Assembly (NCBI RefSeq): GCF_002251855.1
Contig: NZ_NOXW01000020.1
Coordinates: forward strand, 434,001 to 498,000
Reading direction: 5' to 3'
Source: Rhodoferax sp. TH121
GTDB lineage: Bacteria > Pseudomonadota > Gammaproteobacteria > Burkholderiales > Burkholderiaceae_C
Length of the DNA: 64,000 bases
The notes under the pieces are model-generated. The model had not been told where the DNA came from and searched no databases. It was given only the letters and a program-made list of their open reading frames with translations. Shown piece by piece: positions 1 through 64,000 of this stretch (the first letter of the stretch is position 1; the number at the start of each line of letters is the position of its first letter). Made by a program: the position numbers and the translations under genes.

Positions 1-77
1 ATGGCAAGATTTTCGTGACCAGCGTGGAACGCGTGATCCGTATCCGCACCGGCGAGCAGGACGAGTCGGCCGTTTAA
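1..77 (+). CDS. P-II family nitrogen regulator, C-terminal end only
   Basis: Reading from base 3, the frame ends in a peptide containing GKIFVTSVERVIRIRTGE and stops at TAA 75-77. This matches the C-terminal beta strand of GlnB/GlnK signal proteins, which control glutamine synthetase and AmtB. The T-loop and start lie outside the window, so GlnB and GlnK cannot be separated. Confidence 0.8.
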   Translation, partial: GKIFVTSVERVIRIRTGEQDESAV

Positions 78-99
78 GCCATCCCGCTGCGGAGCAGGC

Positions 100-687
100 T
101 CAGATCTGCTCCAGCCGCGTACCAGGTGCCATACCGGCGGCCTGTACCAGTTCTGGAAGAAGCGCCTGCGGCGTATCTTCCATCTGCACCAGTCCCATTT
201 GCCAGTCCCCCAGAAAGCCCTGGGAGACGCTGGTACGCATGAAATCCATGAGCCCCTGGTAATAGCCCGCCGTATTGAGGAGGCCGATGGGCTTGTCATG
301 GTAGGCCAGCTGTCGCCAAGTCCAGACTTCAAATAGTTCTTCCAGCGTGCCAATGCCGCCAGGCAGCGCTAAAAAGGCATCGGCCCGCTCGGCCATCATG
401 CGCTTGCGGTCATGCATGGTGTCTACCACATGCAATTCGGTGCAGCCCCGGTGGGCCCATTCCTTGTCCACCAGCGCCTGCGGGATGATGCCCACCACGC
501 GGCCACCCGCCTGCAGCGTGGCATCCGCCACCGCACCCATGAGGCCGTTATGCCCGCCGCCATAGACCAGTTGGCCACCGTGTGCAGCAATCCAGCGGCC
601 CACTTCGCGGGCCACTTCCATATAGGCGGGGTCCGCGCCGGGGCGCGAGCCGCAGTAGACGCAGAGGGAGAAAGCCGGGGTGCTCAT
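100..687 (-). CDS. LOG family nucleotide phosphoribohydrolase
   Basis: The 195-residue protein carries the LOG signature PGGIGTLEE and an N-terminal VYCGSRPG nucleotide-binding loop. Members release free base from nucleoside 5'-monophosphates (cytokinin riboside phosphate in the best-known cases) in the cytoplasm. The start at 687 (MSTPAFSL) gives the usual family length; the longer upstream frame overlaps dgkA. The gene is ATGA-coupled to dgkA. The substrate in this organism is unknown. Confidence 0.85.
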   Translation of the reverse strand: MSTPAFSLCVYCGSRPGADPAYMEVAREVGRWIAAHGGQLVYGGGHNGLMGAVADATLQAGGRVVGIIPQALVDKEWAHRGCTELHVVDTMHDRKRMMAERADAFLALPGGIGTLEELFEVWTWRQLAYHDKPIGLLNTAGYYQGLMDFMRTSVSQGFLGDWQMGLVQMEDTPQALLPELVQAAGMAPGTRLEQI

Positions 688-1091
688 GCCAGAAAGCGCT
701 GGCCCAGCGCCGCCAGCCAGATGCCCGCACAGACCAGCAGGCTCAGCAGCACGGCGGCGCTGCCCATGTCCTTGGCGCGTTTGGAGAGGTCGTGCCACTC
801 GGGGCCCACGCGGTCGATGGCAGTTTCGATGGCGGTGTTCAGCAACTCCACCACCATCAGCAGCACCACGCTGCCGGCCAGCAGGGCCACTTCGACCCAG
901 TTGCTACCCAACCAGAAGGCGAGAGGTACCAGCACAAACGCCGCGATGCATTCCTGGCGAAAGGCAGTTTCACCCCAACCCGCACGCAGGCCGGCGAGCG
1001 AGTAGCCAAAGGCGTGCCACATGCGGTTCAGGCCGGTGCGTTCTTTTTGCGGGTTGACCGGGGTGTCAGCAGACGACAAGGTAGGTTCCAT
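684..1091 (-). CDS. dgkA: Diacylglycerol kinase
   Basis: The 135-residue inner-membrane protein has the family motif ELLNTAIETAIDRVG and three hydrophobic helices. It phosphorylates diacylglycerol to phosphatidic acid, recycling lipid left over from periplasmic glucan synthesis. The N terminus is about 15 residues longer than E. coli DgkA. Its stop overlaps the start of the LOG gene, so the two are translated together. Confidence 0.93.
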   Translation of the reverse strand: MEPTLSSADTPVNPQKERTGLNRMWHAFGYSLAGLRAGWGETAFRQECIAAFVLVPLAFWLGSNWVEVALLAGSVVLLMVVELLNTAIETAIDRVGPEWHDLSKRAKDMGSAAVLLSLLVCAGIWLAALGQRFLA

Positions 1092-1109
1092 GGGGGGAAA
1101 GAAGGTGCC

Positions 1110-1643
1110 CTAGCGGCTCAAGGGCAGGGAAGTCACCAGGCGGGTGCCGGCGAGTGCATCGTGCCAGAACTGACGTTGGGGGTGAAAGCGGCTCAACAAG
1201 GCCCAGATGGCAATCCAGCCAGCCACGATGACAAAAATTTCTGGTGCACCAAGTCGGAATGGTGCAACGGCGGCCAGCGGTGGCAAAAACCATAGCCAAC
1301 TCAGAACATAGCGCCCCAATGCCCGACCTTGCGTGACGGCGCGCCCTTTGCTGTCCACCAGCCGGATATTCCACGTCTTCATGGGGAGTGTTTGACCATG
1401 GGCCCAGCACCAGACGAAATAAATGCCAAAAATGACAAAAAGAAAAGTGATCAGAAGTGGGCGCCGCGGGTCGATACCGCTGCGCATTTGCCCCAAGGTG
1501 CTAAACAGCCAGGTCGCGAGGAACGCCACTGCAAACAGCAAGATGCACTCGTATAGCCAACTCGCCATACGTCGCCGCAGGCTAGGAGCGTTTAAGGACA
1601 GAGACGGCAACGAATGGGCTGGCGAAGTTTCGGTGAGCGACAT
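1110..1643 (-). CDS. RDD family membrane protein
   Basis: The 177-residue protein begins with a short polar stretch and an R-R-x-A-S segment, followed by hydrophobic helices around residues 30-50, 65-82 and 120-150, as in RDD proteins. The conserved TWNIRLVDSKG segment follows the second helix. Function in this family is mostly unknown; some members take part in sodium or proton exchange. It lies 18 bp upstream of dgkA in the same direction. Confidence 0.8.
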   Translation of the reverse strand: MSLTETSPAHSLPSLSLNAPSLRRRMASWLYECILLFAVAFLATWLFSTLGQMRSGIDPRRPLLITFLFVIFGIYFVWCWAHGQTLPMKTWNIRLVDSKGRAVTQGRALGRYVLSWLWFLPPLAAVAPFRLGAPEIFVIVAGWIAIWALLSRFHPQRQFWHDALAGTRLVTSLPLSR

Positions 1644-1701
1644 ACGCCCCGATTGTAGAGAGGGCGCCTACATCTCCCCGCGTAGTGCACAAGCTGGTGG
1701 C

Positions 1702-2325
1702 TTACGGCGCCATCACAGGCAGCAGGGTATTCGGATCTATGGCTTGTTGGGCCGTGAACTTGGCGCGGTCTGCCTCTGGCGAGAGCCTCGTGACAGGAAC
1801 AGGAGTGAGCTTGTTGGGCGGTACGGGTTTGGCGCTAATTGCCGCACCTGCAGGCTTGCCCGGGGTCTTTTTGGCAAGATTTTTTTTCTCTTCGGGGCTC
1901 AGGGCCTGGTAGGCCTCCCAGTTCGACGCACGCTCCGCTGGGGCCACTTTTTTGGCTTCTGCAAAGTTCAGTCGTGCCATTTCCCGTGCACGAGGCTTAA
2001 GGGCTGCCCACTCAGCCATACGGTTATGCATTTTGACTTGTTCGGCCGGGGCCAACTGGGGGTAATTGTGGGCCAGCGCAATCCATTTGCGTTTGTGCCC
2101 GTCATTCAGTGTGCTCCAGGTCGCTTCGAGGGGTTTGAGCGATTGTCGTTGTACTGCGCTCAAGTCTTGCCAGCCCAGCGCCATCAGAGGTGTGCTCAGG
2201 GCTTTGGGGGGTGTTACTGGGGCCTGTGCGAGTAAGGGCAGGGGAGCAAAGCTTGCCAAGAGGCACACGAGCACCCGGCGTGCCAGAGGCATCAGGGGGG
2301 TAGAGCGTGGGGCAAGCTGGCGCAT
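1702..2325 (-). CDS. DUF3106 family exported protein
   Basis: The 207-residue protein starts with a signal-peptide-like stretch (RRVLVCLLASFAPLPLLAQA). The DUF3106 core follows, with repeats of the type L-x-P-L-x-x-x-W-x-x-L (residues about 50-130) and helices rich in Glu and Lys. In Comamonadaceae it commonly lies downstream of a sigma factor and a DUF3619 gene, as here. No biochemical role is known; periplasmic location is inferred from the signal. Confidence 0.75.
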   Translation of the reverse strand: MRQLAPRSTPLMPLARRVLVCLLASFAPLPLLAQAPVTPPKALSTPLMALGWQDLSAVQRQSLKPLEATWSTLNDGHKRKWIALAHNYPQLAPAEQVKMHNRMAEWAALKPRAREMARLNFAEAKKVAPAERASNWEAYQALSPEEKKNLAKKTPGKPAGAAISAKPVPPNKLTPVPVTRLSPEADRAKFTAQQAIDPNTLLPVMAP

Positions 2326-2350
2326 GGCGAATCAATCTGGCAGTCGGGGA

Positions 2351-2785
2351 TCACTCGGAGCGGTTCAGCCGCAAAAATTGGGCGAAGCCTGGGTCAGTAA
2401 ATGCATCGGGAGGCAGGTCGTCAGTGAGCAACTCCACATCCACATCGGCAATTTCCTGGGCGCGGAAGTCATCTTGCACAAAATCAATGGTTACCAAGCC
2501 CGCAACGAGTGCCAGCAAGGGCAGCCAGGCGCCGATGAGGCGCCACTTGCCGCGCAGACCATCGCCGAGCTGTAACGCAGCAGAGGGGCCCGACGCTACA
2601 ACGGCAGATGCCAGCCGGATTTGGGCCTGGCGGCGTTTTTCCAACGCCAGCATACGGGCCGCCTTGAGGCGTTCGCTTACGTCGTGGGGCAGTTGCTGGG
2701 ACGCGTCCTGGAGGTGCGCTGTAATCGCACGACCCAATTCGTCTTGGCTGGCAATACGGTGGTTGGCGTGGTGTGTGGCTGTCAT
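2351..2785 (-). CDS. DUF3619 family membrane protein, probable sigma-factor partner
   Basis: The 144-residue protein has a cytoplasmic N-terminal half with an amphipathic helix (SERLKAARMLALEKRRQA), a single membrane helix near residues 85-103 and an acidic tail. It overlaps the upstream ECF sigma gene by 4 bp. Position and topology suggest an anti-sigma-like role, but no anti-sigma zinc motif is visible, so this is inference only. Confidence 0.72.
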   Translation of the reverse strand: MTATHHANHRIASQDELGRAITAHLQDASQQLPHDVSERLKAARMLALEKRRQAQIRLASAVVASGPSAALQLGDGLRGKWRLIGAWLPLLALVAGLVTIDFVQDDFRAQEIADVDVELLTDDLPPDAFTDPGFAQFLRLNRSE

Positions 2786-3420
2786 AGTCGAATTCCCTTG
2801 GCCTTGAGGGCGGCACCCAAGGCATGTACCGCCCGAGAGCAGTGTGTTTTAACACTTCCTTGGGAGCATCCCATGGCGGCGGCCGTCTCCGCGACGTCCA
2901 TATCTTCCCAGTAACGCATTAAAAAGGCTTCGCGTTGACGCGCCGGAAGCTCCAAAATCTCTGTTTCAATCGCTCGCAATGTCTGTGCCCGCTCCAGTTG
3001 GGTCTCCGAGCTTTCGTTTTGTTCCGGGACGCTTTCTGAATGCAGGGTTTCCAGCAGGTCAAAGTCCCCGTCTTCGTTGGACGACTCGAAGTCCCCCATA
3101 GTTGAAAAAAGAGCGTTGTAGGTCTTTTGCCGACGAAACCAATCCAGGGTGCAATTCGACAGAATGCGCTGAAACAGCATGGGAAGCTCGCCGATGGGCT
3201 TGTGTCCGTAGTGTTCGGCCAGCTTCATCATGCTGTCCTGCACGATGTCCAACGCAGCTTGCTCGTTGCGCACGTGGTAGACCGAGCGTTTGAAGGCACG
3301 GCCTTCGACGCCTTTCAGAAAGTCGGACAACTCTTGTTCGGTAGCCAAGCGGTAGAGGTCTTTGAGTGCTGGTTTGTCGCCGCCAACAGGGCTGGGCGCG
3401 CCCGGATTATGGCATTGCAT
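2782..3420 (-). CDS. ECF-type RNA polymerase sigma factor
   Basis: The 212-residue protein has region 2 (YHVRNEQAALDIVQDSMMKL and the DWFRRQK end) and region 4 with a helix-turn-helix (VAETAAAMGCSQGSVKTHCS). An acidic linker (SSNEDGDFDLLE) joins them. It directs core polymerase to alternative promoters. It heads a leftward operon with DUF3619 and DUF3106. The first 20 residues are atypical, so the true start could be slightly internal. Confidence 0.88.
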   Translation of the reverse strand: MQCHNPGAPSPVGGDKPALKDLYRLATEQELSDFLKGVEGRAFKRSVYHVRNEQAALDIVQDSMMKLAEHYGHKPIGELPMLFQRILSNCTLDWFRRQKTYNALFSTMGDFESSNEDGDFDLLETLHSESVPEQNESSETQLERAQTLRAIETEILELPARQREAFLMRYWEDMDVAETAAAMGCSQGSVKTHCSRAVHALGAALKAKGIRL

Positions 3421-3618
3421 CGCCCTGAAACAGGGTAGGTTCGGGGCACCTCCAAACAGGTGCGATAATGCGGATGCAAATCAAAAGGCAAACGGGTCCC
3501 GGTCCGGCGCAATATTCGGTGCGTCCATGGCTTGGATCTCAAGTCCCGACACGACTCCACAAGAGTTTGCGTAGGGGCACCCAAGGTTTTTCGTTAGAGA
3601 AATTCACAAAGGTTCATC

Positions 3619-5406
3619 ATGGAAATTACAAAAGCTGAAATCGCTTCGGCAACCTCTGCGTCCAAATCTTCTGCAACGTCCACAGTGCCCGAGCTGCGCG
3701 GTGCCGAGGTGTTGGTCAAAGCCCTGCAGGCCGAGAACGTGAAGTTCATCTGGGGTTATCCCGGCGGCGCGGTTCTACATATTTACGACGCGTTTTACAA
3801 GCAAGACACCATTCAGCATGTGCTGGTCCGCCACGAGCAGGCGGCCGTCCACGCGGCTGACGGCTATGCCCGTGCCACCGGCGACGTAGGCGTTGCCCTG
3901 GTCACCTCTGGCCCCGGCCTGACCAACGCGGTGACCGGCATTGCCACGGCGTATATGGACAGCATTCCGATGGTGATCATCAGCGGACAAGTCCCCACGC
4001 ACGCCATCGGTCTGGACGCCTTCCAGGAATGCGACACCGTCGGCATTACCCGGCCGATCGTGAAGCACAACTTCCTCGTCAAGGACGCCAAGGACATGGC
4101 TGAGGTCATGAAAAAGGCCTTCCATATCGCGCGCAGTGGTCGTCCTGGTCCTGTGGTGGTGGACATTCCCAAGGACGTGTCCTTCAAAAAAGTTCCGTAC
4201 CACGGCTACCCCGAGACCGTAGAAATGCGCTCCTACAACCCGGTGCGCAAAGGCCATGGCGGCCAGATCCGCAAGGCGCTGCAGCTGCTGCTGACGGCCA
4301 AGCGCCCCTACATCTACACTGGCGGCGGCGTGCTCCTGAGCAACGCGTCGCAAGAATTGCGCACGTTGGTGGACATGCTGGGTTACCCCTGCACGAACAC
4401 ATTGATGGGTTTGGGTGCCTACCCGGCCAGCTCGTCCAAGTTCCTGGGCATGCTGGGCATGCACGGCACGGTGGAAGCCAACAACGCCATGCAAAACTGC
4501 GACGTGCTGCTGGCCGTGGGCGCGCGGTTTGACGATCGCGTGATCGGCAACCCCAAGCACTTTGCGCAAAACGAACGCAAGATCATTCACATCGACATTG
4601 ATCCCTCCAGCATTTCCAAGCGTGTGAAAGTCGACATCCCGATCGTGGGCGACGTGAAAGACGTGCTGACCGAGATGATCTCCATGATCCGCGAAGGCAG
4701 CGTCAAGCCTGACTCCAACGCCCTGGGCGCTTGGTGGGATACCATCGAAGGCTGGCGCAAGCGCGACTGCATGAAGTACAGCAAGGGCAATGGTGACGTC
4801 ATCAAGCCCCAGTACGTGGTGGAAACGCTGTGGAACATGACCAAAGATGGCGACACCTACATCACGTCCGACGTGGGCCAGCACCAGATGTGGGCTGCGC
4901 AGTACTACAAGTTTGACGAACCACGCCGTTGGATCAATTCCGGTGGTCTGGGCACCATGGGTGTGGGCATTCCCTACGCCATGGGTATCAAGCTGGCCAA
5001 GCCGCAGGCCGAGGTGTTCTGTATCACCGGTGAAGGCTCGGTGCAGATGAACATCCAGGAACTGTCCACCTGCCTGCAGTACAACACGCCGATCAAGATC
5101 TGCTCCCTGAACAACCGCTATTTGGGCATGGTGCGCCAGTGGCAAGAGGTGGAGTACGAGGGCCGCTACAGCCACAGCTACATGGACGCGTTGCCCAACT
5201 TTGTGAAGCTGGCAGAGGCTTATGGCCACGTCGGCATGCTGATCGAACGTCCAGAAGACGTCGAGCCGGCATTGCGCGAGGCCCGCAAGCTCAAGGACCG
5301 CACGGTGTTCATGGACTTCCGGACCGACCCCACGGAGAACGTGTTCCCCATGGTGCAGGCCGGCAAGGGCATCACCGAGATGCTGCTGGGCGCGGAGGAT
5401 CTCTAA
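3619..5406 (+). CDS. ilvI: Acetolactate synthase, large (catalytic) subunit
   Basis: This 595-residue thiamine-diphosphate enzyme condenses pyruvate with pyruvate or 2-oxobutyrate, the first common step of valine, leucine and isoleucine synthesis. Visible landmarks are the catalytic glutamate segment RHEQAAVHAADGYARATG near residue 75, the SGPGLTNAVTGIATAYMDS loop, and the cofactor motif GEGS...NN near residues 470-500 (GEG instead of the usual GDG). AAAGG precedes the start. About 200 bp without a gene separate it from the divergent sigma gene; ilvH follows. The name ilvB would be equally acceptable. Confidence 0.95.
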   Translation: MEITKAEIASATSASKSSATSTVPELRGAEVLVKALQAENVKFIWGYPGGAVLHIYDAFYKQDTIQHVLVRHEQAAVHAADGYARATGDVGVALVTSGPGLTNAVTGIATAYMDSIPMVIISGQVPTHAIGLDAFQECDTVGITRPIVKHNFLVKDAKDMAEVMKKAFHIARSGRPGPVVVDIPKDVSFKKVPYHGYPETVEMRSYNPVRKGHGGQIRKALQLLLTAKRPYIYTGGGVLLSNASQELRTLVDMLGYPCTNTLMGLGAYPASSSKFLGMLGMHGTVEANNAMQNCDVLLAVGARFDDRVIGNPKHFAQNERKIIHIDIDPSSISKRVKVDIPIVGDVKDVLTEMISMIREGSVKPDSNALGAWWDTIEGWRKRDCMKYSKGNGDVIKPQYVVETLWNMTKDGDTYITSDVGQHQMWAAQYYKFDEPRRWINSGGLGTMGVGIPYAMGIKLAKPQAEVFCITGEGSVQMNIQELSTCLQYNTPIKICSLNNRYLGMVRQWQEVEYEGRYSHSYMDALPNFVKLAEAYGHVGMLIERPEDVEPALREARKLKDRTVFMDFRTDPTENVFPMVQAGKGITEMLLGAEDL

Positions 5407-5441
5407 CCCATTCTGATCGTTTTGATGGCCTAACCCGCATG

Positions 5442-5463
5442 GAATGTGCGCGAGCAGCTATCA
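5442..5463 (+). repeat. Dispersed intergenic repeat, copy 1
   Basis: The sequence GAATGTGCGCGAGCAGCTAT (first 20 of 22 bases) lies between ilvI and ilvH. Copies occur at 33698-33719 (20 of 22 identical, same strand) and 63397-63418 (opposite strand, diverged). It resembles short intergenic repeats frequent in Comamonadaceae chromosomes. Confidence 0.6.
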
Positions 5464-5543
5464 TTTTTGAATGAATCTATTGTCTGCCGAGCCGTACGGT
5501 TACCGCCGTACGGGGAGGGCAGCGAAAAGAGGAATCACTTTTC

Positions 5544-6035
5544 ATGAAACACATCATTGCAGTTTTGCTGGAGAACGAGCCCGGCGCTCTTTCCCGCGTG
5601 GTTGGCCTGTTCTCGGCCCGTGGTTACAACATTGAATCCCTGACAGTGGCTCCCACGGAAGACGCTAGTCTGTCGCGCATGACCATCCAGACAACGGGTT
5701 CGGATGACGTGATCGAGCAGATCACCAAGCACCTGAACCGCCTCATCGAGGTCGTCAAGGTGGTGGACCTCACCGAAGGCGCCTACATCGAGCGTGAACT
5801 CATGATGGTCAAGGTGCGTGCGGTGGGCAAGGAGCGTGAAGAGATGAAGCGCATGGCGGATATCTTTCGCGGCCGCATCATCGACGTCACCGAGAAAAGC
5901 TACACCATTGAACTCACAGGCGATCAGTCCAAGAACGACGCATTCCTCGAAGCCATCGAGCGTGCGGCGATTCTGGAAACGGTGCGCACCGGTTCCAGCG
6001 GTATTGGCCGGGGTGAGAGAATCCTGCGGGTTTAG
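5544..6035 (+). CDS. ilvH: Acetolactate synthase, small (regulatory) subunit
   Basis: The 163-residue protein starts with an ACT domain (HIIAVLLENEPGALSRVVGL), the valine-binding module that gives feedback control, and ends with the ALS_ss C-terminal domain. It binds and stimulates the large subunit encoded upstream. AAAAGAGGAA precedes the start. The order large - small - ilvC is the usual Burkholderiales arrangement. Confidence 0.95.
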   Translation: MKHIIAVLLENEPGALSRVVGLFSARGYNIESLTVAPTEDASLSRMTIQTTGSDDVIEQITKHLNRLIEVVKVVDLTEGAYIERELMMVKVRAVGKEREEMKRMADIFRGRIIDVTEKSYTIELTGDQSKNDAFLEAIERAAILETVRTGSSGIGRGERILRV

Positions 6036-6057
6036 TTTGTCAGGTCCGAGCGCGCGT

Positions 6058-7180
<1,123 letters not shown>

Positions 7181-7197
7181 TACTCGCGTGATAGGTG

Positions 7198-7223
7198 AAA
7201 AGGCCACTTCGGTGGCCTTTTCC
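7198..7223 (+). terminator. Rho-independent terminator of the ilv genes
   Basis: The stem GGCCAC-TTCG-GTGGCC (7202-7217) has a stable tetraloop, is preceded by AAAA and followed by TTTTCCTTTT, 21 bp after the ilvC stop. The A-run also gives it some potential on the minus strand. Confidence 0.9.
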
Positions 7224-7341
7224 TTTTATGGGACATGTGCTTTTGCACGCTTGGGCTGCCTTACACTGGCATATGTTGGTGGCGTGAAGCCTTCCTGGGT
7301 CAATGGGGCCTGGAATGCTTGGCAGCGATCAAGGAGAAACT

Positions 7342-8187
7342 ATGCATGACGGTTCTGATTTAAAGGACAACAGCCCGGAAGGCGTTGTCATTCGCAAGCG
7401 GCGCAAGGGCATTTATGTGTTGCCCAATCTGTTTACGCTGGCGGCTTTGTTTGGTGGCTTTTATGCCATTGTGATGGCCATTAATGGTCGTTTCGACCAA
7501 GCAGCCGTGGGCATTTTTTGCGCAATGGTGCTGGATAGTTTGGATGGCCGTGTGGCACGTATGACCAACACGCAGAGTGCGTTTGGTGAGCAAATGGATT
7601 CGCTGTCTGACATGGTGTCCTTCGGTGCAGCGCCAGCCATTATTTCCTATGTGTGGGCCTTGCAAGGCCTGGGGCGCTGGGGCTGGATTGCCGCCTTTGT
7701 GTACTGTGCCTGCGCCGCACTGCGGCTGGCGCGCTTCAATGTGAATACGACTGTGGTGGACAAGCGCTACTTCCAGGGCTTGCCCTCACCCGCGGCGGCG
7801 GCATTGGTTGCCGGGTTTATTTGGTTGCTGACCGAGAATGGCCTGAAGGGCACTGGTGTGCTGGAGTTGGGGGCACTTGCCTTGTCCGTGCCGTGGGTGA
7901 TGTTTGTGCTGGCCCTGTATGCCGGTCTCACCATGGTTACGAATGTGCCCTTCTACAGTTTCAAGGATGTCAGCATGAAGAAGAGCGTGCCGTTTGCTGT
8001 GATCGTGATGATTGCGCTGGGCATTGCCGTCATCAACATTGATCCGCCAACCGTGATGTTTGGCGTGTTTGTGGTGTATGGCCTAAGTGGGTACGTGGTG
8101 TATGCCGTGCGGCGTGCACGTGGTGTACGCACCAGTGTGATCAGCACCTCCACCGACGAGCCCGAAGAGCGCGGCTTACACATGTGA
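7342..8187 (+). CDS. pssA: CDP-diacylglycerol-serine O-phosphatidyltransferase
   Basis: The 281-residue membrane protein makes phosphatidylserine, precursor of phosphatidylethanolamine. The CDP-alcohol phosphotransferase motif D-G-x2-A-R-x8-G-x3-D-x3-D is complete in the segment from [12 protein letters not shown] to MDSLSD (residues about 60-85). Six or more hydrophobic helices follow. AAGGAGA before ATG 7342 fixes the start. It sits between ilvC and leuA, as in many Burkholderiales. Confidence 0.93.
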
Positions 8188-8210
8188 ATGAAAGAATGAG
8201 GAGTAGCGGT

Positions 8211-9749
8211 ATGGCAGACAAACTGATTATTTTTGACACAACCTTGCGCGATGGCGAGCAGTCGCCCGGTGCGTCCATGACTCGCGACGAGAAGCTGCGC
8301 ATTGCGCGCCAGCTGGAGCGCTTGAAGGTGGACGTCATCGAGGCTGGTTTTGCTGCCAGCTCGAATGGTGATTTTGAAGCGGTGCAGCTGATTGCCAACA
8401 CTATCAAGGACTCCACCATCTGCTCCTTGTCTCGCGCTAATGATCGGGACATCTCGCGTGCGGCCGAGGCCCTCAAGGGCGCGAATAGCGCACGTATTCA
8501 CACTTTTATCGCCACTTCACCATTGCACATGGAGAAGAAGCTGCGCATGACCCCAGAGCAGGTCTTGGAGCAGGCCAAGCGGTCCGTACGTTTTGCGCGC
8601 AATCTGGTGGCCGATATTGAATTCAGTCCCGAAGACGGTTACCGAAGCGATGTAGATTTTCTGTGTCGTGTGCTGGAGGCGGTGATCGCCGAAGGTGCAA
8701 CCACCATCAATGTGCCGGACACCGTGGGCTATGCGATTCCTGAGTTGTACGGCAATTTCATCAAGACGCTGCGCGAACGGATTCCCAATTCCGATAAGGC
8801 CATCTGGTCCGTGCATTGTCACAATGACTTGGGCATGGCGGTGGCCAATTCTTTGGCGGGTGTCAAGATCGGCGGCGCTCGCCAGGTGGAGTGCACGATC
8901 AATGGTCTGGGAGAGCGTGCCGGCAACTGCAGTCTTGAGGAAATTGTGATGGCCGTGAAGACGCGTCGCGACTACTTCGGTTTGGACTTGGGGGTTGATG
9001 CAACCCATATCCTGGCTGCCAGCCGCATGGTGAGCCAAACCACGGGTTTCGTGGTGCAACCCAACAAGGCCGTAGTGGGGGCAAATGCGTTTGCCCACGC
9101 GTCTGGCATTCACCAAGACGGTGTGCTTAAGGCACGCGATACCTACGAAATCATGCGTGCCGAAGACGTGGGTTGGACTGCGAACAAGATCGTGTTGGGC
9201 AAGCTCAGTGGGCGCAACGCCTTCAAACAACGCCTGCAGGAGCTGGGTGTTCAGCTGGAGAGCGAAGCCGAAATCAACGCGGCTTTCGCGCGCTTCAAGG
9301 AGCTGGCCGACCGCAAGAGCGATATTTTTGATGAGGATATCTTGGCGCTGGTCAGTGACGACAGCGTGACGCTGGACAAGGAGCAGTACAGCTTCGTGTC
9401 GCTGTCGCAGCACAGCGAGACCGGCGAGCGCCCGCATGCTGCAGTGGTGTTTACGGTGGCGGGCAAAGAGGTCAAAAGCAATTCGGATGGCAATGGGCCG
9501 GTGGATGCTTCCCTGAAAGCGATCGAAGCCCACGTGCAAAGTGGAGCGGAGATGGTGCTGTACTCGGTGAACGCCATCAGCGGATCCACCGAAAGCCAAG
9601 GCGAGGTGACAGTGCGCTTGCAGAACAGTGGCCGTGTGGTTAATGGCGTGGGATCGGACCCTGACATCGTGGTGGCTTCGGCCAAGGCCTATTTGAGTGC
9701 CTTGAACAAGCTGCAAAGCAAGTCCGACCGGGTCGCCGCCCAAGGATGA
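8211..9749 (+). CDS. leuA: 2-isopropylmalate synthase
   Basis: This 512-residue enzyme joins acetyl-CoA and 2-oxoisovalerate, the first committed step of leucine synthesis. It shows the catalytic [12 protein letters not shown] motif at the N terminus, the metal-binding [13 protein letters not shown] motif near residue 200, [13 protein letters not shown], and a C-terminal LeuA allosteric domain ending near residue 500. GAGGAG before ATG 8211 decides the start. It lies 23 bp after pssA, so co-transcription is likely. Confidence 0.96.
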
Positions 9750-9880
9750 GCCCCTGACTCAAAATATTCTTGAGGTTTGCCCCGCAAGTTGTTGATCTAA
9801 CATAAGTTTTCTGTTTAAACTGTGTCCATAACTGTTGGGTGCGTAGGGAAATTCATGTTTCCCTACTTCTGGAAGGACTT

Positions 9881-10936
9881 ATGTTGAAACGCAGACTTAT
9901 GCAACTTTGTGTCGGCGGCTTGGTGGCTGCTTGCATGTTTTTGCCACAAGATGGGTCGGCCGCCCAGCGCAAGAAGACGAGTGCCACCCAAACAGTAGCC
10001 AAAAAATCTTTGGCCAAAAAATCTTTGGCCAAAAAAGCAGCGGTCAAAAAAACGGCTCGACCCAAGACCGTCCGCAAGGTCGTTGCTGTTGCGCCGCCGC
10101 GTCCCTCCTACGGCCAATTGGCTGGTCTGCATGGCATGCAGGACGAATTGGATCTCAGGTCCAGCGTAGCGCTCGTGGTGGACCAAGATACCAACGAGGT
10201 CTTGTTCAGCAAAAACGAGTCTGCTGTGTTGCCCATCGCCTCCATCACCAAGCTGATGACCGGTGTGTTGATCAGCGAGGCCCAGTTGCCGATGGATGAA
10301 ATGATCACCATTACCCAGGCCGACGTGGATACCGAGAAGGGTAGCTCATCGCGGTTGCGCGTTGGTACTGAGTTGAGTCGGGGGGAGTTGCTGCATTTGG
10401 CTTTGATGGCCAGCGAGAATCGTGCTGCGCATGCTTTGGGTCGCACTTTCCCTGGCGGACTGCAGTTGTTTGTCAACCAGATGAACATCAAGGCTAAGCT
10501 GATGGGCATGCAGGACACCCGCTATGTTGAGCCGACCGGTTTGTCCAGCAAAAACCAGTCCAGCGCCAAAGATTTGGCCACCTTGGTGAACTATGCCCAC
10601 AGTGACCCTGTGTTGCGCGAGTTGTCCACCTCTACCGGCCACCAAGTGGCGGTTGGCAATCGCACACTGCAGTACAACAACACCAATCGCTTGGTCAAAA
10701 ATCCGTCGTGGGACATCGGTCTCCAAAAGACCGGCTACATCACCGAAGCGGGTCAGTGCTTGGTGATGCAGGCCAAGGTGGCGGGTCGCAAATTGATCAT
10801 GGTGTTTTTGGATTCTGCAGGCAAGCTCAGTCGCATCGGTGATGCTGAGCGGGTGCGTAAGTGGGTGGAATCCAACCATTCACCTTCTGTGCGTGCAGCG
10901 CCTTTGGCCAGCCGCGAGCACGCACGCCGCGGCTAA
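9881..10936 (+). CDS. pbpG: D-alanyl-D-alanine endopeptidase (PBP7-like)
   Basis: The 351-residue serine peptidase of family S11 has all three active-site motifs: S-x-x-K in ASITKLMTG, S-x-N in MASENRAA and KTG in LQKTGYITEAG. A signal peptide (residues 1-28) is followed by a Lys/Ala-rich linker built from a tandem 15-bp repeat (AAAAAATCTTTGGCC twice). It cuts peptidoglycan cross-links in the periplasm. GGAAGGA precedes ATG 9881. It converges with the iclR-type gene, leaving 12 bp. Confidence 0.92.
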   Translation: MLKRRLMQLCVGGLVAACMFLPQDGSAAQRKKTSATQTVAKKSLAKKSLAKKAAVKKTARPKTVRKVVAVAPPRPSYGQLAGLHGMQDELDLRSSVALVVDQDTNEVLFSKNESAVLPIASITKLMTGVLISEAQLPMDEMITITQADVDTEKGSSSRLRVGTELSRGELLHLALMASENRAAHALGRTFPGGLQLFVNQMNIKAKLMGMQDTRYVEPTGLSSKNQSSAKDLATLVNYAHSDPVLRELSTSTGHQVAVGNRTLQYNNTNRLVKNPSWDIGLQKTGYITEAGQCLVMQAKVAGRKLIMVFLDSAGKLSRIGDAERVRKWVESNHSPSVRAAPLASREHARRG

Positions 10937-10948
10937 AAGTCCTCAGTT

Positions 10949-11734
10949 TTATTTCCGGTGGCCGCGGTAGCCCAGCGTTTCTGAGATCTGCCGTGCGGTG
11001 TCCTGCAATTTGGGGAGCCAGTCTTCTTCCAGGCGGCCTGACGGTGCCGAAATAGACAAACCAGCCACCAACTTGGCTTGGTCGTCATAGATGCCTGCAG
11101 CCATGCAGCGCACACCCAATTCCAACTCTTCGTTGTCGCTGGCCTGGCCATATTGACGCACTTTGGAAAGTTCTCGTTCCAAAGTCTCCAAGTCCGTGAT
11201 GCTGTTTTTTGTGTGGCCTTGCAGGCCCGTACGTGTGGCGTAAGCACGTGTGCGCTGTGGGTCATCTGCCGCCAGAAATAGTTTTCCGACCGAGGTCAGG
11301 TGTAGCGGAGCGCGGCCACCTATCGCCCGTACCACCTGCATGCCAGACCGCTCGCTGTAAGCGCGCTCCACATAAATGATCTCGTCGCCCTGGCGCATGC
11401 TTAGGTTGACCGGTTGCTGGGTCAGCTTGTGCAACTCGCGCATGGGAATCAATGCGGCATCGCGGACATTCAGACGTGCTTTGACCAAATTGCCCAGTTC
11501 CAGCAAACGCATCCCCAGCCGGTAACTGCCTGACTGCGGCCGGTCCACAAAACGCCCCGCTACCAAGTCGTTAAGGATTCGGTGGGTGGTTGATGGGTGT
11601 AAACCTGCCTTTTCGCTGATTTCCTTCAGGGGAATCGCATCCTCACGGGAGGCCAGCACGTCAATCAGAGTGAACATCCGTTCAATCACTTGCACCGTAG
11701 GGGTATTGGGCGGGTCGAGGTCTTTTTTGGTCAT
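10949..11734 (-). CDS. IclR family transcriptional regulator
   Basis: The 261-residue protein has an N-terminal winged helix (residues about 12-75, including ISEKAGLHPSTTHRILNDL) and a C-terminal effector-binding domain (residues about 90-255). It is a one-component DNA-binding regulator of catabolic or stress genes. No neighbouring catabolic operon reveals its ligand. It lies 20 bp downstream of bpt on the same strand. Confidence 0.9.
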   Translation of the reverse strand: MTKKDLDPPNTPTVQVIERMFTLIDVLASREDAIPLKEISEKAGLHPSTTHRILNDLVAGRFVDRPQSGSYRLGMRLLELGNLVKARLNVRDAALIPMRELHKLTQQPVNLSMRQGDEIIYVERAYSERSGMQVVRAIGGRAPLHLTSVGKLFLAADDPQRTRAYATRTGLQGHTKNSITDLETLERELSKVRQYGQASDNEELELGVRCMAAGIYDDQAKLVAGLSISAPSGRLEEDWLPKLQDTARQISETLGYRGHRK

Positions 11735-11754
11735 AGTCGGTTACTCACCCAATG

Positions 11755-12561
11755 TTAACCCCCTGCTGGTCCTGCAGAGCCTGGCCTGTGGTGTCCGTCA
11801 GACGCATTTGCAAGTTCCGAGTCTGCCGCGCCCGATTGCCAGCGTCCGTTGTGGAGCAGTTCATAGGGACGGAAGAGGGATTTGTAGCGCATCTTGGGGC
11901 TTTGCTCGATCCAGTAGCCCAGGTAGACATGGGGCAAGCCCAGCCGTTTGGCTTGGGCCAGTTGCCACAGCACATTGAAGGTGCCGTAGCTGGCATGGGC
12001 ATCAGGGGCAAAAAAGGTGTAGACCGCGGATAGGCCATCGTCCAGTACATCGAGGATGGACACCATCTTGAGTTCGCCGGGTGCATCTGTTCCGGACGGC
12101 TCCCGAAACTCGACCAAGCGCGAGTTCACCCGGCTTTGCAGCAAAAACTGGACGTACTGATCCACGCTGTCCTCGTCCATGCCACCACCGGCATGGCGGC
12201 TGGTTTGGTAGCGCAAGTACAGCGCGTAGTGCTCGGCCACATACCCCAGCTTCAGAACCCGGGCCTCGAGCTGGCCATGTTGCTTCCAGGCCCGGCGCTG
12301 GCTGCGGGTGGGGGTAAAGCTCTGTGTAAGCACACGCAGAGGCGTGCAGGCCTGGCAGCCGTCGCAATATGGGCGGTAAGTGAACATGCCGCTGCGCCGA
12401 AAGCCTTTGGCCACCAGACCGGAATACGCCGTGTTGTCAATCAGGTGGCTGGGGGTGGCGACTTGCGACCGCGCCTGGCGCTCTGGCAAATAACTACAGT
12501 CATAGGGCGCAGTGGCATAAAACTGCAGCGCCTGGAGTGGGAGGTCAGTCAGGTCTGTCAT
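11755..12561 (-). CDS. bpt: Aspartate/glutamate leucyltransferase
   Basis: The 268-residue protein matches the arginyltransferase-like Bpt family, which moves leucine from Leu-tRNA onto N-terminal Asp or Glu, marking proteins for ClpS/ClpAP. The N-terminal domain has the cysteine cluster [18 protein letters not shown]; the C-terminal GNAT-like part contains the [20 protein letters not shown] segment. It is paired with aat, the other N-end-rule transferase, and separated from it by 12 bp. Confidence 0.92.
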
Positions 12562-12573
12562 GGAGGCATGGCA

Positions 12574-13377
12574 TCAGGCAGACAAAAGTTCACGCCAGTA
12601 TAGAGGGCTGAAGGTCCAGTCGGGGGCGCTGGCGTTGCAGGCCTGGCCCACATGGCGCACAAAGTCTGCGCGTGGCATCTCGCGCGCGCCCAGTGATGCG
12701 AGGTGGGGCGTATTTTGCTGGCAATCCACCATTGTGATGCCCGCCTGCCTGCAGAACGCGATGAGCGCGGCCAGCGCAATTTTGGAGGCGTCGGTTTGCC
12801 GCATGAACATGGACTCGCCGAACACCGCTTGCCCCAGGTTGACGCAGTACAGTCCGCCCACCAGTGCGCCATCGCGCCAGGTTTCCACGCTGTGTGCCAG
12901 GCCCTGCGCGTGCAGCTTGCAGTACGCAGTCACCATCGCGTCGACGATCCAGGTTCCGGCTTGCCCGCGGCGTGAGGATTCGGCGCAGGCCCGAATTACC
13001 TCGCCAAACGCCGTGTCCATGCGTACCTCGCAGCCTGGGGTTCGCAGAAAAGTTTGCAAGGTTCTGCGCAGTGAGCGATGTAGCCGAAATTCGTCCACCC
13101 GCAGCACCATGCGGGGGTCGGGGCTCCACCAAAGAATGGGCTGCCCCTCACTGAACCACGGAAACACCGCTTGGCTGTAGGCCGCTTGCAGTGTGGTGTG
13201 AGAGAGGTCTCCGCCCGCAGCCAGCAGGCCTGGGGCGTCGCTCTCTGGACCCCAGGCCGAGCCTGTATCAGGGAAGGGCATTCCGGGCTCTAACCAGGGC
13301 AAGGTGGGTGTACGAGGGGACAAGGTGCAGAAAATGGCAATTAATTGGGGCGTCGGGGCGAAGCAGGCCAGCTTCAC
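12574..13377 (-). CDS. aat: Leucyl/phenylalanyl-tRNA--protein transferase
   Basis: This N-end-rule enzyme adds Leu or Phe to proteins with N-terminal Lys or Arg. Family landmarks are LPWLEPGMPFP, LLAAGGDLS, AVFPWF, ILWWSPDPRMVL and GLYCVNLGQAVFGESMF. The annotated GTG start at 13377 adds about 25 atypical residues before PWLEPG; an internal TTG start near codon 19 is equally possible, so the 5' end is uncertain. Confidence 0.9.
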   Translation of the reverse strand: MKLACFAPTPQLIAIFCTLSPRTPTLPWLEPGMPFPDTGSAWGPESDAPGLLAAGGDLSHTTLQAAYSQAVFPWFSEGQPILWWSPDPRMVLRVDEFRLHRSLRRTLQTFLRTPGCEVRMDTAFGEVIRACAESSRRGQAGTWIVDAMVTAYCKLHAQGLAHSVETWRDGALVGGLYCVNLGQAVFGESMFMRQTDASKIALAALIAFCRQAGITMVDCQQNTPHLASLGAREMPRADFVRHVGQACNASAPDWTFSPLYWRELLSA

Positions 13378-13396
13378 AGGTTAGAATACCAGCTGT

Positions 13397-13473
13397 CGGC
13401 GTGTAGCGCAGCCTGGTAGCGCACCTGCTTTGGGAGCAGGGGGTCCAAGGTTCGAATCCTTGTACGCCGACCA
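13397..13473 (+). tRNA. tRNA-Pro (anticodon TGG)
   Basis: A complete 77-nt cloverleaf with encoded CCA: acceptor arms CGGCGTG/TACGCCG, anticodon stem CCTGC/GCAGG with loop TTTGGGA, and T arm CAAGG-TTCGAAT-CCTTG. Confidence 0.95.
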
Positions 13474-13483
13474 CCATTCCAAA

Positions 13484-13525
13484 ACAAAGGCCCCATAGTG
13501 TCGTGACTGAGGGGCCTTTGTTCTT
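13484..13525 (+). terminator. Hairpin between tRNA-Pro and the tRNA-Arg 5' half
   Basis: Perfect 11-bp arms ACAAAGGCCCC (13484-13494) and its complement (13511-13521), followed by a T-rich stretch. It looks like a rho-independent terminator for tRNA-Pro and ends only 6 bp before the tRNA-Arg repeat. Confidence 0.75.
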
Positions 13526-13526
13526 T

Positions 13527-13566
13527 CTGTCCGTAGCTCAGTTGGATAGAGCAACAGCCTTCTAAG
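13527..13566 (+). other. attL: left prophage end, tRNA-Arg 5' half
   Basis: The 40 bases starting CTGTCCGTAGCTCAGTTGGA are identical to the first 40 bases of the tRNA-Arg gene at 60681. Identity ends just after the anticodon (CTTCTAAG), so this copy is a non-functional tRNA remnant left on the host side. Confidence 0.93.
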
Positions 13567-13608
13567 GTGGTTGGAAAATCCAGCACTGACGCGCCTCTCG
13601 GACGTATT

Positions 13609-13686
13609 CCCGCTCCGCAAAACTGTACGTTTAATCAGCATTCAAACCCATTGGATTCGTTGGCCTCTGCACGCCTGCGGAGCGGG
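13609..13686. repeat. Widely spaced 11-bp inverted repeat between attL and integrase
   Basis: Arms CCCGCTCCGCA (13609-13619) and its complement (13676-13686) are separated by 56 bases; the right arm is followed by TTTT. It may be a terminator for rightward transcription entering from the host or an accessory recombination site. No gene lies in this gap. Confidence 0.55.
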
Positions 13687-13692
13687 TTTTCG

Positions 13693-14703
13693 TCACTTTG
13701 TGGGGCTCACCAGCCGGCCTTTGCGCAGATAGTGCTGCTGGGTGGTCGTCACACTGTCATGCCCAAGTAGATCGGCTGCGGCCTGTTCGCCACGTGTTTC
13801 GGCGGTGTCGTCTGCGGCCTTGGCGCGCAGGTCATAGAACCACATTGCCGCGATCTGGGCGGCCAGTTTGGGGTGGGTCTTTGCAGCCTGCTCCCGTGCC
13901 GCCTCAAACTGCTTGCGCAAGGTCTGTTTGGTCATGGGCTTGCCGTGCTGGTTCACCGTCAGGCTTGAGCAGTGCAACTTGTGGCCCGCCTTGCGCGCGG
14001 CGATCCGTTCCAGCACCTCGGCCAGCTTGCCTTCGATCTTGATGCGCAGCCTGGCGCCGGTCTTGCCCTGTTTGATGACCATGGCGCCGTCTACCAACTG
14101 GCTGTCATCCATGCGCAGGGTGTCGCTCGGGCGCTGGCCGGTGAGGTATGCCAAGTCCATCGAATCCCTGAGCGACTGGCTTCCGGCCTCGTAGACCGCG
14201 GCAAACACCTTGTCATCAATGTAGACCTCGCGCCTGTCCAGGGTGTAGCCCTCAATGCCTTTGACCGGGTTCTCGTTCTCGGTGTAGCCCCATGCCCTGG
14301 CGGTGTTGAACATGTGGCTGAAAACCCGCTTGAGCCGGTTGGCCGTGGTGGGGGTCTTCTTGTGATACTCCAGCAGCATGTGGATGTGCTTGGGCTTGAT
14401 CTGGTTCAGCGGGGCAGGGGTGGGATTGCTGAAAAACTCTCTCAGCTTCTTGATGTCGCCCCGCTGGGTGGATTGGGTGCTCTTGGCCTTGGTGGGCAAA
14501 ACCTCCCGCTCGTACCTGGTGGCCAGCTCTATGAAGGTGGAGACTTCCTCCCCTTTGTGGAGCTCGCTGGTCAGGTCAGCCCACTTCTTGACGGCAAGGA
14601 CGTAATCCGGCCCAAGTGGGATCTCGCGCCGGGGTTTGCCGCCCTTGTCGAAATAGTAGTAGGTCTTCCCCGACTTTTGAACCCTTGCGCGAAATCCTTG
14701 CAT
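13693..14703 (-). CDS. int: Tyrosine-type phage integrase
   Basis: The 336-residue recombinase has a core-binding domain (residues about 55-150) and a catalytic domain with Arg in LTGQRPSDTL, the box II region FYDLRAKAADD (Tyr where His is usual), LLGHDS and the nucleophile Tyr in TTTQQHYLRKG. It catalyses integration and excision at the tRNA-Arg site. Its stop lies 126 bp from attL, the usual position. An excisionase-like gene is immediately upstream. Confidence 0.93.
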   Translation of the reverse strand: MQGFRARVQKSGKTYYYFDKGGKPRREIPLGPDYVLAVKKWADLTSELHKGEEVSTFIELATRYEREVLPTKAKSTQSTQRGDIKKLREFFSNPTPAPLNQIKPKHIHMLLEYHKKTPTTANRLKRVFSHMFNTARAWGYTENENPVKGIEGYTLDRREVYIDDKVFAAVYEAGSQSLRDSMDLAYLTGQRPSDTLRMDDSQLVDGAMVIKQGKTGARLRIKIEGKLAEVLERIAARKAGHKLHCSSLTVNQHGKPMTKQTLRKQFEAAREQAAKTHPKLAAQIAAMWFYDLRAKAADDTAETRGEQAAADLLGHDSVTTTQQHYLRKGRLVSPTK

Positions 14704-14704
14704 G

Positions 14705-14932
14705 TCAGGCTCCTACTAGTCGTGGCTCCCATGTTGGTTGCCGAATTTCAGGTTGTGCCCCTCCTTCAATCACTGCGCGCGCGACCACGGGGCGGCCGGC
14801 TGCGTTGACGTAGTGGGGAACCTTCATTTTCTTGAGAGCGGCAATTTGCAGCTCAAAGCGGGTTTTTCCGGCTTCGCCCCGGCTGATGCCGGTCAGCTCG
14901 GCTATGTCGTCTGGGCTCAGGAAAAGGCTCAT
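14705..14932 (-). CDS. DUF4224-like excisionase/directionality factor candidate
   Basis: The 75-residue protein has an AlpA/MerR-like helix-turn-helix (LSPDDIAELTGISRGEAGKT) followed by a VPHYVNAAGRPVVARA segment typical of DUF4224. These small proteins commonly precede integrase genes and are thought to steer excision. It starts inside the end of the upstream gene and ends one base before int. Confidence 0.72.
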   Translation of the reverse strand: MSLFLSPDDIAELTGISRGEAGKTRFELQIAALKKMKVPHYVNAAGRPVVARAVIEGGAQPEIRQPTWEPRLVGA

Positions 14933-16176
14933 GGTGTTTGCTCCTTTGCTTCGCCTTTCTTGGTGATGCCGTGGGCGGCTTCGATAGATCGCGCGAACTG
15001 CTGAAAGCTAATGCGGCAAAACAGCGCTTTCTCGCAAATCAGATCAAGTTCTTCATCCGTCAGCGGCTCCCGCACAGGCTGAGTGCTGGCGGCTGCTAGG
15101 ATGGCGCGGGCAATGTATATGCCCGGATGAACCCCTGTAATGCCTTGATCTTGGGCCTCTCGATACAGCTTGATTGCTTGCTCGTCCGTCAGCTCCCCCA
15201 CTGGCATGGCGGTCCCATTGGCATGGCACAGTGCTTGGCGTTTCATGCATTTGCCATCAGCGGCGCAATTCGCGCAAAGATTGCCAGACTCTGGTGGAAG
15301 TGCTGGGGCGGATAGGAGGGCGGCGGCGTGGCGCATCGTGTCTGCGTAGTCGATATGGCTATAACCGTTGTCGCCAGCGTACATCAGCAAGTCCTCGATC
15401 ACCTCCGCCCGCTCCCCCGCCGTGCTGGGTGCTGGCTCACCATTGCCCGCCTCAAGGTGTCCACAACCCATGTCGTTGCATGCTTGGCCCGTTGTTGCAC
15501 CGCATCGAGCGCAAGAGAGTGCTGGCTCGGTGGCTGGCAACTCATCGCAAGATCGGCACACGGTATCCCAAAGTATTCCATGCTCACAGTACTCTGAGAT
15601 TGGCTCGGTGGCTTGGGGGTGGGCGGGATTCCAGAATCCATGCGCAACAAGCTCGTCCTCTGCATCTTTGCGCGGGTCTTCCGAATCGCCTGTTGCAATT
15701 ATTTCAAGAAGGCGGCGGCAGCACTCCAGCTTTTCAAAGTAGTCAACGCTGATCGTCACGTCGTCGCTGTCCTCCCACTGCGTCTGCTCCAGCGCTTGCT
15801 CGGTGGCTTGGGGGTGGGTGGCATTTACAGGCGCATTTGCAGGGTAGCGCAGCAAATTTATCGCGTCGTCGCAGTTGGACGGCGTACCGCTCCATCCGCC
15901 CCAGTGTTCATGGGCTTCTTTTATTCGATGAAGGATGTCGCAGACCATAATGACCTGCTCCTGCTTAGGTGTGTATGTTTTGACCTCCCCCTGCGTCTGC
16001 TCCAGCGCTTGCTTGCCTGCTGCTAGGGCGGCTGTATGCTTGATATTTCGGTCTTGCACAAATTGTTTCCAGCTTTCGCGGTGAATGTGCGGCTCGCGCC
16101 CGAGTACATCGACACGCTCCCACTCATCCAGCGCCCCCACAAGCTGCTCAATAACTGATAGAAGGTTGGTGGTCAT
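14929..16176 (-). CDS. Phage early protein of unknown function, repeat-containing
   Basis: The 415-residue protein is not assigned to a family. It contains repeated units (ALEQTQ twice, HPQATE twice) and a zinc-type cysteine cluster (CARCGATTGQACNDMGCG), with a second cluster at CANCAADGKCMKRQALC. The repeats suggest growth by local duplication. It is ATGA-coupled with its neighbours in the leftward early operon. A DNA-binding or protein-bridging role is possible but unsupported. Confidence 0.6.
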   Translation of the reverse strand: MTTNLLSVIEQLVGALDEWERVDVLGREPHIHRESWKQFVQDRNIKHTAALAAGKQALEQTQGEVKTYTPKQEQVIMVCDILHRIKEAHEHWGGWSGTPSNCDDAINLLRYPANAPVNATHPQATEQALEQTQWEDSDDVTISVDYFEKLECCRRLLEIIATGDSEDPRKDAEDELVAHGFWNPAHPQATEPISEYCEHGILWDTVCRSCDELPATEPALSCARCGATTGQACNDMGCGHLEAGNGEPAPSTAGERAEVIEDLLMYAGDNGYSHIDYADTMRHAAALLSAPALPPESGNLCANCAADGKCMKRQALCHANGTAMPVGELTDEQAIKLYREAQDQGITGVHPGIYIARAILAAASTQPVREPLTDEELDLICEKALFCRISFQQFARSIEAAHGITKKGEAKEQTP

Positions 16177-16310
16177 GGTTGTTCCTTAATCGGTATGTAT
16201 TTGGTGGGCGCTTGGTTTGGACGCACAGTGCAGCGCCAGCAGCGCAAAATGATTGCTACCTTGTCCACTTGCGGGGCGTTGCAAGTAGCGCAGTATTGGC
16301 CGGTGGTCAT
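16173..16310 (-). CDS. Small zinc-ribbon-like protein (45 aa)
   Basis: ATG at 16310 opens a 45-residue frame with two Cys-x2-Cys pairs (CATC near residue 7, CWRC near residue 24) and a TGA that overlaps the next start (ATGA). The spacing suits a mini zinc ribbon. The coupling and cysteine pattern support a real gene. Confidence 0.6.
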   Translation of the reverse strand: MTTGQYCATCNAPQVDKVAIILRCWRCTVRPNQAPTKYIPIKEQP

Positions 16311-16349
16311 GGTGTGTTGTCTTTCAAAGATTCGATTGAAGGTTTGTGG

Positions 16350-16538
16350 TCATGCTGGAGCTTTAGGCAAGTAATAGTTGCACTCATCCTCAATTAAGAG
16401 CGGGCCGACTGGCCAATAAAAAATGCCAAAGCGCACGACTTGCTGCCAGAGAGATTTGCCCCGCTTATTGGTTGTGCGGCGAAACCACATGCGATCACAG
16501 CCTACGCCATAAGTTTTGTAGAAGGTAAATCCGATCAT
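16350..16538 (-). CDS. Hypothetical phage protein (62 aa)
   Basis: A basic and aromatic-rich small protein (MWFRRTTNKRGKSLWQQ). It overlaps the upstream 73-residue gene by 4 bp (ATGA), which is the main support. No family is recognised. Confidence 0.45.
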   Translation of the reverse strand: MIGFTFYKTYGVGCDRMWFRRTTNKRGKSLWQQVVRFGIFYWPVGPLLIEDECNYYLPKAPA

Positions 16539-16756
16539 GATGTCGCTTTCGGTGTCAGTGACACAAATTCGTAAAAGTCACCGTATCGGGTGCGCTCTGT
16601 TTTTACTCGCCCGTCGAGTATTGGTTTGCGTAGCGCCGCGGAGACTGCCCTGCCATCCGTCCCACCATCAATGACAAAAGCAAGTTCGTGAGCTTTCATG
16701 CTCATGCCTGCGTTTTTTAAAGCAAGCACACATTTTTCGGTAGTGATGTCAGCCAT
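16535..16756 (-). CDS. Hypothetical phage protein, possible winged helix (73 aa)
   Basis: Starts at ATG 16756, overlapping the upstream stop as TGATG. The sequence (ALKNAGMSMKAHELAFVID and GRAVSAALRKPILDGRVKT) resembles a small winged-helix fold. It lies in the translationally coupled early gene chain. Function unknown. Confidence 0.5.
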   Translation of the reverse strand: MADITTEKCVLALKNAGMSMKAHELAFVIDGGTDGRAVSAALRKPILDGRVKTERTRYGDFYEFVSLTPKATS

Positions 16757-17376
16757 CAAACACCCCCTAGCTTTTCGCGAAGTTCTGCTAGTGACTGACC
16801 GCAGCGTTTGTACGCCGCACAGAAAGCATCCCGCTCAACTCCGTGATAAAAGTCCGGCGCTACAGCCTGCAACGAATAATTGTGGGCAAGTGTGTTGAAC
16901 CCCTGCACAAACTCCAATGGCACCGTCACCAGTCCAGCATCCTTGTCTGCGGGGGAGGCGAAGTTTCTGCTCTCTTCGATTGCAAGAATCGTGTCTTCTT
17001 CAGCGCCGCATGATTGAAGCATTACTTCACAGACGCGCCCAAAAACTCGGTTGTAAGCATCGTCTTCGCTAGTTGAAACGTCCATGCTGACCAGCTTGCC
17101 TTTCAACAAATCGTGCAAATCCTGCGCACGGATAGCCGCAAGCTCTGCGCGGAGGGTGTCGCGTTCGTCCGCAGCCTTATGCAGCGCATTGAGATTTACC
17201 TTGAAATTGTTGGTCAGCCTCTCAACCTCCCGCCCAAGTGCTTCCAGTGCGTCTAGTAGCGCAATGACTTTTGCGGGGTTGGTAAGCTCACGGTATTCAT
17301 CAACGGCCTTTGCTGTACAGCATCCGCTGTAAACAATCGCTGCCAGCTCACGCAGCTTCATCAAATCTGTAGTCAT
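16756..17376 (-). CDS. Ead/Ea22-like early protein
   Basis: The 206-residue protein begins MTTDLMKLRELA and continues with the pattern seen in phage Ead/Ea22 proteins (EYRELTNPAKVIALLDALEA followed by an alpha-helical, probably coiled-coil, region to about residue 85). Such genes are common in leftward early operons and are dispensable; their role is unclear. The start follows GAGGTGGTT; upstream in-frame codons belong to the neighbouring gene region. Confidence 0.6.
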   Translation of the reverse strand: MTTDLMKLRELAAIVYSGCCTAKAVDEYRELTNPAKVIALLDALEALGREVERLTNNFKVNLNALHKAADERDTLRAELAAIRAQDLHDLLKGKLVSMDVSTSEDDAYNRVFGRVCEVMLQSCGAEEDTILAIEESRNFASPADKDAGLVTVPLEFVQGFNTLAHNYSLQAVAPDFYHGVERDAFCAAYKRCGQSLAELREKLGGV

Positions 17377-17540
17377 AACCACCTCGTCGGAATTCTTATG
17401 GCCTTCCAGCCGTTGTTGATCTTGAAAGCTGCCCAATCCCAGGCGTGCAGGGCCAGCAGGTACAGGACTGCGCAGATGGCAAACACCGTGGCGCAGATGG
17501 CAAACAGGCACAGCGCCAGGTGTTTGAGCAGGCGGGTCAT
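17373..17540 (-). CDS. Small membrane protein (55 aa)
   Basis: ATG 17540 opens a 55-residue frame with a long hydrophobic span (LALCLFAICATVFAICAVLY, residues about 8-28) containing a repeated FAIC unit. It has ATGA overlaps at both ends with neighbouring genes, which strongly supports expression. One membrane helix is predicted, with a basic C terminus. Function unknown. Confidence 0.6.
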   Translation of the reverse strand: MTRLLKHLALCLFAICATVFAICAVLYLLALHAWDWAAFKINNGWKAIRIPTRWL

Positions 17541-17716
17541 GGCTGCACATCCTTGGCATCTGTCATCCCAACGCCTTCGGCCTTGGCGATGTACTCATCA
17601 AGCGCTGTGCAAACAATCTGCGCCATTTGTGGCGAGGTCTGACCCAAAAGAAGGCCGCGCAAGGTGGCGCAAGCCGTCTTCAAGTTGTTTAGGTGCTTTT
17701 GCTCTGTTGTGGTCAT
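17537..17716 (-). CDS. Hypothetical phage protein (59 aa)
   Basis: Starts at ATG 17716 (MTTTEQKHLNNL), overlapping the upstream stop, and ends overlapping the next start. Largely helical (LKTACATLRGLLLGQTSPQM). No family is recognised. Confidence 0.5.
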   Translation of the reverse strand: MTTTEQKHLNNLKTACATLRGLLLGQTSPQMAQIVCTALDEYIAKAEGVGMTDAKDVQP

Positions 17717-18270
17717 TGGTGTGCTCCCTGCACAGCCTGCAGCCGCCGCTCCATCTGGTCCATGCTGATCTGCCCCTTCCAACCCTCTGGCGGCTCAAAT
17801 GCAAACCGACTAGGCGGGGTGGGGTGTACCTGCACCTTCACGGTTTCTGGCCAGATGATCTTGGCGGGCTTGGCCGGGGCCTCTACCGGCACAGAACGCT
17901 GCAGCACCAGCTCCGCGCGCTTCTTCGGAGGCTTGGGCTTTGGCGGTGCCTTGGGCACTGGAGGGCGGCCCACGGGTCCACCTGTACGCGCACGCTCGGC
18001 CTTGCGCTGACGCTTGCGTTTGGCCGACTCTTTCATCATCGCCTTGTAAACGTCCTCTGCCACCAAGTCCCAAGCCTCGGCATGTGCCAGCGTAGCGAAG
18101 TAGCGGAAGTACCGGCGCACTCCTGCCTTGTATAAGCGGCCCTGGCGCACCAGTAGGCCAGCCAATGTGTTCACGGTGTCGGCGTGGTCATCCACTGCGG
18201 CGGCCAGCTCGGACAAGCACAGGCCTGCGGGGACGGTGCAGGCTTCAATGATTCGGGCGGATAGGGTCAT
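17713..18270 (-). CDS. DNA-binding-like phage protein with basic proline-rich linker
   Basis: The 185-residue protein begins with a winged-helix-like region (IIEACTVPAGLCLSELAAAV, then HADTVNTLAGLLVRQGRLYK and VRRYFRYF). A strongly basic Lys/Arg/Pro-rich linker follows (KRKRQRKAERARTGGPVGRP). The start at 18270 is chosen because upstream codons overlap a separate small gene. A transcriptional role is possible; it is unproven. Confidence 0.55.
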   Translation of the reverse strand: MTLSARIIEACTVPAGLCLSELAAAVDDHADTVNTLAGLLVRQGRLYKAGVRRYFRYFATLAHAEAWDLVAEDVYKAMMKESAKRKRQRKAERARTGGPVGRPPVPKAPPKPKPPKKRAELVLQRSVPVEAPAKPAKIIWPETVKVQVHPTPPSRFAFEPPEGWKGQISMDQMERRLQAVQGAHQ

Positions 18271-18443
18271 TGGAATAGCTCCATTTGTGGTGCGGGTTGC
18301 ATGGATGCGCGTCGTGCATTGGCCGCCCACTGCAAAAGAGTGAAGGCGAATGCCCGATGGCCTCGAGCGGAAAAGTGCCGGGACTGCGCAATGAACACCC
18401 GTGCGTTGTGGCGCAGTTTTTTTGCTTCTGGCATGGGTTTCAT
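18267..18443 (-). CDS. Hypothetical basic phage protein (58 aa)
   Basis: Starts at ATG 18443 (MKPMPEAKKLRHNARVF) and overlaps the next gene by 4 bp. Arg- and His-rich; the pattern AFAFTLLQWAANARRASMQ is helical. Function unknown; ATG 18434 is an alternative start. Confidence 0.45.
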   Translation of the reverse strand: MKPMPEAKKLRHNARVFIAQSRHFSARGHRAFAFTLLQWAANARRASMQPAPQMELFQ

Positions 18444-18478
18444 GGGTATGCTTGAGCCTCCATAAACAGGGAGTACAT

Positions 18479-18697
18479 ATGTCCACTGAGAAGAATGAGC
18501 TGACACAATCTCAAAATGACCGCCTTGCCAAGGCGGAGGCAGTTACAAGCGCGCAGATTGACGCCGCAATTCGGATAACCGAAGAGAAGTTTTCTAACTA
18601 CCAATTCGAAAACAAGATGCGCTTTCTTGCGGCGACTATTCAGGCGCTTTCAACTAACTATTTGGCAGAAGTCACACGAGCATCAGCAAGCAAGTAG
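18479..18697 (+). CDS. Small helical protein encoded against the early operon
   Basis: This 72-residue frame (MSTEKNELTQSQNDRLAKAE..) lies on the plus strand inside the otherwise leftward early operon. GGAG lies 7 bases before ATG 18479. The composition is that of a real soluble helical protein, with a polar N-terminal half and an amphipathic C-terminal half. It would need its own promoter. No family is recognised. Confidence 0.5.
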   Translation: MSTEKNELTQSQNDRLAKAEAVTSAQIDAAIRITEEKFSNYQFENKMRFLAATIQALSTNYLAEVTRASASK

Positions 18698-18768
18698 CTG
18701 GCGCATGAAGCAGCCATAGCTCTGGGGGGGGGCAGGGCTTTGCGCGCTTCTTGCATTGGCTTCATGGC

Positions 18769-19059
18769 TCAAGCATCCAGACGATGGCGCGTGACGTTGG
18801 GGAATGGGTTGTGCGCCGATGGCCCAGCAATGCGCGGGATGCCCAAAGCGTCATCCGGTGCGGTTTCCAAAAACTTGGATTTGTCCTGCCCGGTGATCTT
18901 GAGATACTCGTTTTCCACCCGTGCCGTGTCCACCAGCACAGAGGCAACTGAGGCGACCGCCTTGGCGCGCTCGATGTCCATGGGAGTCTCTTTGTTGCGA
19001 AGGTCAGCCAGGGTGTCCAGAAGCGACTGACGCACTTGGTCAATGTGAGGGGTGGTCAT
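18769..19059 (-). CDS. Hypothetical phage protein (96 aa)
   Basis: A helical acidic protein (MTTPHIDQVRQSLLDTLADL) whose start overlaps the end of the HNH gene by 4 bp. The C-terminal part is Pro-rich. Gene coupling and normal composition support it; no function is recognised. Bases 18698-18768 between it and the plus-strand gene hold nothing recognisable. Confidence 0.55.
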   Translation of the reverse strand: MTTPHIDQVRQSLLDTLADLRNKETPMDIERAKAVASVASVLVDTARVENEYLKITGQDKSKFLETAPDDALGIPRIAGPSAHNPFPNVTRHRLDA

Positions 19060-19748
19060 ACGTTCTTGCTTTCTGCCTTTTTGGCAATGCGGTTGATCTG
19101 TCGGTTGATCGCGCCCTTGAGCTGGTACAGGCCAGCCAATTCAGGGTTGCGAGTGCGGAAGGAGTTGCGGCGCATGTTCTCTGCGCGGGTGATGCAGTCC
19201 ACCTTGTCCAGGGTGATCTGCTCGGGGTCGGTGGTTGCCATACCCAGCTTGAAAACAACCACATGGCCTTCGGGTATGGGGCCGTTTTCCTTCTCCCATA
19301 CAAGCCGGTGAACTGCCACCCAGCGGCGGGCGGGGTAGATGCTTGGGTCGTCCGTTACCTTGCGCTCTAGGTAGCCGTCTCCGCTGATTCGCAGGCTGCC
19401 AATGGGCTTGTAGTTGTGCTGCGCGGCCCCAAGCATCTGGCCTTTCTTGAATCGTGTCTCTGCACTGCGCCCGCCTGCCTGCCAGCCCCTTTTGCCGGAG
19501 TTCCAAGGCGTCTGCCCAGCCTTGAACCGGGTAGCAGCCATGGCGGGGTTTGTGGTGCCTCTGGCGATTCGCCCGGAGCGGTCACTCTCCCAAAACTCGG
19601 GGGACTTGGTAAGCCTAAGCTGTGCCGCTTTGTTGTAGACCTGGCTGGTGCGCAGGCCCATCAGCTCCCCAACGACTTCGGCTGTGTTGTCTGGGTACAG
19701 GCTGCGCAACTGCTCCAGCAGGGCAGGCGTCCATTGGATTCTTGACAT
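19056..19748 (-). CDS. HNH endonuclease-like protein with N-terminal HTH
   Basis: The 230-residue protein starts with a helix-turn-helix (LYPDNTAEVVGELMGLRTSQ). A variant HNH core follows, with AVHRLVWEKENGPIPEGHVV and FKLGMATTDPEQITLDKVDC, resembling the HNH_3 class (His-Arg-Leu-Val-Trp). It may be a free-standing homing nuclease or a phage regulatory nuclease. It is followed by a gap of about 140 bp before rdgC with no supported gene. Confidence 0.7.
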   Translation of the reverse strand: MSRIQWTPALLEQLRSLYPDNTAEVVGELMGLRTSQVYNKAAQLRLTKSPEFWESDRSGRIARGTTNPAMAATRFKAGQTPWNSGKRGWQAGGRSAETRFKKGQMLGAAQHNYKPIGSLRISGDGYLERKVTDDPSIYPARRWVAVHRLVWEKENGPIPEGHVVVFKLGMATTDPEQITLDKVDCITRAENMRRNSFRTRNPELAGLYQLKGAINRQINRIAKKAESKNV

Positions 19749-19891
19749 GCTCTGCTTTCAAAAAGGTGGGGCGGCAGGCTACGTTCCGCTTTCGTGATTG
19801 AGCGCAATCTCTAAAGGCCATGCCTGTTGTCACTGCTTCCGGGCTGGGTGCTATCCAGCCGCTTCCCGTCATGTGCCGCCCCGTAACTGGT

Positions 19892-20788
19892 TCAAGCGGC
19901 TACTTCGCCGCCCAAGGCTTCAAGCAAGTCGGGGATAAGCTTTGACAGCTCCCCGGTGGCAATCGCCACGTCCGCATCGAAGTGGTCTTCGGCGTGATCA
20001 CCCTTGCTGGCAGAGTCTTCAAAGCACAGGTCCAGAAACGTCAGCTTTTTGAGCGCCATGCCTTCGGTCAGCACGAATGAAACCCGGTCATTCCATGTAA
20101 GCGCCAGCTTGGTGGGCATCTTGCCCAGGCGGATGTGCTGGGCCACCTCTTCAATGTCCAGCGGGTGGCGGCCGTACTTCACCACGGCCTTGCTTTCATC
20201 GCAGGCCTTGAGCTCGCACTCGCGGTCTATGGTGAAGCCGTGGCTTGGCTCCTGCTCAACAAGCCATTGCGCCATGCAACTTGCCGGGGATACGTTGGTG
20301 TTGACCAACTGCAGCGCCAGTCCGTCCAGCGCCTTGATCAGCTCGGTTATTGCATCGTCAGCCTTGGATTGGCTGCTCGCGTCGATGGCGATGTAGTTGT
20401 CTTTGGAGTTGACCCAAATAAGCGTGCTGGAGCGCTTGGAGAAGGCCATGGGCAGCAGGGCCAGCTTGGCGTCCTCCTTGATTTCGCGGCGCTCCTTCTT
20501 ACCGGGCTTGCGGCCTGTGGTCTGCTCGATGTGGGCCACCTGCTCGTCTACTTTGCGCTGCAGCACATCGCCGGGCACGGTTTTAACTTCGGTGGTCAGC
20601 TTGAGGATGGTGTGGCCGCCAATGACCGGGGCGAATTCGTCATGCTCGCCACCGCGGGGCGGCACCCAGCCCACCGATTTCTCTTGGCTTGCTCCGCATG
20701 GCACAAAGCCGCGCGCTTCCAGCGCTTCGGCAAAGTCCTCAGTGATGGCCGCTTGGATGATTTTGTAGAGTTGCAGGTTCTTGAACAT
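19892..20788 (-). CDS. rdgC: Recombination-associated protein RdgC (phage-encoded)
   Basis: The 298-residue protein has the RdgC N terminus (MFKNLQLYKI, then EDFAEALEARGFVPC) and the conserved centre LLPMAFSKRSSTLIWV. RdgC forms a DNA-encircling ring that restrains RecA filaments. Here it sits beside an exonuclease and a candidate annealing protein, so it belongs to the phage recombination module, not to the host copy. Confidence 0.9.
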   Translation of the reverse strand: MFKNLQLYKIIQAAITEDFAEALEARGFVPCGASQEKSVGWVPPRGGEHDEFAPVIGGHTILKLTTEVKTVPGDVLQRKVDEQVAHIEQTTGRKPGKKERREIKEDAKLALLPMAFSKRSSTLIWVNSKDNYIAIDASSQSKADDAITELIKALDGLALQLVNTNVSPASCMAQWLVEQEPSHGFTIDRECELKACDESKAVVKYGRHPLDIEEVAQHIRLGKMPTKLALTWNDRVSFVLTEGMALKKLTFLDLCFEDSASKGDHAEDHFDADVAIATGELSKLIPDLLEALGGEVAA

Positions 20789-20811
20789 GGTGGTGCTTCG
20801 TTGGTGGTGGT

Positions 20812-22527
20812 TCAGGCCGCCACAGCGGCGAGCTGCTGCTGCAGGTTGACAACCTCGTCTATGTGCTCTTGAAGCGCTCGGCAGATGGGTGCAAAGTCCT
20901 CTTCGTGGTACAGCTTTGAGGCGCGCATGGTGGTGGCTTCAAACCCGAGCCCCGCCAAAAATGCGCTGGTGACGTTGAAGCCCAGGCGGCTGGAGATTTC
21001 ACCCAGCGTCAGCGTAGGCGGCGTGTCAGCCTTGGGCGCCATCGCTTGGCGCACCGTGGCGGGCATCATCACGCGGACTACATCGGAGTGGGTGACGGTG
21101 GGGACGGCAGGCACTACGGTCTGGTGCGATGGCGGTGCGGTTGCCAGCGTCAGTTCGGGCTGTGGTGCTGGCTTTGCTGCTTGCTCGGCGGCCAGCTTGT
21201 CGGCTTCTTCCTTGCGGATGCTCTCGCGCAGTTCCTCGGCCTTGCGGTCAGCCTCGGCCACGCGCAGGGCGATCACGGCGGCCAGGTCGTCCGGGGCCTT
21301 GAGTACCAGCGCGGCAGCGTCTGGAAAAGTCACCTTGTCGCCCACGGCTACCAGCTTTTGCATGTTGGCCTGGATGCGGTCGGCCGTGGCGTTGGCTTCG
21401 ATCTTGGCGCGCGCCAGCTCTGTGGCTACCTTGTCCTTCATGCTGTCCAGGCTTTTCAGACCTTTGATCACGCCTTGGAAGTCGGCGGTGATGGTGGGCA
21501 TAAAGGGCTGGCCCAGACGCTCATTCAGCTTGCGCACATGCGTCACCAGCTCGGCCACGGCATCACCCACGATGGCCGTTCGGCGGTTCTCCTTCTCGGC
21601 CTTGACCAGTTTTTCAACCAGTAGGCGGTTGGTGCGCGCTGTGTCGCGGTACAGCGCCACGGTCTTGCGCATGGTGTCGATGCTGTCAGTCTGTGCCAGC
21701 GCACCGGCTTCGGCTGCGTCCAGCGCTTCCTCGGCGGTCTTGAGTGTTTTCACCGTGGCTTCAAGGTCCGCAAAGTCCTGATCAGTTTCGGGCTTCTTGT
21801 TGATGCGCTCCACGTAGGCGGTGAGCGCAGCGCCGAACTTGTCCAGGTTGTCCACCAATGCGATGGAGCCATTCACGGTGATGCTGACGGCGGGCAGGCC
21901 CATCTGGGGCGCAGCGACGGGGGGCACGATGACCTCGGGCGCTTGGTAGGCGGAGAGGTCTTGAGCGAACTGCTCCCACCCGGCCACGATCTTGGCTCGC
22001 AGCTTGGGGTCAGATGCGTACCAGCACTTGCGCTGCTCCAGCAGGTTGTTGCCGTCCCACTTGGTGGCCATGAACAAGATGCGCTCGGCGCCAGACACCA
22101 TGAGCTGCTGCTCCATCTGCACTTGGTACTGCAGGGGCAAGTCCCAGCCGTTGCCCTCGTCACGCATGGCGGCGCGCAGCTCGTCGTTCAGGGTCTTGTG
22201 TTCAAAACCCGTGTCTTCGGCCATGGTCAGGCCGTCAAAGCTGGCGCTGTACTTGCCTTCGGAGCCAACCACCGGGTACAGGTCTTCACCGATGATCTTC
22301 TCAGCCAGCGGGCGGGCCAGGGCTTCGATGCGGTGGCCCTCGTTGAAGCGCTGCTGTGTGGAGTAGTCCACTTCTACGACTTGGCCGGTAGCCAGCTCAT
22401 GCAGCAACTGTGAGCGGGTTTTGTATGGACTGCATCCCAGCATTGCGGGCGCATCGCTGGCGTTGAAGTGGTTTGCACGGTAAGCAAGCCACTCGGGGCT
22501 GCCTTGAATCAGGTCATGCGTTTTCAT
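20812..22527 (-). CDS. YqaJ-type recombination exonuclease with long C-terminal extension
   Basis: Residues 1-200 match the YqaJ/lambda Exo nuclease fold: QGSPEWLAYRANHFNASDAP at the start, ASFDGLT with the acidic metal residue, FEHKTLND as the E-x-K motif and LPLQYQVQMEQQLMVSGA. It should digest one strand at DNA ends for annealing. The C-terminal 370 residues form a coiled-coil-like and Pro-rich extension ending in a small globular region, unusual for lambda Exo (226 residues). It is ATGA-coupled to the candidate annealing protein. Confidence 0.87.
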   Translation of the reverse strand: MKTHDLIQGSPEWLAYRANHFNASDAPAMLGCSPYKTRSQLLHELATGQVVEVDYSTQQRFNEGHRIEALARPLAEKIIGEDLYPVVGSEGKYSASFDGLTMAEDTGFEHKTLNDELRAAMRDEGNGWDLPLQYQVQMEQQLMVSGAERILFMATKWDGNNLLEQRKCWYASDPKLRAKIVAGWEQFAQDLSAYQAPEVIVPPVAAPQMGLPAVSITVNGSIALVDNLDKFGAALTAYVERINKKPETDQDFADLEATVKTLKTAEEALDAAEAGALAQTDSIDTMRKTVALYRDTARTNRLLVEKLVKAEKENRRTAIVGDAVAELVTHVRKLNERLGQPFMPTITADFQGVIKGLKSLDSMKDKVATELARAKIEANATADRIQANMQKLVAVGDKVTFPDAAALVLKAPDDLAAVIALRVAEADRKAEELRESIRKEEADKLAAEQAAKPAPQPELTLATAPPSHQTVVPAVPTVTHSDVVRVMMPATVRQAMAPKADTPPTLTLGEISSRLGFNVTSAFLAGLGFEATTMRASKLYHEEDFAPICRALQEHIDEVVNLQQQLAAVAA

Positions 22528-23360
22528 ACGTCTTTATCTCCAGTGAGTGGGGTTGTGGTGGCAGTGGCCTTGATGATTGCGGTTTGCTCTTCGGTCAGAA
22601 CGCCGATCGTGGCGATGGTGGCCAGAACTTCGGGGATGGTCTTTTTGCCGGACTCGATCACCTTGCGCCAGATCACCAAGTTTTTTGCAAAGTCCTCGTC
22701 GCTGTAAGTTGGCAGCGCTGGCTTTGTCTTGGCGGCTGCGCCTTCGGCATCCCCGCCATGGCGCGTCAGGTGGTCGCGCAGCGCTTCGTCCATGTCTTCA
22801 AGGTCTTGGCCAAACATGTCGCCGCAGGCCGTGACGTTGATGGTCATGGCGATCTTGGCGCGCTTGTTCGCCATCTTCAGGATGGTGTTGGCCAGGTCAG
22901 CGGGCTCAGTGCGCACCTGCTTGGTGGTGTACTTGCCCTTCTTGATGCGGCGCAGGTTCTCCGGTGTCGCATTGAACTCATCGTCAAAGGCCTTGCGCCA
23001 CTTGTACTTTTCCTCGCCGCTGGAGGACTCGCCCATGCCGGTGCCCAGTACGATGCCGGTGGCCTGGTGAGTTCCGATGCAGGTCACGCGGTAGCGCACG
23101 ACATCGGCTGTGGACAGGTCTTCGACCTGGTAGGAGTCGGCCACGCGGAAGGCCATACACAGCACCTCGGCGCCCTGCTTGTAGAGGGTTGGCTTGTCGG
23201 TGCCGGGGATGATGCCGTAGTGCACCTCGGGCTTCATCACTGCGCGCATGACTTCTTGCACCATCGCCACGTGGCTGATGATGTCGGCCACGGCCATGCG
23301 GCCTTGGGATTGGGCAGCAAGCGCGCCGCCCGTGTGTTTCATTTCTAATACTGCGTTCAT
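22524..23360 (-). CDS. Putative single-strand annealing/recombination protein
   Basis: The 278-residue protein has a conserved-looking core (YGIIPGTDKPTLYKQGAEVL, then GTGMGESSSGEEKYKWRKA and ILKMANKRAKIAMTINVTA) seen in phage proteins encoded beside YqaJ nucleases. By position it should be the annealing partner of the exonuclease. It is not clearly RecT, Erf or Red-beta, so the role is inferred from context. Confidence 0.6.
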   Translation of the reverse strand: MNAVLEMKHTGGALAAQSQGRMAVADIISHVAMVQEVMRAVMKPEVHYGIIPGTDKPTLYKQGAEVLCMAFRVADSYQVEDLSTADVVRYRVTCIGTHQATGIVLGTGMGESSSGEEKYKWRKAFDDEFNATPENLRRIKKGKYTTKQVRTEPADLANTILKMANKRAKIAMTINVTACGDMFGQDLEDMDEALRDHLTRHGGDAEGAAAKTKPALPTYSDEDFAKNLVIWRKVIESGKKTIPEVLATIATIGVLTEEQTAIIKATATTTPLTGDKDV

Positions 23361-23376
23361 AAGTTGCCTCGTTCGG

Positions 23377-23715
23377 TTAAAAGAAAGGAGTCATAGGAAG
23401 GGCGGAAACAAGGGCCTGGGCAGCGGTGCTGATCCAGTCTTGAGCCGCTGCAAAGGCCGCGCTGTTGGCAACCAAGCCAACCAGCCACGCAACACCAAAG
23501 CAAAAAGCCACAGTGAGGCAGATAAGTACCGACCAGACGCAGAAGTGATCGAAGGCGTCCAGCGGCAGCATGGGCTGGTCTTCTTCAATTTGCTTATCTG
23601 TAGGTTCATCTGCTTGCGGTGGAGTGGAGGCCACGGCAATCGGAATGACAGGGGTGGCGCGCACCGGGCAGTGGGCGGTCTGGTCACAGATGCCGTATTC
23701 GCAGTTGCAGCTCAC
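23377..23715 (-). CDS. Cys-rich N-terminus small membrane protein
   Basis: GTG 23715 overlaps the upstream TGA. The 112-residue product starts with SCNCEYGICDQTAHCPVR, a four-cysteine cluster, then an acidic linker and a membrane helix (SVLICLTVAFCFGVAWLVGL). The cysteine leader recurs in small phage proteins. Function unknown. Confidence 0.55.
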   Translation of the reverse strand: MSCNCEYGICDQTAHCPVRATPVIPIAVASTPPQADEPTDKQIEEDQPMLPLDAFDHFCVWSVLICLTVAFCFGVAWLVGLVANSAAFAAAQDWISTAAQALVSALPMTPFF

Positions 23716-24035
23716 AGAACACCTCCCGCCAGCGTCACAGCGCCGGACTGTTTTGGCCCCTTGCGCTGAGCACAAGTCACCGTTGTTTCATCAATCCAGC
23801 GCGCCTCTGCGTTGCCGCAGATTTCATTGGCAGCACGCTCCTTGCGGGCCAGTTCAGCGGCTGCAAGTTGGGCGTCGATCAGCGCTTGGCTTTCGGCCCA
23901 TTCGTTGCGGTGGTTCATGGACTCAGCAAGGGGCGCAGCACCAAGGACTACAGCAAGCAGAAGGGCAGCGGCCCAGCCTGCAGGGCTATTGATGCCTTGG
24001 CGGAAGGTGCGGGCGATTTGGCTGGGGTAGTTCAT
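23712..24035 (-). CDS. Hypothetical membrane-anchored phage protein (107 aa)
   Basis: One membrane helix near residues 18-36 (GWAAALLLAVVLGAAPLAES) is followed by a coiled-coil-like stretch (LIDAQLAAAELARKERAANE) and two cysteines. It is ATGA-coupled on both sides. No function is recognised. Confidence 0.55.
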   Translation of the reverse strand: MNYPSQIARTFRQGINSPAGWAAALLLAVVLGAAPLAESMNHRNEWAESQALIDAQLAAAELARKERAANEICGNAEARWIDETTVTCAQRKGPKQSGAVTLAGGVL

Positions 24036-24472
24036 TGGGAAACCTTTTGCTTAACCGCGGCTATGACGGCATCGCACTGGGCGACGTCAAACCAGCCGAT
24101 ATGGCACTCGTTCACATTGGCTATACCCAATGCACCGGCCAGCCACGCATAGGCGGCGCTGCGCGTCATCGCGCCCCGTTGCCACAGCTTGTTAAATTCG
24201 TCTTTGGCAGCGCTGCGGGCCTTACGAATGGGTTCCGTAGCCAATGTGCCAAGCGGTATGCCGGTGAAGGGGTGGAGACCAACGTAGGCCCTGCAGCCGG
24301 AGCACAGAACAGCCCACGGCCATTCGCCGTATTCGCGGCCATAAATCTCGGAGTTGTTCACGATGCCGCAGCACTCGCCGCAATGCGGGCACTCTGTCGG
24401 CACGGGTAGTGGGTTGGTAACCCGTGCAATTGCTTTGCGTGATGGGTTCCAGGGTGTCTTTATTTCGCTCAC
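24032..24472 (-). CDS. DUF3268-like zinc-binding phage protein
   Basis: The 146-residue protein has CPHCGECC near residue 28 and CSGCRAYVGLHPFTGIPLGT near residue 57, the two cysteine pairs and the x-x-V-G-x-H segment of the DUF3268 family. A basic helical region with KARSAAKDEFNKLWQRG follows. It is probably a zinc-stabilised nucleic-acid-binding protein; the role is unknown. Confidence 0.65.
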   Translation of the reverse strand: MSEIKTPWNPSRKAIARVTNPLPVPTECPHCGECCGIVNNSEIYGREYGEWPWAVLCSGCRAYVGLHPFTGIPLGTLATEPIRKARSAAKDEFNKLWQRGAMTRSAAYAWLAGALGIANVNECHIGWFDVAQCDAVIAAVKQKVSQ

Positions 24473-24657
24473 ATCACACCCCGCAGCGATTCAGGCAGCG
24501 CCAACTCCAGCCGCACAGCACGATCCCAGCTCTGCTGCAGCTTTGGGTCTACTGCTGGGGGTGTGTAGGGGGTGGTGATGATCTTGTGCACCACCGATTG
24601 CGGGGGCGCGAAGGGAAGCATTGCCGCGGCAAGCGCCGGGTGAAGTTGGGCGTTCAT
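24469..24657 (-). CDS. Hypothetical phage protein (62 aa)
   Basis: Pro-rich small protein (TTPYTPPAVDPKLQQSWDRA) coupled by 4-bp overlaps to both neighbours. No family is recognised. Confidence 0.5.
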   Translation of the reverse strand: MNAQLHPALAAAMLPFAPPQSVVHKIITTPYTPPAVDPKLQQSWDRAVRLELALPESLRGVM

Positions 24658-24830
24658 GCTGCAATCCCCTTCTGTCTAGCGTTCATGACGTTTTCCACGT
24701 AAGCAATCTCCCAAGGCTCCAGCCTGCTGCGCTCAGCCAGCAGAAATCCGAAAGTGATGCCGTCCGTATAGCTATGGCTGTGTGGGTCTGTGCGGATCCA
24801 CGTCAGCAGCATTTGTGCATTGAGGTGCAT
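24654..24830 (-). CDS. Hypothetical phage protein, first gene of the leftward operon (58 aa)
   Basis: AGGAGCAACCC before ATG 24830 decides the start (MHLNAQMLLTWIRTD). It lies directly after the second leader terminator, so its expression should depend on read-through from PL. Soluble and helical; function unknown. Confidence 0.55.
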   Translation of the reverse strand: MHLNAQMLLTWIRTDPHSHSYTDGITFGFLLAERSRLEPWEIAYVENVMNARQKGIAA

Positions 24831-24852
24831 GGGTTGCTCCTGTTTAGGCGTG

Positions 24853-24874
24853 AAAAAGCCGCTGTGATGCGGCT
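24853..24874 (-). terminator. Leftward terminator 2 of the PL leader
   Basis: Minus-strand stem AGCCGC-ATCACA-GCGGCT is followed by TTTTTCACGCC. It lies between PL and the first coding gene of the leftward operon, so full expression should require antitermination or read-through. The gap 24875-25073 holds nothing else recognisable. Confidence 0.75.
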
Positions 24875-25073
24875 GGGAAATTGGTGACCGTCTTTCCGGC
24901 CTGTCAGATGGCACACCATCAAGCTGTTTTAGGTCGCATGGGACCCTAGCTGTTTCGTCAGTACCGCCTTAAAACGCTCAGTTGTTTGACCGTGTTCTGA
25001 GTCACGCCTGCTTTGCTCTGCGTTCCGATGGCCCATTGCTGGGGGTAGGTTTGAGTCACACAAAAAGCAAGTG

Positions 25074-25117
25074 AAAAAGCCCCACTCAGAAAGCACACTC
25101 GATGCACTTTCTGAGTG
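25074..25117 (-). terminator. Leftward terminator 1 of the PL leader
   Basis: Perfect 11-bp arms CACTCAGAAAG/CTTTCTGAGTG (25083-25093 and 25107-25117) are followed on the minus strand by GGGCTTTTTCAC. It is placed like lambda tL1, about 300 bases after PL. Confidence 0.82.
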
Positions 25118-25244
25118 CCCCTGTTGCCAAGGGCTCGGCCGATCTATTCCCTATTCGGGTCCCGGCTCTATCGCAGCGAATTCGTGGCTCCGTTCCTCGG
25201 CTCAGCCCATCGCTGTTTGATGCATTTCTGTTCTTGGCTGGCAT
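25086..25244 (-). CDS. Arg-rich 52-aa leader ORF (antiterminator-like position)
   Basis: ATG 25244 is preceded by TGAGGCG and opens a basic frame (MPAKNRNASNSDGLSRGTEP, with about eight Arg) that ends inside terminator 1. The position corresponds to gene N of lambda between PL and tL1. No N-like arginine-rich motif can be assigned with confidence, and the frame may be chance. Confidence 0.3.
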   Translation of the reverse strand: MPAKNRNASNSDGLSRGTEPRIRCDRAGTRIGNRSAEPLATGALRKCIECAF

Positions 25245-25381
25245 CGCCTCAACCGCTGCTCACGTCGCGGTATCCGTCAAGCTCCTGCAATCGGGTCACG
25301 CTTGCCTGTGCCTCTTTGCTATCCACTTGAACTCGCTGTTTTAAGGAACCCTGCCTGCTGAGATCAGCGTTTTGTTTGGCA

Positions 25382-25426
25382 TGTGCGAAATATAGCATTA
25401 CTAAATCCATAGCGCAAGCAATGCTA
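25382..25426 (-). promoter_or_regulatory. PL-like promoter with two operator sites (OL)
   Basis: On the minus strand TTGCGC (25412-25417) is separated by 17 bp from TATATT (25389-25394), giving a start near 25382. Two sites related to TAGCAATGCTA lie at 25393-25403 and 25416-25426, covering the -10 and -35 elements. The 19 bases ending in the -10 box are identical to those of the promoter in front of the cro-like gene. Confidence 0.75.
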
Positions 25427-25470
25427 AATAAAAATTAAGCAAATTAGGGTAAATACTTGGATGCAGGCGT

Positions 25471-25493
25471 AAAAAGCCCTCGCTGGGAGGGCT
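25471..25493 (-). terminator. Leftward terminator in front of PL
   Basis: Minus-strand stem AGCCCTC-CCAGC-GAGGGCT is followed by TTTTTACGCC. It would stop transcripts arriving from the cargo genes or from the palindrome cluster before they reach PL. Confidence 0.75.
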
Positions 25494-25499
25494 GGGCCG

Positions 25500-25630
25500 A
25501 TGCCGGAATTCCGGCATTGGAAGGGTGCTCACATTGTGAGTACCCCCAATGGGTGGTGATGCCGGAAATTCTGATATCACTCACAAGCAAGCGGGGGCAT
25601 ACCCAAGGCGATATGCGAATTCGCATATCG
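25500..25630. repeat. Cluster of perfect palindromes in a gene-free segment
   Basis: The segment holds an 18-bp perfect palindrome ATGCCGGAATTCCGGCAT (25500-25517), a long hairpin at 25515-25551 with core CTCACATTGTGAG, and a 22-bp perfect palindrome (25609-25630). Both palindromes are centred on GAATTC. A half copy of the first unit (GATGCCGGAA) recurs at 25558. Short frames on both strands here are products of the palindromes. The segment lies between two leftward terminators and could encode a structured RNA. Confidence 0.85.
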
Positions 25631-25710
25631 GGGATGAACGTCGACCATAACGAATGGTGAGAGTCGAAACAGTAGGCTGTCCACTTCTTGGACCTCCTTC
25701 AAGCAGGCGT

Positions 25711-25736
25711 AAAAAAAACCGCCTCGCGGGCGGTTT
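25711..25736 (-). terminator. Terminator of the cargo operon
   Basis: Minus-strand stem AAACCGCC-CGCGA-GGCGGTTT is followed by a run of eight T and ACGCC, 27 bp after the DUF1828-like gene. Confidence 0.88.
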
Positions 25737-25762
25737 GGTGGGGTGGGGGAGGATTGGGCTTG

Positions 25763-26509
25763 CTAATGTGCAAGCTGCATGAGCCTGGATGCGGGCATGG
25801 CCCGAACAACCGACCCAAGAATGCCTATTTCATTCATTGCCTTCTCCGCATCCAAGCGGTCATCCACAATGATGAGTGGCGAGAGGTGATCAGAAAACGG
25901 GCCATTCTGAACGTCTCCAGCTTTACGCATTGCCGATCCTGTTGACCTCGCATCGGGAGCAATGATGTCGATAAGATCGTTGCCGTGCCTCAAGTCAAAC
26001 ATATGCTCTGAGCTTGATGCGCCGCGGACCTTAGGGTGTCTTTTGAATTCTGCAGTCGGATTGCGAGCAATCACATAGGGCTCAATTTCTGCAACTATGT
26101 CTGCGGGCTGTGCTTCAATGCGCAGCTGATCCCCCGCCCAGCTCGACAATGCCAGCAATCCAGTAACGGCCAATGCAAAACCATTTGCAGCATGCGCCGA
26201 TCCAGCCAGGATAAAGGCTTCGCCTTTGGGCCCAAGTTGCATTTTGTTGCGGCTCAGAAGATCACGCAGAGAATTGAGCCGTGCAGCCTGCCATACGTCC
26301 AGCCCAAGACCGCCAAAGTGGAAGAGGGTGTCGGCGTTGTCGCTCACCTTGATGTGACTCTCACCAGCTTGAGTGATGTAGATGTTGATTGCCGCGCCAT
26401 CGGGCATGCTGAACGGAGTGCCAATCTCCAGACATGGCAATCCATCCAGGCCCGTTAGGGTCTGGCAATCGTATCTGGTCAGTGACTTTGCCCAGTCACA
26501 GTTCAACAT
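25763..26509 (-). CDS. DUF1828-like protein, prophage cargo
   Basis: The 248-residue protein opens with a DUF1828-like domain (residues about 12-100: LEIGTPFSMPDGAAINIYIT, then HIKVSDNADTLFHFGGLG) and continues with a less conserved second domain. The start overlaps the upstream gene by 14 bp, so the pair is co-translated. Its position beside the repressor, under lysogenic transcription, is that of lambda rex-type genes. A defence or exclusion function is inferred from position only. Confidence 0.65.
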   Translation of the reverse strand: MLNCDWAKSLTRYDCQTLTGLDGLPCLEIGTPFSMPDGAAINIYITQAGESHIKVSDNADTLFHFGGLGLDVWQAARLNSLRDLLSRNKMQLGPKGEAFILAGSAHAANGFALAVTGLLALSSWAGDQLRIEAQPADIVAEIEPYVIARNPTAEFKRHPKVRGASSSEHMFDLRHGNDLIDIIAPDARSTGSAMRKAGDVQNGPFSDHLSPLIIVDDRLDAEKAMNEIGILGSVVRAMPASRLMQLAH

Positions 26510-26927
26510 GATTTGGATCCTTGATTTCGAATGGCGTAATGCTTGTGCGCAGGAAAAACCAGCTCAATGCACCAGACCAATTGTCGCATTTAACCTCTTC
26601 CGCAGTAACCGGTAAAGGCTCATCCTCCCAATGGTGCTCATGGGGACCATAAATGGTTGTTAGTCCGTTGTGTGTGCGTTTTGATCTTGGGGCCACCTCA
26701 AGTTGATACGCGCGCACCCGCTTCTTGTTGCGAAGTTGGAAGATGCTAAACAAGTACAGGCAGCGCTCCACATCCGCAGGCGCCTTAACCTCAATCTGCA
26801 TGGTCACGCCGGGGAGTGTGATGCCAGACGAATCAATAAGTTCGGCTACTCCGTAAAGATGGCCAACATGATTTGGTCTGGGTGACAGGCCAGACCAACG
26901 GATCGCACTTTTATTGATGTTTAGCAA
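26496..26927 (-). CDS. Partner protein of the DUF1828-like gene (DUF6978-like?)
   Basis: The 143-residue soluble protein is beta-rich, with IQLEV-type strands (VTMQIEVKAPADVERCLYLF and VRAYQLEVAP) and a His/Glu segment (YGPHEHHWEDEPLP). Proteins of this kind occur next to DUF1828 genes, and I recall them as DUF6978; that name is uncertain. It overlaps the next gene by 14 bp. No catalytic motif is clear. Confidence 0.5.
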   Translation of the reverse strand: MLNINKSAIRWSGLSPRPNHVGHLYGVAELIDSSGITLPGVTMQIEVKAPADVERCLYLFSIFQLRNKKRVRAYQLEVAPRSKRTHNGLTTIYGPHEHHWEDEPLPVTAEEVKCDNWSGALSWFFLRTSITPFEIKDPNHVEL

Positions 26928-26956
26928 ATTCTGATCTCGCTATCAAATTGGCTGAC

Positions 26957-27223
26957 TCACTTCCGACACTCCCGCGCCTCGCGCCTCGTCTTGGCCTTGT
27001 GGTCTTCCACAGTCAGCCATTGCATGTTCTCCGGCTCGTCCAGTCCAAGGCACTTGAGCGGGTCGATATGGTCAACCTGCCAGCCAGGGCATGGGAATTT
27101 GTGCAGGCCAGTTGATGGGCAGGCCTGCACCTTAATGAATGCCCGGAGAGCCGCCTTGCTTCTGACGTACTCGGCGTGGGCTGGGGCGCACAGGAAAATG
27201 GCCAGCAGTAGTAGCCTGGTCAA
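26957..27223 (-). CDS. Exported HNH nuclease-like protein (88 aa)
   Basis: The TTG start at 27223 overlaps the upstream TGA (TTGA coupling). The product has a clear signal peptide (TRLLLLAIFLCAPAHA, cleavage after AHA). The mature part has the HNH-type core GWQVDHIDPLKCLGLDEPEN with MQWLTVEDHKAKTRRE. A periplasmic HNH nuclease in a lysogen is unusual. It could attack incoming DNA; that is inference. The longer ORF upstream of TTG overlaps the neighbouring gene. Confidence 0.72.
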   Translation of the reverse strand: MTRLLLLAIFLCAPAHAEYVRSKAALRAFIKVQACPSTGLHKFPCPGWQVDHIDPLKCLGLDEPENMQWLTVEDHKAKTRREARECRK

Positions 27224-27534
27224 GAACTTAGTTCTTTGCGGTGTTTGACCGCGGCCGGCGAGTTGTATGGGATCAAGTTTGCGCCATCGCACGATGGACA
27301 GATATTGCGCTTGCTTGAGAGGCGCCATATTGAGTAGATCAGACCTGGGACAATGAAGCAGATCCACAGGACGACCTCAATCCAAATAGAACCCTTGGCT
27401 CTGATTGTTGGTTGCGAATCCACGCCACAGTCCATGCAGTGAAATTGTTCATCGCTGGATTTTGATTTGAGCATTAGCCAAGCCAACCAGCCAAAGAAAG
27501 CCAGCAACAAGACGATTCCGAAATCCATTTTCAC
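27220..27534 (-). CDS. Membrane protein with split zinc-ribbon cysteines
   Basis: The 104-residue protein has an N-terminal helix (GIVLLLAFFGWLAWLML), a Cys-x2-Cys pair (FHCMDCGVDSQ), a second helix (VVLWICFIVPGLIYSIW) and a second Cys-x2-Cys pair (ICPSCDGANLIPYNSPAA). The ribbon halves flank the second helix. Similar proteins are common on phages and plasmids without known function. The stop overlaps the HNH gene start. Confidence 0.65.
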   Translation of the reverse strand: MKMDFGIVLLLAFFGWLAWLMLKSKSSDEQFHCMDCGVDSQPTIRAKGSIWIEVVLWICFIVPGLIYSIWRLSSKRNICPSCDGANLIPYNSPAAVKHRKELSS

Positions 27535-27565
27535 TCCCTAGGTTGGTTAACACTACGACCTATTT

Positions 27566-27979
27566 CTATTGAGCGGTTACACCAATACGAACAGACATTC
27601 CCTGATCCAGGCTGACCCTGTACGTTTTGGATTCATTTACCCTGACGACTGCCTGTGACTCTGCATCGCCTCCGCCGCAAAGTCCAGAGGTCGCCGCGCC
27701 AAGGATGTATTCCCCTGCGGGGACATAGATAACAAAAACCTCGCCTGGATCAAGCTCGGCAAGCGGCTTGGCATCTAGAAATATTCGGGTAGTACAGGCT
27801 GCACCGGCAAGACCAATATCTCGTTTTATCGTCATCTTTCCAGTTGACGGGCGCTCTACTAGGAGGTTTTGCATAAACACGACTTTTGCCGCTTTGGCCT
27901 TGTCTGTGCTAATTGCCGTAGTCGCGCAAGCCGTCAGTGCGACAGTGGCTGCTATGGCTGCAAGCTTGTAAATCCTCAT
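27566..27979 (-). CDS. Lipoprotein, DUF2846-like
   Basis: Starts at ATG 27979 after GGGAAAAC. The 137-residue precursor has a lipobox (VALTAC, cysteine near residue 18), so it should be lipid-anchored in the envelope. The mature domain (IFLDAKPLAELDPGEVFVIY and VPAGEYILGA) fits the DUF2846 beta-sandwich pattern. Prophage lipoproteins next to repressors often alter the cell surface; an exclusion role is inferred only from position. Confidence 0.7.
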   Translation of the reverse strand: MRIYKLAAIAATVALTACATTAISTDKAKAAKVVFMQNLLVERPSTGKMTIKRDIGLAGAACTTRIFLDAKPLAELDPGEVFVIYVPAGEYILGAATSGLCGGGDAESQAVVRVNESKTYRVSLDQGMSVRIGVTAQ

Positions 27980-27992
27980 TGTTTTCCCTTGG

Positions 27993-28649
27993 TTAAATCC
28001 GCTCAGTCTGCCGGTAGACCACTTCCCCGACGATCTGCGTGGAGTCGTCACAAGCCTTGCGAGGGTGGCGGCGCTGGTCGGCGTTGTCACTTGTCAGCCA
28101 CCACTGGCCGGAATCGCGCACCAGGCGCTTGACCACCACCTCACCCTCATAGATGCAGACGAAGGCTATCCCGTCCTTCGGCTCGGTCTGTAGGCTATTG
28201 ATCACGATTAGGTCGCCTGCGTACAGGCTCGGCACCATGCTTTCACCAGCAACCCGCAGTGCCATCATCTTCTCTGGCCGGTAGCCGTGGAGGGTGTACC
28301 AATCCTTGCGGAACACAATGGGCGGCCCATCGTCGTTCATGTAGTCAACTGCGTACCCAGTTACGCCTGCCTGTGCTTTCAAAGACACCCTCCTGATGGC
28401 AGGGTAGTCTGGATTGTCAGAAAGCTCGATTGGCCTTTTTGGCTCTTCATGATCGCCCGTCCCTGAAATTAGATCTTCTACGGACACATCCAACCTGTTG
28501 GCGACGAGCAGCAGCTTGTCCTTGGAAATCCGTCCGGTTGCAAACCAACCAGACACAGCCCCAGGGGTGACGCCACAGAAAGCCGCCATTTCTTTGCCAG
28601 ACACGCGCTTGGCGGTCATGAGCTTTTTTATGTGCGTTCCGATATGCAT
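27993..28649 (-). CDS. CI-like repressor with S24 peptidase domain
   Basis: Starts at ATG 28649 (MHIGTHIKKLMTAKRVSG), which lies in an operator; the longer upstream frame would run through the promoter region. Residues 1-65 form a Cro/CI helix-turn-helix (GKEMAAFCGVTPGAVSGWFA). The C-terminal half is a LexA-like S24 domain with the nucleophile Ser in AGESMVPSLYAGDLIVIN and the Lys in GEVVVKRLV. RecA-stimulated self-cleavage should trigger induction. Confidence 0.9.
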   Translation of the reverse strand: MHIGTHIKKLMTAKRVSGKEMAAFCGVTPGAVSGWFATGRISKDKLLLVANRLDVSVEDLISGTGDHEEPKRPIELSDNPDYPAIRRVSLKAQAGVTGYAVDYMNDDGPPIVFRKDWYTLHGYRPEKMMALRVAGESMVPSLYAGDLIVINSLQTEPKDGIAFVCIYEGEVVVKRLVRDSGQWWLTSDNADQRRHPRKACDDSTQIVGEVVYRQTERI

Positions 28650-28712
28650 TGCTAAATTTTGCGCTTTAGTGCTATAGCAATGCTTGCCTTGTAGATTTAG
28701 TAATGCTATATT
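28644..28712 (+). promoter_or_regulatory. OR operator cluster and PR promoter
   Basis: Three sites related to TAGCAATGCTA lie at 28644-28654 (over the repressor start), 28675-28685 and 28698-28708. PR is TTGCCT (28684-28689), 17 bp, TATATT (28707-28712). The predicted start, about 7 bases after the -10 box, falls on the A of the cro-like ATG (28719), and no Shine-Dalgarno sequence precedes it, suggesting a leaderless message. Confidence 0.75.
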
Positions 28713-28718
28713 CAAAGC

Positions 28719-28952
28719 ATGAACCTAAAAGAGTACACGGACAAGCACACGCAGATAGCGCTTGCCAAGTCCATTGAAGCTGCACCCAGCTTTGTAAATC
28801 AATGGGTGAAGGGTGATCGGCCTGTGCCAGCCATGTATTGCGTTGCCATCGAGCGCGTTACTGGCGGACAAGTCACCCGCCAAGAGCTGCGCCCCGACGA
28901 CTTCTGGCTTATCTGGCCAGACCTTCCCGCCCCCGCAACCGCTGGAGCCTGA
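28719..28952 (+). CDS. Cro/YdaS-like regulator
   Basis: The 77-residue protein has a helix-turn-helix (TQIALAKSIEAAPSFVNQWV followed by KGDRPVPAMYCVAIERVTGG) of the YdaS type. It diverges from the repressor over shared operators and begins the rightward early transcript, the position of lambda cro. It should repress lysogenic maintenance during lytic growth. Confidence 0.83.
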   Translation: MNLKEYTDKHTQIALAKSIEAAPSFVNQWVKGDRPVPAMYCVAIERVTGGQVTRQELRPDDFWLIWPDLPAPATAGA

Positions 28953-28955
28953 CCC

Positions 28956-29117
28956 ATGGACGGCCAGATCACTCCCCGCGCGCCCATCGTCGCCGCTGCC
29001 CAAGCCGCTGCGCACAACGGCCAGAACGTCGATGTCACCAACCCACACCCACCCCTTACAGCGGCGCACGCCCTGTGGCAGTTGAGCTACGAGCTGGCTT
29101 TGGGTGAGGTGGTCTGA
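28956..29117 (+). CDS. Hypothetical phage protein (53 aa)
   Basis: ATG 28956 follows the cro-like stop after a few bases. Frame: MDGQITPRAPIVAAAQAAAH, ending ELALGEVV. Support is position and normal composition only. Bases 29118-29166 hold a Shine-Dalgarno AAGGAG for the next gene. Confidence 0.4.
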   Translation: MDGQITPRAPIVAAAQAAAHNGQNVDVTNPHPPLTAAHALWQLSYELALGEVV

Positions 29118-29166
29118 GTTCATGGCTTCTATTTTTTTCACCACCCCTGATAAGGAGTGATACCAA

Positions 29167-29541
29167 GTGAAATCCGCAGTTATCAACCAACCCTCGAATC
29201 AGCTCACTTTGAGCTTTGAGCCGGGTCTTTCTGAGCGCCACCTGAGTCTGCGTGACTGCGTGGCCAGCGGCATCTATCAGCGTGGTCTGGGCCGTGTTGC
29301 CATCGACCTAAACAAAGCCCCCGGCAATCTGAGCGTTGAACTGTCCGAAGACCCCACCCGCAATTTCAGCGTGGACAGTTTGGAGATCTACATCACGAAG
29401 TCGGGCGACACGACCCCCATTCACTACCTGATCGACAAGTTCCTGCACGACAAGAGCAACAAGCAATCCGAGGCCATGGCCCAGCTTGCCCCGATCTTGG
29501 CTCAATTGGCGCCCCTGATGCGTCAGGCGGGGTTGGCATGA
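29167..29541 (+). CDS. Hypothetical early phage protein (124 aa)
   Basis: AAGGAG stands before the GTG start. The protein is mixed alpha/beta with a Gln/Ala-rich helical end (MAQLAPILAQLAPLMRQAGL). It could be a CII-position gene, but no helix-turn-helix is visible. Function unknown. Confidence 0.6.
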   Translation: MKSAVINQPSNQLTLSFEPGLSERHLSLRDCVASGIYQRGLGRVAIDLNKAPGNLSVELSEDPTRNFSVDSLEIYITKSGDTTPIHYLIDKFLHDKSNKQSEAMAQLAPILAQLAPLMRQAGLA

Positions 29542-29702
29542 ACCCCACCAGCCCATTCAACTGGCAGAACCAACCCTCTCAGATCAACCTAGGCCGCATC
29601 AAGTCCGAGCAGCAGGTTACCAAAGACGCCAACCGCGTCAACCCCTACAGCGTCACAGCCCGCAATTTGGGGCCGTTGAAGTCATCCACCGCACCACGTT
29701 GA
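29538..29702 (+). CDS. Hypothetical phage protein (54 aa)
   Basis: ATG 29538 overlaps the upstream stop (GCATGA). Polar, Asn-rich sequence (MNPTSPFNWQNQPSQINLGR). The coupling supports it; function unknown. Confidence 0.45.
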   Translation: MNPTSPFNWQNQPSQINLGRIKSEQQVTKDANRVNPYSVTARNLGPLKSSTAPR

Positions 29703-29712
29703 GGAACCAGCC

Positions 29713-30003
29713 ATGCAAAGCATTGAACACACTCGCGCGCGCCGCAGCGACCCCGCCACCAGCCAAGCAGCAGCCCGCAACGCTGACAAGTTCGCCAGCA
29801 GCCACGCCGGCCGCATCCTGGCGGCTTTGAAGGCTCACGGGCCTCTGAGCGCCGCACAGATGCACCCATTCACCGGCCTGACAACCGTGCAGGCAGATCG
29901 CCGCCGCAAAGAAATGATTGGCGCTGGCTTGGTGCGCATCAAGACCATGAACGATGGGCACCCGGTGACGCATGAGGGTTGCGAAGTCTGGGAGGCCGTG
30001 TAG
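29713..30003 (+). CDS. Winged-helix phage protein (96 aa)
   Basis: The sequence RILAALKAHGPLSAAQMHPF followed by TVQADRRRKEMIGAGLV is a typical winged helix. AGGA lies before ATG 29713. It precedes the replication gene and overlaps its GTG start by one base. Likely DNA-binding; target unknown. Confidence 0.65.
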   Translation: MQSIEHTRARRSDPATSQAAARNADKFASSHAGRILAALKAHGPLSAAQMHPFTGLTTVQADRRRKEMIGAGLVRIKTMNDGHPVTHEGCEVWEAV

Positions 30004-30917
30004 TGGCAACTGACGCACGCTTGGCAACAGGATTGCCGGCGCACCCAAAGACCAAGAAGCTGATCAAGCGGCTAGGTCAGGCATCGGCATGGAATCTGGT
30101 CTGCCTGATCCTCTGGGCCGCTGATAACCGCTCTGATGGCGATCTTTCCGGCATGTCGGCCGAGGACATAGAGCTGTCAGCCGACTGGACTGGCGACGAA
30201 GGGCAGTTTGTAGCCGCCTTGGTGGCTGTGCGCTTTCTGGACGGCCAGGAAGGCGAGTACATGCTGCACGACTGGGCTGAGCACAACCCATGGGCTGCTG
30301 GCGCCGAATCGCGCAGTGCTAAGGCTCGCTGGAATGCTGCTAAACGTCACCACGGCATTGCTGAGGCTGATCGCCTAGTACCCGAGTACGCTGCTATCAG
30401 GTCTGCTACTAGCAATGCTACTAGCACGGAGCCAGCACAAACAGAGCAGCCGAGTAGCAATGCTCCGTCTCCGTCTCCGTCTCCGTCTCCGTCTCCGTCT
30501 CCAAAGACAAAGGCTCCCGCCTTCGTCGTCCCCGACTGGATCAACTCCGCTCACTGGTCGACATGGCACTCATGCCCCAAGCGCAAGAAAGCCTCGAACG
30601 AGCAAAAGCAGATGGCCGTGGACAAGCTGGACGCATGGCGACTGGCTGGACTGGACTACGCCGGGGCGCTGGAAAACGCCGCGATGGGCGGGTATCAGGG
30701 GCTTTTCCTGCCAGGCCAAAGCGCAGCCGCAAAGCCTGCCAAGCAGCCACAGCAAAAGACCTTCCAGCAGATCAACCGTGAAGAGGGCTGGGCGCGCTGG
30801 GAAGAGCAGACCAACCGCGTCCACCCTGACCGCATCAAGGCCCAGCAAGCCGAATTCCGCGAAACGATGGGCCAAGTGATCGACACAACCCCTAAACCTC
30901 TGGAGATTGCGCAATGA
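30003..30917 (+). CDS. Replication initiator-like protein (lambda O position)
   Basis: GTG 30003 is used because it overlaps the previous stop. The 304-residue protein has an N-terminal domain (HPKTKKLIKRLGQASAWNLV, LILWAADNRSDGDLSG) like DnaT/replication proteins that choose the origin. A (Pro-Ser) linker encoded by six TCCGTC repeats follows, then a basic C-terminal domain. As in lambda O, the linker DNA is repetitive and may contain the origin. Two operator-like sites flank the linker start. Confidence 0.7.
   Translation: MATDARLATGLPAHPKTKKLIKRLGQASAWNLVCLILWAADNRSDGDLSGMSAEDIELSADWTGDEGQFVAALVAVRFLDGQEGEYMLHDWAEHNPWAAGAESRSAKARWNAAKRHHGIAEADRLVPEYAAIRSATSNATSTEPAQTEQPSSNAPSPSPSPSPSPSPKTKAPAFVVPDWINSAHWSTWHSCPKRKKASNEQKQMAVDKLDAWRLAGLDYAGALENAAMGGYQGLFLPGQSAAAKPAKQPQQKTFQQINREEGWARWEEQTNRVHPDRIKAQQAEFRETMGQVIDTTPKPLEIAQ
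30410..30465. promoter_or_regulatory. Operator-like sites inside the replication gene
   Basis: TAGCAATGCTA at 30410-30420 matches the OL/OR consensus in all 11 positions and 30455-30465 matches in 10. They sit inside coding sequence beside the repeat tract. Binding by repressor or Cro at the putative origin is possible but unproven. Confidence 0.5.
30464..30502 (+). repeat. Six tandem TCCGTC hexamers
   Basis: Six perfect copies (30464-30499) plus TCC, encoding an alternating Pro-Ser linker. Length is a multiple of three per unit, so copy-number change would alter linker length without a frameshift. Candidate origin iterons. Confidence 0.9.
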
Positions 30918-31117
30918 ACGTGATTGAGTTGGCAAGGTTTTCTTTGGGTCCAAAGAACTACGAAAGCCTGATCAAGCAGGTGCGCAATGCCGCGCTTGAA
31001 GACGCTGCAAAGGTCTGCGATGAACTTGCGGAGCTGAACAGAAAAGCAATGACGGATTCCATGTGGCAGCAAGAAGAATGCGCCGCAGCTATCCGAACAC
31101 GCAAGGAGGCCGCATGA
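30914..31117 (+). CDS. Hypothetical phage protein (67 aa)
   Basis: ATGA-coupled at both ends. Helical and charged (KQVRNAALEDAAKVCDELAE), ending CAAAIRTRKEAA. No family is recognised. Confidence 0.55.
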   Translation: MNVIELARFSLGPKNYESLIKQVRNAALEDAAKVCDELAELNRKAMTDSMWQQEECAAAIRTRKEAA

Positions 31118-31554
31118 ACTCAGCCGCAGCCGTAGACCACGTTTTTCAGGTCATGGGCGCCACCTACGGGGCCGCATGGGATCGTTCCCTCGGTCAGGCA
31201 CCCATCAGCGATGTGAAGACCATGTGGGGCGATGCCCTTGCCGACTTCATGCACAACGATGACGCCAAGCGCGCGATTGTCTGGGCGCTGAAAAACCTGC
31301 CCGACACCGTACCCAACTCGCGCCAGTTCCGCAGCCTGTGCCGACAAGCGCCCGCCAAGGTGGTGCCAATGCTGGCCGCCCCAGTGGTGAACCCAGAGAT
31401 TGCTGCAAAGGTGCTGGGTGGCTTGAAGGCGACAGCGCTGCCCAAGGTCGATCACAAAGCCTGGGCACACCGAATCATTGCCCGGGCGAAGTCTGGGGCA
31501 AAAGTGAGCCCGACTGTGCTGCAGATGGCCGGGAACGCTCTGGGGGCCGCATGA
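31114..31554 (+). CDS. Replication protein P-like helicase-loader candidate
   Basis: Starts at ATG 31114 overlapping the previous stop. The 146-residue protein has the pattern of phage replication P-type proteins: TMWGDALADF, AIVWALKNLPDTVPNSRQFR, and a C-terminal WAHRIIARAKSG segment. It follows the initiator-like gene, the lambda O-P order, so helicase loading is the likely role. Confidence 0.65.
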   Translation: MNSAAAVDHVFQVMGATYGAAWDRSLGQAPISDVKTMWGDALADFMHNDDAKRAIVWALKNLPDTVPNSRQFRSLCRQAPAKVVPMLAAPVVNPEIAAKVLGGLKATALPKVDHKAWAHRIIARAKSGAKVSPTVLQMAGNALGAA

Positions 31555-31757
31555 GCAAAGCGCGCAAAGGATCTGGAGCTCCTTCGTTCTGCTGGGTTTG
31601 CACAAAGCAACTGCAGCGCGCACCGGGCAAGGGGTTGGGATTGTTCTATTTCGAGCTGGTCCGCGACCCTGCCGGCATTGATCACCGCGTGCATCAATCC
31701 ATCTGCCTTGCTGAGGCTGTGAGCGATGGAAACAAGCACATCAAGGAGGCCGCGTAA
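31551..31757 (+). CDS. Small zinc-finger-like protein (68 aa)
   Basis: ATG 31551 overlaps the previous stop. Contains CWVCTKQLQRAPGKGLGLFY, one Cys-x2-Cys pair, and His and Cys further on (HRVHQSICLAEA). Function unknown. Confidence 0.55.
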   Translation: MSKARKGSGAPSFCWVCTKQLQRAPGKGLGLFYFELVRDPAGIDHRVHQSICLAEAVSDGNKHIKEAA

Positions 31758-31760
31758 TGC

Positions 31761-31967
31761 ATGGACCACTTCACCAACCAACTCACGCACCTGGCCGAAC
31801 TAGCCAAGCTGCCCGCATGGAAAGCACACGCCTGCTGGAGGGCTCTGGAGCTGGAGTCCGACAGTTCCGGTCTATGGGCTGGGATCGTTGCGGAGCTGCA
31901 AAAACAGGTTCCTGGCCTGGAAAAGACCATGGCGTCCGTTGCCCAGGAATTGACGAAACGCCGCTGA
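31761..31967 (+). CDS. Hypothetical phage protein (68 aa)
   Basis: Helical sequence LAELAKLPAWKAHACWRALE and EKTMASVAQELTKRR. Preferred over the overlapping 85-residue frame at 31757-32014 because its composition is more protein-like, although the last residues of that frame (SESEVRQLLREG) also look natural. Confidence 0.5.
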   Translation: MDHFTNQLTHLAELAKLPAWKAHACWRALELESDSSGLWAGIVAELQKQVPGLEKTMASVAQELTKRR

Positions 31968-32006
31968 GCGAGTCTGAGGTGCGGCAGCTGCTGCGGGAGG
32001 GCTTCC

Positions 32007-32369
32007 ATGGTTGAGGTAATCCTGCCATGGCCCCCCAAAGGCCTGAGCCCCAACGCCCGCCTGCACTGGATGGCGAAGTCCAAGCAAGCCAAGTCCTACC
32101 GCATGGCCTGCTTTGTGCTGTGCATCGAGGCCAAGCTGAACCAGATGGCCCTGCCTGAGTCTGGCGCCGTCACGCTGGACATCGAATTCATCCCGCCAGA
32201 CCGCCGCGCGCGCGACCTCGACAACATGCTGTCCAGCGTCAAGAACGGGCTGGATGGAATTGCCGACGCCTTGGGCGTGAATGACCGCCGCTTTGTTTTC
32301 CGCCTGTCCAGAGCGGACCAGGTGGGCGGGATGGTGAAGGTGCGGATTACTGCGGGGCCTGGCCAATGA
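32007..32369 (+). CDS. rusA: RusA-type Holliday junction resolvase
   Basis: The 120-residue protein has the RusA signature of clustered acids: PPDRRARDLDNMLSSVKNGL followed by DALGVNDRRF, with the invariant Asp residues that bind magnesium. It cuts branched phage DNA before packaging. It sits in the nin-like region, as in other lambdoid phages. Confidence 0.92.
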   Translation: MVEVILPWPPKGLSPNARLHWMAKSKQAKSYRMACFVLCIEAKLNQMALPESGAVTLDIEFIPPDRRARDLDNMLSSVKNGLDGIADALGVNDRRFVFRLSRADQVGGMVKVRITAGPGQ

Positions 32370-32548
32370 TCTGCGCATCCTGCCACCGCCGCCTAGCCAA
32401 GCCCGCCGCTTTCTCCATGGGGAAGCCAGTAGGCCCAACCTGTGCGAAGCGCATGGGCCTGATCGAACCAAAGCGCCGCGGCGTGGACTCGCACGCTGTG
32501 CCCGTGCTGCCGGGGCAGATGCGGCTGGAGTTGGAGGTTGTGCTGTGA
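32366..32548 (+). CDS. Small Cys-rich phage protein (60 aa)
   Basis: CASCHRRLAKPAAF and GPTCAKRMGL form a probable zinc knuckle; similar short proteins with the phrase MGKPVGPTCAKRM are frequent in prophages. ATGA-coupled to rusA. Function unknown. Confidence 0.6.
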   Translation: MICASCHRRLAKPAAFSMGKPVGPTCAKRMGLIEPKRRGVDSHAVPVLPGQMRLELEVVL

Positions 32549-32856
32549 CCCGCGTCATCGTGTGCAGTTTCAGCTCCGGGCTGGACGACATGAAGCGCAA
32601 AGACCAGCGGGACGTGGTGAAGGTACTGCGCATCCTCGCGCAGTGCGGGCGTTTCAGCGTGTTTGAGGCAACGGCCAACCAGACCATCGCCACCATGATG
32701 GACAAGATTCTGCACAAGGGGTGCACGCTGGTTGCGGCCGATGGAACCAAGCGCAACTATGGGCTATTGCTCAAGACCACGGGCGGCGCATTCCCATGGA
32801 CTGAGATTGAGCTGACCGCGGGCGGCAAGCAGCTGCTGGAGGACAACCCAGCATGA
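32545..32856 (+). CDS. Hypothetical phage protein (103 aa)
   Basis: GTG start overlaps the previous stop. A compact alpha/beta protein with a possible winged helix (VFEATANQTIATMMDKILHK, then LTAGGKQLLED). Unassigned. Confidence 0.55.
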   Translation: MTRVIVCSFSSGLDDMKRKDQRDVVKVLRILAQCGRFSVFEATANQTIATMMDKILHKGCTLVAADGTKRNYGLLLKTTGGAFPWTEIELTAGGKQLLEDNPA

Positions 32857-33374
32857 CCGACATCACCCTCGTACGCCAGAACCCCACAGAGATTTCGGAG
32901 GACAAGCGTGCCGCCGCGCGGGAAGTCATGTTCGGCATCGTGGACGGCCTGGGCGACCGCGGCAAAAAGCAGTGGCGCCGGTTCATCAATGGGCTGATGC
33001 AGCTGGAGCCCGGCGAAATGGTCTCCATCAAAACCCACAAGGCCCGAAGCGGCCCCTTCCACCGCCGCCACATGGCCATCGAAACAGCGGTATTCGAGGC
33101 CCAAGAGAAGTTCGAGAGCTTCGAGCAGTTCCGCAACTGGATGAAGGTCGGCAGCGGCTTCTGTGACTGGATCGCAGGGCCGCGCGGTGCGGTTATCCCG
33201 GTGCCGAAGTCCATCGCCTTCGACAAGCTGGAAGACGACGAAATGCGCCAGGTGCACGACGAAATGGTGAGTTTCCTGCGCTCTGAGCATGCCGGCAAAG
33301 CGCTCTGGCGGCACCTGGGCCCCACCGAGCGCACAGAAATGATCGAGTCAGTCCTAAAGCAATTCAACGAATGA
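32853..33374 (+). CDS. DUF1367-like phage protein
   Basis: The 173-residue protein has a basic helical start and the segment EKFESFEQFRNWMKVGSGFC with VIPVPKSIAFDKLEDDEM, resembling DUF1367 proteins of lambdoid nin regions. They may be recombination accessory factors. The family call is tentative. Confidence 0.55.
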   Translation: MTDITLVRQNPTEISEDKRAAAREVMFGIVDGLGDRGKKQWRRFINGLMQLEPGEMVSIKTHKARSGPFHRRHMAIETAVFEAQEKFESFEQFRNWMKVGSGFCDWIAGPRGAVIPVPKSIAFDKLEDDEMRQVHDEMVSFLRSEHAGKALWRHLGPTERTEMIESVLKQFNE

Positions 33375-33384
33375 AAGCCACACC

Positions 33385-33591
33385 ATGACCCAAGACGACA
33401 ACCCCCAAGCCCCAGCATTCAACGACCCCCGCAACATCACCGTGGGCAACGCCCGCGTGATATGGGCCAGAGCCTGCGGCCGGCACCCCGAGGGCTATGT
33501 GCTGCCCGGTGGCACCAGGACGACCAACCGCTTCACGGCCCAGCATGCCGCGCACTTGATGCACCGGATGATGCTGGTGGGGCGGTATTGA
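33385..33591 (+). CDS. Hypothetical phage protein (68 aa)
   Basis: Starts with an Asp/Asn/Pro-rich stretch and contains ARVIWARACGRHPEGYVLPG. It lies one base before the HNH-like gene. No family is recognised. Confidence 0.5.
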   Translation: MTQDDNPQAPAFNDPRNITVGNARVIWARACGRHPEGYVLPGGTRTTNRFTAQHAAHLMHRMMLVGRY

Positions 33592-33592
33592 A

Positions 33593-34141
33593 ATGTTGAG
33601 GCGTAAACCGATGCGCCGCACTGGCTGGGCTCGCAAGTCGGGCACCACCCCTGCGCGTGCTCTGGTTTTGGAGCCAAATTCGGCCCACCACGGCGCTGAA
33701 TGTGCGCAGGCAGCTATCAAAAAGATAGTGAGAAGTACGGCCGTAATGGCAAAAATCGGCGGTTTGGGCACCACTCCCTGCCCGAAGGCACCCAAGCCCC
33801 TGCGGAGCCGCGCCTACCGTGCGGCCGTCGCCAGCTTGGAGTGCTACCACTGCCGCCTGCACGGCCACAGCCAGGCCGCACACCCCAACACCGGCAAGAC
33901 CAAGGGCGTGAAGGCCTGCGACAGCCTGTGCTTCCCAATGTGCTGCGTAAGCGGAAACGACCACCACCGGCAATTCGACCAGTACGAGCTGGTGCCGCGC
34001 GCTGACATGCAGGCCTATGAAGAAGCCGCCCACCGCTGGACGGTAGCCACGCTGCTGGCGCGCGGGATGTGGCCCAAGGGCATGGAAGTACCGGCTCTGG
34101 ATAGGCTCAATTCCTCTCTCCCTAGCATGGCATGCATGTAA
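33593..34141 (+). CDS. HNH-fold-like nin-region protein with in-frame repeat insertion
   Basis: The 182-residue protein has a Cys/His core (LECYHCRLHGHSQAAHPNTG, LCFPMCCVSGNDHHRQFDQY) like the treble-clef nucleases of the DUF968/NinG type. Residues about 33-50 are encoded by a dispersed host-type repeat (33698-33719), an in-frame insertion between the basic N terminus and the core. The last codons read through the CTCCCTAGCATGG motif. Confidence 0.6.
   Translation: MLRRKPMRRTGWARKSGTTPARALVLEPNSAHHGAECAQAAIKKIVRSTAVMAKIGGLGTTPCPKAPKPLRSRAYRAAVASLECYHCRLHGHSQAAHPNTGKTKGVKACDSLCFPMCCVSGNDHHRQFDQYELVPRADMQAYEEAAHRWTVATLLARGMWPKGMEVPALDRLNSSLPSMACM
33698..33719 (+). repeat. Dispersed repeat, copy 2, inside a phage gene
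   Basis: Matches the ilvI-ilvH copy at 20 of 22 positions and is read in frame by the surrounding gene. Confidence 0.65.
34118..34130 (+). repeat. CTCCCTAGCATGG motif, copy 1
   Basis: Encodes the end of the HNH-like gene and lies 11 bp before ATG 34141. Confidence 0.8.
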
Positions 34142-34674
34142 TGCATGAATTGAAAAAAGGCCGCGATTTGTACGCCACAGCATCACCGCAGTACGCCCCT
34201 GAGCAGTTCGATCTGTTCCCCTGGCTACCTGTGCCCGCTGTGCGGAAAAAGACGCGGTGCGCCCGTAAGCGCCGCATGGGTGGCGGGTGCAGCCTGGGCT
34301 TTGTCCAGCTTGAGATTGACCTGCGCGACCCGGACGAAATCCCGGAAGAGGGCGATTACCCGGTGCGGGTCATGGTGTCGGCCTTGGAAGCGCCCGCGCT
34401 CAAGGTGTGCGGTGTGTCCAGCATCTTTGCGCTGGCCAGCAACCCGGCCATCTTCAAGCAGAAAGCATTCGCAACGCGGGAGCAGCAGGTGCACCGCAAG
34501 GTGACATGGGACCGCGGGGTATTGCGCCACTCGACCATCCTCCCGCAGGAGACCGAGGAATGGGCAGAGCGGGAACGAGCCCGCCGCGCAAGGCAGAAGC
34601 CACCCAAGCCGGTGGCATCGTTCAAGACCAAGAGCGACAAGTTCAAGAAGTTGATAGGTGTAGGCGAGGGGTAG
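34141..34674 (+). CDS. Hypothetical protein before the terminase genes (177 aa)
   Basis: ATG 34141 overlaps the upstream stop (TAATG). A basic segment (RKKTRCARKRRMGGG) is followed by a beta-rich part and a charged helical tail (EEWAERERARRARQKPPKP). Unassigned; DNA binding is possible. The 164-bp gap to terS (34675-34838) holds no gene and could contain the packaging site, but no cos motif is recognisable. Confidence 0.55.
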   Translation: MHELKKGRDLYATASPQYAPEQFDLFPWLPVPAVRKKTRCARKRRMGGGCSLGFVQLEIDLRDPDEIPEEGDYPVRVMVSALEAPALKVCGVSSIFALASNPAIFKQKAFATREQQVHRKVTWDRGVLRHSTILPQETEEWAERERARRARQKPPKPVASFKTKSDKFKKLIGVGEG

Positions 34675-34838
34675 CTGAGTCCCGGTCATCTTTGAGAGTG
34701 GCGAAGGGCACCACGGGGAAATGGTGCCAAGTTCCAGGTAAGCGCACCCACCACTCAGCGCGAAACGGTAGGCCCTGCGCAGCGATGCGTGAAATTCCGG
34801 AAGGGCGCTTAGTTTGTTCAACAACCGAAGGGATTGGA

Positions 34839-35399
34839 ATGGGGCGACCATCGAAGCTGACCGATGCGCAGTGGGCAGAGGTAGAGCGTAGATTGCTACA
34901 TGGGGAGACTGCCCGCGCACTAGGCCGGGAATTCGGTGTGACCGAGGGGGCTATCCGGCAAAGGTTTGGCGTAACTACGCGCGTATCTACGCAATCTACG
35001 CAAGTGCAAGAAACCGCCCGCAAGATAGCCGAAGCCAACACCGCCCTGGCTGCTTTGCCTCCCACCCAGCGCCCCGCCGCCATATCGCTGGCTGAGAAGC
35101 TGCAGAGCATCAGCGAGAGCCTGGCCTCTGCCGCCGCCCTGGGGGCCGCCACATCCCACCGGCTATCCGCTCTGGCCAATGTCGAGGTGAGCAAGATTGA
35201 CGATGCCAAGGTGCTGAGCGCCGAAAGCATGGAGGCCATGCGCGGGGTTGCTGCCCTGACCAAGCTGGCGAACGAAAGCAGCAACATCGCCATCAACCTG
35301 CTGAGCGCCAACAAAGACCGGATGAAAGAGGCGGAGGAACAGGCGGGTAAGAAGTCTGTCCCGGCTGGCCTAGGCCACTTCTATGGCGAGCCAGCTTAA
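34839..35399 (+). CDS. Terminase small subunit candidate
   Basis: GAAGGG before ATG 34839. The 186-residue protein begins with MGRPSKLTDAQWAEVERRLL and a helix-turn-helix (GETARALGREFGVTEGAIRQ), then long helices suited to ring assembly. It immediately precedes and overlaps terL by 17 bp. Small subunits recognise the packaging site on phage DNA. Confidence 0.78.
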   Translation: MGRPSKLTDAQWAEVERRLLHGETARALGREFGVTEGAIRQRFGVTTRVSTQSTQVQETARKIAEANTALAALPPTQRPAAISLAEKLQSISESLASAAALGAATSHRLSALANVEVSKIDDAKVLSAESMEAMRGVAALTKLANESSNIAINLLSANKDRMKEAEEQAGKKSVPAGLGHFYGEPA

Positions 35400-36771
35400 A
35401 ACCACCCTCAACCCCTGCCTGCGCGACTTCTGGAAGGCCCCGGCCCGAAACCGGGTGCTTTACGGTGGGCGGGCATCGTCCAAGAGCTGGGACGCGGCTG
35501 GCTTCGCCACCTTCCTAGCCGACAACTACAAGCTGCGCATTCTGTGCGTACGGCAGTTTCAGAACCGAATCAGTGAATCGGTGTATGCCCTGCTGAAAAT
35601 CCAGATTGAGCGGTTCGGGCTGGGCCATAGGTTCGACATCCAGCGGGACAAAATCTACAACACCGGAACGGACACCGAGTTCATGTTCTATGGGCTCTGG
35701 CGCTCGATTGATGAAATCAAGTCGCTGGAGTCCGTGGATGTGCTCTGGATCGAGGAAGCCCACAACCTGACAGAAGAGCAGTGGAAGGTGCTGGAGCCCA
35801 CAATCCGAAAGGATCATTCTCAGGTGTGGATCATCTTCAATCCGAAGCTGGCCACAGACTTTGCATACAAGCGGTTCGTTCTGAACCCGCCGCCCGACAC
35901 CATAGTGCGCAGGATCAACTACGACGAAAACCCTTTCTTGAGCGGCACCATGCTCAAGATCATTGAAGCCGCCAAGAAAGAAGACCCGGACGAGTTCGCC
36001 CACATATACGGCGGCGAGCCCATGCAGGATGACGATGGGGTCATCATCAAGCGCTCATGGCTTTTGGCTGCTATTGACGCCCACAAGGCCCTGGGATTCA
36101 CGGCAGAGGGGCGCAAGCGCACCGGCTTCGACATTGCCGACAGCGGGCAGGACAAGTGCGCTACCGTGTACGCCCACGGCTCGGTGGCTCTGGGTGCCGA
36201 CATGTGGAAAGCGGCAGAGGATGAATTGCTCAAGTCGTGCACGCGGGTCTACCACGCCGCCCGCGCGGTGGGATCGGATATCACCTACGACTCTATTGGC
36301 GTGGGCGCCAGCGCCGGGGCCAAGTTCGGAGAGATCAACCAGGCCCTGACAGGCTCGCTACCTGTTCGATATGCCAAGTTCAACGCCGGGGCGTCGGTGT
36401 GGCGGCCGGAATCCATCTACAAGCCAGACGCCCAGGGCAAGGGCACCAAGAACAAGGACATGTTCAGCAACATCAAGGCGCAAGCATGGTGGCTGCTGGC
36501 TGACCGTTTCCGCAATACCTACAACGCCGTGCGTAATGGCGAGAAATACCCGGTACAAGACATGATCAGCTTGTCCAGCGATCTGCCACACCTGAATCAG
36601 CTCATTGATGAACTGAGCACGCCAAAACGCGACTATGACGCCAATGGTCGGGTGAAGGTGGAGAGCAAGAAAGACCTGGCCAAGCGTGAAGTCGCATCGC
36701 CAAACCTTGCGGACGCGATTGTGATGGCCTACGCCCCAGAGGGCGGGGAAGCGGCTGGCATCTTCGCCTAG
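35383..36771 (+). CDS. Terminase large subunit
   Basis: The 462-residue packaging motor has an ATPase domain with the P-loop variant YGGRASSKSWD and Walker B VDVLWIEEAHN, and a C-terminal RNase H-like nuclease with TGFDIADSGQDKC and TYDSIGVGASAG. This matches the PBSX-type family. It pumps DNA into the prohead and makes the end cut. Confidence 0.93.
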   Translation: MASQLKTTLNPCLRDFWKAPARNRVLYGGRASSKSWDAAGFATFLADNYKLRILCVRQFQNRISESVYALLKIQIERFGLGHRFDIQRDKIYNTGTDTEFMFYGLWRSIDEIKSLESVDVLWIEEAHNLTEEQWKVLEPTIRKDHSQVWIIFNPKLATDFAYKRFVLNPPPDTIVRRINYDENPFLSGTMLKIIEAAKKEDPDEFAHIYGGEPMQDDDGVIIKRSWLLAAIDAHKALGFTAEGRKRTGFDIADSGQDKCATVYAHGSVALGADMWKAAEDELLKSCTRVYHAARAVGSDITYDSIGVGASAGAKFGEINQALTGSLPVRYAKFNAGASVWRPESIYKPDAQGKGTKNKDMFSNIKAQAWWLLADRFRNTYNAVRNGEKYPVQDMISLSSDLPHLNQLIDELSTPKRDYDANGRVKVESKKDLAKREVASPNLADAIVMAYAPEGGEAAGIFA

Positions 36772-36774
36772 CCG

Positions 36775-36787
36775 CTCCCTAGCATGG
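36775..36787 (+). repeat. CTCCCTAGCATGG motif, copy 2
   Basis: In the terL-portal gap, 4 bp before ATG 36792, at the place where a Shine-Dalgarno sequence would be expected. Confidence 0.85.
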
Positions 36788-36791
36788 ACAC

Positions 36792-38144
36792 ATGAACATC
36801 GTAGTCAACACCTCCGACATTTCCCGCGCGCGCGAAGAACTCGCCGGATGGGCTGGCGCTCTGGATGCCAAGCGGCCCACCGCCTGGAACCAGTACGGAT
36901 ACCCCGTGGAGGTCACATTCCAGCAGTTGCTAACGGCCTACGAGCGCGGAGGCCCAGCACAGGGGGCAGTGCACCGCATCTTGGACAAGTGCTGGCAGGA
37001 CTTACCTCGCATCAAGCAGCCCGACGCGGACAAGCCCACGCCCTGGGAAACCAAGCTATCCAAGCTGCTGAAATCGGTGCGCGCATGGGCCAAGCTGCGC
37101 GACTTTGACCGCCGCAACATGGTGGGCCGGTATGCTGGACTGATCTACCGGGTAGCCGACGACAAGACATTGAGCGAGCAGATGGACAAGGCCAGCAAGC
37201 TGGTTGACCTGATCCCGGTGTTTGAGGATCAGCTCAAGGTCACGAAGTGGCACAGCGACCCCAACGACCCGGACAACTTCGGCAAGCCTGCCATGTTCCA
37301 GTACCGGACACGCCTGCAGAGCGCAACCGACACCCAGGCCCAGCCCGACAAGTGGGAGGACGTTCACCCAAGCCGCGTGCAGATCCTGGCCGAGGGTAGC
37401 GTTGGCAACATGTTTGAGGGCGTGCCGCTGCTGAAAGCAGGTTTCAATTCGCTGGTGGACATCGAGAAGATCAGCGGGGGCAGTGCCGAGAGCTACCTCA
37501 AGAACAGCGCCCGGACCATCGTTTTCAAGTACGACGCCAATGCCAGCGTGCAGGCCCTCACCACGACCCCAGACGGCCAAACAAAGACCGTGCGCGAGGT
37601 GCACGAAGAGCAAACCCGCTCCCTGAACCGAAACCAGGACAGCTCCATTGTTTTGCAGGGCGGCGAGGCAGACGTTTTGAAGACCGCCACCAGCGACCCC
37701 GGCCCAGCGTTTGAGGTGGCGGCCAACCTTTTTGCGGCTTCGGTGCGCATTCCGTTCACCATCCTTTTTGGACAGCAGACCGGGCGGCTGGCAAGCGACG
37801 AGGACAAAGCGGACATGATCGCCCGCTGCGTGAGTCGCCAAGAAAACGAACTCACGCCCATGCTGGAAGAGTTTGTGACGCGCATGCAGGCGGCCGGGAT
37901 CATTGAGCCGGGTGAGTTTGAAATCGAATGGCCTCCACTGGACGCCCCGGGCGACGATGCCAAATACGGATTGCTGGACAAGCTGACCGCCGCCATGCAG
38001 AAGGCGTTTCAGTCTGGGCTGTCGGAGCCACTGTTCGACGCCAATGAGCTGCGCGGGGTGGCTGGGTTTGAGACTAGGGTTGACGATGGCATGCCAACCG
38101 AAGGCGACCCGGCCAAGGGTCAAGACACAAACGGCCCTCCCTAG
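36792..38144 (+). CDS. Portal protein, DUF1073-like
   Basis: The 450-residue protein fits the DUF1073 portal family: central HPSRVQILAEGSVGNMFEGV, stem-like IPFTILFGQQTGRLASDEDK and a C-terminal half ending in an acidic, disordered tail. It forms the dodecameric DNA gate at one capsid vertex. The stop codon TAG lies inside motif copy 3. Confidence 0.88.
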   Translation: MNIVVNTSDISRAREELAGWAGALDAKRPTAWNQYGYPVEVTFQQLLTAYERGGPAQGAVHRILDKCWQDLPRIKQPDADKPTPWETKLSKLLKSVRAWAKLRDFDRRNMVGRYAGLIYRVADDKTLSEQMDKASKLVDLIPVFEDQLKVTKWHSDPNDPDNFGKPAMFQYRTRLQSATDTQAQPDKWEDVHPSRVQILAEGSVGNMFEGVPLLKAGFNSLVDIEKISGGSAESYLKNSARTIVFKYDANASVQALTTTPDGQTKTVREVHEEQTRSLNRNQDSSIVLQGGEADVLKTATSDPGPAFEVAANLFAASVRIPFTILFGQQTGRLASDEDKADMIARCVSRQENELTPMLEEFVTRMQAAGIIEPGEFEIEWPPLDAPGDDAKYGLLDKLTAAMQKAFQSGLSEPLFDANELRGVAGFETRVDDGMPTEGDPAKGQDTNGPP

Positions 38145-38148
38145 CATT
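38137..38148 (+). repeat. CTCCCTAGCATT motif, copy 3
   Basis: Overlaps the portal stop codon. The usual gene start just downstream is missing; an endonuclease gene follows after 79 bp. Confidence 0.8.
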
Positions 38149-38226
38149 AGTTGTGCGGATAGGGATGCACCCCGAAAAGCCTTAAGCAAGCCTGCCGCCT
38201 TCGTTGTGCTGTGCAAGGGGCTTGCC

Positions 38227-38727
38227 TTGAAAACTGAACTCACCGCAGAACGTCTGCGCGAACTACTCCACTACGACCCAGAGACCGGGGTGTTTACCTG
38301 GGCGAAGGCTCGCAAGGGTCAGAAGGCTCCCGCTGGCAGCGTCGCGGGCTATCTTGAAAAAGATGGTCATTGGGGTATCTGCGTAGTGGGGCGGCACTAT
38401 CGCGCGCACCGCCTCGCATGGCTGTATGTTCATGGGAGCTGGCCGGCCAACGAGATCGACCACCGTAACGGCATCAAAACAGACAACCGAATCACGAACC
38501 TCCGCGATGCCACGCGCACCGTCAACGCCGAGAACCTGAGGCAGGCGAAGAGCAATAACTCCTGTGGCTTGCTCGGCGTCTACCTCCATAAGTCCAGCGG
38601 GCTATGGCACGCACGGATTAAGGTCGGCGGCAAAGTCACATCGCTCAAGTACCACGGCACCAAAGAAGCGGCGCATGAGGTGTACATCAGGGCTAAGCGT
38701 GAGCTGCACGAAGGATGCACCATCTGA
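38227..38727 (+). CDS. Free-standing HNH homing endonuclease with AP2-like domain
   Basis: TTG 38227 is preceded by AAGGGG. The 166-residue protein has an HNH_3 core (YRAHRLAWLYVHGSWPANEI with DHRNGIKTDNRITNLRD) and a C-terminal AP2-like DNA-binding domain (GVYLHKSSGLWHARIKVGGK). Such nucleases are selfish intercalated genes. It separates portal and MuF genes that normally adjoin, and its TGA overlaps the MuF start (ATGA type). Confidence 0.87.
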   Translation: MKTELTAERLRELLHYDPETGVFTWAKARKGQKAPAGSVAGYLEKDGHWGICVVGRHYRAHRLAWLYVHGSWPANEIDHRNGIKTDNRITNLRDATRTVNAENLRQAKSNNSCGLLGVYLHKSSGLWHARIKVGGKVTSLKYHGTKEAAHEVYIRAKRELHEGCTI

Positions 38728-40607
38728 TGGTCAAACAGTCGTCATCAAACCCAATAATCCCCGGTAACGTCAAGGATAGAACTGGTACAGCCGGGATTCT
38801 TCGCAGGGCCAACGCCGAGATTAAAAAGCGGTATGCAGGGCTATCGCGTGAAGTTCTCGAAATCTTCGACCGCATACCTGTATTTGCGCTGAATGATGCG
38901 GCTGATCGCGTCCTGTATGGGATGACTCCCGAGCAAATGGCGGTCTTGTCCGCAGAGCTGCAGGCGGCAGTCGAGCGATGGATAGCATCGGGCCGCGACC
39001 CTGCATATTCATTTTGGTGGAATCAGTATGCGAGTGAAGCAAGCCACCTGGGTACGGCCCAAAGCGTGGCGAACCTGACCAACCTGTCGGCCACCTATGC
39101 CGCGGCGCGCTCCATTGAAACGGTGATTTACAGCCAGCCCTACCAGACCCGGCTGGGCATGGCTCAGATCAAGTCCTACGAGCATTGGACGGGCTTGGCC
39201 GCAAGCCAAAAGGCAGAGCTGGCCCAGATCATCGGGCGGGCCGTGGTGGACGGAAAGAACCCCAAGGCGGTGCGCACTGAAATCATGGAGCGGCTGGAGG
39301 TGAGTCGCAGCAAGGCGGCGCAATATGCCCAGACCGACATCACAGACACGTTGCGGCAAGCGCGCTGGGCCGAATCGGAGTACACCAGCGAGACGCTGGG
39401 CATCAAGATCGGGATGCTGTGGACTTCGGCGCTGCTGCCGACGACAAGGGCCTGGCACGCCTCCAAGAATGGGAAGGTGCTGACTACCGAAGAGGTGAGG
39501 GCGTTCTATTCGGTGAACGGGAACCGCTACAACTGCTATCTACCCGGCACTCGCGTGGCTGGTCGATTCGTTGCTGGCGCCAAATCTCGATACAAGGGGC
39601 CTGCCGTGCGTCTGGTGACTGCTAGTGGTCGCGAGTTGGCCGTTACCGCGAACCATCCCGTGATGACCAGTCGGGGATTGGTTGCGGCTGCAGAAGTCAG
39701 CAAAGGCGACAATCTGATTGCATACCTCGGCCAACAGGAAGACCCGACGGGGGTGGTTAACCTGAATGGTGAGTTGGTTAGCTCCAGAATCGAGGATGTG
39801 TTCAGTGCGCTTGTGGATTCTGGACATCAGCGGCTTGCCAGGGTGTGCGGAGTAGATTTCCACGGCGACGCGGCTTTCATGCAGCCAGACATCGAGGTTG
39901 TAGACGCCGAACGGGTGCTGCCCGTCGCAATGAATCCCGCGCTGGCGCAGCTCCTCGATGACCTCTCTTTCGTACATCCCGACTCGTCTGCTGCGGCTCG
40001 CAGAGCGCTTGAGCCTCTCTCCAATCGACACATCGCGGTTTCGAGCGGCGGCGTTCGCGGCTGCAACGTTTCTACGCCTCTCATCGGGGGAGATGTGGAT
40101 GGACTTGGTGCGCTGGGCCTCACTCATATTTCTGGTGGACAACCCGGCGTCATGGATGGCGCGGGTGATGGCTTCGCGAGTAATTCCAAGACGTTTGCTC
40201 ATAGAGAGAATGGATTCTCCCGCCATGTGAGCGGCGTGAAATTCAGCGGCGCGCAAGGCATGACGGGACCGAGCCCATTCATTCCAGCGGAACCCGGCCT
40301 TGTGGAAGGCCTCCATCAGAGTTCGATCACTGATGCCGAGGCTGTGCGCAATGTCCTTGAAGCATTCACCGGCCTTGCTTCTTTCGATGAGGTTGTTGAT
40401 GTTGTCCGGAGTGAGTATGACGGGCATGTATTCGACCTGCAGGAGTTGAGTGGACTCATGCTAGGGAGCGGAATAGTTGCGTCAAACTGTCACTGCTCCC
40501 AGACCGAGGCTCTGCTAGACGCCGATGGCAAGCCCATCCTCACCAAGAAATTGCAATCCACTCTGAGCAATGAGCTGTCAGCGTGGAAGAAGAATTACGC
40601 TAAGTAG
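38727..40607 (+). CDS. MuF-like head morphogenesis protein interrupted by an intein
   Basis: ATG 38727 overlaps the HNH stop. The precursor is 626 residues. The N-terminal extein (residues about 1-269) has the helical MuF region (TRLGMAQIKSYEHWTGLAAS, AAQYAQTDITDTLRQARWAE). The C-terminal extein begins CHCSQTEALLDADGKP. Joining gives RYN-CHC, the Asn-Cys-x-Cys end typical of MuF domains. The protein is a minor capsid component that assists head assembly. The intein must splice out to restore this motif. Confidence 0.88.
   Translation: MVKQSSSNPIIPGNVKDRTGTAGILRRANAEIKKRYAGLSREVLEIFDRIPVFALNDAADRVLYGMTPEQMAVLSAELQAAVERWIASGRDPAYSFWWNQYASEASHLGTAQSVANLTNLSATYAAARSIETVIYSQPYQTRLGMAQIKSYEHWTGLAASQKAELAQIIGRAVVDGKNPKAVRTEIMERLEVSRSKAAQYAQTDITDTLRQARWAESEYTSETLGIKIGMLWTSALLPTTRAWHASKNGKVLTTEEVRAFYSVNGNRYNCYLPGTRVAGRFVAGAKSRYKGPAVRLVTASGRELAVTANHPVMTSRGLVAAAEVSKGDNLIAYLGQQEDPTGVVNLNGELVSSRIEDVFSALVDSGHQRLARVCGVDFHGDAAFMQPDIEVVDAERVLPVAMNPALAQLLDDLSFVHPDSSAAARRALEPLSNRHIAVSSGGVRGCNVSTPLIGGDVDGLGALGLTHISGGQPGVMDGAGDGFASNSKTFAHRENGFSRHVSGVKFSGAQGMTGPSPFIPAEPGLVEGLHQSSITDAEAVRNVLEAFTGLASFDEVVDVVRSEYDGHVFDLQELSGLMLGSGIVASNCHCSQTEALLDADGKPILTKKLQSTLSNELSAWKKNYAK
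39540..40427 (-). CDS. Homing endonuclease-like protein encoded antisense inside the intein
   Basis: This 295-residue frame lies wholly within the intein on the opposite strand, codon against codon. Residues about 7-46 and 69-96 form helix-turn-helix units (AGESILSMSKRLGITREAIT). NMSEAQ and a basic linker follow. Residues about 152-245 look like a Vsr/DUF559-type nuclease (FGVYNLDVWLHESRVAVEIY, Asp and Glu in place). The last 50 residues look like a read-through tail opposite intein blocks A and B. The start has only a weak AGG. Confidence 0.72.
   Translation of the reverse strand: MPVILTPDNINNLIERSKAGECFKDIAHSLGISDRTLMEAFHKAGFRWNEWARSRHALRAAEFHAAHMAGESILSMSKRLGITREAITRAIHDAGLSTRNMSEAQRTKSIHISPDERRRNVAAANAAARNRDVSIGERLKRSASRSRRVGMYEREVIEELRQRGIHCDGQHPFGVYNLDVWLHESRVAVEIYSAHPGKPLMSRIHKRTEHILDSGANQLTIQVNHPRRVFLLAEVCNQIVAFADFCSRNQSPTGHHGMVRGNGQLATTSSHQTHGRPLVSRFGASNESTSHASAG
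40457..40468 (-). repeat. CTCCCTAGCATG motif, copy 4 (minus strand)
   Basis: Lies 29 bp upstream of the antisense nuclease start and is read on the plus strand as intein residues Leu-Met-Leu-Gly-Ser. Confidence 0.8.
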
Positions 40608-40767
40608 GCTTTTTCTTGGTAGCAGGCTTCGGCCCCGCCGCCCTCATGGCCGCTTCAAAGTCCCGCGAAATCTCTTCTGCCGCTTTATTCGGCTGGGTCT
40701 GCTGGATGTGGCGCCCCAGGATCGCCAGCGTCTGGGGGTTTAGTTTGGGCTTGGGGGTCTTGCGCAC
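40600..40767 (-). CDS. Small basic ORF opposite to the head operon (55 aa)
   Basis: GTG 40767 opens a frame (RKTPKPKLNPQTLAILGRHI ... AEEISRDFEAAMRAAG) with a Lys-rich tail. It ends tail-to-tail with the MuF gene, overlapping by 8 bp. It occupies the only gap (194 bp) between MuF and protease genes. Composition is protein-like, but no Shine-Dalgarno is seen. Confidence 0.4.
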   Translation of the reverse strand: MRKTPKPKLNPQTLAILGRHIQQTQPNKAAEEISRDFEAAMRAAGPKPATKKKPT

Positions 40768-40792
40768 CGGGTGAGTTTAGGCGTTTTCTGTC

Positions 40793-40805
40793 CTCCCTAG
40801 CATGG
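40793..40805 (+). repeat. CTCCCTAGCATGG motif, copy 5
   Basis: The ATG inside the motif (40802) is itself the first possible start of the protease/scaffold gene; ATG 40811 is the alternative. Confidence 0.85.
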
Positions 40806-42103
40806 CCGATATGACAAAACGCGTTCACATCCTCTCCGCCGTCAACGCGGCGAACGTCAGCAAGTCCGGGTCGGTCTACACGATCAAGGATGTGTGTGGC
40901 GCGGTTGACGACATCGTTATGAATGGTCGGCTCTACCCGGCTGACCAGCTCGCGGCAGGCATCGCCAGCTTGGAAGGAAAGCCCGCACCGGCAGGCCACC
41001 CCAAGAACTCCGCAGGCCAGCACATCAGCGCATTGAACGGCGAGGCTCTGGCATCTGCGTGGATTGGCTCGTATGCCAAGAATGCCCGCCACACCGCAGG
41101 CCGCACGCTGGTTGATGTGGTGGTGAACGAGGCCCAGGCCAAGGCCCACCCGGACGGCGCCAAACTGATCGAGCGCCTGGACGCCGCCATTGCTGGCACC
41201 AACGCCGAACCCATCCATGTGTCCACCGGTTTGATGCTGGACGAAATCAAGGCCAACGGCGAGAGCCTGGGCAAGAAGTATTCGACCATCGCAACCAATC
41301 TGCGCTATGACCACCTTGCCATCCTCTTGAATGAGTCCGGCGCGGGCACGCCAGAGCAGGGCGTTGGCATGTTTCTGAACTCCGCAGGCGAGCCCGAGGA
41401 AGTGGAAACCGTAGAGGTGAACCACGCGCCCGAGGACAAGCGCAACGCCGGTTTGCTGGGCTGGATTCGCTCCATGTTCACCAACTCCGACGAAATCTCC
41501 TTTGACCAAATCAGCGAAGGCCTGCGCGCCTTGCTGCCCGAGAACGCCTACCCGCGCGAGGTGTTCCAGCGCTATTTTGTCTGGTGCGACTACAAGGCCG
41601 ACAAGCTCTACCAACAGGACTACGCAGTCGATTCTGAGGGCTCCGTAGCATTGCTTGGGCAGGCCGTAGAGGTACGGCGAAAAGTTGAATATGAACCGAT
41701 TACCAACCATGAAAGGGTCGATCCAGTGAAAGACAAAATCCTAGCCGCGCTTAATGCAGCAGGCATTCAATCGGCAGGACTGGACGACGCCCAGCTCTTG
41801 ACCGCCTACAACAGCTTGATCGCCAAGCCGCACACCGACGCGCTGACCGCCGCCAATTCCAAGTTGGCCGCCATGGAGTTGGCCGCCAACGCCGCAGCCG
41901 ATGCCGAGCTGACCGCCTTGGCAACCTCGCTGGCCGTCAACACCAGCCTGACCGCTGACGACTTCAAGGCCATGGGCTTGGCTCGTTGCAAAGAGCTGGC
42001 AAGCGCCGCCAAGGCCGCGCCGGTGGTCACTGGCAACGCTGGCAAAGCCGCCGACGAGTTCGCTGGCTACTCGCTCAACTCGCTGAACAAGGAGGCCAAA
42101 TAA
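40802..42103 (+). CDS. Prohead protease/scaffold fusion (DUF2213-like)
   Basis: The 433-residue protein has an N-terminal protease-like domain (NGRLYPADQLAAGIASLEGK, APAGHPKNSAGQHISALNGE, IHVSTGLM) with conserved His and Ser of DUF2213. Its C-terminal half is helical and Ala-rich (residues about 300-420), typical of scaffolds. It should guide capsid assembly and then process it. It is coupled to the next gene by TAATG. Confidence 0.75.
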   Translation: MADMTKRVHILSAVNAANVSKSGSVYTIKDVCGAVDDIVMNGRLYPADQLAAGIASLEGKPAPAGHPKNSAGQHISALNGEALASAWIGSYAKNARHTAGRTLVDVVVNEAQAKAHPDGAKLIERLDAAIAGTNAEPIHVSTGLMLDEIKANGESLGKKYSTIATNLRYDHLAILLNESGAGTPEQGVGMFLNSAGEPEEVETVEVNHAPEDKRNAGLLGWIRSMFTNSDEISFDQISEGLRALLPENAYPREVFQRYFVWCDYKADKLYQQDYAVDSEGSVALLGQAVEVRRKVEYEPITNHERVDPVKDKILAALNAAGIQSAGLDDAQLLTAYNSLIAKPHTDALTAANSKLAAMELAANAAADAELTALATSLAVNTSLTADDFKAMGLARCKELASAAKAAPVVTGNAGKAADEFAGYSLNSLNKEAK

Positions 42104-42552
42104 TGGCACGCGCATACCGTGGTCCCAATGACCGCCAACCCAAGACCGTCAACAACAAAACCGTAACCGGTGCGTTGCTCCCTTGCACGTTTGTGACCGA
42201 AGGCGCTACCGCCTTGGCTCAGGCCACGGCCAACGGCCCCATGCTGCGCCTGCTGGCCAATCGTGACTTCTACAGCGAAGGCGCATTCAACGCTACCGAC
42301 CCGCTGCTGACCCCTTACGTGTCGGGCGAGACTGGCGTGGCCTTCGTGCTTGAGCCTGGACAGACCTACCAAGTCGCCATGGCTGCAGCCACCTACGCCT
42401 ACGGCCAAGAGCTGGTTGTCGCCGCCGCTGGCCGCGCCGCTGCCGCTGCATCCACCAACCAAGTGATCGGCTTCTTCAAAGGCACCCCCGGCGCGTATGC
42501 AGCCGGTGCGCTGGCTGATGTCGAAATCGCCAACGTCTACACCAAGGCTTAA
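42103..42552 (+). CDS. Capsid decoration/cement protein candidate
   Basis: Starts at ATG 42103 in the protease stop (TAATG). The 149-residue beta-rich protein (TVNNKTVTGALLPCTFVTEG, VLEPGQTYQVAMAAATYAYG) lies between scaffold and capsid genes, the usual place for a decoration protein of the DUF2190 or similar kind. No specific family is proven. Confidence 0.6.
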   Translation: MARAYRGPNDRQPKTVNNKTVTGALLPCTFVTEGATALAQATANGPMLRLLANRDFYSEGAFNATDPLLTPYVSGETGVAFVLEPGQTYQVAMAAATYAYGQELVVAAAGRAAAAASTNQVIGFFKGTPGAYAAGALADVEIANVYTKA

Positions 42553-42561
42553 GGAGGCCAC

Positions 42562-43551
42562 ATGCTGCATTTCACCCCCGAACAAGAGCTGGCCGTAAAC
42601 GCTGCACGAGCTCAATTCAACCAGTCGCAAACAGCCATCGCTGCGCAAGCATCCTTGGTGGGCAACGCCTCCCCCATCCCCCTGGACGCATGGCGCCGTA
42701 TTGACAGCCGTGGCGCTGCCATTCAGCGCGATGTGCTGGCCGTGTTCAACCGTCTGGCCTCTGCCGACCAAACCCCCGTGGGTGTGGGCGACATCGTGAG
42801 CTTCTACCCGCAGATCAGCGACAGCGGCGAAGTGCATGTGTCGATGGACGGCCGCAGCGAAGGCAACGCAGACCAAGCCAACGTCAAGTACGCAGGTACT
42901 CCGGTGCCCGTGTTCGACTCTTACGCCCGTTTCGGCTGGCGTCAGATGGAAGTGATGCGCAAGGGCGGCAGTCTGGACACCAGCACCATTGCCAACCATC
43001 AGCGCAAGGTGGCTGAGAAGATGGAGGATGTGGTCTTGAACGGCCTGTCCAGCGTCTCCGTGAATGGCAACACCATCTACGGCCTGCGCAACTTCCCGCA
43101 GCGCAACACCGGCACGCACGGCCTGACCTTGGCGACATCTACCGGCGCTCAGTGGCTGACTGCGTTCAAGTCCATGCTGGATGCGCTGATTGCTGACAAC
43201 GCGTTTGGGAAAGTGACCGTGTTCCTGAACTACGGCGATTGGCTCTCTGCCAGCATCAATGAGTTCGTGGCCGGTTACCCCAAGACCATCTTGCAACGTC
43301 TGCAGGAAATCCAGCAGATCGCGGAAATCGTGCCAGCCAGCAAGTGCACGGCCAACGAGATCCTGGGCATTGCCAACATCGGCACGGGCGAGTGGGGCAC
43401 CATCCTTCAAGCCATGCCCATGGTGACACGCCCCAAGGCTCGCGCCAACGCCGAAGACGACTATGTGTTTGGTGTGCTGGCCATGGCCGCACCTCAGTTC
43501 AAGTCGGACTTTGATGGCAAGAGCCAGATTGTCCACATGACGGCTGCTTAA
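42562..43551 (+). CDS. Major capsid protein (HK97 fold, encapsulin-like)
   Basis: GGAGG before ATG 42562. The 329-residue protein has features of the DUF2184/encapsulin-related capsid group: IDSRGAAIQRDVLAVFNRLA, FGWRQMEVMRKGG, EDVVLNGLSSVSVNGNTIYG and a C-terminal YVFGVLAMAAPQFKSDFDGK. It forms the icosahedral shell. The position after scaffold and before connectors agrees. Confidence 0.85.
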   Translation: MLHFTPEQELAVNAARAQFNQSQTAIAAQASLVGNASPIPLDAWRRIDSRGAAIQRDVLAVFNRLASADQTPVGVGDIVSFYPQISDSGEVHVSMDGRSEGNADQANVKYAGTPVPVFDSYARFGWRQMEVMRKGGSLDTSTIANHQRKVAEKMEDVVLNGLSSVSVNGNTIYGLRNFPQRNTGTHGLTLATSTGAQWLTAFKSMLDALIADNAFGKVTVFLNYGDWLSASINEFVAGYPKTILQRLQEIQQIAEIVPASKCTANEILGIANIGTGEWGTILQAMPMVTRPKARANAEDDYVFGVLAMAAPQFKSDFDGKSQIVHMTAA

Positions 43552-43553
43552 TC

Positions 43554-43820
43554 ATGCGCGTCCAAATCACCCACCTCAAAGCACCATGGCCCCAAGGGGC
43601 TGTGGTTGGTGATGTGCTGGAGCTTGACAGTATCCCCGCGTGGGCTGCTGGCAAGTGCCATCCTGTTGGTGATGATGTGGCGCTGACCATCGCTGTCACC
43701 AGCGACTTGAAGGCACCCGTCACCGAAGAAGCGCAAGCCTCCGAATCTTTGGCCCAAGCCGAAGCGCAAGCCGCAGAAGAAAAAGCCGAGATTCAAGGCA
43801 AGGGCAAGAAGCACAAATGA
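43554..43820 (+). CDS. Hypothetical head-region protein (88 aa)
   Basis: A short beta-rich N-terminal part (VQITHLKAPWPQGAVVGDVL) with an Ala/Glu/Lys-rich tail. Starts 2 bp after the capsid stop. Similar small proteins occur between capsid and connector genes; role unknown. Confidence 0.6.
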   Translation: MRVQITHLKAPWPQGAVVGDVLELDSIPAWAAGKCHPVGDDVALTIAVTSDLKAPVTEEAQASESLAQAEAQAAEEKAEIQGKGKKHK

Positions 43821-44182
43821 TCACCAGCACACAGGCGCAAGAGTACCTAGACCAGGCACTTGGCGTCAGTGTGCCGGGGTTCATTGTGGATGCTGCTGTA
43901 GCGACAGTCGCCACGGCTGAAACTGCCATGGCCGACGCCGGATACAGCTCCAGCGATCAGCTTCTCATTCAAACCTACGCGGTGGCGATCATCGCCGCCG
44001 CAGGCAATCCGCGCCGCATCAATAGCCAGGGCGCAGCAAGCGGGGCAAGCCGCAGCTTCAAGAATGAAGACGGCGCACTCTCCGCACTTCGCCGCTCACT
44101 GGCCGCGCTGGACACGGCGGGCACGGTCACTGCGTTGGTCGGCCCAGACCCATCAGCCGCCACTCTATTCATGGTCGTCTGA
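43817..44182 (+). CDS. Head-tail connector candidate (121 aa)
   Basis: The helical protein (QEYLDQALGVSVPGFIVDAA, QLLIQTYAVAIIAAAG) has the layout of gp6-like adaptor proteins found after capsid genes. It overlaps the previous stop by 4 bp. Family assignment is by position and helix pattern. Confidence 0.6.
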   Translation: MITSTQAQEYLDQALGVSVPGFIVDAAVATVATAETAMADAGYSSSDQLLIQTYAVAIIAAAGNPRRINSQGAASGASRSFKNEDGALSALRRSLAALDTAGTVTALVGPDPSAATLFMVV

Positions 44183-44203
44183 CCGACAAGAAGAAAGCAC
44201 AAC

Positions 44204-44437
44204 ATGGCCACCATCGCATCAGCCCTCGCCACTGAGTTCACCCCCGCTGCTGGCGAGTTTGTTGCCCAGGCCTCTGGAGGTGCCGCACAACTGCAGCGCA
44301 AGCAAAGTGCGGGCGCTGCTTTCGTCAGCGTTGGATTGCTGCATAACGAGGGCGTAATCGTAAGCAATCCAGTAGCTGGAGCGGTCTACAAATTCGTCTC
44401 AGTCATCGGCACCCCAACCGTACAAGCTGACCAATGA
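44204..44437 (+). CDS. Hypothetical virion-region protein (77 aa)
   Basis: Ala/Val-rich, beta-leaning (ATEFTPAAGEFVAQASGGAA, GAVYKFVSVIGTP). It overlaps the hydrolase gene by 4 bp and may be a small accessory of it or a spike component. Unassigned. Confidence 0.5.
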   Translation: MATIASALATEFTPAAGEFVAQASGGAAQLQRKQSAGAAFVSVGLLHNEGVIVSNPVAGAVYKFVSVIGTPTVQADQ

Positions 44438-45828
44438 GCAGCTTGAAGAGTTCTTTACGGTCGCCGCTGTCGCGGGCGGTTCGGTCTGTGTTTTCGGGCG
44501 AGGGTGTAAGCGACCCTGCTGGCCCATCGCTGCCACAAAGCGCAAATATTGTCTTTGACCTCGACCCAGAGTCGCTGGCGTTGGCAGACGGTGCAACAGC
44601 TTCCAGTTGGACGGACTCCAGTGTCAATGCTCTGACGTTCACCGGCACCGGCACATACCGCACGAATCAGCTGGGCGGAAAGCCTTGCGTAAGTTTTTCG
44701 GGGGCTGCAGGTCAATACATGTCAGCTGCCCGTGCGGGTACTGCACTTGATGCAGCCCTTACTAGTCAGGTTTGCACAACGATCATCGTTGCCAAGTCTC
44801 GCGGCACCAACTCCCTAGGCTGCATGTTTGGCAGCAATGCTGGCGGAAACAGTAACTTCATGGTGATTGATGGCGCCCAGGGGTCGAGCGCTATCGGCCG
44901 CTATGCCAACAACGTAACTTCGCGCGTTGCTCCTGCTGTCAACGCTGCGAACATGTTTGTGATGGTTCACACGAGCACCAAGCCGTACGCGATGGGCACA
45001 GGCACTGGTATTGAGCATGTTTACCTCAATGGAACATGCGTAACAAGTGACAACAACCCGGCCCCAGTTCCTAATCAGACCAACTTTGGCTTGGCTGCCC
45101 AGGGCGCAGGTGGTCAGCGTGCGTTACTCGATGTATTCCGTGTGATCGTCTATAACGCACGGCTGACCCCCGCTGAAGCGTTTGAAGCCACAGACTACCT
45201 ATTTGACCATTTCGGTCAGGTCAAGCCATGGGCGGCGGTCAGCGATATTGTTGTTTATGACGGAAATTCGCTGGTACTCGGTGTGGGTTCGGGTGGCGTT
45301 GCGGGTTCTTACCCCTACAAATCTGCACAGGCTATGGGCCTTGCCTATGGTCAATGGACAAACGTTGCGGTAGGTGGAATCACCGCAACCAATATGCAAA
45401 CCAAACTTCCTGAATGGTCTGGTATCGGGGCGGCGACTGGCAAAGGTATGAAGGTTGCAGCGTTCGAGTATTACAACCAAAAAGGCTCCGGTGCCGCGGC
45501 AACGATAGCTGCAAGTAATGCCTATATTGCAGCTGTCAAGGCGGTGCCAAATACCAAGCTGTGCTGGGGGACCAGTCTTTCACATGCTGGCGACCCTGAC
45601 ACGACTCGCAATGCGTTTAACGCAGCTTTTGATGCCGACCACTCAAACGTCGATTCGTATGTCCCTTTGCATCTCGATGCGAGCATTGGGGCCGAGGGGG
45701 CAGATTCTGTTGGCGGAAACGCCTACTTCAACAATTCTTCGACAAAGTGGAGTGACATCGTTCACTTGAATGGGGCCGGGTACACAGACCTACATAACCT
45801 AATGACTCCTGGGATTCAGGCGCTATGA
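44434..45828 (+). CDS. LamG-like plus SGNH hydrolase, putative virion surface enzyme
   Basis: The 464-residue protein has an N-terminal jelly-roll (ADGATASSWTDSSVNALTFT ... RALLDVFRVIVYNARLTPAE) of the LamG/concanavalin type and a C-terminal SGNH/GDSL-like hydrolase (residues about 265-460): VYDGNSLVLGVGSGG holds the Ser, VGGIT the Gly block and SDIVHLNGAGY the Asp-x2-His. It probably de-esterifies host surface glycan. It is an unusual insertion among connector genes and looks less GC-rich than its neighbours. Confidence 0.72.
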   Translation: MSSLKSSLRSPLSRAVRSVFSGEGVSDPAGPSLPQSANIVFDLDPESLALADGATASSWTDSSVNALTFTGTGTYRTNQLGGKPCVSFSGAAGQYMSAARAGTALDAALTSQVCTTIIVAKSRGTNSLGCMFGSNAGGNSNFMVIDGAQGSSAIGRYANNVTSRVAPAVNAANMFVMVHTSTKPYAMGTGTGIEHVYLNGTCVTSDNNPAPVPNQTNFGLAAQGAGGQRALLDVFRVIVYNARLTPAEAFEATDYLFDHFGQVKPWAAVSDIVVYDGNSLVLGVGSGGVAGSYPYKSAQAMGLAYGQWTNVAVGGITATNMQTKLPEWSGIGAATGKGMKVAAFEYYNQKGSGAAATIAASNAYIAAVKAVPNTKLCWGTSLSHAGDPDTTRNAFNAAFDADHSNVDSYVPLHLDASIGAEGADSVGGNAYFNNSSTKWSDIVHLNGAGYTDLHNLMTPGIQAL

Positions 45829-46448
45829 GATCCCTAGCCCTTCTTCTAGCGCTCTATGCTGGTGCCGTGCAAGCCGCAGCCCCCGCCTGCGCCCCCATGC
45901 GCAACGCGGCAGGCTACCCCCTGGCACCGCGCTGGGAGTCTGGTGCTTTGGGCAATCATCTGATACTGATGTGTACCAACGCCAAACAGTCGCAGGCCTT
46001 CGCGGGCGGATTGAGCTGCTTGCACGCCGACTGCAACGTCAATGCCTTCGGCGCTGCGCTGCTCAAGGTGCTGCATGCCGAGGACCGCCAGGCTGCGTTG
46101 GATGCCGAGTGGGATAAGGGTGTGAAATGGACATGTGATGCACCGCCAACAGTGGCCCAGGCAAACCTCTGCAACGAGCGCGCGGCCCTGATCAAGGCGA
46201 ATTGGTCCCGCTGGTCTGCTGGCTATGCAGTGGCAGTCTGGAAGGTCAAGGCCAACGGCGCCGCCACCACGCGCCCGGCCTATGCCCTGGCCAATGGTGT
46301 GCTGGGCACCAAGGAAGTTGCCCGCGCCCAGGTTGGCGCCATCTGCAACGTTATCCGCCCCACGGCCCCGGCCACGGGTGGCGACATCCGCGCAGAGTTT
46401 GGCCCCGCCAATGCGCCGGGTGTCGTGACGATCTGCAGCAAGCAGTAG
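45825..46448 (+). CDS. Exported Cys-rich protein accompanying the hydrolase
   Basis: The 207-residue precursor has a signal peptide (MRSLALLLALYAGAVQA) and about eight cysteines, suggesting disulfides outside the cytoplasm. It overlaps the hydrolase gene by 4 bp. An exported product in the head-tail region is unexpected. Function unknown. Confidence 0.65.
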   Translation: MRSLALLLALYAGAVQAAAPACAPMRNAAGYPLAPRWESGALGNHLILMCTNAKQSQAFAGGLSCLHADCNVNAFGAALLKVLHAEDRQAALDAEWDKGVKWTCDAPPTVAQANLCNERAALIKANWSRWSAGYAVAVWKVKANGAATTRPAYALANGVLGTKEVARAQVGAICNVIRPTAPATGGDIRAEFGPANAPGVVTICSKQ

Positions 46449-46450
46449 AG

Positions 46451-46462
46451 CTCCCTAGCATG
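46451..46462 (+). repeat. CTCCCTAGCATG motif, copy 6
   Basis: 5 bp before ATG 46468, in the gap after the exported-protein gene. Confidence 0.85.
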
Positions 46463-46467
46463 CCCCC

Positions 46468-46809
46468 ATGTCCTCACTCGCACGCTGGGCCAACACTTCC
46501 AAAGCCACTTATTGGAGCCTGACCGGCTTCGATGACTGGACTCAAATCAAGACCTACGGCCCGCCCGTGGTGATTGACTGCGACTACAGCGCCGAATCCA
46601 AGCGCATGACCGACGCCAAGGGCATCGAGTTCACTACTCGCCAGATCATCTATACCGAGTGCGCAGACATCAAGCAGGGCGACTACATTCTGATTGGCGT
46701 GAGCGCCACAGCCTCACCGATTGCTGCCGGGGCCTTTGAGGTGCGGGCCATCGCGCGGGATGCAGACACCTTTGAGGGCAAGGCTGACGATTACAGGGTA
46801 ATGACCTAG
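46468..46809 (+). CDS. Head-tail joining protein candidate (113 aa)
   Basis: A compact beta protein (YGPPVVIDCDYSAESKRMTD, IKQGDYILIGVSATASPIAA) of the size and position of head closure proteins. Its stop overlaps the next GTG start. Family not fixed. Confidence 0.6.
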   Translation: MSSLARWANTSKATYWSLTGFDDWTQIKTYGPPVVIDCDYSAESKRMTDAKGIEFTTRQIIYTECADIKQGDYILIGVSATASPIAAGAFEVRAIARDADTFEGKADDYRVMT

Positions 46810-47162
46810 TGGCCACCAAACCCCGCGTCACCAACAACCTGCCGAAGTTCGCCGGAAAAGTGCAGATCCAGGCTGCGCGCGGGATGACCCAGGCGCTCAT
46901 TCTGGGTGCCAGCGAGGCCAGCGCACTGACTCCAATCGACACCTCCACGCTGCTGAATTCTCAGTTCCGCAACGTGGACAAGCAGGGGGGGCGGATAGTC
47001 GGGACGGTTGGCTACACGGCCAGCTACGCGGTGCCAGTCCACGACCCGGAGAACCCGCAGAACTTCCGCCGCCCCAGCGCGACCAAGGAATTCCTGCGCA
47101 AGGGCTTTGAGCGGGCAGAGCCGAACATCACTGCGGTCATTACCGGGGCGATCAAGACGTAA
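46809..47162 (+). CDS. HK97 gp10-like tail completion protein
   Basis: GTG 46809 start. The 117-residue protein has the gp10-like pattern LTPIDTSTLLNSQFRNV, VGYTASYAVPVHD and PSATKEFLRKGFERAEPNI, where the Pro-Ile-Asp-Thr-Ser-Leu and Tyr-Ala-x-x-His-Asp segments are characteristic. It completes the tail end for head joining. Confidence 0.75.
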   Translation: MATKPRVTNNLPKFAGKVQIQAARGMTQALILGASEASALTPIDTSTLLNSQFRNVDKQGGRIVGTVGYTASYAVPVHDPENPQNFRRPSATKEFLRKGFERAEPNITAVITGAIKT

Positions 47163-47169
47163 TCGGGGC

Positions 47170-47182
47170 CTCCCTAGCATTG
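47170..47182 (+). repeat. CTCCCTAGCATTG motif, copy 7
   Basis: 5 bp before ATG 47188. It shares the T variant at the twelfth base with copy 3. Confidence 0.82.
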
Positions 47183-47187
47183 GGCGC

Positions 47188-47535
47188 ATGTCTGCATCCG
47201 ACGCCCTGCGCGAGTTCCTTATCCCACTACTGACCGGCTGGAAGATTCAGCTTGGCCGCTGGGTTGACAGTGCCAAAACAGACCGCTTTGCCGTGATCCG
47301 GCCCGCTGGCGGTGCGCCCGCTGAGCTGGTGCGCAGACCCCAGTTCTCTCTGATGCTGATCGGCGCTCTCAATGAGCCCGCACAGACCGCCCAAGCCGCT
47401 GCCGACGCCATCGTGGAAGCCATGCGCGCGAGCAGCGGGTCGCTAGTTTTCTTGCAACCGGGCGAGCCGGTGTTTTGGGCCACCGATGACGGCCGGCCTG
47501 TTTTTGAAATCGCCGTCTCGGCAATCACCATTTGA
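47188..47535 (+). CDS. Tail terminator (gpU-like) candidate
   Basis: Starts at ATG 47188 after motif copy 7. The 115-residue protein (VDSAKTDRFAVIRPAGGAPA ... RRPQFSLMLIG) has the alpha/beta layout of tail terminators that stop tail growth. The position before the tail tube gene agrees. Confidence 0.68.
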   Translation: MSASDALREFLIPLLTGWKIQLGRWVDSAKTDRFAVIRPAGGAPAELVRRPQFSLMLIGALNEPAQTAQAAADAIVEAMRASSGSLVFLQPGEPVFWATDDGRPVFEIAVSAITI

Positions 47536-47546
47536 AGGAGTAAATC

Positions 47547-47999
47547 ATGAGTGCATTTACAGGGCGCGACGTTCTTGTCGAGTACGCCATCGCAGACGAA
47601 AGCGCCACCATCGGCTCGCTGACATTCAAGCGCCTGGGCATGATGCGCGGCAAGTCCATGAAGACAAGTTGGGACACGGTGGACACCACTGCCGACCAGT
47701 CTCCCGGCTTCACCAAGACCTCGCTGGTCACGTTCAAGGCCGTGGAATTCACGGGCGACGGCGTGAGCTATGACGATGCGGTCTACAACCAAAACGAGTT
47801 CAAGGCCCATGTGATCAGCCCGGGCGGCGCCACGGCAAACCAGCCCAAGGCGTGGATCAAGATGACCGACCCAGATGGCGGCGTGTACGTTGGCCCGTTC
47901 ATCGTGTCCGAGTGGTCCGACGAGCGCCCCTACGCCGACGCCGCCACATGGAGCATTTCCGCCGCCAGCAACGGCAACGTTTCGTTCACACCAGGTTAA
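47547..47999 (+). CDS. Major tail tube protein (gpV-like)
   Basis: GGAGTAA before ATG 47547. The 150-residue beta-rich protein (SAFTGRDVLVEYAIADE, MKTSWDTVDTTADQSPGFTK, VEFTGDGVSY) matches tail tube proteins of lambda-like siphoviruses in size and order. Confidence 0.78.
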   Translation: MSAFTGRDVLVEYAIADESATIGSLTFKRLGMMRGKSMKTSWDTVDTTADQSPGFTKTSLVTFKAVEFTGDGVSYDDAVYNQNEFKAHVISPGGATANQPKAWIKMTDPDGGVYVGPFIVSEWSDERPYADAATWSISAASNGNVSFTPG

Positions 48000-48010
48000 G
48001 GAGTTAAATC

Positions 48011-48355
48011 ATGGCAGCAATCACATCCATTGACGCAAGCCAAGTTGGCCCATTCGCCGCAGCGATCACAACGCTGTCGGCTGACGACACGATCACATTC
48101 ACCCCGACGAAGAAACAGCTTCTGGTGCTGACAAACACCACGGGCGGCTCTTTGACAGCCACCATTGACGGCAGCACCGGCACCACTGTAAATGTGGCTG
48201 GCGTTGGCTCCGTGGACGTGTCGGCAGGCAAGGCCATCGCCGTGCCCGCTGGCGAGTCTCGGGCCGTGGTGCTGAGCACTATCAGCGCCTATTGCTCGGG
48301 CGTGGTGCACATCACTGGCGCCGCAACCCTCAAGGCCCAACTGTTCGACCTCTGA
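48011..48355 (+). CDS. Tail-associated beta protein (114 aa)
   Basis: Thr/Val-rich beta sequence (FTPTKKQLLVLTNTTGGSLT, GTTVNVAGVGSVDV) with Ig-like character. It follows the tube gene as an Ig-like decoration of the tail might. Unassigned. Confidence 0.58.
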   Translation: MAAITSIDASQVGPFAAAITTLSADDTITFTPTKKQLLVLTNTTGGSLTATIDGSTGTTVNVAGVGSVDVSAGKAIAVPAGESRAVVLSTISAYCSGVVHITGAATLKAQLFDL

Positions 48356-48903
48356 TGCTGGTCGAGTGCGGTTTTGCCAAGGCCACAACTAGCGAGGGTG
48401 TCGAATATTCGTTCACACCCTCGCTGGGCCGCATAGCCGCGCTCGGAACCCCGCAGGAAATCGTCAAGCTGTACGCAGGCCTGCACGGGCCTAGCGCGGC
48501 CAAGGATGCCGCCTACGTGCTGGCCAGCCTGTGCGATCAGGAAGACCCCACGCCGCTGGTCGGCTGGATTGACCAAGAAGGCACGCACCCCGGCGTCATG
48601 CCTGAGTCCGAGCAAATCATCATTGCCCGCCACCTGATGCAGCACGGCATTGCTGGCAAGGCCAAGCCCAGCAACAAGGGCGACGGCAAGTATTCCGACA
48701 AGTTTGAGGCCGCAGAGTACATCGCCGCGGCGCGCGTGCATCTGGGCCTTTCCAGCGCAGACGCCGAAGCCCTGAGCATGACCGAATTTCAGATGATGTT
48801 TGAAATGAAGTTCCCCAGCAAGGCGGACGGCAAGCGTGATGTGCCCACGCGCGAAGAGTACGCGGCTTCACTGAAAGCAATCGAGGGACGCCGCAATGGC
48901 TGA
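48355..48903 (+). CDS. Tail assembly chaperone-like protein (DUF6246-like)
   Basis: ATG 48355 overlaps the previous TGA. The 182-residue protein (VEYSFTPSLGRIAALGTPQE, GIAGKAKPSNKGDGKYS) precedes the tape measure gene, the gpG/T position. No slippery frameshift site was identified. It overlaps the tape measure start by 8 bp. Confidence 0.65.
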   Translation: MLVECGFAKATTSEGVEYSFTPSLGRIAALGTPQEIVKLYAGLHGPSAAKDAAYVLASLCDQEDPTPLVGWIDQEGTHPGVMPESEQIIIARHLMQHGIAGKAKPSNKGDGKYSDKFEAAEYIAAARVHLGLSSADAEALSMTEFQMMFEMKFPSKADGKRDVPTREEYAASLKAIEGRRNG

Positions 48904-51232
48904 AAAAGTAGGCGAGCTCTATTATTCCGTCACCCTCGATACGCGGGAAATGATCGACGGACAGCGCAAGGTTGACCGGGAGCTGAAGAACACTTCCAAC
49001 AGCCTGGACGCAATGTCCACAAAGCTGACTGCCACGGCAGCGGCAGTTGCAGTGCTGGCTGCTGGCTTTGCTGCCGTGAGAATTGCCAAACTGGCCGACG
49101 AGTTCCGCTTGCTGGGTGCCCGTATCGAGGTGGCAGCTGGAAGCATTGAATCCGGCTCTGCCGCATTTGCGGACCTTGTAAAGATCAGCCGCGCCACGCA
49201 AAGCAGCTTGGCCGGGAACATCGAGGTTTTTGCCCGCCTGAATCAGTCCATCTTGCAGATGGGCGGAACCCAGCAAGACACGCTGCAGCTCACGGAACTC
49301 CTGGCCAAGGCCATCAAGGTTTCGGGGGCGAGTGCGGTAGAGGCTAAATCGGCAATGCTGCAATTCGGCCAGGCGCTGGGCTCTGGAAAATTGGCGGGGG
49401 ATGAACTGCGGTCATTGCTGGAAAACGCCCCGTACCTGATGCGCCAGCTTGCGGACGGCATCGGTGTTCCTGTTGGCTCATTGAAGATGCTGGGCGAGCA
49501 GGGCAAGCTCACTGCGGACGTTGTGACCAACGCGCTGACCAAAGCAGCAGCCCAGATTGACGAGGACTTTAAGAAGTTCCCGCAAACCATCGAATCCGCC
49601 ATGGTGGTGGCCCAAGATGCCGCAGCTCTGGCTGCCTTGAAGTTTGACGAGCTCACCGGGTCGAGTGCCGCGCTTACTGGCGTGACAAAAGGCCTCGGTG
49701 ATGTCATGGAGAAGCTGGCCGATCAGCTTGGCGCCGCCAACAGCGAGGCCGGGAACCTGGGCCGGAACAGCGCAGTGAAAGACTGGGCGGACTCTTCACG
49801 GAATGCACTCTCCTACTTGGTTGACGCTGCCGATGTGGTGTGGCAGACCCTGAGCGTGCTGGGCCGCAACGTCGCGTTTGTCTTTGAAGGCATCGGCAAG
49901 GAGATTGGCGGCATCGGTGCGCAGGTCGCTGCTGTGCTGCGTGGTGACTTTGCAGGAGCTCGGGCCATCGGTGAAGCCATGGTGGCCGATTCAGAAGCCC
50001 GCCGCAAGGCTCTGGACGAAGCCGACGCCCGCACATTGAGCAGGGCCAAGACCTTCGGCAAGCAGATGCGCGAAGCCTGGGACCAGGGCGCGGGTGGTGG
50101 CCGGGGCTCTGTCAATCCAATGGCAGCACCTTCTCAGCTCAGTGCTCCCGCCTCGGCTGGTGGCGGAACTAAGAAAGGGGCGGCTGGTCCGAAGTTTGAC
50201 GCGCTGGCATACCTATCCGACCTCCGCAAGGCCCAAGCCTCTGAAATCAGCATCATCAATGAGACAGAGGCCGAAAAGCTGCGCATTGCCAAGCGGAATC
50301 TGGACGAGAAGAAAATCAGCGAAGCCCAGTATGTCGAGGCCGTCAAGCTGATCCAGACGGCCGCAGAGGAAGATCGCGTGGAGCTCATGCGCAAGACGCA
50401 GGAGAAGATCAACCAGGAGCGCGAGCGGGCCGATATTGCCGCCCAGCGCGCAGCCGAACAGCGCAAGAGCAACCAGGACGTTGCCAAGCGCGAGATTGCG
50501 GCGACCAACCCCATCGACGCTATCCGCTTTGAAGAAGAGCAAAAAATCGCGGTCATTGAGGCCTACCGGCTCCAAGACCTTGCCAATACCCAGCTCTACG
50601 AGGACGCCAAGGCGGCTATCCACGCCAAAGCAGCGGCAGACATCAAGGCGGTGCAAGACGCCAGCATGGTTGCCCAGCTACAAGGATACGGTCAGCTATT
50701 CGGAGGCATTGCAGACGTAACTAAGGCGTTTGCAGGTGAGCAGGACGATACTTACAAGGCCCTATTTGCAGCTTCCAAGGCATTCGCCATGGCTGACGCG
50801 ATCATCAAGATTCAGCAGGGTATTGCCAGTGCCGCTTCGCTCCCATTCCCGTCCAACCTTGGGGCCATGGCTACCGTGGCCGCCCAGACTGCTGGCATCG
50901 TATCCACCATCAGCGGCACCAACTACGGCGGCGGGCGCCAGTACGGCGGACCGGTCTCCAGCGGCAGCATGTACCGGGTCAACGAAACCGGCGCGCCTGA
51001 AATGTTCACCGCCAACAACGGCAACCAGTACATGCTGCCCACCAAGTCCGGCAGCGTCACCGCGGCGGACAGCATCGGAGGCGGCGGTATCAGCGTGGTC
51101 GTGAACGTAGACGCTAGCGGATCCAGCGTGGAGGGCGATGGCGCGCAGTCCAAACAGCTCGGCGCCATGATTGGTAATGCAGTGCGCGCGGTGCTGATCC
51201 AAGAGAAACGAAACGGGGGGCTGTTGGCATGA
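48896..51232 (+). CDS. Tail tape measure protein
   Basis: The 778-residue protein sets tail length. The N-terminal TMP domain reads YSVTLDTREMIDGQRKVDRE followed by hydrophobic helices (ATAAAVAVLAAGFAAVRIAK) and the conserved LAGDELRSLLENAPYLMRQL-type block. Coiled coils fill residues about 440-580. The end is Gly/Ser-rich. It is directly followed by tail tip genes. Confidence 0.92.
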   Translation: MAEKVGELYYSVTLDTREMIDGQRKVDRELKNTSNSLDAMSTKLTATAAAVAVLAAGFAAVRIAKLADEFRLLGARIEVAAGSIESGSAAFADLVKISRATQSSLAGNIEVFARLNQSILQMGGTQQDTLQLTELLAKAIKVSGASAVEAKSAMLQFGQALGSGKLAGDELRSLLENAPYLMRQLADGIGVPVGSLKMLGEQGKLTADVVTNALTKAAAQIDEDFKKFPQTIESAMVVAQDAAALAALKFDELTGSSAALTGVTKGLGDVMEKLADQLGAANSEAGNLGRNSAVKDWADSSRNALSYLVDAADVVWQTLSVLGRNVAFVFEGIGKEIGGIGAQVAAVLRGDFAGARAIGEAMVADSEARRKALDEADARTLSRAKTFGKQMREAWDQGAGGGRGSVNPMAAPSQLSAPASAGGGTKKGAAGPKFDALAYLSDLRKAQASEISIINETEAEKLRIAKRNLDEKKISEAQYVEAVKLIQTAAEEDRVELMRKTQEKINQERERADIAAQRAAEQRKSNQDVAKREIAATNPIDAIRFEEEQKIAVIEAYRLQDLANTQLYEDAKAAIHAKAAADIKAVQDASMVAQLQGYGQLFGGIADVTKAFAGEQDDTYKALFAASKAFAMADAIIKIQQGIASAASLPFPSNLGAMATVAAQTAGIVSTISGTNYGGGRQYGGPVSSGSMYRVNETGAPEMFTANNGNQYMLPTKSGSVTAADSIGGGGISVVVNVDASGSSVEGDGAQSKQLGAMIGNAVRAVLIQEKRNGGLLA

Positions 51233-51561
51233 GTACCTTTACATGGGCACCCGCTCCCGGCTCCAGCCAGAGCAAGGCCCCGCGCGTAAAAACTGCGCAG
51301 TTTGGCGACGGCTACAGCCAGCGCGTTGGGGACGGCATCAACACCATCAAGCGCGCGTGGTCGGTGACATTCACCCGGGCCACTGCTGACATTGATGCCA
51401 TTGACGCATTCCTGACCGCGCGGGCGGGCGTGGAGTCGTTCGACTGGACGCCACCAACCGGTGCGGCTGGGAAGTGGATTTGCCCAGAGTGGGGACGCGA
51501 CAAGATCCACAGCAACGTGCAGGCCATCAGCACCAACTTTATTGAGGTGTTTGGTGATTGA
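51229..51561 (+). CDS. Minor tail protein M-like
   Basis: The 110-residue protein has the gpM pattern: RVKTAQFGDGYSQRVGDGIN, WSVTFTRATADIDAIDAFLT and a C-terminal Trp-containing segment. It belongs to the tail tip and overlaps the L-like gene by 8 bp. Confidence 0.82.
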   Translation: MSTFTWAPAPGSSQSKAPRVKTAQFGDGYSQRVGDGINTIKRAWSVTFTRATADIDAIDAFLTARAGVESFDWTPPTGAAGKWICPEWGRDKIHSNVQAISTNFIEVFGD

Positions 51562-52246
51562 GTCAGACGTTCAAAAGCTGGCCCCCGGCGCCATCGTTGA
51601 CCTGTTTGAGCTGGACGCAACGGCTCTGGGCGGCTCTGTCATCCGCTGGCACAACGGCGTGAATGCGCTTGGCAATGATGTGGTGTGGCAGGGCAACAGC
51701 TACACCCGGTTCCCCGTGGAGGCCGGTGGCTTTGCCCGAAGCGGGCAGGGCTCCATGCCGCGCCCCACCATGAAGGTTGCCAACGTGAGCGGCTTGGTGG
51801 GCGCCCTGGCGCGCGAGCTGCGCGACTTGTGCGGGGCTAAGGTCACGCGCCGCCGCACCTTCGTGAAGTACCTGGATGCCGTCAACTTCCCTGGGGGCGT
51901 GAACCCGCAAGCAGATCCGAACGTGGGTTTTCCCAATGAGGTCTGGTTTGTAGACCGCAAGGCCGCTGAGAACGGCATCTATGTGGAGTTTGAGCTGTCG
52001 GCCGCGTTCGATGTGCAGGGCGTCAAGCTGCCGCGGCGGCAGTGCATCCAGAACGTGTGCACCTGGATGTATCGAAGCGCGGAGTGTGGCTATGCGGGCG
52101 GGCCCGTGGCCGACAAGACAGACGCGCCAACCAGCAACCCGGCGCTAGACCAGTGCGGGAAACGGCTGGCCAGTTGCAAATTGCGGTTTGGGCAGTTTGA
52201 GCCATTGCCGATCGGCTCATTTCCGGGGGTCGGTTTGGTGCGGTGA
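51554..52246 (+). CDS. Minor tail protein L-like, Fe-S cysteine cluster
   Basis: GTG 51554 starts inside the previous gene. The 230-residue protein has the gpL N-terminal domain and four C-terminal cysteines (CIQNVCTWMYRSAECGYAG, then DQCGKRLASCKLRFG) like the iron-sulfur-binding domain known for lambda gpL. Confidence 0.85.
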   Translation: MIESDVQKLAPGAIVDLFELDATALGGSVIRWHNGVNALGNDVVWQGNSYTRFPVEAGGFARSGQGSMPRPTMKVANVSGLVGALARELRDLCGAKVTRRRTFVKYLDAVNFPGGVNPQADPNVGFPNEVWFVDRKAAENGIYVEFELSAAFDVQGVKLPRRQCIQNVCTWMYRSAECGYAGGPVADKTDAPTSNPALDQCGKRLASCKLRFGQFEPLPIGSFPGVGLVR

Positions 52247-52260
52247 TATAGCTTTCACGC

Positions 52261-52273
52261 CTCCCTAGCATGG
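52261..52273 (+). repeat. CTCCCTAGCATGG motif, copy 8
   Basis: 5 bp before ATG 52279; last copy in the window. Confidence 0.85.
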
Positions 52274-52278
52274 CGTGA

Positions 52279-52992
52279 ATGATCGAGCTATCAGCGCCAA
52301 TCCTTGCAGAAATCCGCGCCCATGCCGAGCGGGAGTACCCCCGCGAATCCTGCGGTTTGGTGGTGGTGCGCAAGGGCCGCAAGCGCTACATGCCCGTGCG
52401 CAACGTGGCCGAAAAGAACGTGCATTTCGTGATGCACCCGCAAGACCAGGCGGATGCAGAGGATGCGGGCGAAGTCTTGATGGTGGTTCACTCCCACCCC
52501 AACCTGCCGCCCGCGCCCTCCCAAGCTGACCTAGTTGGCTGCGAAGCCTCTGGACTGCCTTGGCTGATCGTGAACTGGCCCGTTGGCACAACGCACCAAT
52601 TTGCCCCGAGCGGCTACAAGGCCCCGCTGTACGGTCGCCAGTTCTCCCACGGAGTGCTGGACTGCTACGCCTTCATTCGGGACTACTACCGCCAAGAGCT
52701 GGGCACTGAGCTGCCCGACTTTGAGCGCCCCGACGAATGGTGGCTCAAGGGGCAAGACCTTTACCGCGACGGCTTTGCCTCTGCCGGGTTTGAGCGCGTC
52801 ACTGGCCCCATGCGGGCCCATGATGTGCTGCTGATGCGCGTGGCCTCGCCCGTACCGAACCATGGCGCGGTGTACCTGGGCGATGGCCGTATCGGTCACC
52901 ACCAAATGGGCCGGCTGTCCAGTCGAGATATTTGGGGTGGCTGGTATGAGAAGGTAACCGTCGCCACGCTGCGCCACCGGAGCCTTGCATGA
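52279..52992 (+). CDS. Tail assembly protein K-like, JAMM plus NlpC/P60
   Basis: The 237-residue protein joins a JAMM metalloprotease (catalytic HSHPNLPPAPSQAD) with an NlpC/P60 hydrolase (Cys in HGVLDCYAFIRDYY, His in VPNHGAVYL). It belongs to the tail tip complex and may cleave peptidoglycan peptide links or tail proteins. It overlaps the I-like gene by 4 bp. Confidence 0.9.
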   Translation: MIELSAPILAEIRAHAEREYPRESCGLVVVRKGRKRYMPVRNVAEKNVHFVMHPQDQADAEDAGEVLMVVHSHPNLPPAPSQADLVGCEASGLPWLIVNWPVGTTHQFAPSGYKAPLYGRQFSHGVLDCYAFIRDYYRQELGTELPDFERPDEWWLKGQDLYRDGFASAGFERVTGPMRAHDVLLMRVASPVPNHGAVYLGDGRIGHHQMGRLSSRDIWGGWYEKVTVATLRHRSLA

Positions 52993-53567
52993 AGACGATT
53001 CTTCTGTATGGCTTCCTGGGTCGCCAATATGGCCGCGTGCACCGCTATGAAGTAGCCAGCCCAGCCGAGGCCGTGCGCGCCATGTGCGCCACCCTGCGCG
53101 GGTTCCGCAAGGCGCTGGTGGATGGCGGGGCATATCGCGTGCTGGTGGGCGGAAAGCAGGCCCTGGCCGCTGAAGAAGTGCCGCACCCCGTTTCTGACCG
53201 CGAAAGCATCCGCATCGTGCCGGTGATCGCTGGCGCTGGCAAGGGCGTTGGGCAGGTGATTCTTGGCGCGGCCCTGGTGGTGGCCGGATTCGTCTTTGCA
53301 CAGCCTCAGTTGATCTATGTCGGTGCGGCCATGGTGATCGGCGGCGTTGCGCAAATGCTGTTTGCACCAAACACCCCGGAAAACACAGACCGGCCGGAGA
53401 ACCAGCCTTCCTACGCCTTTGACGGTGCCGTCAACACCGCCGCCCAGGGCAATCCCATCCCCGTTCTGTACGGCGGCCCGTTGATCGTTGGCTCGCAGGT
53501 CATTTCTGCCGGCCTGTCGGTGGAGTCTATGGATTCGATCCCGACATGGATCGAGGTGACTATATGA
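52989..53567 (+). CDS. Tail assembly protein I-like
   Basis: The 192-residue protein has a ubiquitin-like N-terminal domain (ILLYGFLGRQYGRVHRYEV) and a hydrophobic Gly-rich region (VILGAALVVAGFVFAQPQL) seen in gpI proteins. Needed to assemble the tip with J. It overlaps the J-like gene by 4 bp. Confidence 0.83.
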   Translation: MKTILLYGFLGRQYGRVHRYEVASPAEAVRAMCATLRGFRKALVDGGAYRVLVGGKQALAAEEVPHPVSDRESIRIVPVIAGAGKGVGQVILGAALVVAGFVFAQPQLIYVGAAMVIGGVAQMLFAPNTPENTDRPENQPSYAFDGAVNTAAQGNPIPVLYGGPLIVGSQVISAGLSVESMDSIPTWIEVTI

Positions 53568-56500
53568 CCGCCAAGCACCAAATCCGAGGCGCTGGTGGCG
53601 GTGGCGGCAAAGACGGCGGCGGCAGTGGTCGCACGCCCGTAGAGTCACCCGACAGCCTGCGCTCGCGCCAATATGCCAGAGTGGTGGACTTGGTGTCCGA
53701 GGGTGAAATCGTCGGCTTGGTCAATGGTCTGAAATCGGTCTATCTGAACGACACACCGGTCCAGAATCCTGACGGCTCTTTCAATTTCAGCGGCGTGACC
53801 ATGGCTAGCCGCGTGGGTACGCAGTCACAAGACTACATCCCCGGCTTCGCATCTGTAGAGGCCGAAACAGCCGTGTCGGTGCCCGTGGAAAATGCCGCGC
53901 CCGTGGTGCGCTCCATCAGCAACGCCAATGCAAACGCTGTGCGCGTCACCGTATCGGTGCCACAGCTCAGCCAATCCAACACAGCCAACGGTGACTTGGG
54001 CGGCACTTCGGTTTCCATTGCCATTGATGTCCAGACCGCTGGCGGTGGCTACGTGGAGAAGATCAGCGACACGATCAGCGGCAAGACCACCAGCCGCTAC
54101 CAGCGCGCCTACCGTATCGAGCTGACTGGCACCGGCCCCTGGGATGTGCGCGTGCGCCGCTTGACTGCCGACTCCACATCCAGCGCCCTTAACAACGCAA
54201 CGTATTGGGACAGCTACACCGAGATTGTGGACGCCAAGCTGCGTTACCCCAATTCGGCACTGGTGGCCATGTCCGTCGATTCGGAGCGCTTCAATGCCAT
54301 CCCCAGCCGCGGGTATGAAATCAAGGGCCTGCTGGTACGAATCCCCGGCAACTACAACCCGGAGACGCGCGCTTACACCGGCACCTGGGACGGCACTTTC
54401 ACCACGGCCTGGACGGATAACCCCGCCTGGTGCTTCTACGACCTGGTGACGAATGCGCGCTATGGGCTGGGTGCCTTCATTGATGCCGGCCAGGTGGACA
54501 AGTGGTCCCTGTACGAAATCGCCCAGCACTGCGATGAACTGGTGCCCGATGGCTACGGCGGCATGGAGCCGCGGTTCACTTGCAGCCTGTACCTGCAGAG
54601 CCAGCAGGAGGCCTTCAAGGTCATCAACGACATGGCCGCGATCTTCTGTGGCATGGCCTTCTGGGGCGCGGGCTCCATCATCCCGGTGCAAGACGCGCCA
54701 TCCGATCCGGTCAAGCTCTTCACCCATGCCAACGTGGTGCCCAGCGCTGAGGGCATGTATTTCAACTACGCAGGCAGCAGCGTAAAGACGCGCCACACCG
54801 TGGCTCTGGTGAGCTGGAACGACCCGGCAGACCGCTACCGTCAAAAGATTGAGTACGTCGAGGACTTGGAAGGCATCGCCCAGTATGGCATCGTGCAAAC
54901 GGAGGTCGTCGCCCTGGGCTGCACATCGCGCGGTCAGGCGCACCGCTACGGCCGGCGAATTCTGTACACCGAGCGCATGGAGACTGAAACCATCAGCTTC
55001 CGCGCCGGTCTGGATGGCCTGGACTTGGCGCCCGGTGACATTTTCCAGACCACAGACCCGGTGCGGGCCGGTGTGCGCCTTGGTGGCCGCCTGCTTGCCG
55101 CCACAACCGATACGTTGACGCTTGACGCCGCGGTGACGCTGGACGGTGCCGCCACCTACACGCTGTGGGCAGTGCTGCCCAATGGGGCGGTAGAGAGTAG
55201 GGCGGTGGTGACTGGCGCCGGTACAACCTTTGTGTTGGCAGTCTCACCAGATTTCAGCGATGCACCGCAGGCTATGGCCATGTGGGTCTTGGCGGCGTCC
55301 AACCTAGCGCCAGAGACTTGGCGTGCAATCAGCATTTCGGAAGCCGATGGCGGGATGATTGCCGAAGTTGCGGCCCTCAAATACTCGCCCAACAAGTACC
55401 TGGAGATTGAGCAGGGGATCGTGCTGGAGGCTCTGCCCACCAGTTCACTGACAACCACTCAGGGCGCCCCCGCTGGTTTCATCATCAGCGAAGACCTGTA
55501 TCTGATCACCCCGAGCGTAGTAGGCGCCAGGATCACCGCATCCTGGCAGGGCAACGCGGCCCGCCACGAACTGCAGTACCGCATTCGGGGCGGAAACTGG
55601 ATCACGCTATCGACCAGCGCAACATCGCTGGACATCCAACCGGTGGAGGCCGGAACCTACGAATTCACACTGACCGCCATCAGCACCCTGGGCGTGCGCT
55701 CTATTCCGGTAACCGCCACAAAAGAGATTTACGGCAAGACAGCAGCGCCCGCGCAAGTCGGTAACTTCGTGGTGACGAAGGTGGGCGGCGTGGCCATCGC
55801 AGTATGGGCTCTGGTGGCCGATCTTGATGTGCGCGTGGGCGGCCGGATCGTTGTGCGCCACAGCCCGATGGTCAGCGGAGCAACTTGGCAAGACGGCGTG
55901 GTGCTGGAAGAGTTCACCGGGGATTCGGTCACTGGCCTGCTGCCCCTGATCACTGGCACGTACATGGTGAAGGCCAAGGACAGCAGCGGCATCTACAGCC
56001 TGACAAGTTCCAGCTTCATTGCTACCGAAGGCATGGTTACCGGATTCAACACGGTGGCCACCAGCACACAGGCCCCCGGCTTCACCGGCACAAAAACAAA
56101 CACTGCGGTGGTTGGTGGAGTTCTCCGCCTGGATACCGCTCTCATGTTTGACGATGCGCCGGGATTGTTTGACCTTGCAGCGGGCTTGTTTGATAGCTCT
56201 GGTGGCGTGAGCCCAACAGGTTCGTATCAATTTGATACCTACACCGATTTGGGGACGGTTGCCACCCGCCGCGTCGAGGTTGATCTGTCGGTTCTGTCCT
56301 ACGACTCTGAGTCACTTTTCGACTACCGCGCTGGACTGTTTGACGAAAACACCGGCGACTTTGACGGCATCGCTATCAACGACTGCGATGCAACTTTGTA
56401 CTACGCAGCAACAAATGACAACCCATCCGGTTCACCGACATGGAGCGAATGGACGCCGTTCTTTGTCGCAGACGTAACGGCCCGCGCTCTCAAGTTCCGC

Positions 56501-56578
56501 ATGGATCTTGTAAGCGGTGACGCATCCCACAACATTGATGTCAGCACCTTGCGGGTTGACATCAAAGAGCCCGTTTAG
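53564..56578 (+). CDS. Tail tip / host specificity protein J-like
   Basis: ATG 53564 overlaps the previous stop. The 1004-residue protein has the J N terminus (YARVVDLVSEGEIVGLVNGL, KSVYLNDTPVQNPDGS) and a WDG...WCFYDLVTNARYGLG segment, fibronectin-like domains around residues 640-830, and a C-terminal region with GLFD-type repeats. It forms the central tip fibre that recognises the receptor. Confidence 0.92.
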   Translation: MTAKHQIRGAGGGGGKDGGGSGRTPVESPDSLRSRQYARVVDLVSEGEIVGLVNGLKSVYLNDTPVQNPDGSFNFSGVTMASRVGTQSQDYIPGFASVEAETAVSVPVENAAPVVRSISNANANAVRVTVSVPQLSQSNTANGDLGGTSVSIAIDVQTAGGGYVEKISDTISGKTTSRYQRAYRIELTGTGPWDVRVRRLTADSTSSALNNATYWDSYTEIVDAKLRYPNSALVAMSVDSERFNAIPSRGYEIKGLLVRIPGNYNPETRAYTGTWDGTFTTAWTDNPAWCFYDLVTNARYGLGAFIDAGQVDKWSLYEIAQHCDELVPDGYGGMEPRFTCSLYLQSQQEAFKVINDMAAIFCGMAFWGAGSIIPVQDAPSDPVKLFTHANVVPSAEGMYFNYAGSSVKTRHTVALVSWNDPADRYRQKIEYVEDLEGIAQYGIVQTEVVALGCTSRGQAHRYGRRILYTERMETETISFRAGLDGLDLAPGDIFQTTDPVRAGVRLGGRLLAATTDTLTLDAAVTLDGAATYTLWAVLPNGAVESRAVVTGAGTTFVLAVSPDFSDAPQAMAMWVLAASNLAPETWRAISISEADGGMIAEVAALKYSPNKYLEIEQGIVLEALPTSSLTTTQGAPAGFIISEDLYLITPSVVGARITASWQGNAARHELQYRIRGGNWITLSTSATSLDIQPVEAGTYEFTLTAISTLGVRSIPVTATKEIYGKTAAPAQVGNFVVTKVGGVAIAVWALVADLDVRVGGRIVVRHSPMVSGATWQDGVVLEEFTGDSVTGLLPLITGTYMVKAKDSSGIYSLTSSSFIATEGMVTGFNTVATSTQAPGFTGTKTNTAVVGGVLRLDTALMFDDAPGLFDLAAGLFDSSGGVSPTGSYQFDTYTDLGTVATRRVEVDLSVLSYDSESLFDYRAGLFDENTGDFDGIAINDCDATLYYAATNDNPSGSPTWSEWTPFFVADVTARALKFRMDLVSGDASHNIDVSTLRVDIKEPV

Positions 56579-56589
56579 AAAGGTACTCA

Positions 56590-57393
56590 ATGTCACAACA
56601 CGACATGGTTATTGAAAATCAGGGGTTCGCGGCAACGCGAGCGGACATCAATGCAGCACTTGCCGCACTGGCCACCAACAGCAGCGGCGCCACTGAGCCT
56701 GCAACCAAATACGCCTATCAATTGTGGGCAGACACCACCGCCGACAGGCTAAAAGTCCGCAATGCTGCGAATGATGCGTGGGTGAGTGTGCTGGTGTTGT
56801 CTACAGGCGCTCCGGTTTCTGGCGTTTCTGCAGGCCCCATCACCACCAGCGGCCTAACCCAAGCCACAGCTCGCATGCTGGGCCGAAGTACGGCAGGCAC
56901 TGGCGCCGTGGAGGAAATTTCAGTCGGTGCAAAGCTCGCACTGACCGGTGGCGTCCTCAACCTGGCTGACACAGTGCAAAGCATGGTTCGGCTGGACACC
57001 CAAAACGGGAACGGCAGCACCAATGTGTGCTCCCCCCGATTCACCAATGTGCGAGCCAATACTGGAGATGTGACCTACGCCGACAGCGCATCCCTTGGTC
57101 CGACATTCACTATTGGCGTTTCAGACAAATACGACATTAGTTTTACCTACTCAGCCGGTGGATCGGAAGGCTTCGGACTCACGATCAACGAGAACCCATC
57201 TACTCACGCCGGGATTATTGCCCTTGTGGCCCGCGCAGAAATTCTCCAGATGAGTGATACGCCTGCAGCAAACGTGGCTGCTTGCGTTTCATGGTCTGGC
57301 TACCTGCCTGCCGGCACTGTGATTCGGGCACGCACAAGCGGCGGAACCTCTACCGGCTCCCGTTTCATGTTCACCATCTCCAACAGGAAGTAA
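56590..57393 (+). CDS. Tail fibre protein
   Basis: The 267-residue protein starts with a repeat type common to fibres (FAATRADINAALAALATNSS, YQLWADTTADRLKVRNAAND) and ends with a beta-rich head (residues about 130-267). It probably trimerises and contacts the host. It is followed by an assembly-type gene. Confidence 0.75.
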   Translation: MSQHDMVIENQGFAATRADINAALAALATNSSGATEPATKYAYQLWADTTADRLKVRNAANDAWVSVLVLSTGAPVSGVSAGPITTSGLTQATARMLGRSTAGTGAVEEISVGAKLALTGGVLNLADTVQSMVRLDTQNGNGSTNVCSPRFTNVRANTGDVTYADSASLGPTFTIGVSDKYDISFTYSAGGSEGFGLTINENPSTHAGIIALVARAEILQMSDTPAANVAACVSWSGYLPAGTVIRARTSGGTSTGSRFMFTISNRK

Positions 57394-57396
57394 AAG

Positions 57397-57738
57397 ATGC
57401 GCTATTTCAAAGACTCTGGCGATGGGTTCTATGTAGTGTCCGAAGATGCCGAGCCAGCCGATGGATGGGCGGAAATTTCTGAGGCCGAGTGGCTTGCAAG
57501 CAATCCTGCAATTGCCCAAAGCCAAGCAGAAATAACAAGGGCAGAAATTGCCGATTTGTTGGCGACAGCAAAACTTCTGCCCGGTCAGGAATGGTTGCTT
57601 GATGTTGCCATGGCATCAATGGTGTCAGCAGGCGCCACGCAGGGGCTTACGGAGCCGCAACTTTATGCAGCAAACCCCGGCTACAAAGAGGTCAAAGACC
57701 TTGCAGCTCAGGTTTCAGCAAAGAAGGCCCAGCTATGA
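57397..57738 (+). CDS. Tail fibre assembly-like protein (113 aa)
   Basis: A short N-terminal domain (YFKDSGDGFYVVSEDAEPAD, WAEISEAEWLA) like the start of fibre assembly proteins, then helices. It directly follows the fibre gene. Chaperone role is inferred from position. Confidence 0.6.
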   Translation: MRYFKDSGDGFYVVSEDAEPADGWAEISEAEWLASNPAIAQSQAEITRAEIADLLATAKLLPGQEWLLDVAMASMVSAGATQGLTEPQLYAANPGYKEVKDLAAQVSAKKAQL

Positions 57739-58034
57739 CCAGGCTCCTTCTCTACCTACTCCCCCGCGCCCTGGCCTATGCCGAGGGTGGCCAGCGCCGC
57801 TACATCGTGCACGCCTTCGTAGCATGGATTGCTGATGTGATCGTGGCCCGCACCACCTTTGCAGAGATTGCCGGAAAACCTCACAAGGGCGAAGTGACGG
57901 TAAGCCACATGCTGGAGCGCTTGGCCCACCCCGATAACTGCTTTGACCCGGACTACATGCTGTACCGGGAGCTGGCGCTATTCATCAACCGCAAGAGCCC
58001 AACGGGCCGACACATCGAGGCCGTCACATCATGA
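57735..58034 (+). CDS. Hypothetical protein before the holin (99 aa)
   Basis: Basic, partly hydrophobic (RLLLYLLPRALAYAEGGQRR, HAFVAWIADVIVARTTF). It overlaps both neighbours by 4 bp. Unassigned. Confidence 0.55.
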   Translation: MTRLLLYLLPRALAYAEGGQRRYIVHAFVAWIADVIVARTTFAEIAGKPHKGEVTVSHMLERLAHPDNCFDPDYMLYRELALFINRKSPTGRHIEAVTS

Positions 58035-58426
58035 GACTGATCACAATTTTTCTGCTCTGCCTGCACCTGCTGGCCCCCATTGCCACGTGGGCGCAAGAGG
58101 TCAACCGGACCAAGAACCCGCTGGACTACAGCCTCAAGCAATACGGCTTGATCCTTGGCATTGCCCTGCTGGGCGGGCTGGTGAGTTGGGGCGCCAAGGT
58201 GCGCAAGGGCGAGTTGCCAAGCTGGAGCATTAACCACCTGGTGGGCGAGCTGGCCACCTCGGCACTGGCCGGCCTGTTGTGCTTCTGGATATGTGAATGG
58301 GCAGGAGCTGCGCCGCTCCTGACGGCAGCTCTGACCGGCATCGTGGGCCACATGGGCACCAAGGCCATGACGATGCTGGAGGAATGGGGTCAGCGCAGAT
58401 TCCCCGGCGCAACACCGCCCAACTAG
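58031..58426 (+). CDS. Holin candidate (LydA/holin superfamily-like)
   Basis: The 131-residue protein has a signal-like first segment and membrane helices (LILGIALLGGLVSWGAKVRK, ELATSALAGLLCFWICEW, ALTGIVGHMGTKA), the LydA-type pattern. It would permeabilise the inner membrane at lysis time. The endolysin gene follows 9 bp later. Confidence 0.8.
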   Translation: MRLITIFLLCLHLLAPIATWAQEVNRTKNPLDYSLKQYGLILGIALLGGLVSWGAKVRKGELPSWSINHLVGELATSALAGLLCFWICEWAGAAPLLTAALTGIVGHMGTKAMTMLEEWGQRRFPGATPPN

Positions 58427-58435
58427 GAGAGCCAC

Positions 58436-58849
58436 ATGATCAGCCTCAACGACTATGTAGGCCCACACAGCCACAGCAAAGACTGGAACGCCGAGCGCCG
58501 CGCGCATGCTGAGGCACTGCTGCCGCCCGTTAATGCGCTGCTGGCCGAAGCTGTGGCCGATGGCATCAAGCTGCACACCAACCCAGCCACTGGCAGCTAC
58601 GTGAGCGGCCAGACCATGGGCGGCTTTCGCCCCCAAGACTGCACCCAAGGCGCACCAGGCTCCAGCCACAAGCAGGGGCAGGCGGTGGATGTGTACGACC
58701 CACTGCACAAGCTGGCCCCGTGGTGCCTGGCAAACCTTGATCGGCTGGAGGCCCATGGGCTCTACATGGAGCACCCAGACGCCACACCCACCTGGTGCCA
58801 CCTGACCACCCGCGCGCCGAAGTCTGGACGGAGGGCGTTTTACCCATGA
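58436..58849 (+). CDS. Endolysin, M15-type peptidase
   Basis: The 137-residue protein has the zinc peptidase motif S-x-H-x6-D in GSSHKQGQAVDVYDP and the downstream His in TWCHLTTRAP, as in VanY/M15 L-Ala-D-Glu or D-Ala-D-Ala peptidases. No signal peptide is visible, so export depends on the holin. Confidence 0.82.
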   Translation: MISLNDYVGPHSHSKDWNAERRAHAEALLPPVNALLAEAVADGIKLHTNPATGSYVSGQTMGGFRPQDCTQGAPGSSHKQGQAVDVYDPLHKLAPWCLANLDRLEAHGLYMEHPDATPTWCHLTTRAPKSGRRAFYP

Positions 58850-59223
58850 AAGCCAAACCCGTGAAGATTCTGGATGGGGCCTACACGCCTTGCCCGGTGG
58901 CAGAGGCCACCCACGTAAAGCTGAATTTCCCCGGCCCGGCTGGCTTGCTCTTTCTGCCCGTGCTCCTTAGTGGGACTAGGGACGGCACTGGCTGCTGGAC
59001 ATGGAATGGCGACGCTGACAAGCCAACCCTGCGCCCATCAGTGCTGACCGAAGGAACCGAGCGGATCACCGACAAAGAACACGCACGCCTCATGGCTGGC
59101 GAAAAGATCAATCCCCGTCCCTACCGATGCCACACCTGGGTGAATGACGGTCAGGCTCAGTTCCTGGGCGACTGCTCCCATGCGCTGCGCGGCCAGACCG
59201 TGGACATGCTGGAGGTGGACTAG
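58846..59223 (+). CDS. DUF6527-like protein (125 aa)
   Basis: Starts at ATG 58846 (ATGA overlap). The sequence FPGPAGLLFLPVLLSGTRDG with CWTWNGDADKPTLRPSVLTE and CHTWVNDGQAQFLGDCSHAL matches a small protein type common near lysis genes. Function unknown. Confidence 0.65.
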   Translation: MKAKPVKILDGAYTPCPVAEATHVKLNFPGPAGLLFLPVLLSGTRDGTGCWTWNGDADKPTLRPSVLTEGTERITDKEHARLMAGEKINPRPYRCHTWVNDGQAQFLGDCSHALRGQTVDMLEVD

Positions 59224-59225
59224 CC

Positions 59226-59552
59226 ATGATCATCGCCATCGATTACGACGGCACCTACACGGCAGATCCGGCCTTGTGGGATGCCTTTATTGCCGCTGCC
59301 CGCGCACGCCATCACCAGGTGCACATTTGCACCATGCGGGCGCCAGAAGAGCGGGTGCACATTGGCGCGCAGGTGGACCGGATCCACTACACGGACCGAA
59401 AGGCAAAGCGCCCGTTTATGCAGGCCCTGGGCTTGTCCGTCCAGATTTGGATTGACGATATGCCCGACTTCATCCTTGGATCGGCGGCCCCGCGTAGCCT
59501 GGAAGCGAATGCCTCCAGCGGACTCTGGGCGCCGGAAGGGGGAGGCCAATGA
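59226..59552 (+). CDS. HAD-like hydrolase
   Basis: The 108-residue protein begins MIIAIDYDGTYTADP, a HAD motif I with the nucleophile Asp, and has WIDDMPDFIL as motif IV. It lacks a cap domain. It may dephosphorylate a small molecule or a nucleic acid end. It sits in the lysis region as an accessory gene. Confidence 0.75.
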   Translation: MIIAIDYDGTYTADPALWDAFIAAARARHHQVHICTMRAPEERVHIGAQVDRIHYTDRKAKRPFMQALGLSVQIWIDDMPDFILGSAAPRSLEANASSGLWAPEGGGQ

Positions 59553-60031
59553 CCGCCCTCCTGAACTGGCGCATCTGGGCCGCCATCGCCCTGGCCGTCA
59601 TCCTGGCCGCCACCCACTGGAAGGTCTACAAGGTGGGCCAGAACGAAGTGCAGGCGAAGTGGACGGCCGAAAAGCTGGACACCGCCCAGCAAACCCTGCG
59701 CCTACTGGAGAAGAACACCCGCACAAGCACCGAACTGCAGGACCAAGCCGACAACACCCGGAGAGCTAAAAATGCACAAATTGCACAACTTGACGCTGAT
59801 CTTGCTACTGCTCTTGAGCGGCTGCGCGAGCGCCCCGATCGTCCAAGCGGTGCCAATCTGCCCGCGGATACCGGCGCTGGACCAAACCCCGGCTGCACAG
59901 GTGCCCAGCTTTTCAGACCGGATGCAGGCTTTCTTGTCCGGGAATCTGCCAGAGCAGACAAGCTACTCGCTGACCTCGCCCAATGCCAAGCTGCCTACGA
60001 TAGTGCCCGAAGCGCAGTGAACGGCCAATGA
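59549..60031 (+). CDS. Rz: Inner-membrane spanin (Rz-like, DUF2514-like)
   Basis: The 160-residue protein has one N-terminal membrane anchor (IWAAIALAVILAATHWKVYK) and a periplasmic coiled coil (residues about 35-100). With the nested Rz1 it spans the periplasm and fuses the two membranes at lysis. Confidence 0.83.
   Translation: MTALLNWRIWAAIALAVILAATHWKVYKVGQNEVQAKWTAEKLDTAQQTLRLLEKNTRTSTELQDQADNTRRAKNAQIAQLDADLATALERLRERPDRPSGANLPADTGAGPNPGCTGAQLFRPDAGFLVRESARADKLLADLAQCQAAYDSARSAVNGQ
59772..60020 (+). CDS. Rz1: Outer-membrane spanin lipoprotein nested in Rz
   Basis: The 82-residue frame lies entirely inside the Rz-like gene in another frame. It has a signal with lipobox LLLLLSGC (cysteine near residue 18) and a Pro-containing mature part. 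This is the classic embedded Rz/Rz1 arrangement. Confidence 0.82.
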   Translation: MHKLHNLTLILLLLLSGCASAPIVQAVPICPRIPALDQTPAAQVPSFSDRMQAFLSGNLPEQTSYSLTSPNAKLPTIVPEAQ

Positions 60032-60156
60032 TCGACGCCGCCCCGGTAATAGAAGCGCTGACCGCCTATCGGCTCAGGCTGAAAGAGCAGGGGAAAACTG
60101 CCAAGGCGGCGGCCGTGCAGCACTGTATTGACATCGTGCGCCGGCTGGCGAAGTAG
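60028..60156 (+). CDS. Small helical protein at the end of the lysis operon (42 aa)
   Basis: ATG 60028 overlaps the Rz end (MIDAAPVIEALTAYRLRLKE). Highly helical and basic. It stops 1 bp from the stop of the opposing gene. Support is coupling and composition. Confidence 0.5.
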   Translation: MIDAAPVIEALTAYRLRLKEQGKTAKAAAVQHCIDIVRRLAK

Positions 60157-60495
60157 TCAGGCCATGGGCTCAAACGCCCGCCGCCACTTTGGCAACTCTC
60201 TGGGCGGCTCTGGCAAAAACTCCATTTTTCCGGGTAGCAGCCTGCACCACCATGTCTGCACGTAGTACTCCACGTTGGCCTTTGACGACTCGTTGCGTGG
60301 CACGACTTCTGTGCCCATCACGACCATCCCGCTCTCTGTGATCTTGACCACGACGGCATCCACCAGGCAGTAGGTGGCTGGCTTACGGTTGGCGCCAAGC
60401 AGATCAGCGCGAAGCCGCACATTGCCAGCGTTGGTTCCGTCACGCCACTTCTGCAGGGTCAGTTCGCCCTTGAATGGCGGGCCAGGCCGGCGCAT
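60157..60495 (-). CDS. LexA-box-controlled gene of unknown function
   Basis: ATG 60495 (MRRPGPPFKGELTLQKWRDG) gives 112 residues. An in-frame GTG at 60537 lies upstream of the predicted transcription start and is not preferred. The protein is basic, beta-rich and ends in a Pro-rich tail (EFLPEPPRELPKWRRAFEP). It stands alone on the minus strand between the lysis genes and attR. An SOS-induced antirepressor or conversion gene is possible; no family is recognised. Confidence 0.6.
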   Translation of the reverse strand: MRRPGPPFKGELTLQKWRDGTNAGNVRLRADLLGANRKPATYCLVDAVVVKITESGMVVMGTEVVPRNESSKANVEYYVQTWWCRLLPGKMEFLPEPPRELPKWRRAFEPMA

Positions 60496-60529
60496 CTTGG
60501 TGCCCAGCGAGTAAAGGCATTGGACTTCG

Positions 60530-60558
60530 TAAAACACTGTTTAAGCATACAGTATCAA
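60530..60558 (-). promoter_or_regulatory. LexA box in a minus-strand promoter
   Basis: CTGT-TTAAGCAT-ACAG (60537-60552) fits the LexA consensus CTGT-N8-ACAG exactly. It fills the spacer between TTGATA (minus strand, 60553-60558) and GTTTTA (60530-60535), so LexA should block polymerase. Confidence 0.75.
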
Positions 60559-60562
60559 AGTA

Positions 60563-60591
60563 GTCTCAGGCCATCACCATGCCCATATAAT
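60563..60591 (+). promoter_or_regulatory. Possible phage-borne promoter for tRNA-Arg
   Basis: A perfect TATAAT lies at 60586-60591 with a weak -35 (GTCTCA, 60563-60568) 17 bp upstream; the start would be about 83 bases before the tRNA. It is inside the prophage, so the host tRNA would be transcribed from phage DNA. Confidence 0.45.
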
Positions 60592-60680
60592 CGGAAGTTA
60601 GATAGATTGCGGTTTTGAAATTGCGGAGCGCACCGCAAGCACAATCAAAATTGATAGCAAACAATCAAGTGTTTAAGCCA

Positions 60681-60720
60681 CTGTCCGTAGCTCAGTTGGA
60701 TAGAGCAACAGCCTTCTAAG
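60681..60720 (+). other. attR: right prophage end
   Basis: Identical over 40 bases to 13527-13566. The sequence on its left is phage DNA and the rest of the tRNA on its right is host DNA. Confidence 0.93.
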
Positions 60721-60757
60721 CTGTGGGTCGGGGGTTCGATCCCCTCCGGACAGGCCA
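60681..60757 (+). tRNA. tRNA-Arg (anticodon TCT)
   Basis: A complete 77-nt cloverleaf with encoded CCA: acceptor CTGTCCG/CGGACAG, anticodon stem ACAGC/GCTGT, loop CTTCTAA, T arm GGGGG-TTCGATC-CCCTC. Its first 40 bases belong to the phage-borne repeat. Confidence 0.95.
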
Positions 60758-60795
60758 TTTGGCTGCCGGCTTCGCCCGCCATTTATTTCCCTGCT

Positions 60796-61632
60796 TCAGA
60801 CCGCCAAGGCGCTGACCTCGGTGTCCAGCTGCAACCAGCGAGCGGCAGCATCGCGCAGATCGTTGACTTGGCCCGTGGTGTAGAAGCGGGTGGGCGCGGT
60901 CGGTGCGGACTCTTGGCTCGCCAGCAAGCCTGCGGCCTCTAGCAAGCGCCGGGTTTGGCGTGCCACAGGGGCGCCACCCTCCAGCAGAGTGACATGTTCG
61001 CCGATGGACTGGCGCAGCACAGGCTCCACAAAGGGGTAGTGGGTGCAGCCCAGTACCAGTGTGTCCACGGCGCCAGAATTCAAGCCAAATTGGCCCATAG
61101 CCCTCGTGTACTCTGCGCAAAGCGCTTCTATTTTGATAGCGTCATTGTGCTCAATGGCAATCGCCAGGCCGTCGCAAGGCTGCAGTACAAAGGTGGCTTG
61201 TCCGTGCAGTGACGCGAGCAGGGCCTGGAACTTTTCACTCTGCATAGTGCCGCGGGTGGCCATGACGCCCACGGTCTTGGTCTGGCTGGCCGCCGCAGCA
61301 GGTTTAAGTGCTGGCTCAATGCCCACCAGCGGGATGGTCGGGTAGGCCGCCCGCAGGGTTTTGATGGCCGCCGCTGTGGCGGTGTTGCAGGCTACCACCA
61401 GCGCCTTGATCTGGTGGTGGCCCAGCAAGTAGTCGGTGATGGCGTGGGAGCGGGCGGTGACGTGGTCATCATCCCGCTCGCCATAGGGCGCGTTGCCGCT
61501 GTCGGCCACGTAGACAAACTGCTCGTGTGGCAGCTCGGCGCGCAGCGCACGCAGCACGCTCAAGCCACCCACGCCGCTGTCAAACACCCCGATGGGGTGG
61601 CTGGCAGAGGGCTTTGCCGTAGCGACTACCAA
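60796..61632 (-). CDS. murI: Glutamate racemase
   Basis: The enzyme makes D-glutamate for peptidoglycan. Both catalytic cysteines are visible: VVACNTATAAAI and LVLGCTHYPFVEP; the N-terminal GVFDSGVGGLSVLRAL and DSGNAPYGERD complete the signature. ATG codons upstream overlap fum, so TTG 61632 (about 278 residues) is chosen with moderate certainty. Confidence 0.92.
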   Translation of the reverse strand: MVVATAKPSASHPIGVFDSGVGGLSVLRALRAELPHEQFVYVADSGNAPYGERDDDHVTARSHAITDYLLGHHQIKALVVACNTATAAAIKTLRAAYPTIPLVGIEPALKPAAAASQTKTVGVMATRGTMQSEKFQALLASLHGQATFVLQPCDGLAIAIEHNDAIKIEALCAEYTRAMGQFGLNSGAVDTLVLGCTHYPFVEPVLRQSIGEHVTLLEGGAPVARQTRRLLEAAGLLASQESAPTAPTRFYTTGQVNDLRDAAARWLQLDTEVSALAV

Positions 61633-61636
61633 GGGC

Positions 61637-63190
61637 TTAGCGCGAGGTGACGGGAATGCTCTTGAATTCGCCCGTGGCAATCTTCTTTTGCCACTCGGCG
61701 GGGCCAGTGATGTGGGCGCTGGTGCCGCCGGAATCCACGGCCACGGTGACGGGCATGTCGACCACGTCGAACTCGTAAATCGCTTCCATACCCAGGTCTT
61801 CAAAACCGACCACCTTGGCAGCCTTGATCGCCTTGCTGACGAGGTAGGCCGCGCCGCCCACGGCCATCAGGTACGCACTTTTGTGCTTCTTGATGGCTTC
61901 AATGGCCACTGGGCCGCGTTCGGCCTTGCCCACCATGGAGATCAGGCCGGTCTGGGCCAGCATCATCTCAGTAAAGCCGTCCATGCGCGTGGCGGTGGTT
62001 GGGCCTGCGGGGCCCACAGCCTCGCCCTTGATCGGGTCCACAGGGCCCACGTAGTAGATCACGCGGTTGGTGAAGTCCACGGGCAGCTTTTCGCCCTTGG
62101 CCAGCATTTGCTGGATGCGTTTGTGGGCAGCGTCGCGGCCGGTCAGCATCTTGCCGTTCAAGAGCAGGGTCTGGCCGGGTTTCCAGCTCGCCACTTCGTC
62201 CTTGGTCAGCGTGTTGAGGTCCACACGTTTGCTCAGCTTGGTGTCCGGGGTCCAGTTGACGTTGGGCCACAGGTCCAGGCTGGGCGGGTCCAGGTACACG
62301 GGGCCGCTTCCGTCCATCACAAAGTGCGCATGGCGGGTGGCGGCGCAGTTGGGGATCATCGCAATCGGCTTACTGGCGGCATGGGTGGGATACATCTTGA
62401 TCTTGATGTCCAGCACCGTGGTCAGGCCGCCCAGGCCTTGCGCGCCAATGCCCAGCGCGTTGACCTTCTCGAACAGTTCCAGACGCAGTTTTTCGACGTT
62501 GTCGAGTTCGGCTCCGCTGGCCTGCTTGGCCTGTAGCTCGTACATGTCCAGGTCGTCCATCAGACTTTCCTTGGCCATCAGCACGGCCTTCTCGGCCGTG
62601 CCGCCAATGCCGATGCCCAGCATACCGGGCGGACACCAGCCCGCGCCCATGGTAGGCACCGTCTTCAAGACCCAGTCGACCACGCTGTCACCGGGGTTGA
62701 GCATGTACATCTTGCTCTTGTTTTCGGAGCCACCACCCTTGGCGGCAACGGTCACTTCGACGGTGTTGCCGGGCACGATCTCGGTAAAGATGACCGCGGG
62801 CGTGTTGTCCTTGGTGTTCTTGCGCAGGAATTCTGGGTCGGCCACGACACTGGCGCGCAGGGTGTTGTCGGGGTGGTTGTAGCCTTGGCGCACGCCTTCG
62901 TTGACGGCGTCGTCGAGGCTGCCGGTGAAACCTTCCCAGCGCACATCCATGCCCACCTTCAGGAACACGTTGACGATGCCGGTGTCCTGGCAGATCGGGC
63001 GGTGGCCGGTGGCGCTCATCTTGCTGTTGGTCAGGATCTGCGCAATCGCGTCCTTGGCGGCAGCACTTTGCTCGCGCTCGTAGGCACGGGCCAGGTGGGC
63101 GATGTAGTCGGCCGGGTGGTAGTAGCTGATGTACTGCAGCGCGGCAGAGATGGATTCGATCAGGTCGGCTTGGCGGATGGAGGTCGTCAT
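61637..63190 (-). CDS. fumA: Fumarate hydratase, class I (iron-sulfur)
   Basis: The 517-residue enzyme interconverts fumarate and malate. Three cysteines for the 4Fe-4S cluster are seen in RPICQDTGIVN, GAGWCPPGMLGIGIGG and PNCAATRHAHF. The start at 63190 (MTTSIRQADLIES) gives the usual length; upstream codons run through a hairpin. murI follows within about 5 bp. Confidence 0.94.
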   Translation of the reverse strand: MTTSIRQADLIESISAALQYISYYHPADYIAHLARAYEREQSAAAKDAIAQILTNSKMSATGHRPICQDTGIVNVFLKVGMDVRWEGFTGSLDDAVNEGVRQGYNHPDNTLRASVVADPEFLRKNTKDNTPAVIFTEIVPGNTVEVTVAAKGGGSENKSKMYMLNPGDSVVDWVLKTVPTMGAGWCPPGMLGIGIGGTAEKAVLMAKESLMDDLDMYELQAKQASGAELDNVEKLRLELFEKVNALGIGAQGLGGLTTVLDIKIKMYPTHAASKPIAMIPNCAATRHAHFVMDGSGPVYLDPPSLDLWPNVNWTPDTKLSKRVDLNTLTKDEVASWKPGQTLLLNGKMLTGRDAAHKRIQQMLAKGEKLPVDFTNRVIYYVGPVDPIKGEAVGPAGPTTATRMDGFTEMMLAQTGLISMVGKAERGPVAIEAIKKHKSAYLMAVGGAAYLVSKAIKAAKVVGFEDLGMEAIYEFDVVDMPVTVAVDSGGTSAHITGPAEWQKKIATGEFKSIPVTSR

Positions 63191-63207
63191 GGCGGTGGGC
63201 AGTGAAA

Positions 63208-63231
63208 GCATGCCCTTGGGCGGGGGCATGC
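63208..63231. repeat. Hairpin upstream of fumarase
   Basis: Arms GCATGCCC and GGGCATGC with an 8-base loop lie 18 bp before the fumarase ATG. It would fold in the leader and may affect translation; no regulator is recognised. Confidence 0.6.
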
Positions 63232-63571
63232 GGGATTGAGGTCGGTGCTGAAAATCTTGCAGCCGCTATTTTGACAGGTCAACCCCGCCCAGCCTTCCGT
63301 GGGCCTTACAAGGGTGAGCGCAGCGGAGCCTCTCATTCGCAGGCTGGGGCGTGTGCGGACGCTAGATGTTTGGGAGGCTGTTGTTTGCTATTGAATTTGT
63401 AGCTGTTGGCGCACATTCCATGGGAACCAAGTGCCGATTTGGCTTGTATTTGCAACACTGGCGACTCGGGGGCGGGTTGTGCTTGGGTTTGTAAGCTAGC
63501 CGCCAGTCAGTGGCTTGTAAGTGCGGGCCACCACAGTCCGGGCAGTTTGCATTACCCGAGGAGACAAAAAT
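63232..63571. other. Divergent fum-acs intergenic region
   Basis: No gene is supported here. It contains a diverged copy of the dispersed repeat (63397-63418) and, at 63559-63567, the GAGGAGACA ribosome site of acs. Promoters for both genes must lie in it, but none is clear by eye. Confidence 0.6.
63397..63418 (-). repeat. Dispersed repeat, copy 3
   Basis: On the minus strand GAATGTGCGC is followed by CAACAGCTACAA, related to the copies at 5442 and 33698. Confidence 0.5.
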
Positions 63572-64000
63572 ATGAGTACATCGACATCGGCCATGGAGTC
63601 CCTGCTGGTTGAAAACCGCGTGTTCCCCCCCAGTGAAAGCATGGTGAAGGGCGCCCGCATCTCTGGCATGGAGGGCTACAACGCCCTGTGCGCCGAGGCC
63701 GAAAAGGACTTTGAGGGCTTCTGGGCTCGCCTGGCCCGCGAGAACGTGGTGTGGAACAAACCCTTCACCCGCACGCTGGATGAGTCCAATGCGCCGTTCT
63801 ACAAGTGGTTTGACGATGGTGAGCTCAACGCCTCGGCCAATTGCCTGGACAAACACATGGGCACGCCGACCGAAAACAAGGTGGCAGTCATTTTTGAATC
63901 TGACGACGGCACTGTTACCAAAACGACCTACAAGGAACTGCTGGCCCGCGTGAGCCAGTTTGCTAACGCGCTGAAGGCCGATGGCATCCAGAAGGGCGAC
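63572..64000 (+). CDS. acs: Acetyl-CoA synthetase, N-terminal part (runs off the window)
   Basis: GAGGAGACA before ATG 63572. The 143 residues present match the Acs N terminus: [36 protein letters not shown] and [17 protein letters not shown]. It activates acetate with ATP and CoA. The AMP-binding motifs lie beyond the window end. Confidence 0.9.

Follow-up and report, generated by a model that had tools for sequence, protein, structure and literature searches.

The window (the whole 64,000-nucleotide stretch of Rhodoferax sp. TH121 DNA analyzed here) carries on its plus strand, at 38715-40607, a gene for the intein-interrupted precursor of a MuF head-morphogenesis protein (PF04233, E 1.8e-7; phrog_758, E 2.7e-83), which runs as one continuous frame through both exteins and the intein. 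The intein, of 318 codons (39534-40487, plus strand), extends from Cys1 (TGC, 39534-39536) to a terminal Asn (40485-40487), and is followed by the C-terminal extein (40488-40604, plus strand), whose first residue is Cys+1 and which in intein-free relatives is joined directly to the N-extein. On the minus strand, at 39540-40427 and wholly inside the intein, lies a predicted homing endonuclease gene of 295 codons whose codon boundaries coincide with those of the intein; it ends in a TAG whose complement, CTA at 39540, is a Leu codon of the intein. The first-pass annotation, made from the letters of the window, had described both the intein (Cys1, TANHPV, Asn before Cys) and the nested minus-strand frame, and its coordinates, lengths, register and stop codon all check. 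The start of MuF itself is ambiguous within 38715-38727, since the listed ATG overlaps an HNH frame and a database copy (P0013, 626 aa) begins four codons later. That HNH frame, a free-standing homing-type endonuclease gene (38044-38727, plus strand; HNH_3 and AP2-like) immediately upstream of MuF, overlaps the listed MuF start and is a second selfish nuclease at the locus.

Several sequence features suggest that the plus-strand insert is an intein and that it would undergo protein splicing. Both intein profiles match it below their curated cut-offs (PF14890, 26.2 bits against 35.8; TIGR01445, 21.1 bits against 24.5). In an alignment of 24 rows, Cys1, the T, N and H of block B, the terminal Asn and Cys+1 are invariant. 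Block B (TANHPV, 39645-39662, plus strand) includes the invariant residues N40, H41 and P42, and block F (GHVFDL, 40422-40439, plus strand) contains the His codon CAT that complements the antisense ATG. A penultimate His before the terminal Asn is usual in inteins, though not universal; the window has Ser at this position, and His occurs in four distant rows of the alignment (L049-L052). AlphaFold2, run on shallow alignments of 25 and 24 rows for the two proteins, models the ends of the intein with confidence as HINT-like, with mini-inteins as their best PDB matches (Foldseek E about 0.01), and leaves intein residues 147-266 disordered. The exteins recognized by Pfam are minor-capsid proteins: among 60 frames scanned, 40 were of the MuF type, 5 Phage_min_cap2 and 3 VG15.

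The antisense product is predicted to have a nuclease fold with two helix-turn-helix units. The first unit (residues 7-43; 40299-40409, minus strand) is seen as AlphaFold2 helices and in weak HTH profile matches, the second (residues 60-93; 40149-40250, minus strand) as AlphaFold2 helices, and a Vsr/I-Bth0305I-like core with E153, D179 and E190 occupies residues 151-248 (39684-39977, minus strand). These parts had been read from the translation by the first-pass annotation, and they are present in the model. By profile and by fold the protein matches Vsr, I-Bth0305I and DUF559-type nucleases, Vsr/EDxHD and DUF559 being families that the annotation had proposed for comparison, and the predicted fold places the catalytic domain in the Vsr/EDxHD/DUF559-like superfamily. 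E153, D179 and E190 align with the E, D and E of 3hrl; across 31 rows of the nuclease, D179 and E190 are invariant and E153 nearly so. His195 is nearly invariant in the closer relatives but not in the diverse set. The window protein scores 14.5 bits with Pfam MTES_1575 (PF18741), below the curated cut-off of 38.2, and 16 of 31 nuclease relatives match the same family at E 0.01 or better. A Shine-Dalgarno-like GCAGG (40436-40440, minus strand), weaker than the GGAG or GAGG of many relatives, precedes the antisense ATG, and ahead of the start lies a weak promoter-like candidate (TTGACG, 16 nt, TAGCAT; 40458-40485, minus strand).

The splicing ends of the intein face the C-terminal tail and the start of the nuclease, and its disordered residues 147-266 face nuclease residues 33-152, mostly the DNA-binding part. 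However, the intein segment that faces nuclease residues 154-215, namely residues 84-145 (39783-39968, plus strand), is mostly modeled as folded, with a mean pLDDT of 81-90 as far as residue 140. The functional parts thus collide at the nuclease core, because the overlapped intein segment also appears folded: two predicted folded segments, the nuclease core and an intein subdomain, appear to share 186 bp. The initial view that the nuclease domains face intein linker and that the functional parts hardly collide needs amending at the core. Conservation imposed from the opposite strand could flatter the AlphaFold2 model of intein residues 84-145.

The pairing of the two genes extends well beyond the window. 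Database searches returned 12 relatives of the minus-strand protein, two of which are named very-short-patch-repair endonuclease by JGI, and 37 relatives of the intein. With the nuclease as query, viral contigs yielded 30 loci, and in all 30 an intein lies on the other strand. A search with the N-terminal block of the intein as sole query, and thus without the nuclease, is a fairer test of the pairing. At least 530 stretches encode a relative of this block, and among the best 80 of them, which were analyzed, 79 have an opposite-strand match to the nuclease profile; some of these 80 loci are on contigs that the nuclease query had also retrieved, and in a few the nuclease is cut short by a contig end. 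The single exception (L089) is on a contig that ends 58 codons into the intein. In the sampled intein family an antisense nuclease is the norm, not a single oddity. The minus frame is open in relatives down to about 21-30% identity, which answers the concern that it might have decayed in homologous inteins.

Carriers include phages of Pseudomonas, Salmonella, Klebsiella, Gordonia, Vibrio, Cronobacter, Edwardsiella, Rhodococcus and Idiomarinaceae, plasmids of Promineifilum and Streptomyces, and genome contigs of Atlantibacter, Rhizobium, Acidimicrobiaceae, Anaerolineaceae and another Chloroflexi bacterium. Eleven loci (L018, L020, L027-L032, L034, L035 and L048) have shorter inteins of 268-269 codons. 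Their nuclease is about 233-245 residues long and is without roughly one helix-turn-helix unit; the deletion is in frame on both strands.

A nuclease that is real but is not the homing enzyme of the intein, having instead another role such as defense against competing phages and sharing the locus by history, is the alternative that fares best, and we regard it as improbable. In its favor, short DUF559-like relatives exist without an intein. The nuclease is rare in bacterial genomes, with matches in 2 of 200 in the window's family and in 8 of 398 in the phylum, and eight of the matched genome loci (L182-L187, L189 and L190) have no intein match, with frames of 135-172 residues in seven and 407 residues in one; these relatives of the nuclease core are possible free-standing kin. 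Against this, every full-length nuclease found lies antisense to an intein, in the 30 of 30 viral loci and in each of the three distinct bacterial genomes that have it (the window's included). No match to the antisense nuclease was found with PADLOC, and its nearest folds include the homing enzyme I-Bth0305I. In two loci (L091 and L095), moreover, stops interrupt the nuclease gene and the intein is still open, and decay of the nuclease with persistence of the intein is the pattern expected of homing enzymes.

The distribution of the insert also fits homing better than such an unrelated role, with patchy presence and exact empty sites. Of 41 MuF relatives, 13 have the intein and 28 do not, as judged by frame length after the match. 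Intein-free MuF alleles, which the first-pass annotation had proposed to compare, align straight across the junction in their flanks and join exactly at the Cys. GNRYN-C is uninterrupted in L140, the intein-free MuF nearest to that of the window (87% identity over the N-extein), and intein-free genes of Salmonella, Pseudomonas and Klebsiella are shorter by 816, 807 and 975 nt, or 272, 269 and 325 intein codons. In the Gordonia phages Vivi2 and Sedona (L037 and L047), MuF exteins that are nearly identical (234 of 235 residues in the N-extein, 457 of 470 in the C-extein) hold, at one and the same site, inteins with only 35% identity. Two Salmonella phages have inteins that are 89% alike in nucleotides and N-exteins that are 64% alike. 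Patchy presence at a fixed site, together with the exchange of alleles seen in these comparisons, is consistent with a homing element.

A second alternative is that the antisense frame is a by-product of codon bias and of selection on the intein, with no protein made. Codon-aligned antisense frames do tend to stay open in GC-rich genes, and single members are only modestly unlikely by chance (the probability of no antisense stop is 1.2e-3 for the window alone and 2.3e-2 for L001), so that the statistical weight comes from the family and not from the window alone. Because codon bias alone can keep such a frame open, we made three tests. Between blocks B and F, 65 representatives (15,819 codons) contain 3 antisense stops, all in L091 and L095, against 402 expected from each gene's own extein codon usage, whereas the exteins of the same genes contain 435 antisense stops in 26,324 codons. 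In a wider set of 87 representatives, 4 stops were seen against 531 expected, and 84 of the 87 are stop-free between blocks B and F. The exceptions are L091 and L095, whose nuclease frames are truly interrupted, and L044, which must reflect a miscalled span end because its intein has no antisense stop.

Substitutions point in the same direction. In the phase of this overlap, position 1 of a plus codon is position 3 of a minus codon, and in the overlap changes prefer the position that is silent on the minus strand. For 13 pairs of sequences, the ratio of position-1 to position-3 changes was below 1 in the N-extein (0.47), block F/G (0.24) and block B (0.80), but above 1 in the nuclease core (1.38) and the HTH region (1.58). 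The corresponding ratio of minus-strand to plus-strand residue changes was 0.74 in the core and 0.64 in the HTH region, against 1.96 in the extein. Minus residues thus change less often than plus residues in the overlap, which answers the first-pass annotation's refuting condition of selection on the plus strand alone. In a larger set of 41 intein pairs, many of them very diverged, the position ratio was 1.16, against 0.56 in exteins, with position 1 exceeding position 3 in 31 of 40 informative intein pairs and falling below it in 23 of 23 extein pairs; residue changes numbered 3,799 on the minus strand and 4,418 on the plus strand in 8,746 codons. The signal weakens with divergence, without overall reversal. 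Sequences without the required motifs were dropped beforehand (35 of 110 for the 13-pair set, 11 of 110 for the 41-pair set), and the pairs are not fully independent because some share a clade, though none share a sequence.

The third test concerned the predicted translation start. The block F His codon is CAT, giving a minus-strand ATG, in 61 of 70 representatives and CAC, giving GTG, in the other 9 (of 98 representatives, 22 had no recognized block F, and among the remaining 76 there are 6 with a residue other than His), whereas CAT accounts for 11 of 75 block B His codons and 137 of 320 extein His codons. In 300 synonymous shuffles, ATG at block F averaged 29.9 (maximum 40), and Shine-Dalgarno-like sites, present in 45 of the 70 representatives, averaged 11.5 (maximum 20), so that both features exceed every shuffle; the window is outside the 45 that match the pattern. 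Promoter-like sites, at 12 against 6.2 in the same number of shuffles (maximum 14), were not convincingly enriched. Given also the nuclease fold and conserved acidic residues of its product, we find it very hard to credit that the antisense frame is a mere by-product. Comparison across the family indicates that the antisense frame evolves under purifying selection and that both frames are kept open; the antisense start codon and, in many members, a ribosome-binding-like site lie within block F. The remaining alternative, a non-working intein tolerated in MuF as an in-frame linker, with the minus-strand nuclease as the real element, would suit the disordered residues 147-266, the sub-cut-off profile scores and the missing penultimate His, but is the least credible of all given the invariant splicing residues in 24 rows, the strong conservation of plus residues in blocks B and F/G, the HINT fold of the ends with mini-inteins as best matches, and the exact joining of insert-free MuF at Cys.

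We therefore favor, as very probably correct, a model in which the locus is an intein with an antisense homing nuclease, including splicing, minus-strand expression, cleavage at the empty site and repair-mediated copying. In this model, translation of the MuF-intein precursor would be followed by self-splicing of the intein, leaving mature MuF. From the opposite strand, a transcript would be translated, starting at the block F ATG, into the two-HTH, Vsr/EDxHD-like nuclease, which would recognize and cut the uninterrupted MuF site, GNRYN|C, in an intein-free phage genome, and repair from the intein-bearing copy would then insert both the intein and the nuclease gene. No longer tied to the capsid transcript, the nuclease could act early in infection or in a lysogen, and its place outside the spliced chain could allow it to be expressed at a different time from the capsid.

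Ordinary inteins carry a LAGLIDADG or HNH endonuclease domain in the same polypeptide; the MuF intein would resemble them in being spread by a site-specific endonuclease, but has its nuclease on the opposite strand. Fractured genes, reported by Dassa et al. in 2009, are said to consist of inteins split in two, with a free-standing gene for a Vsr-like endonuclease lying between the parts. They likewise pair an intein with a Vsr/EDxHD-type nuclease outside the spliced chain, but there the host gene and intein are split around the nuclease gene, whereas the MuF intein is unbroken, in a continuous plus frame (38715-40607), and the base pairs are shared. The first-pass annotation had not known the arrangement as described, and a literature search, with most subscription journals and preprints outside its reach, likewise found no description of an intein with an opposite-strand nuclease. 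The arrangement is real, conserved and new, with both parts of known kinds.

The nearest described case is the ShiLan insertion, in which an HNH endonuclease is hidden within phage DNA methylases and neither an intein nor an intron is detectable (PMC11855218). It too is a homing-type nuclease frame overlapping an open, in-frame insert in a phage gene, and it is patchy and apparently mobile, but its nuclease is an HNH enzyme in another frame of the same strand and nothing splices, whereas the MuF nuclease is antisense, in register and within an insert with intein blocks. I-Bth0305I (3r3p), of the EDxHD homing family, is a mobile-intron protein (PMC3943268); the MuF nuclease is assigned here to the wider Vsr/EDxHD/DUF559-like superfamily. 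In Porphyra, rDNA group I introns are described as having homing genes on the complementary strand; the homing nuclease is again antisense to a splicing element, but what the sense strand carries is an extension of the intron RNA and not a protein, so that no codons are shared by two proteins (PMC2585584). The intein of the Methylococcus capsulatus prophage Mu F protein (gp30) also lies in an F (MuF) head-assembly protein and was described in 2004 as lacking a recognizable endonuclease and perhaps immobile (PMC517821).

Inteins seemingly without an endonuclease are called degenerate or immobile, as the Methylococcus capsulatus Mu F intein was judged to be in 2004 (PMC517821), and if the nuclease sits on the other strand such verdicts need rechecking. 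At this locus two long proteins share all the codons of the shorter one, in antiparallel register and with measurable selection on each, so that the old question of sense-antisense coding becomes directly testable. If our model is right, expression of the homing enzyme is separated from that of the capsid protein. We go further, and with less assurance, in thinking it rather probable that the minor-capsid intein class as a whole is a two-strand gene. In such a gene, each base pair that encodes the nuclease would also encode intein; block F would double as the start codon and ribosome-binding site of the nuclease and block B as its C-terminal tail; the nuclease core and an intein subdomain would stand codon against codon on 186 bp. 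The two proteins would need each other to spread, and sense-antisense coding of two unrelated folds would have been kept across proteobacterial, actinobacterial and Chloroflexota carriers.

Annotation mostly misses the antisense nuclease. The in-register antisense frame is annotated in 1 of 20 intein-bearing records, as a hypothetical protein of Salmonella phage PK2, these records including plasmids with incomplete gene tables. In Escherichia phage Snoke, the intein was marked by annotators and the other frame was not. In Salmonella phage vB_StyS-sam (L192, 1241-1642, minus strand), an antisense gene is listed within the MuF intein in a frame that differs from that of the nuclease, and this is probably a spurious call.
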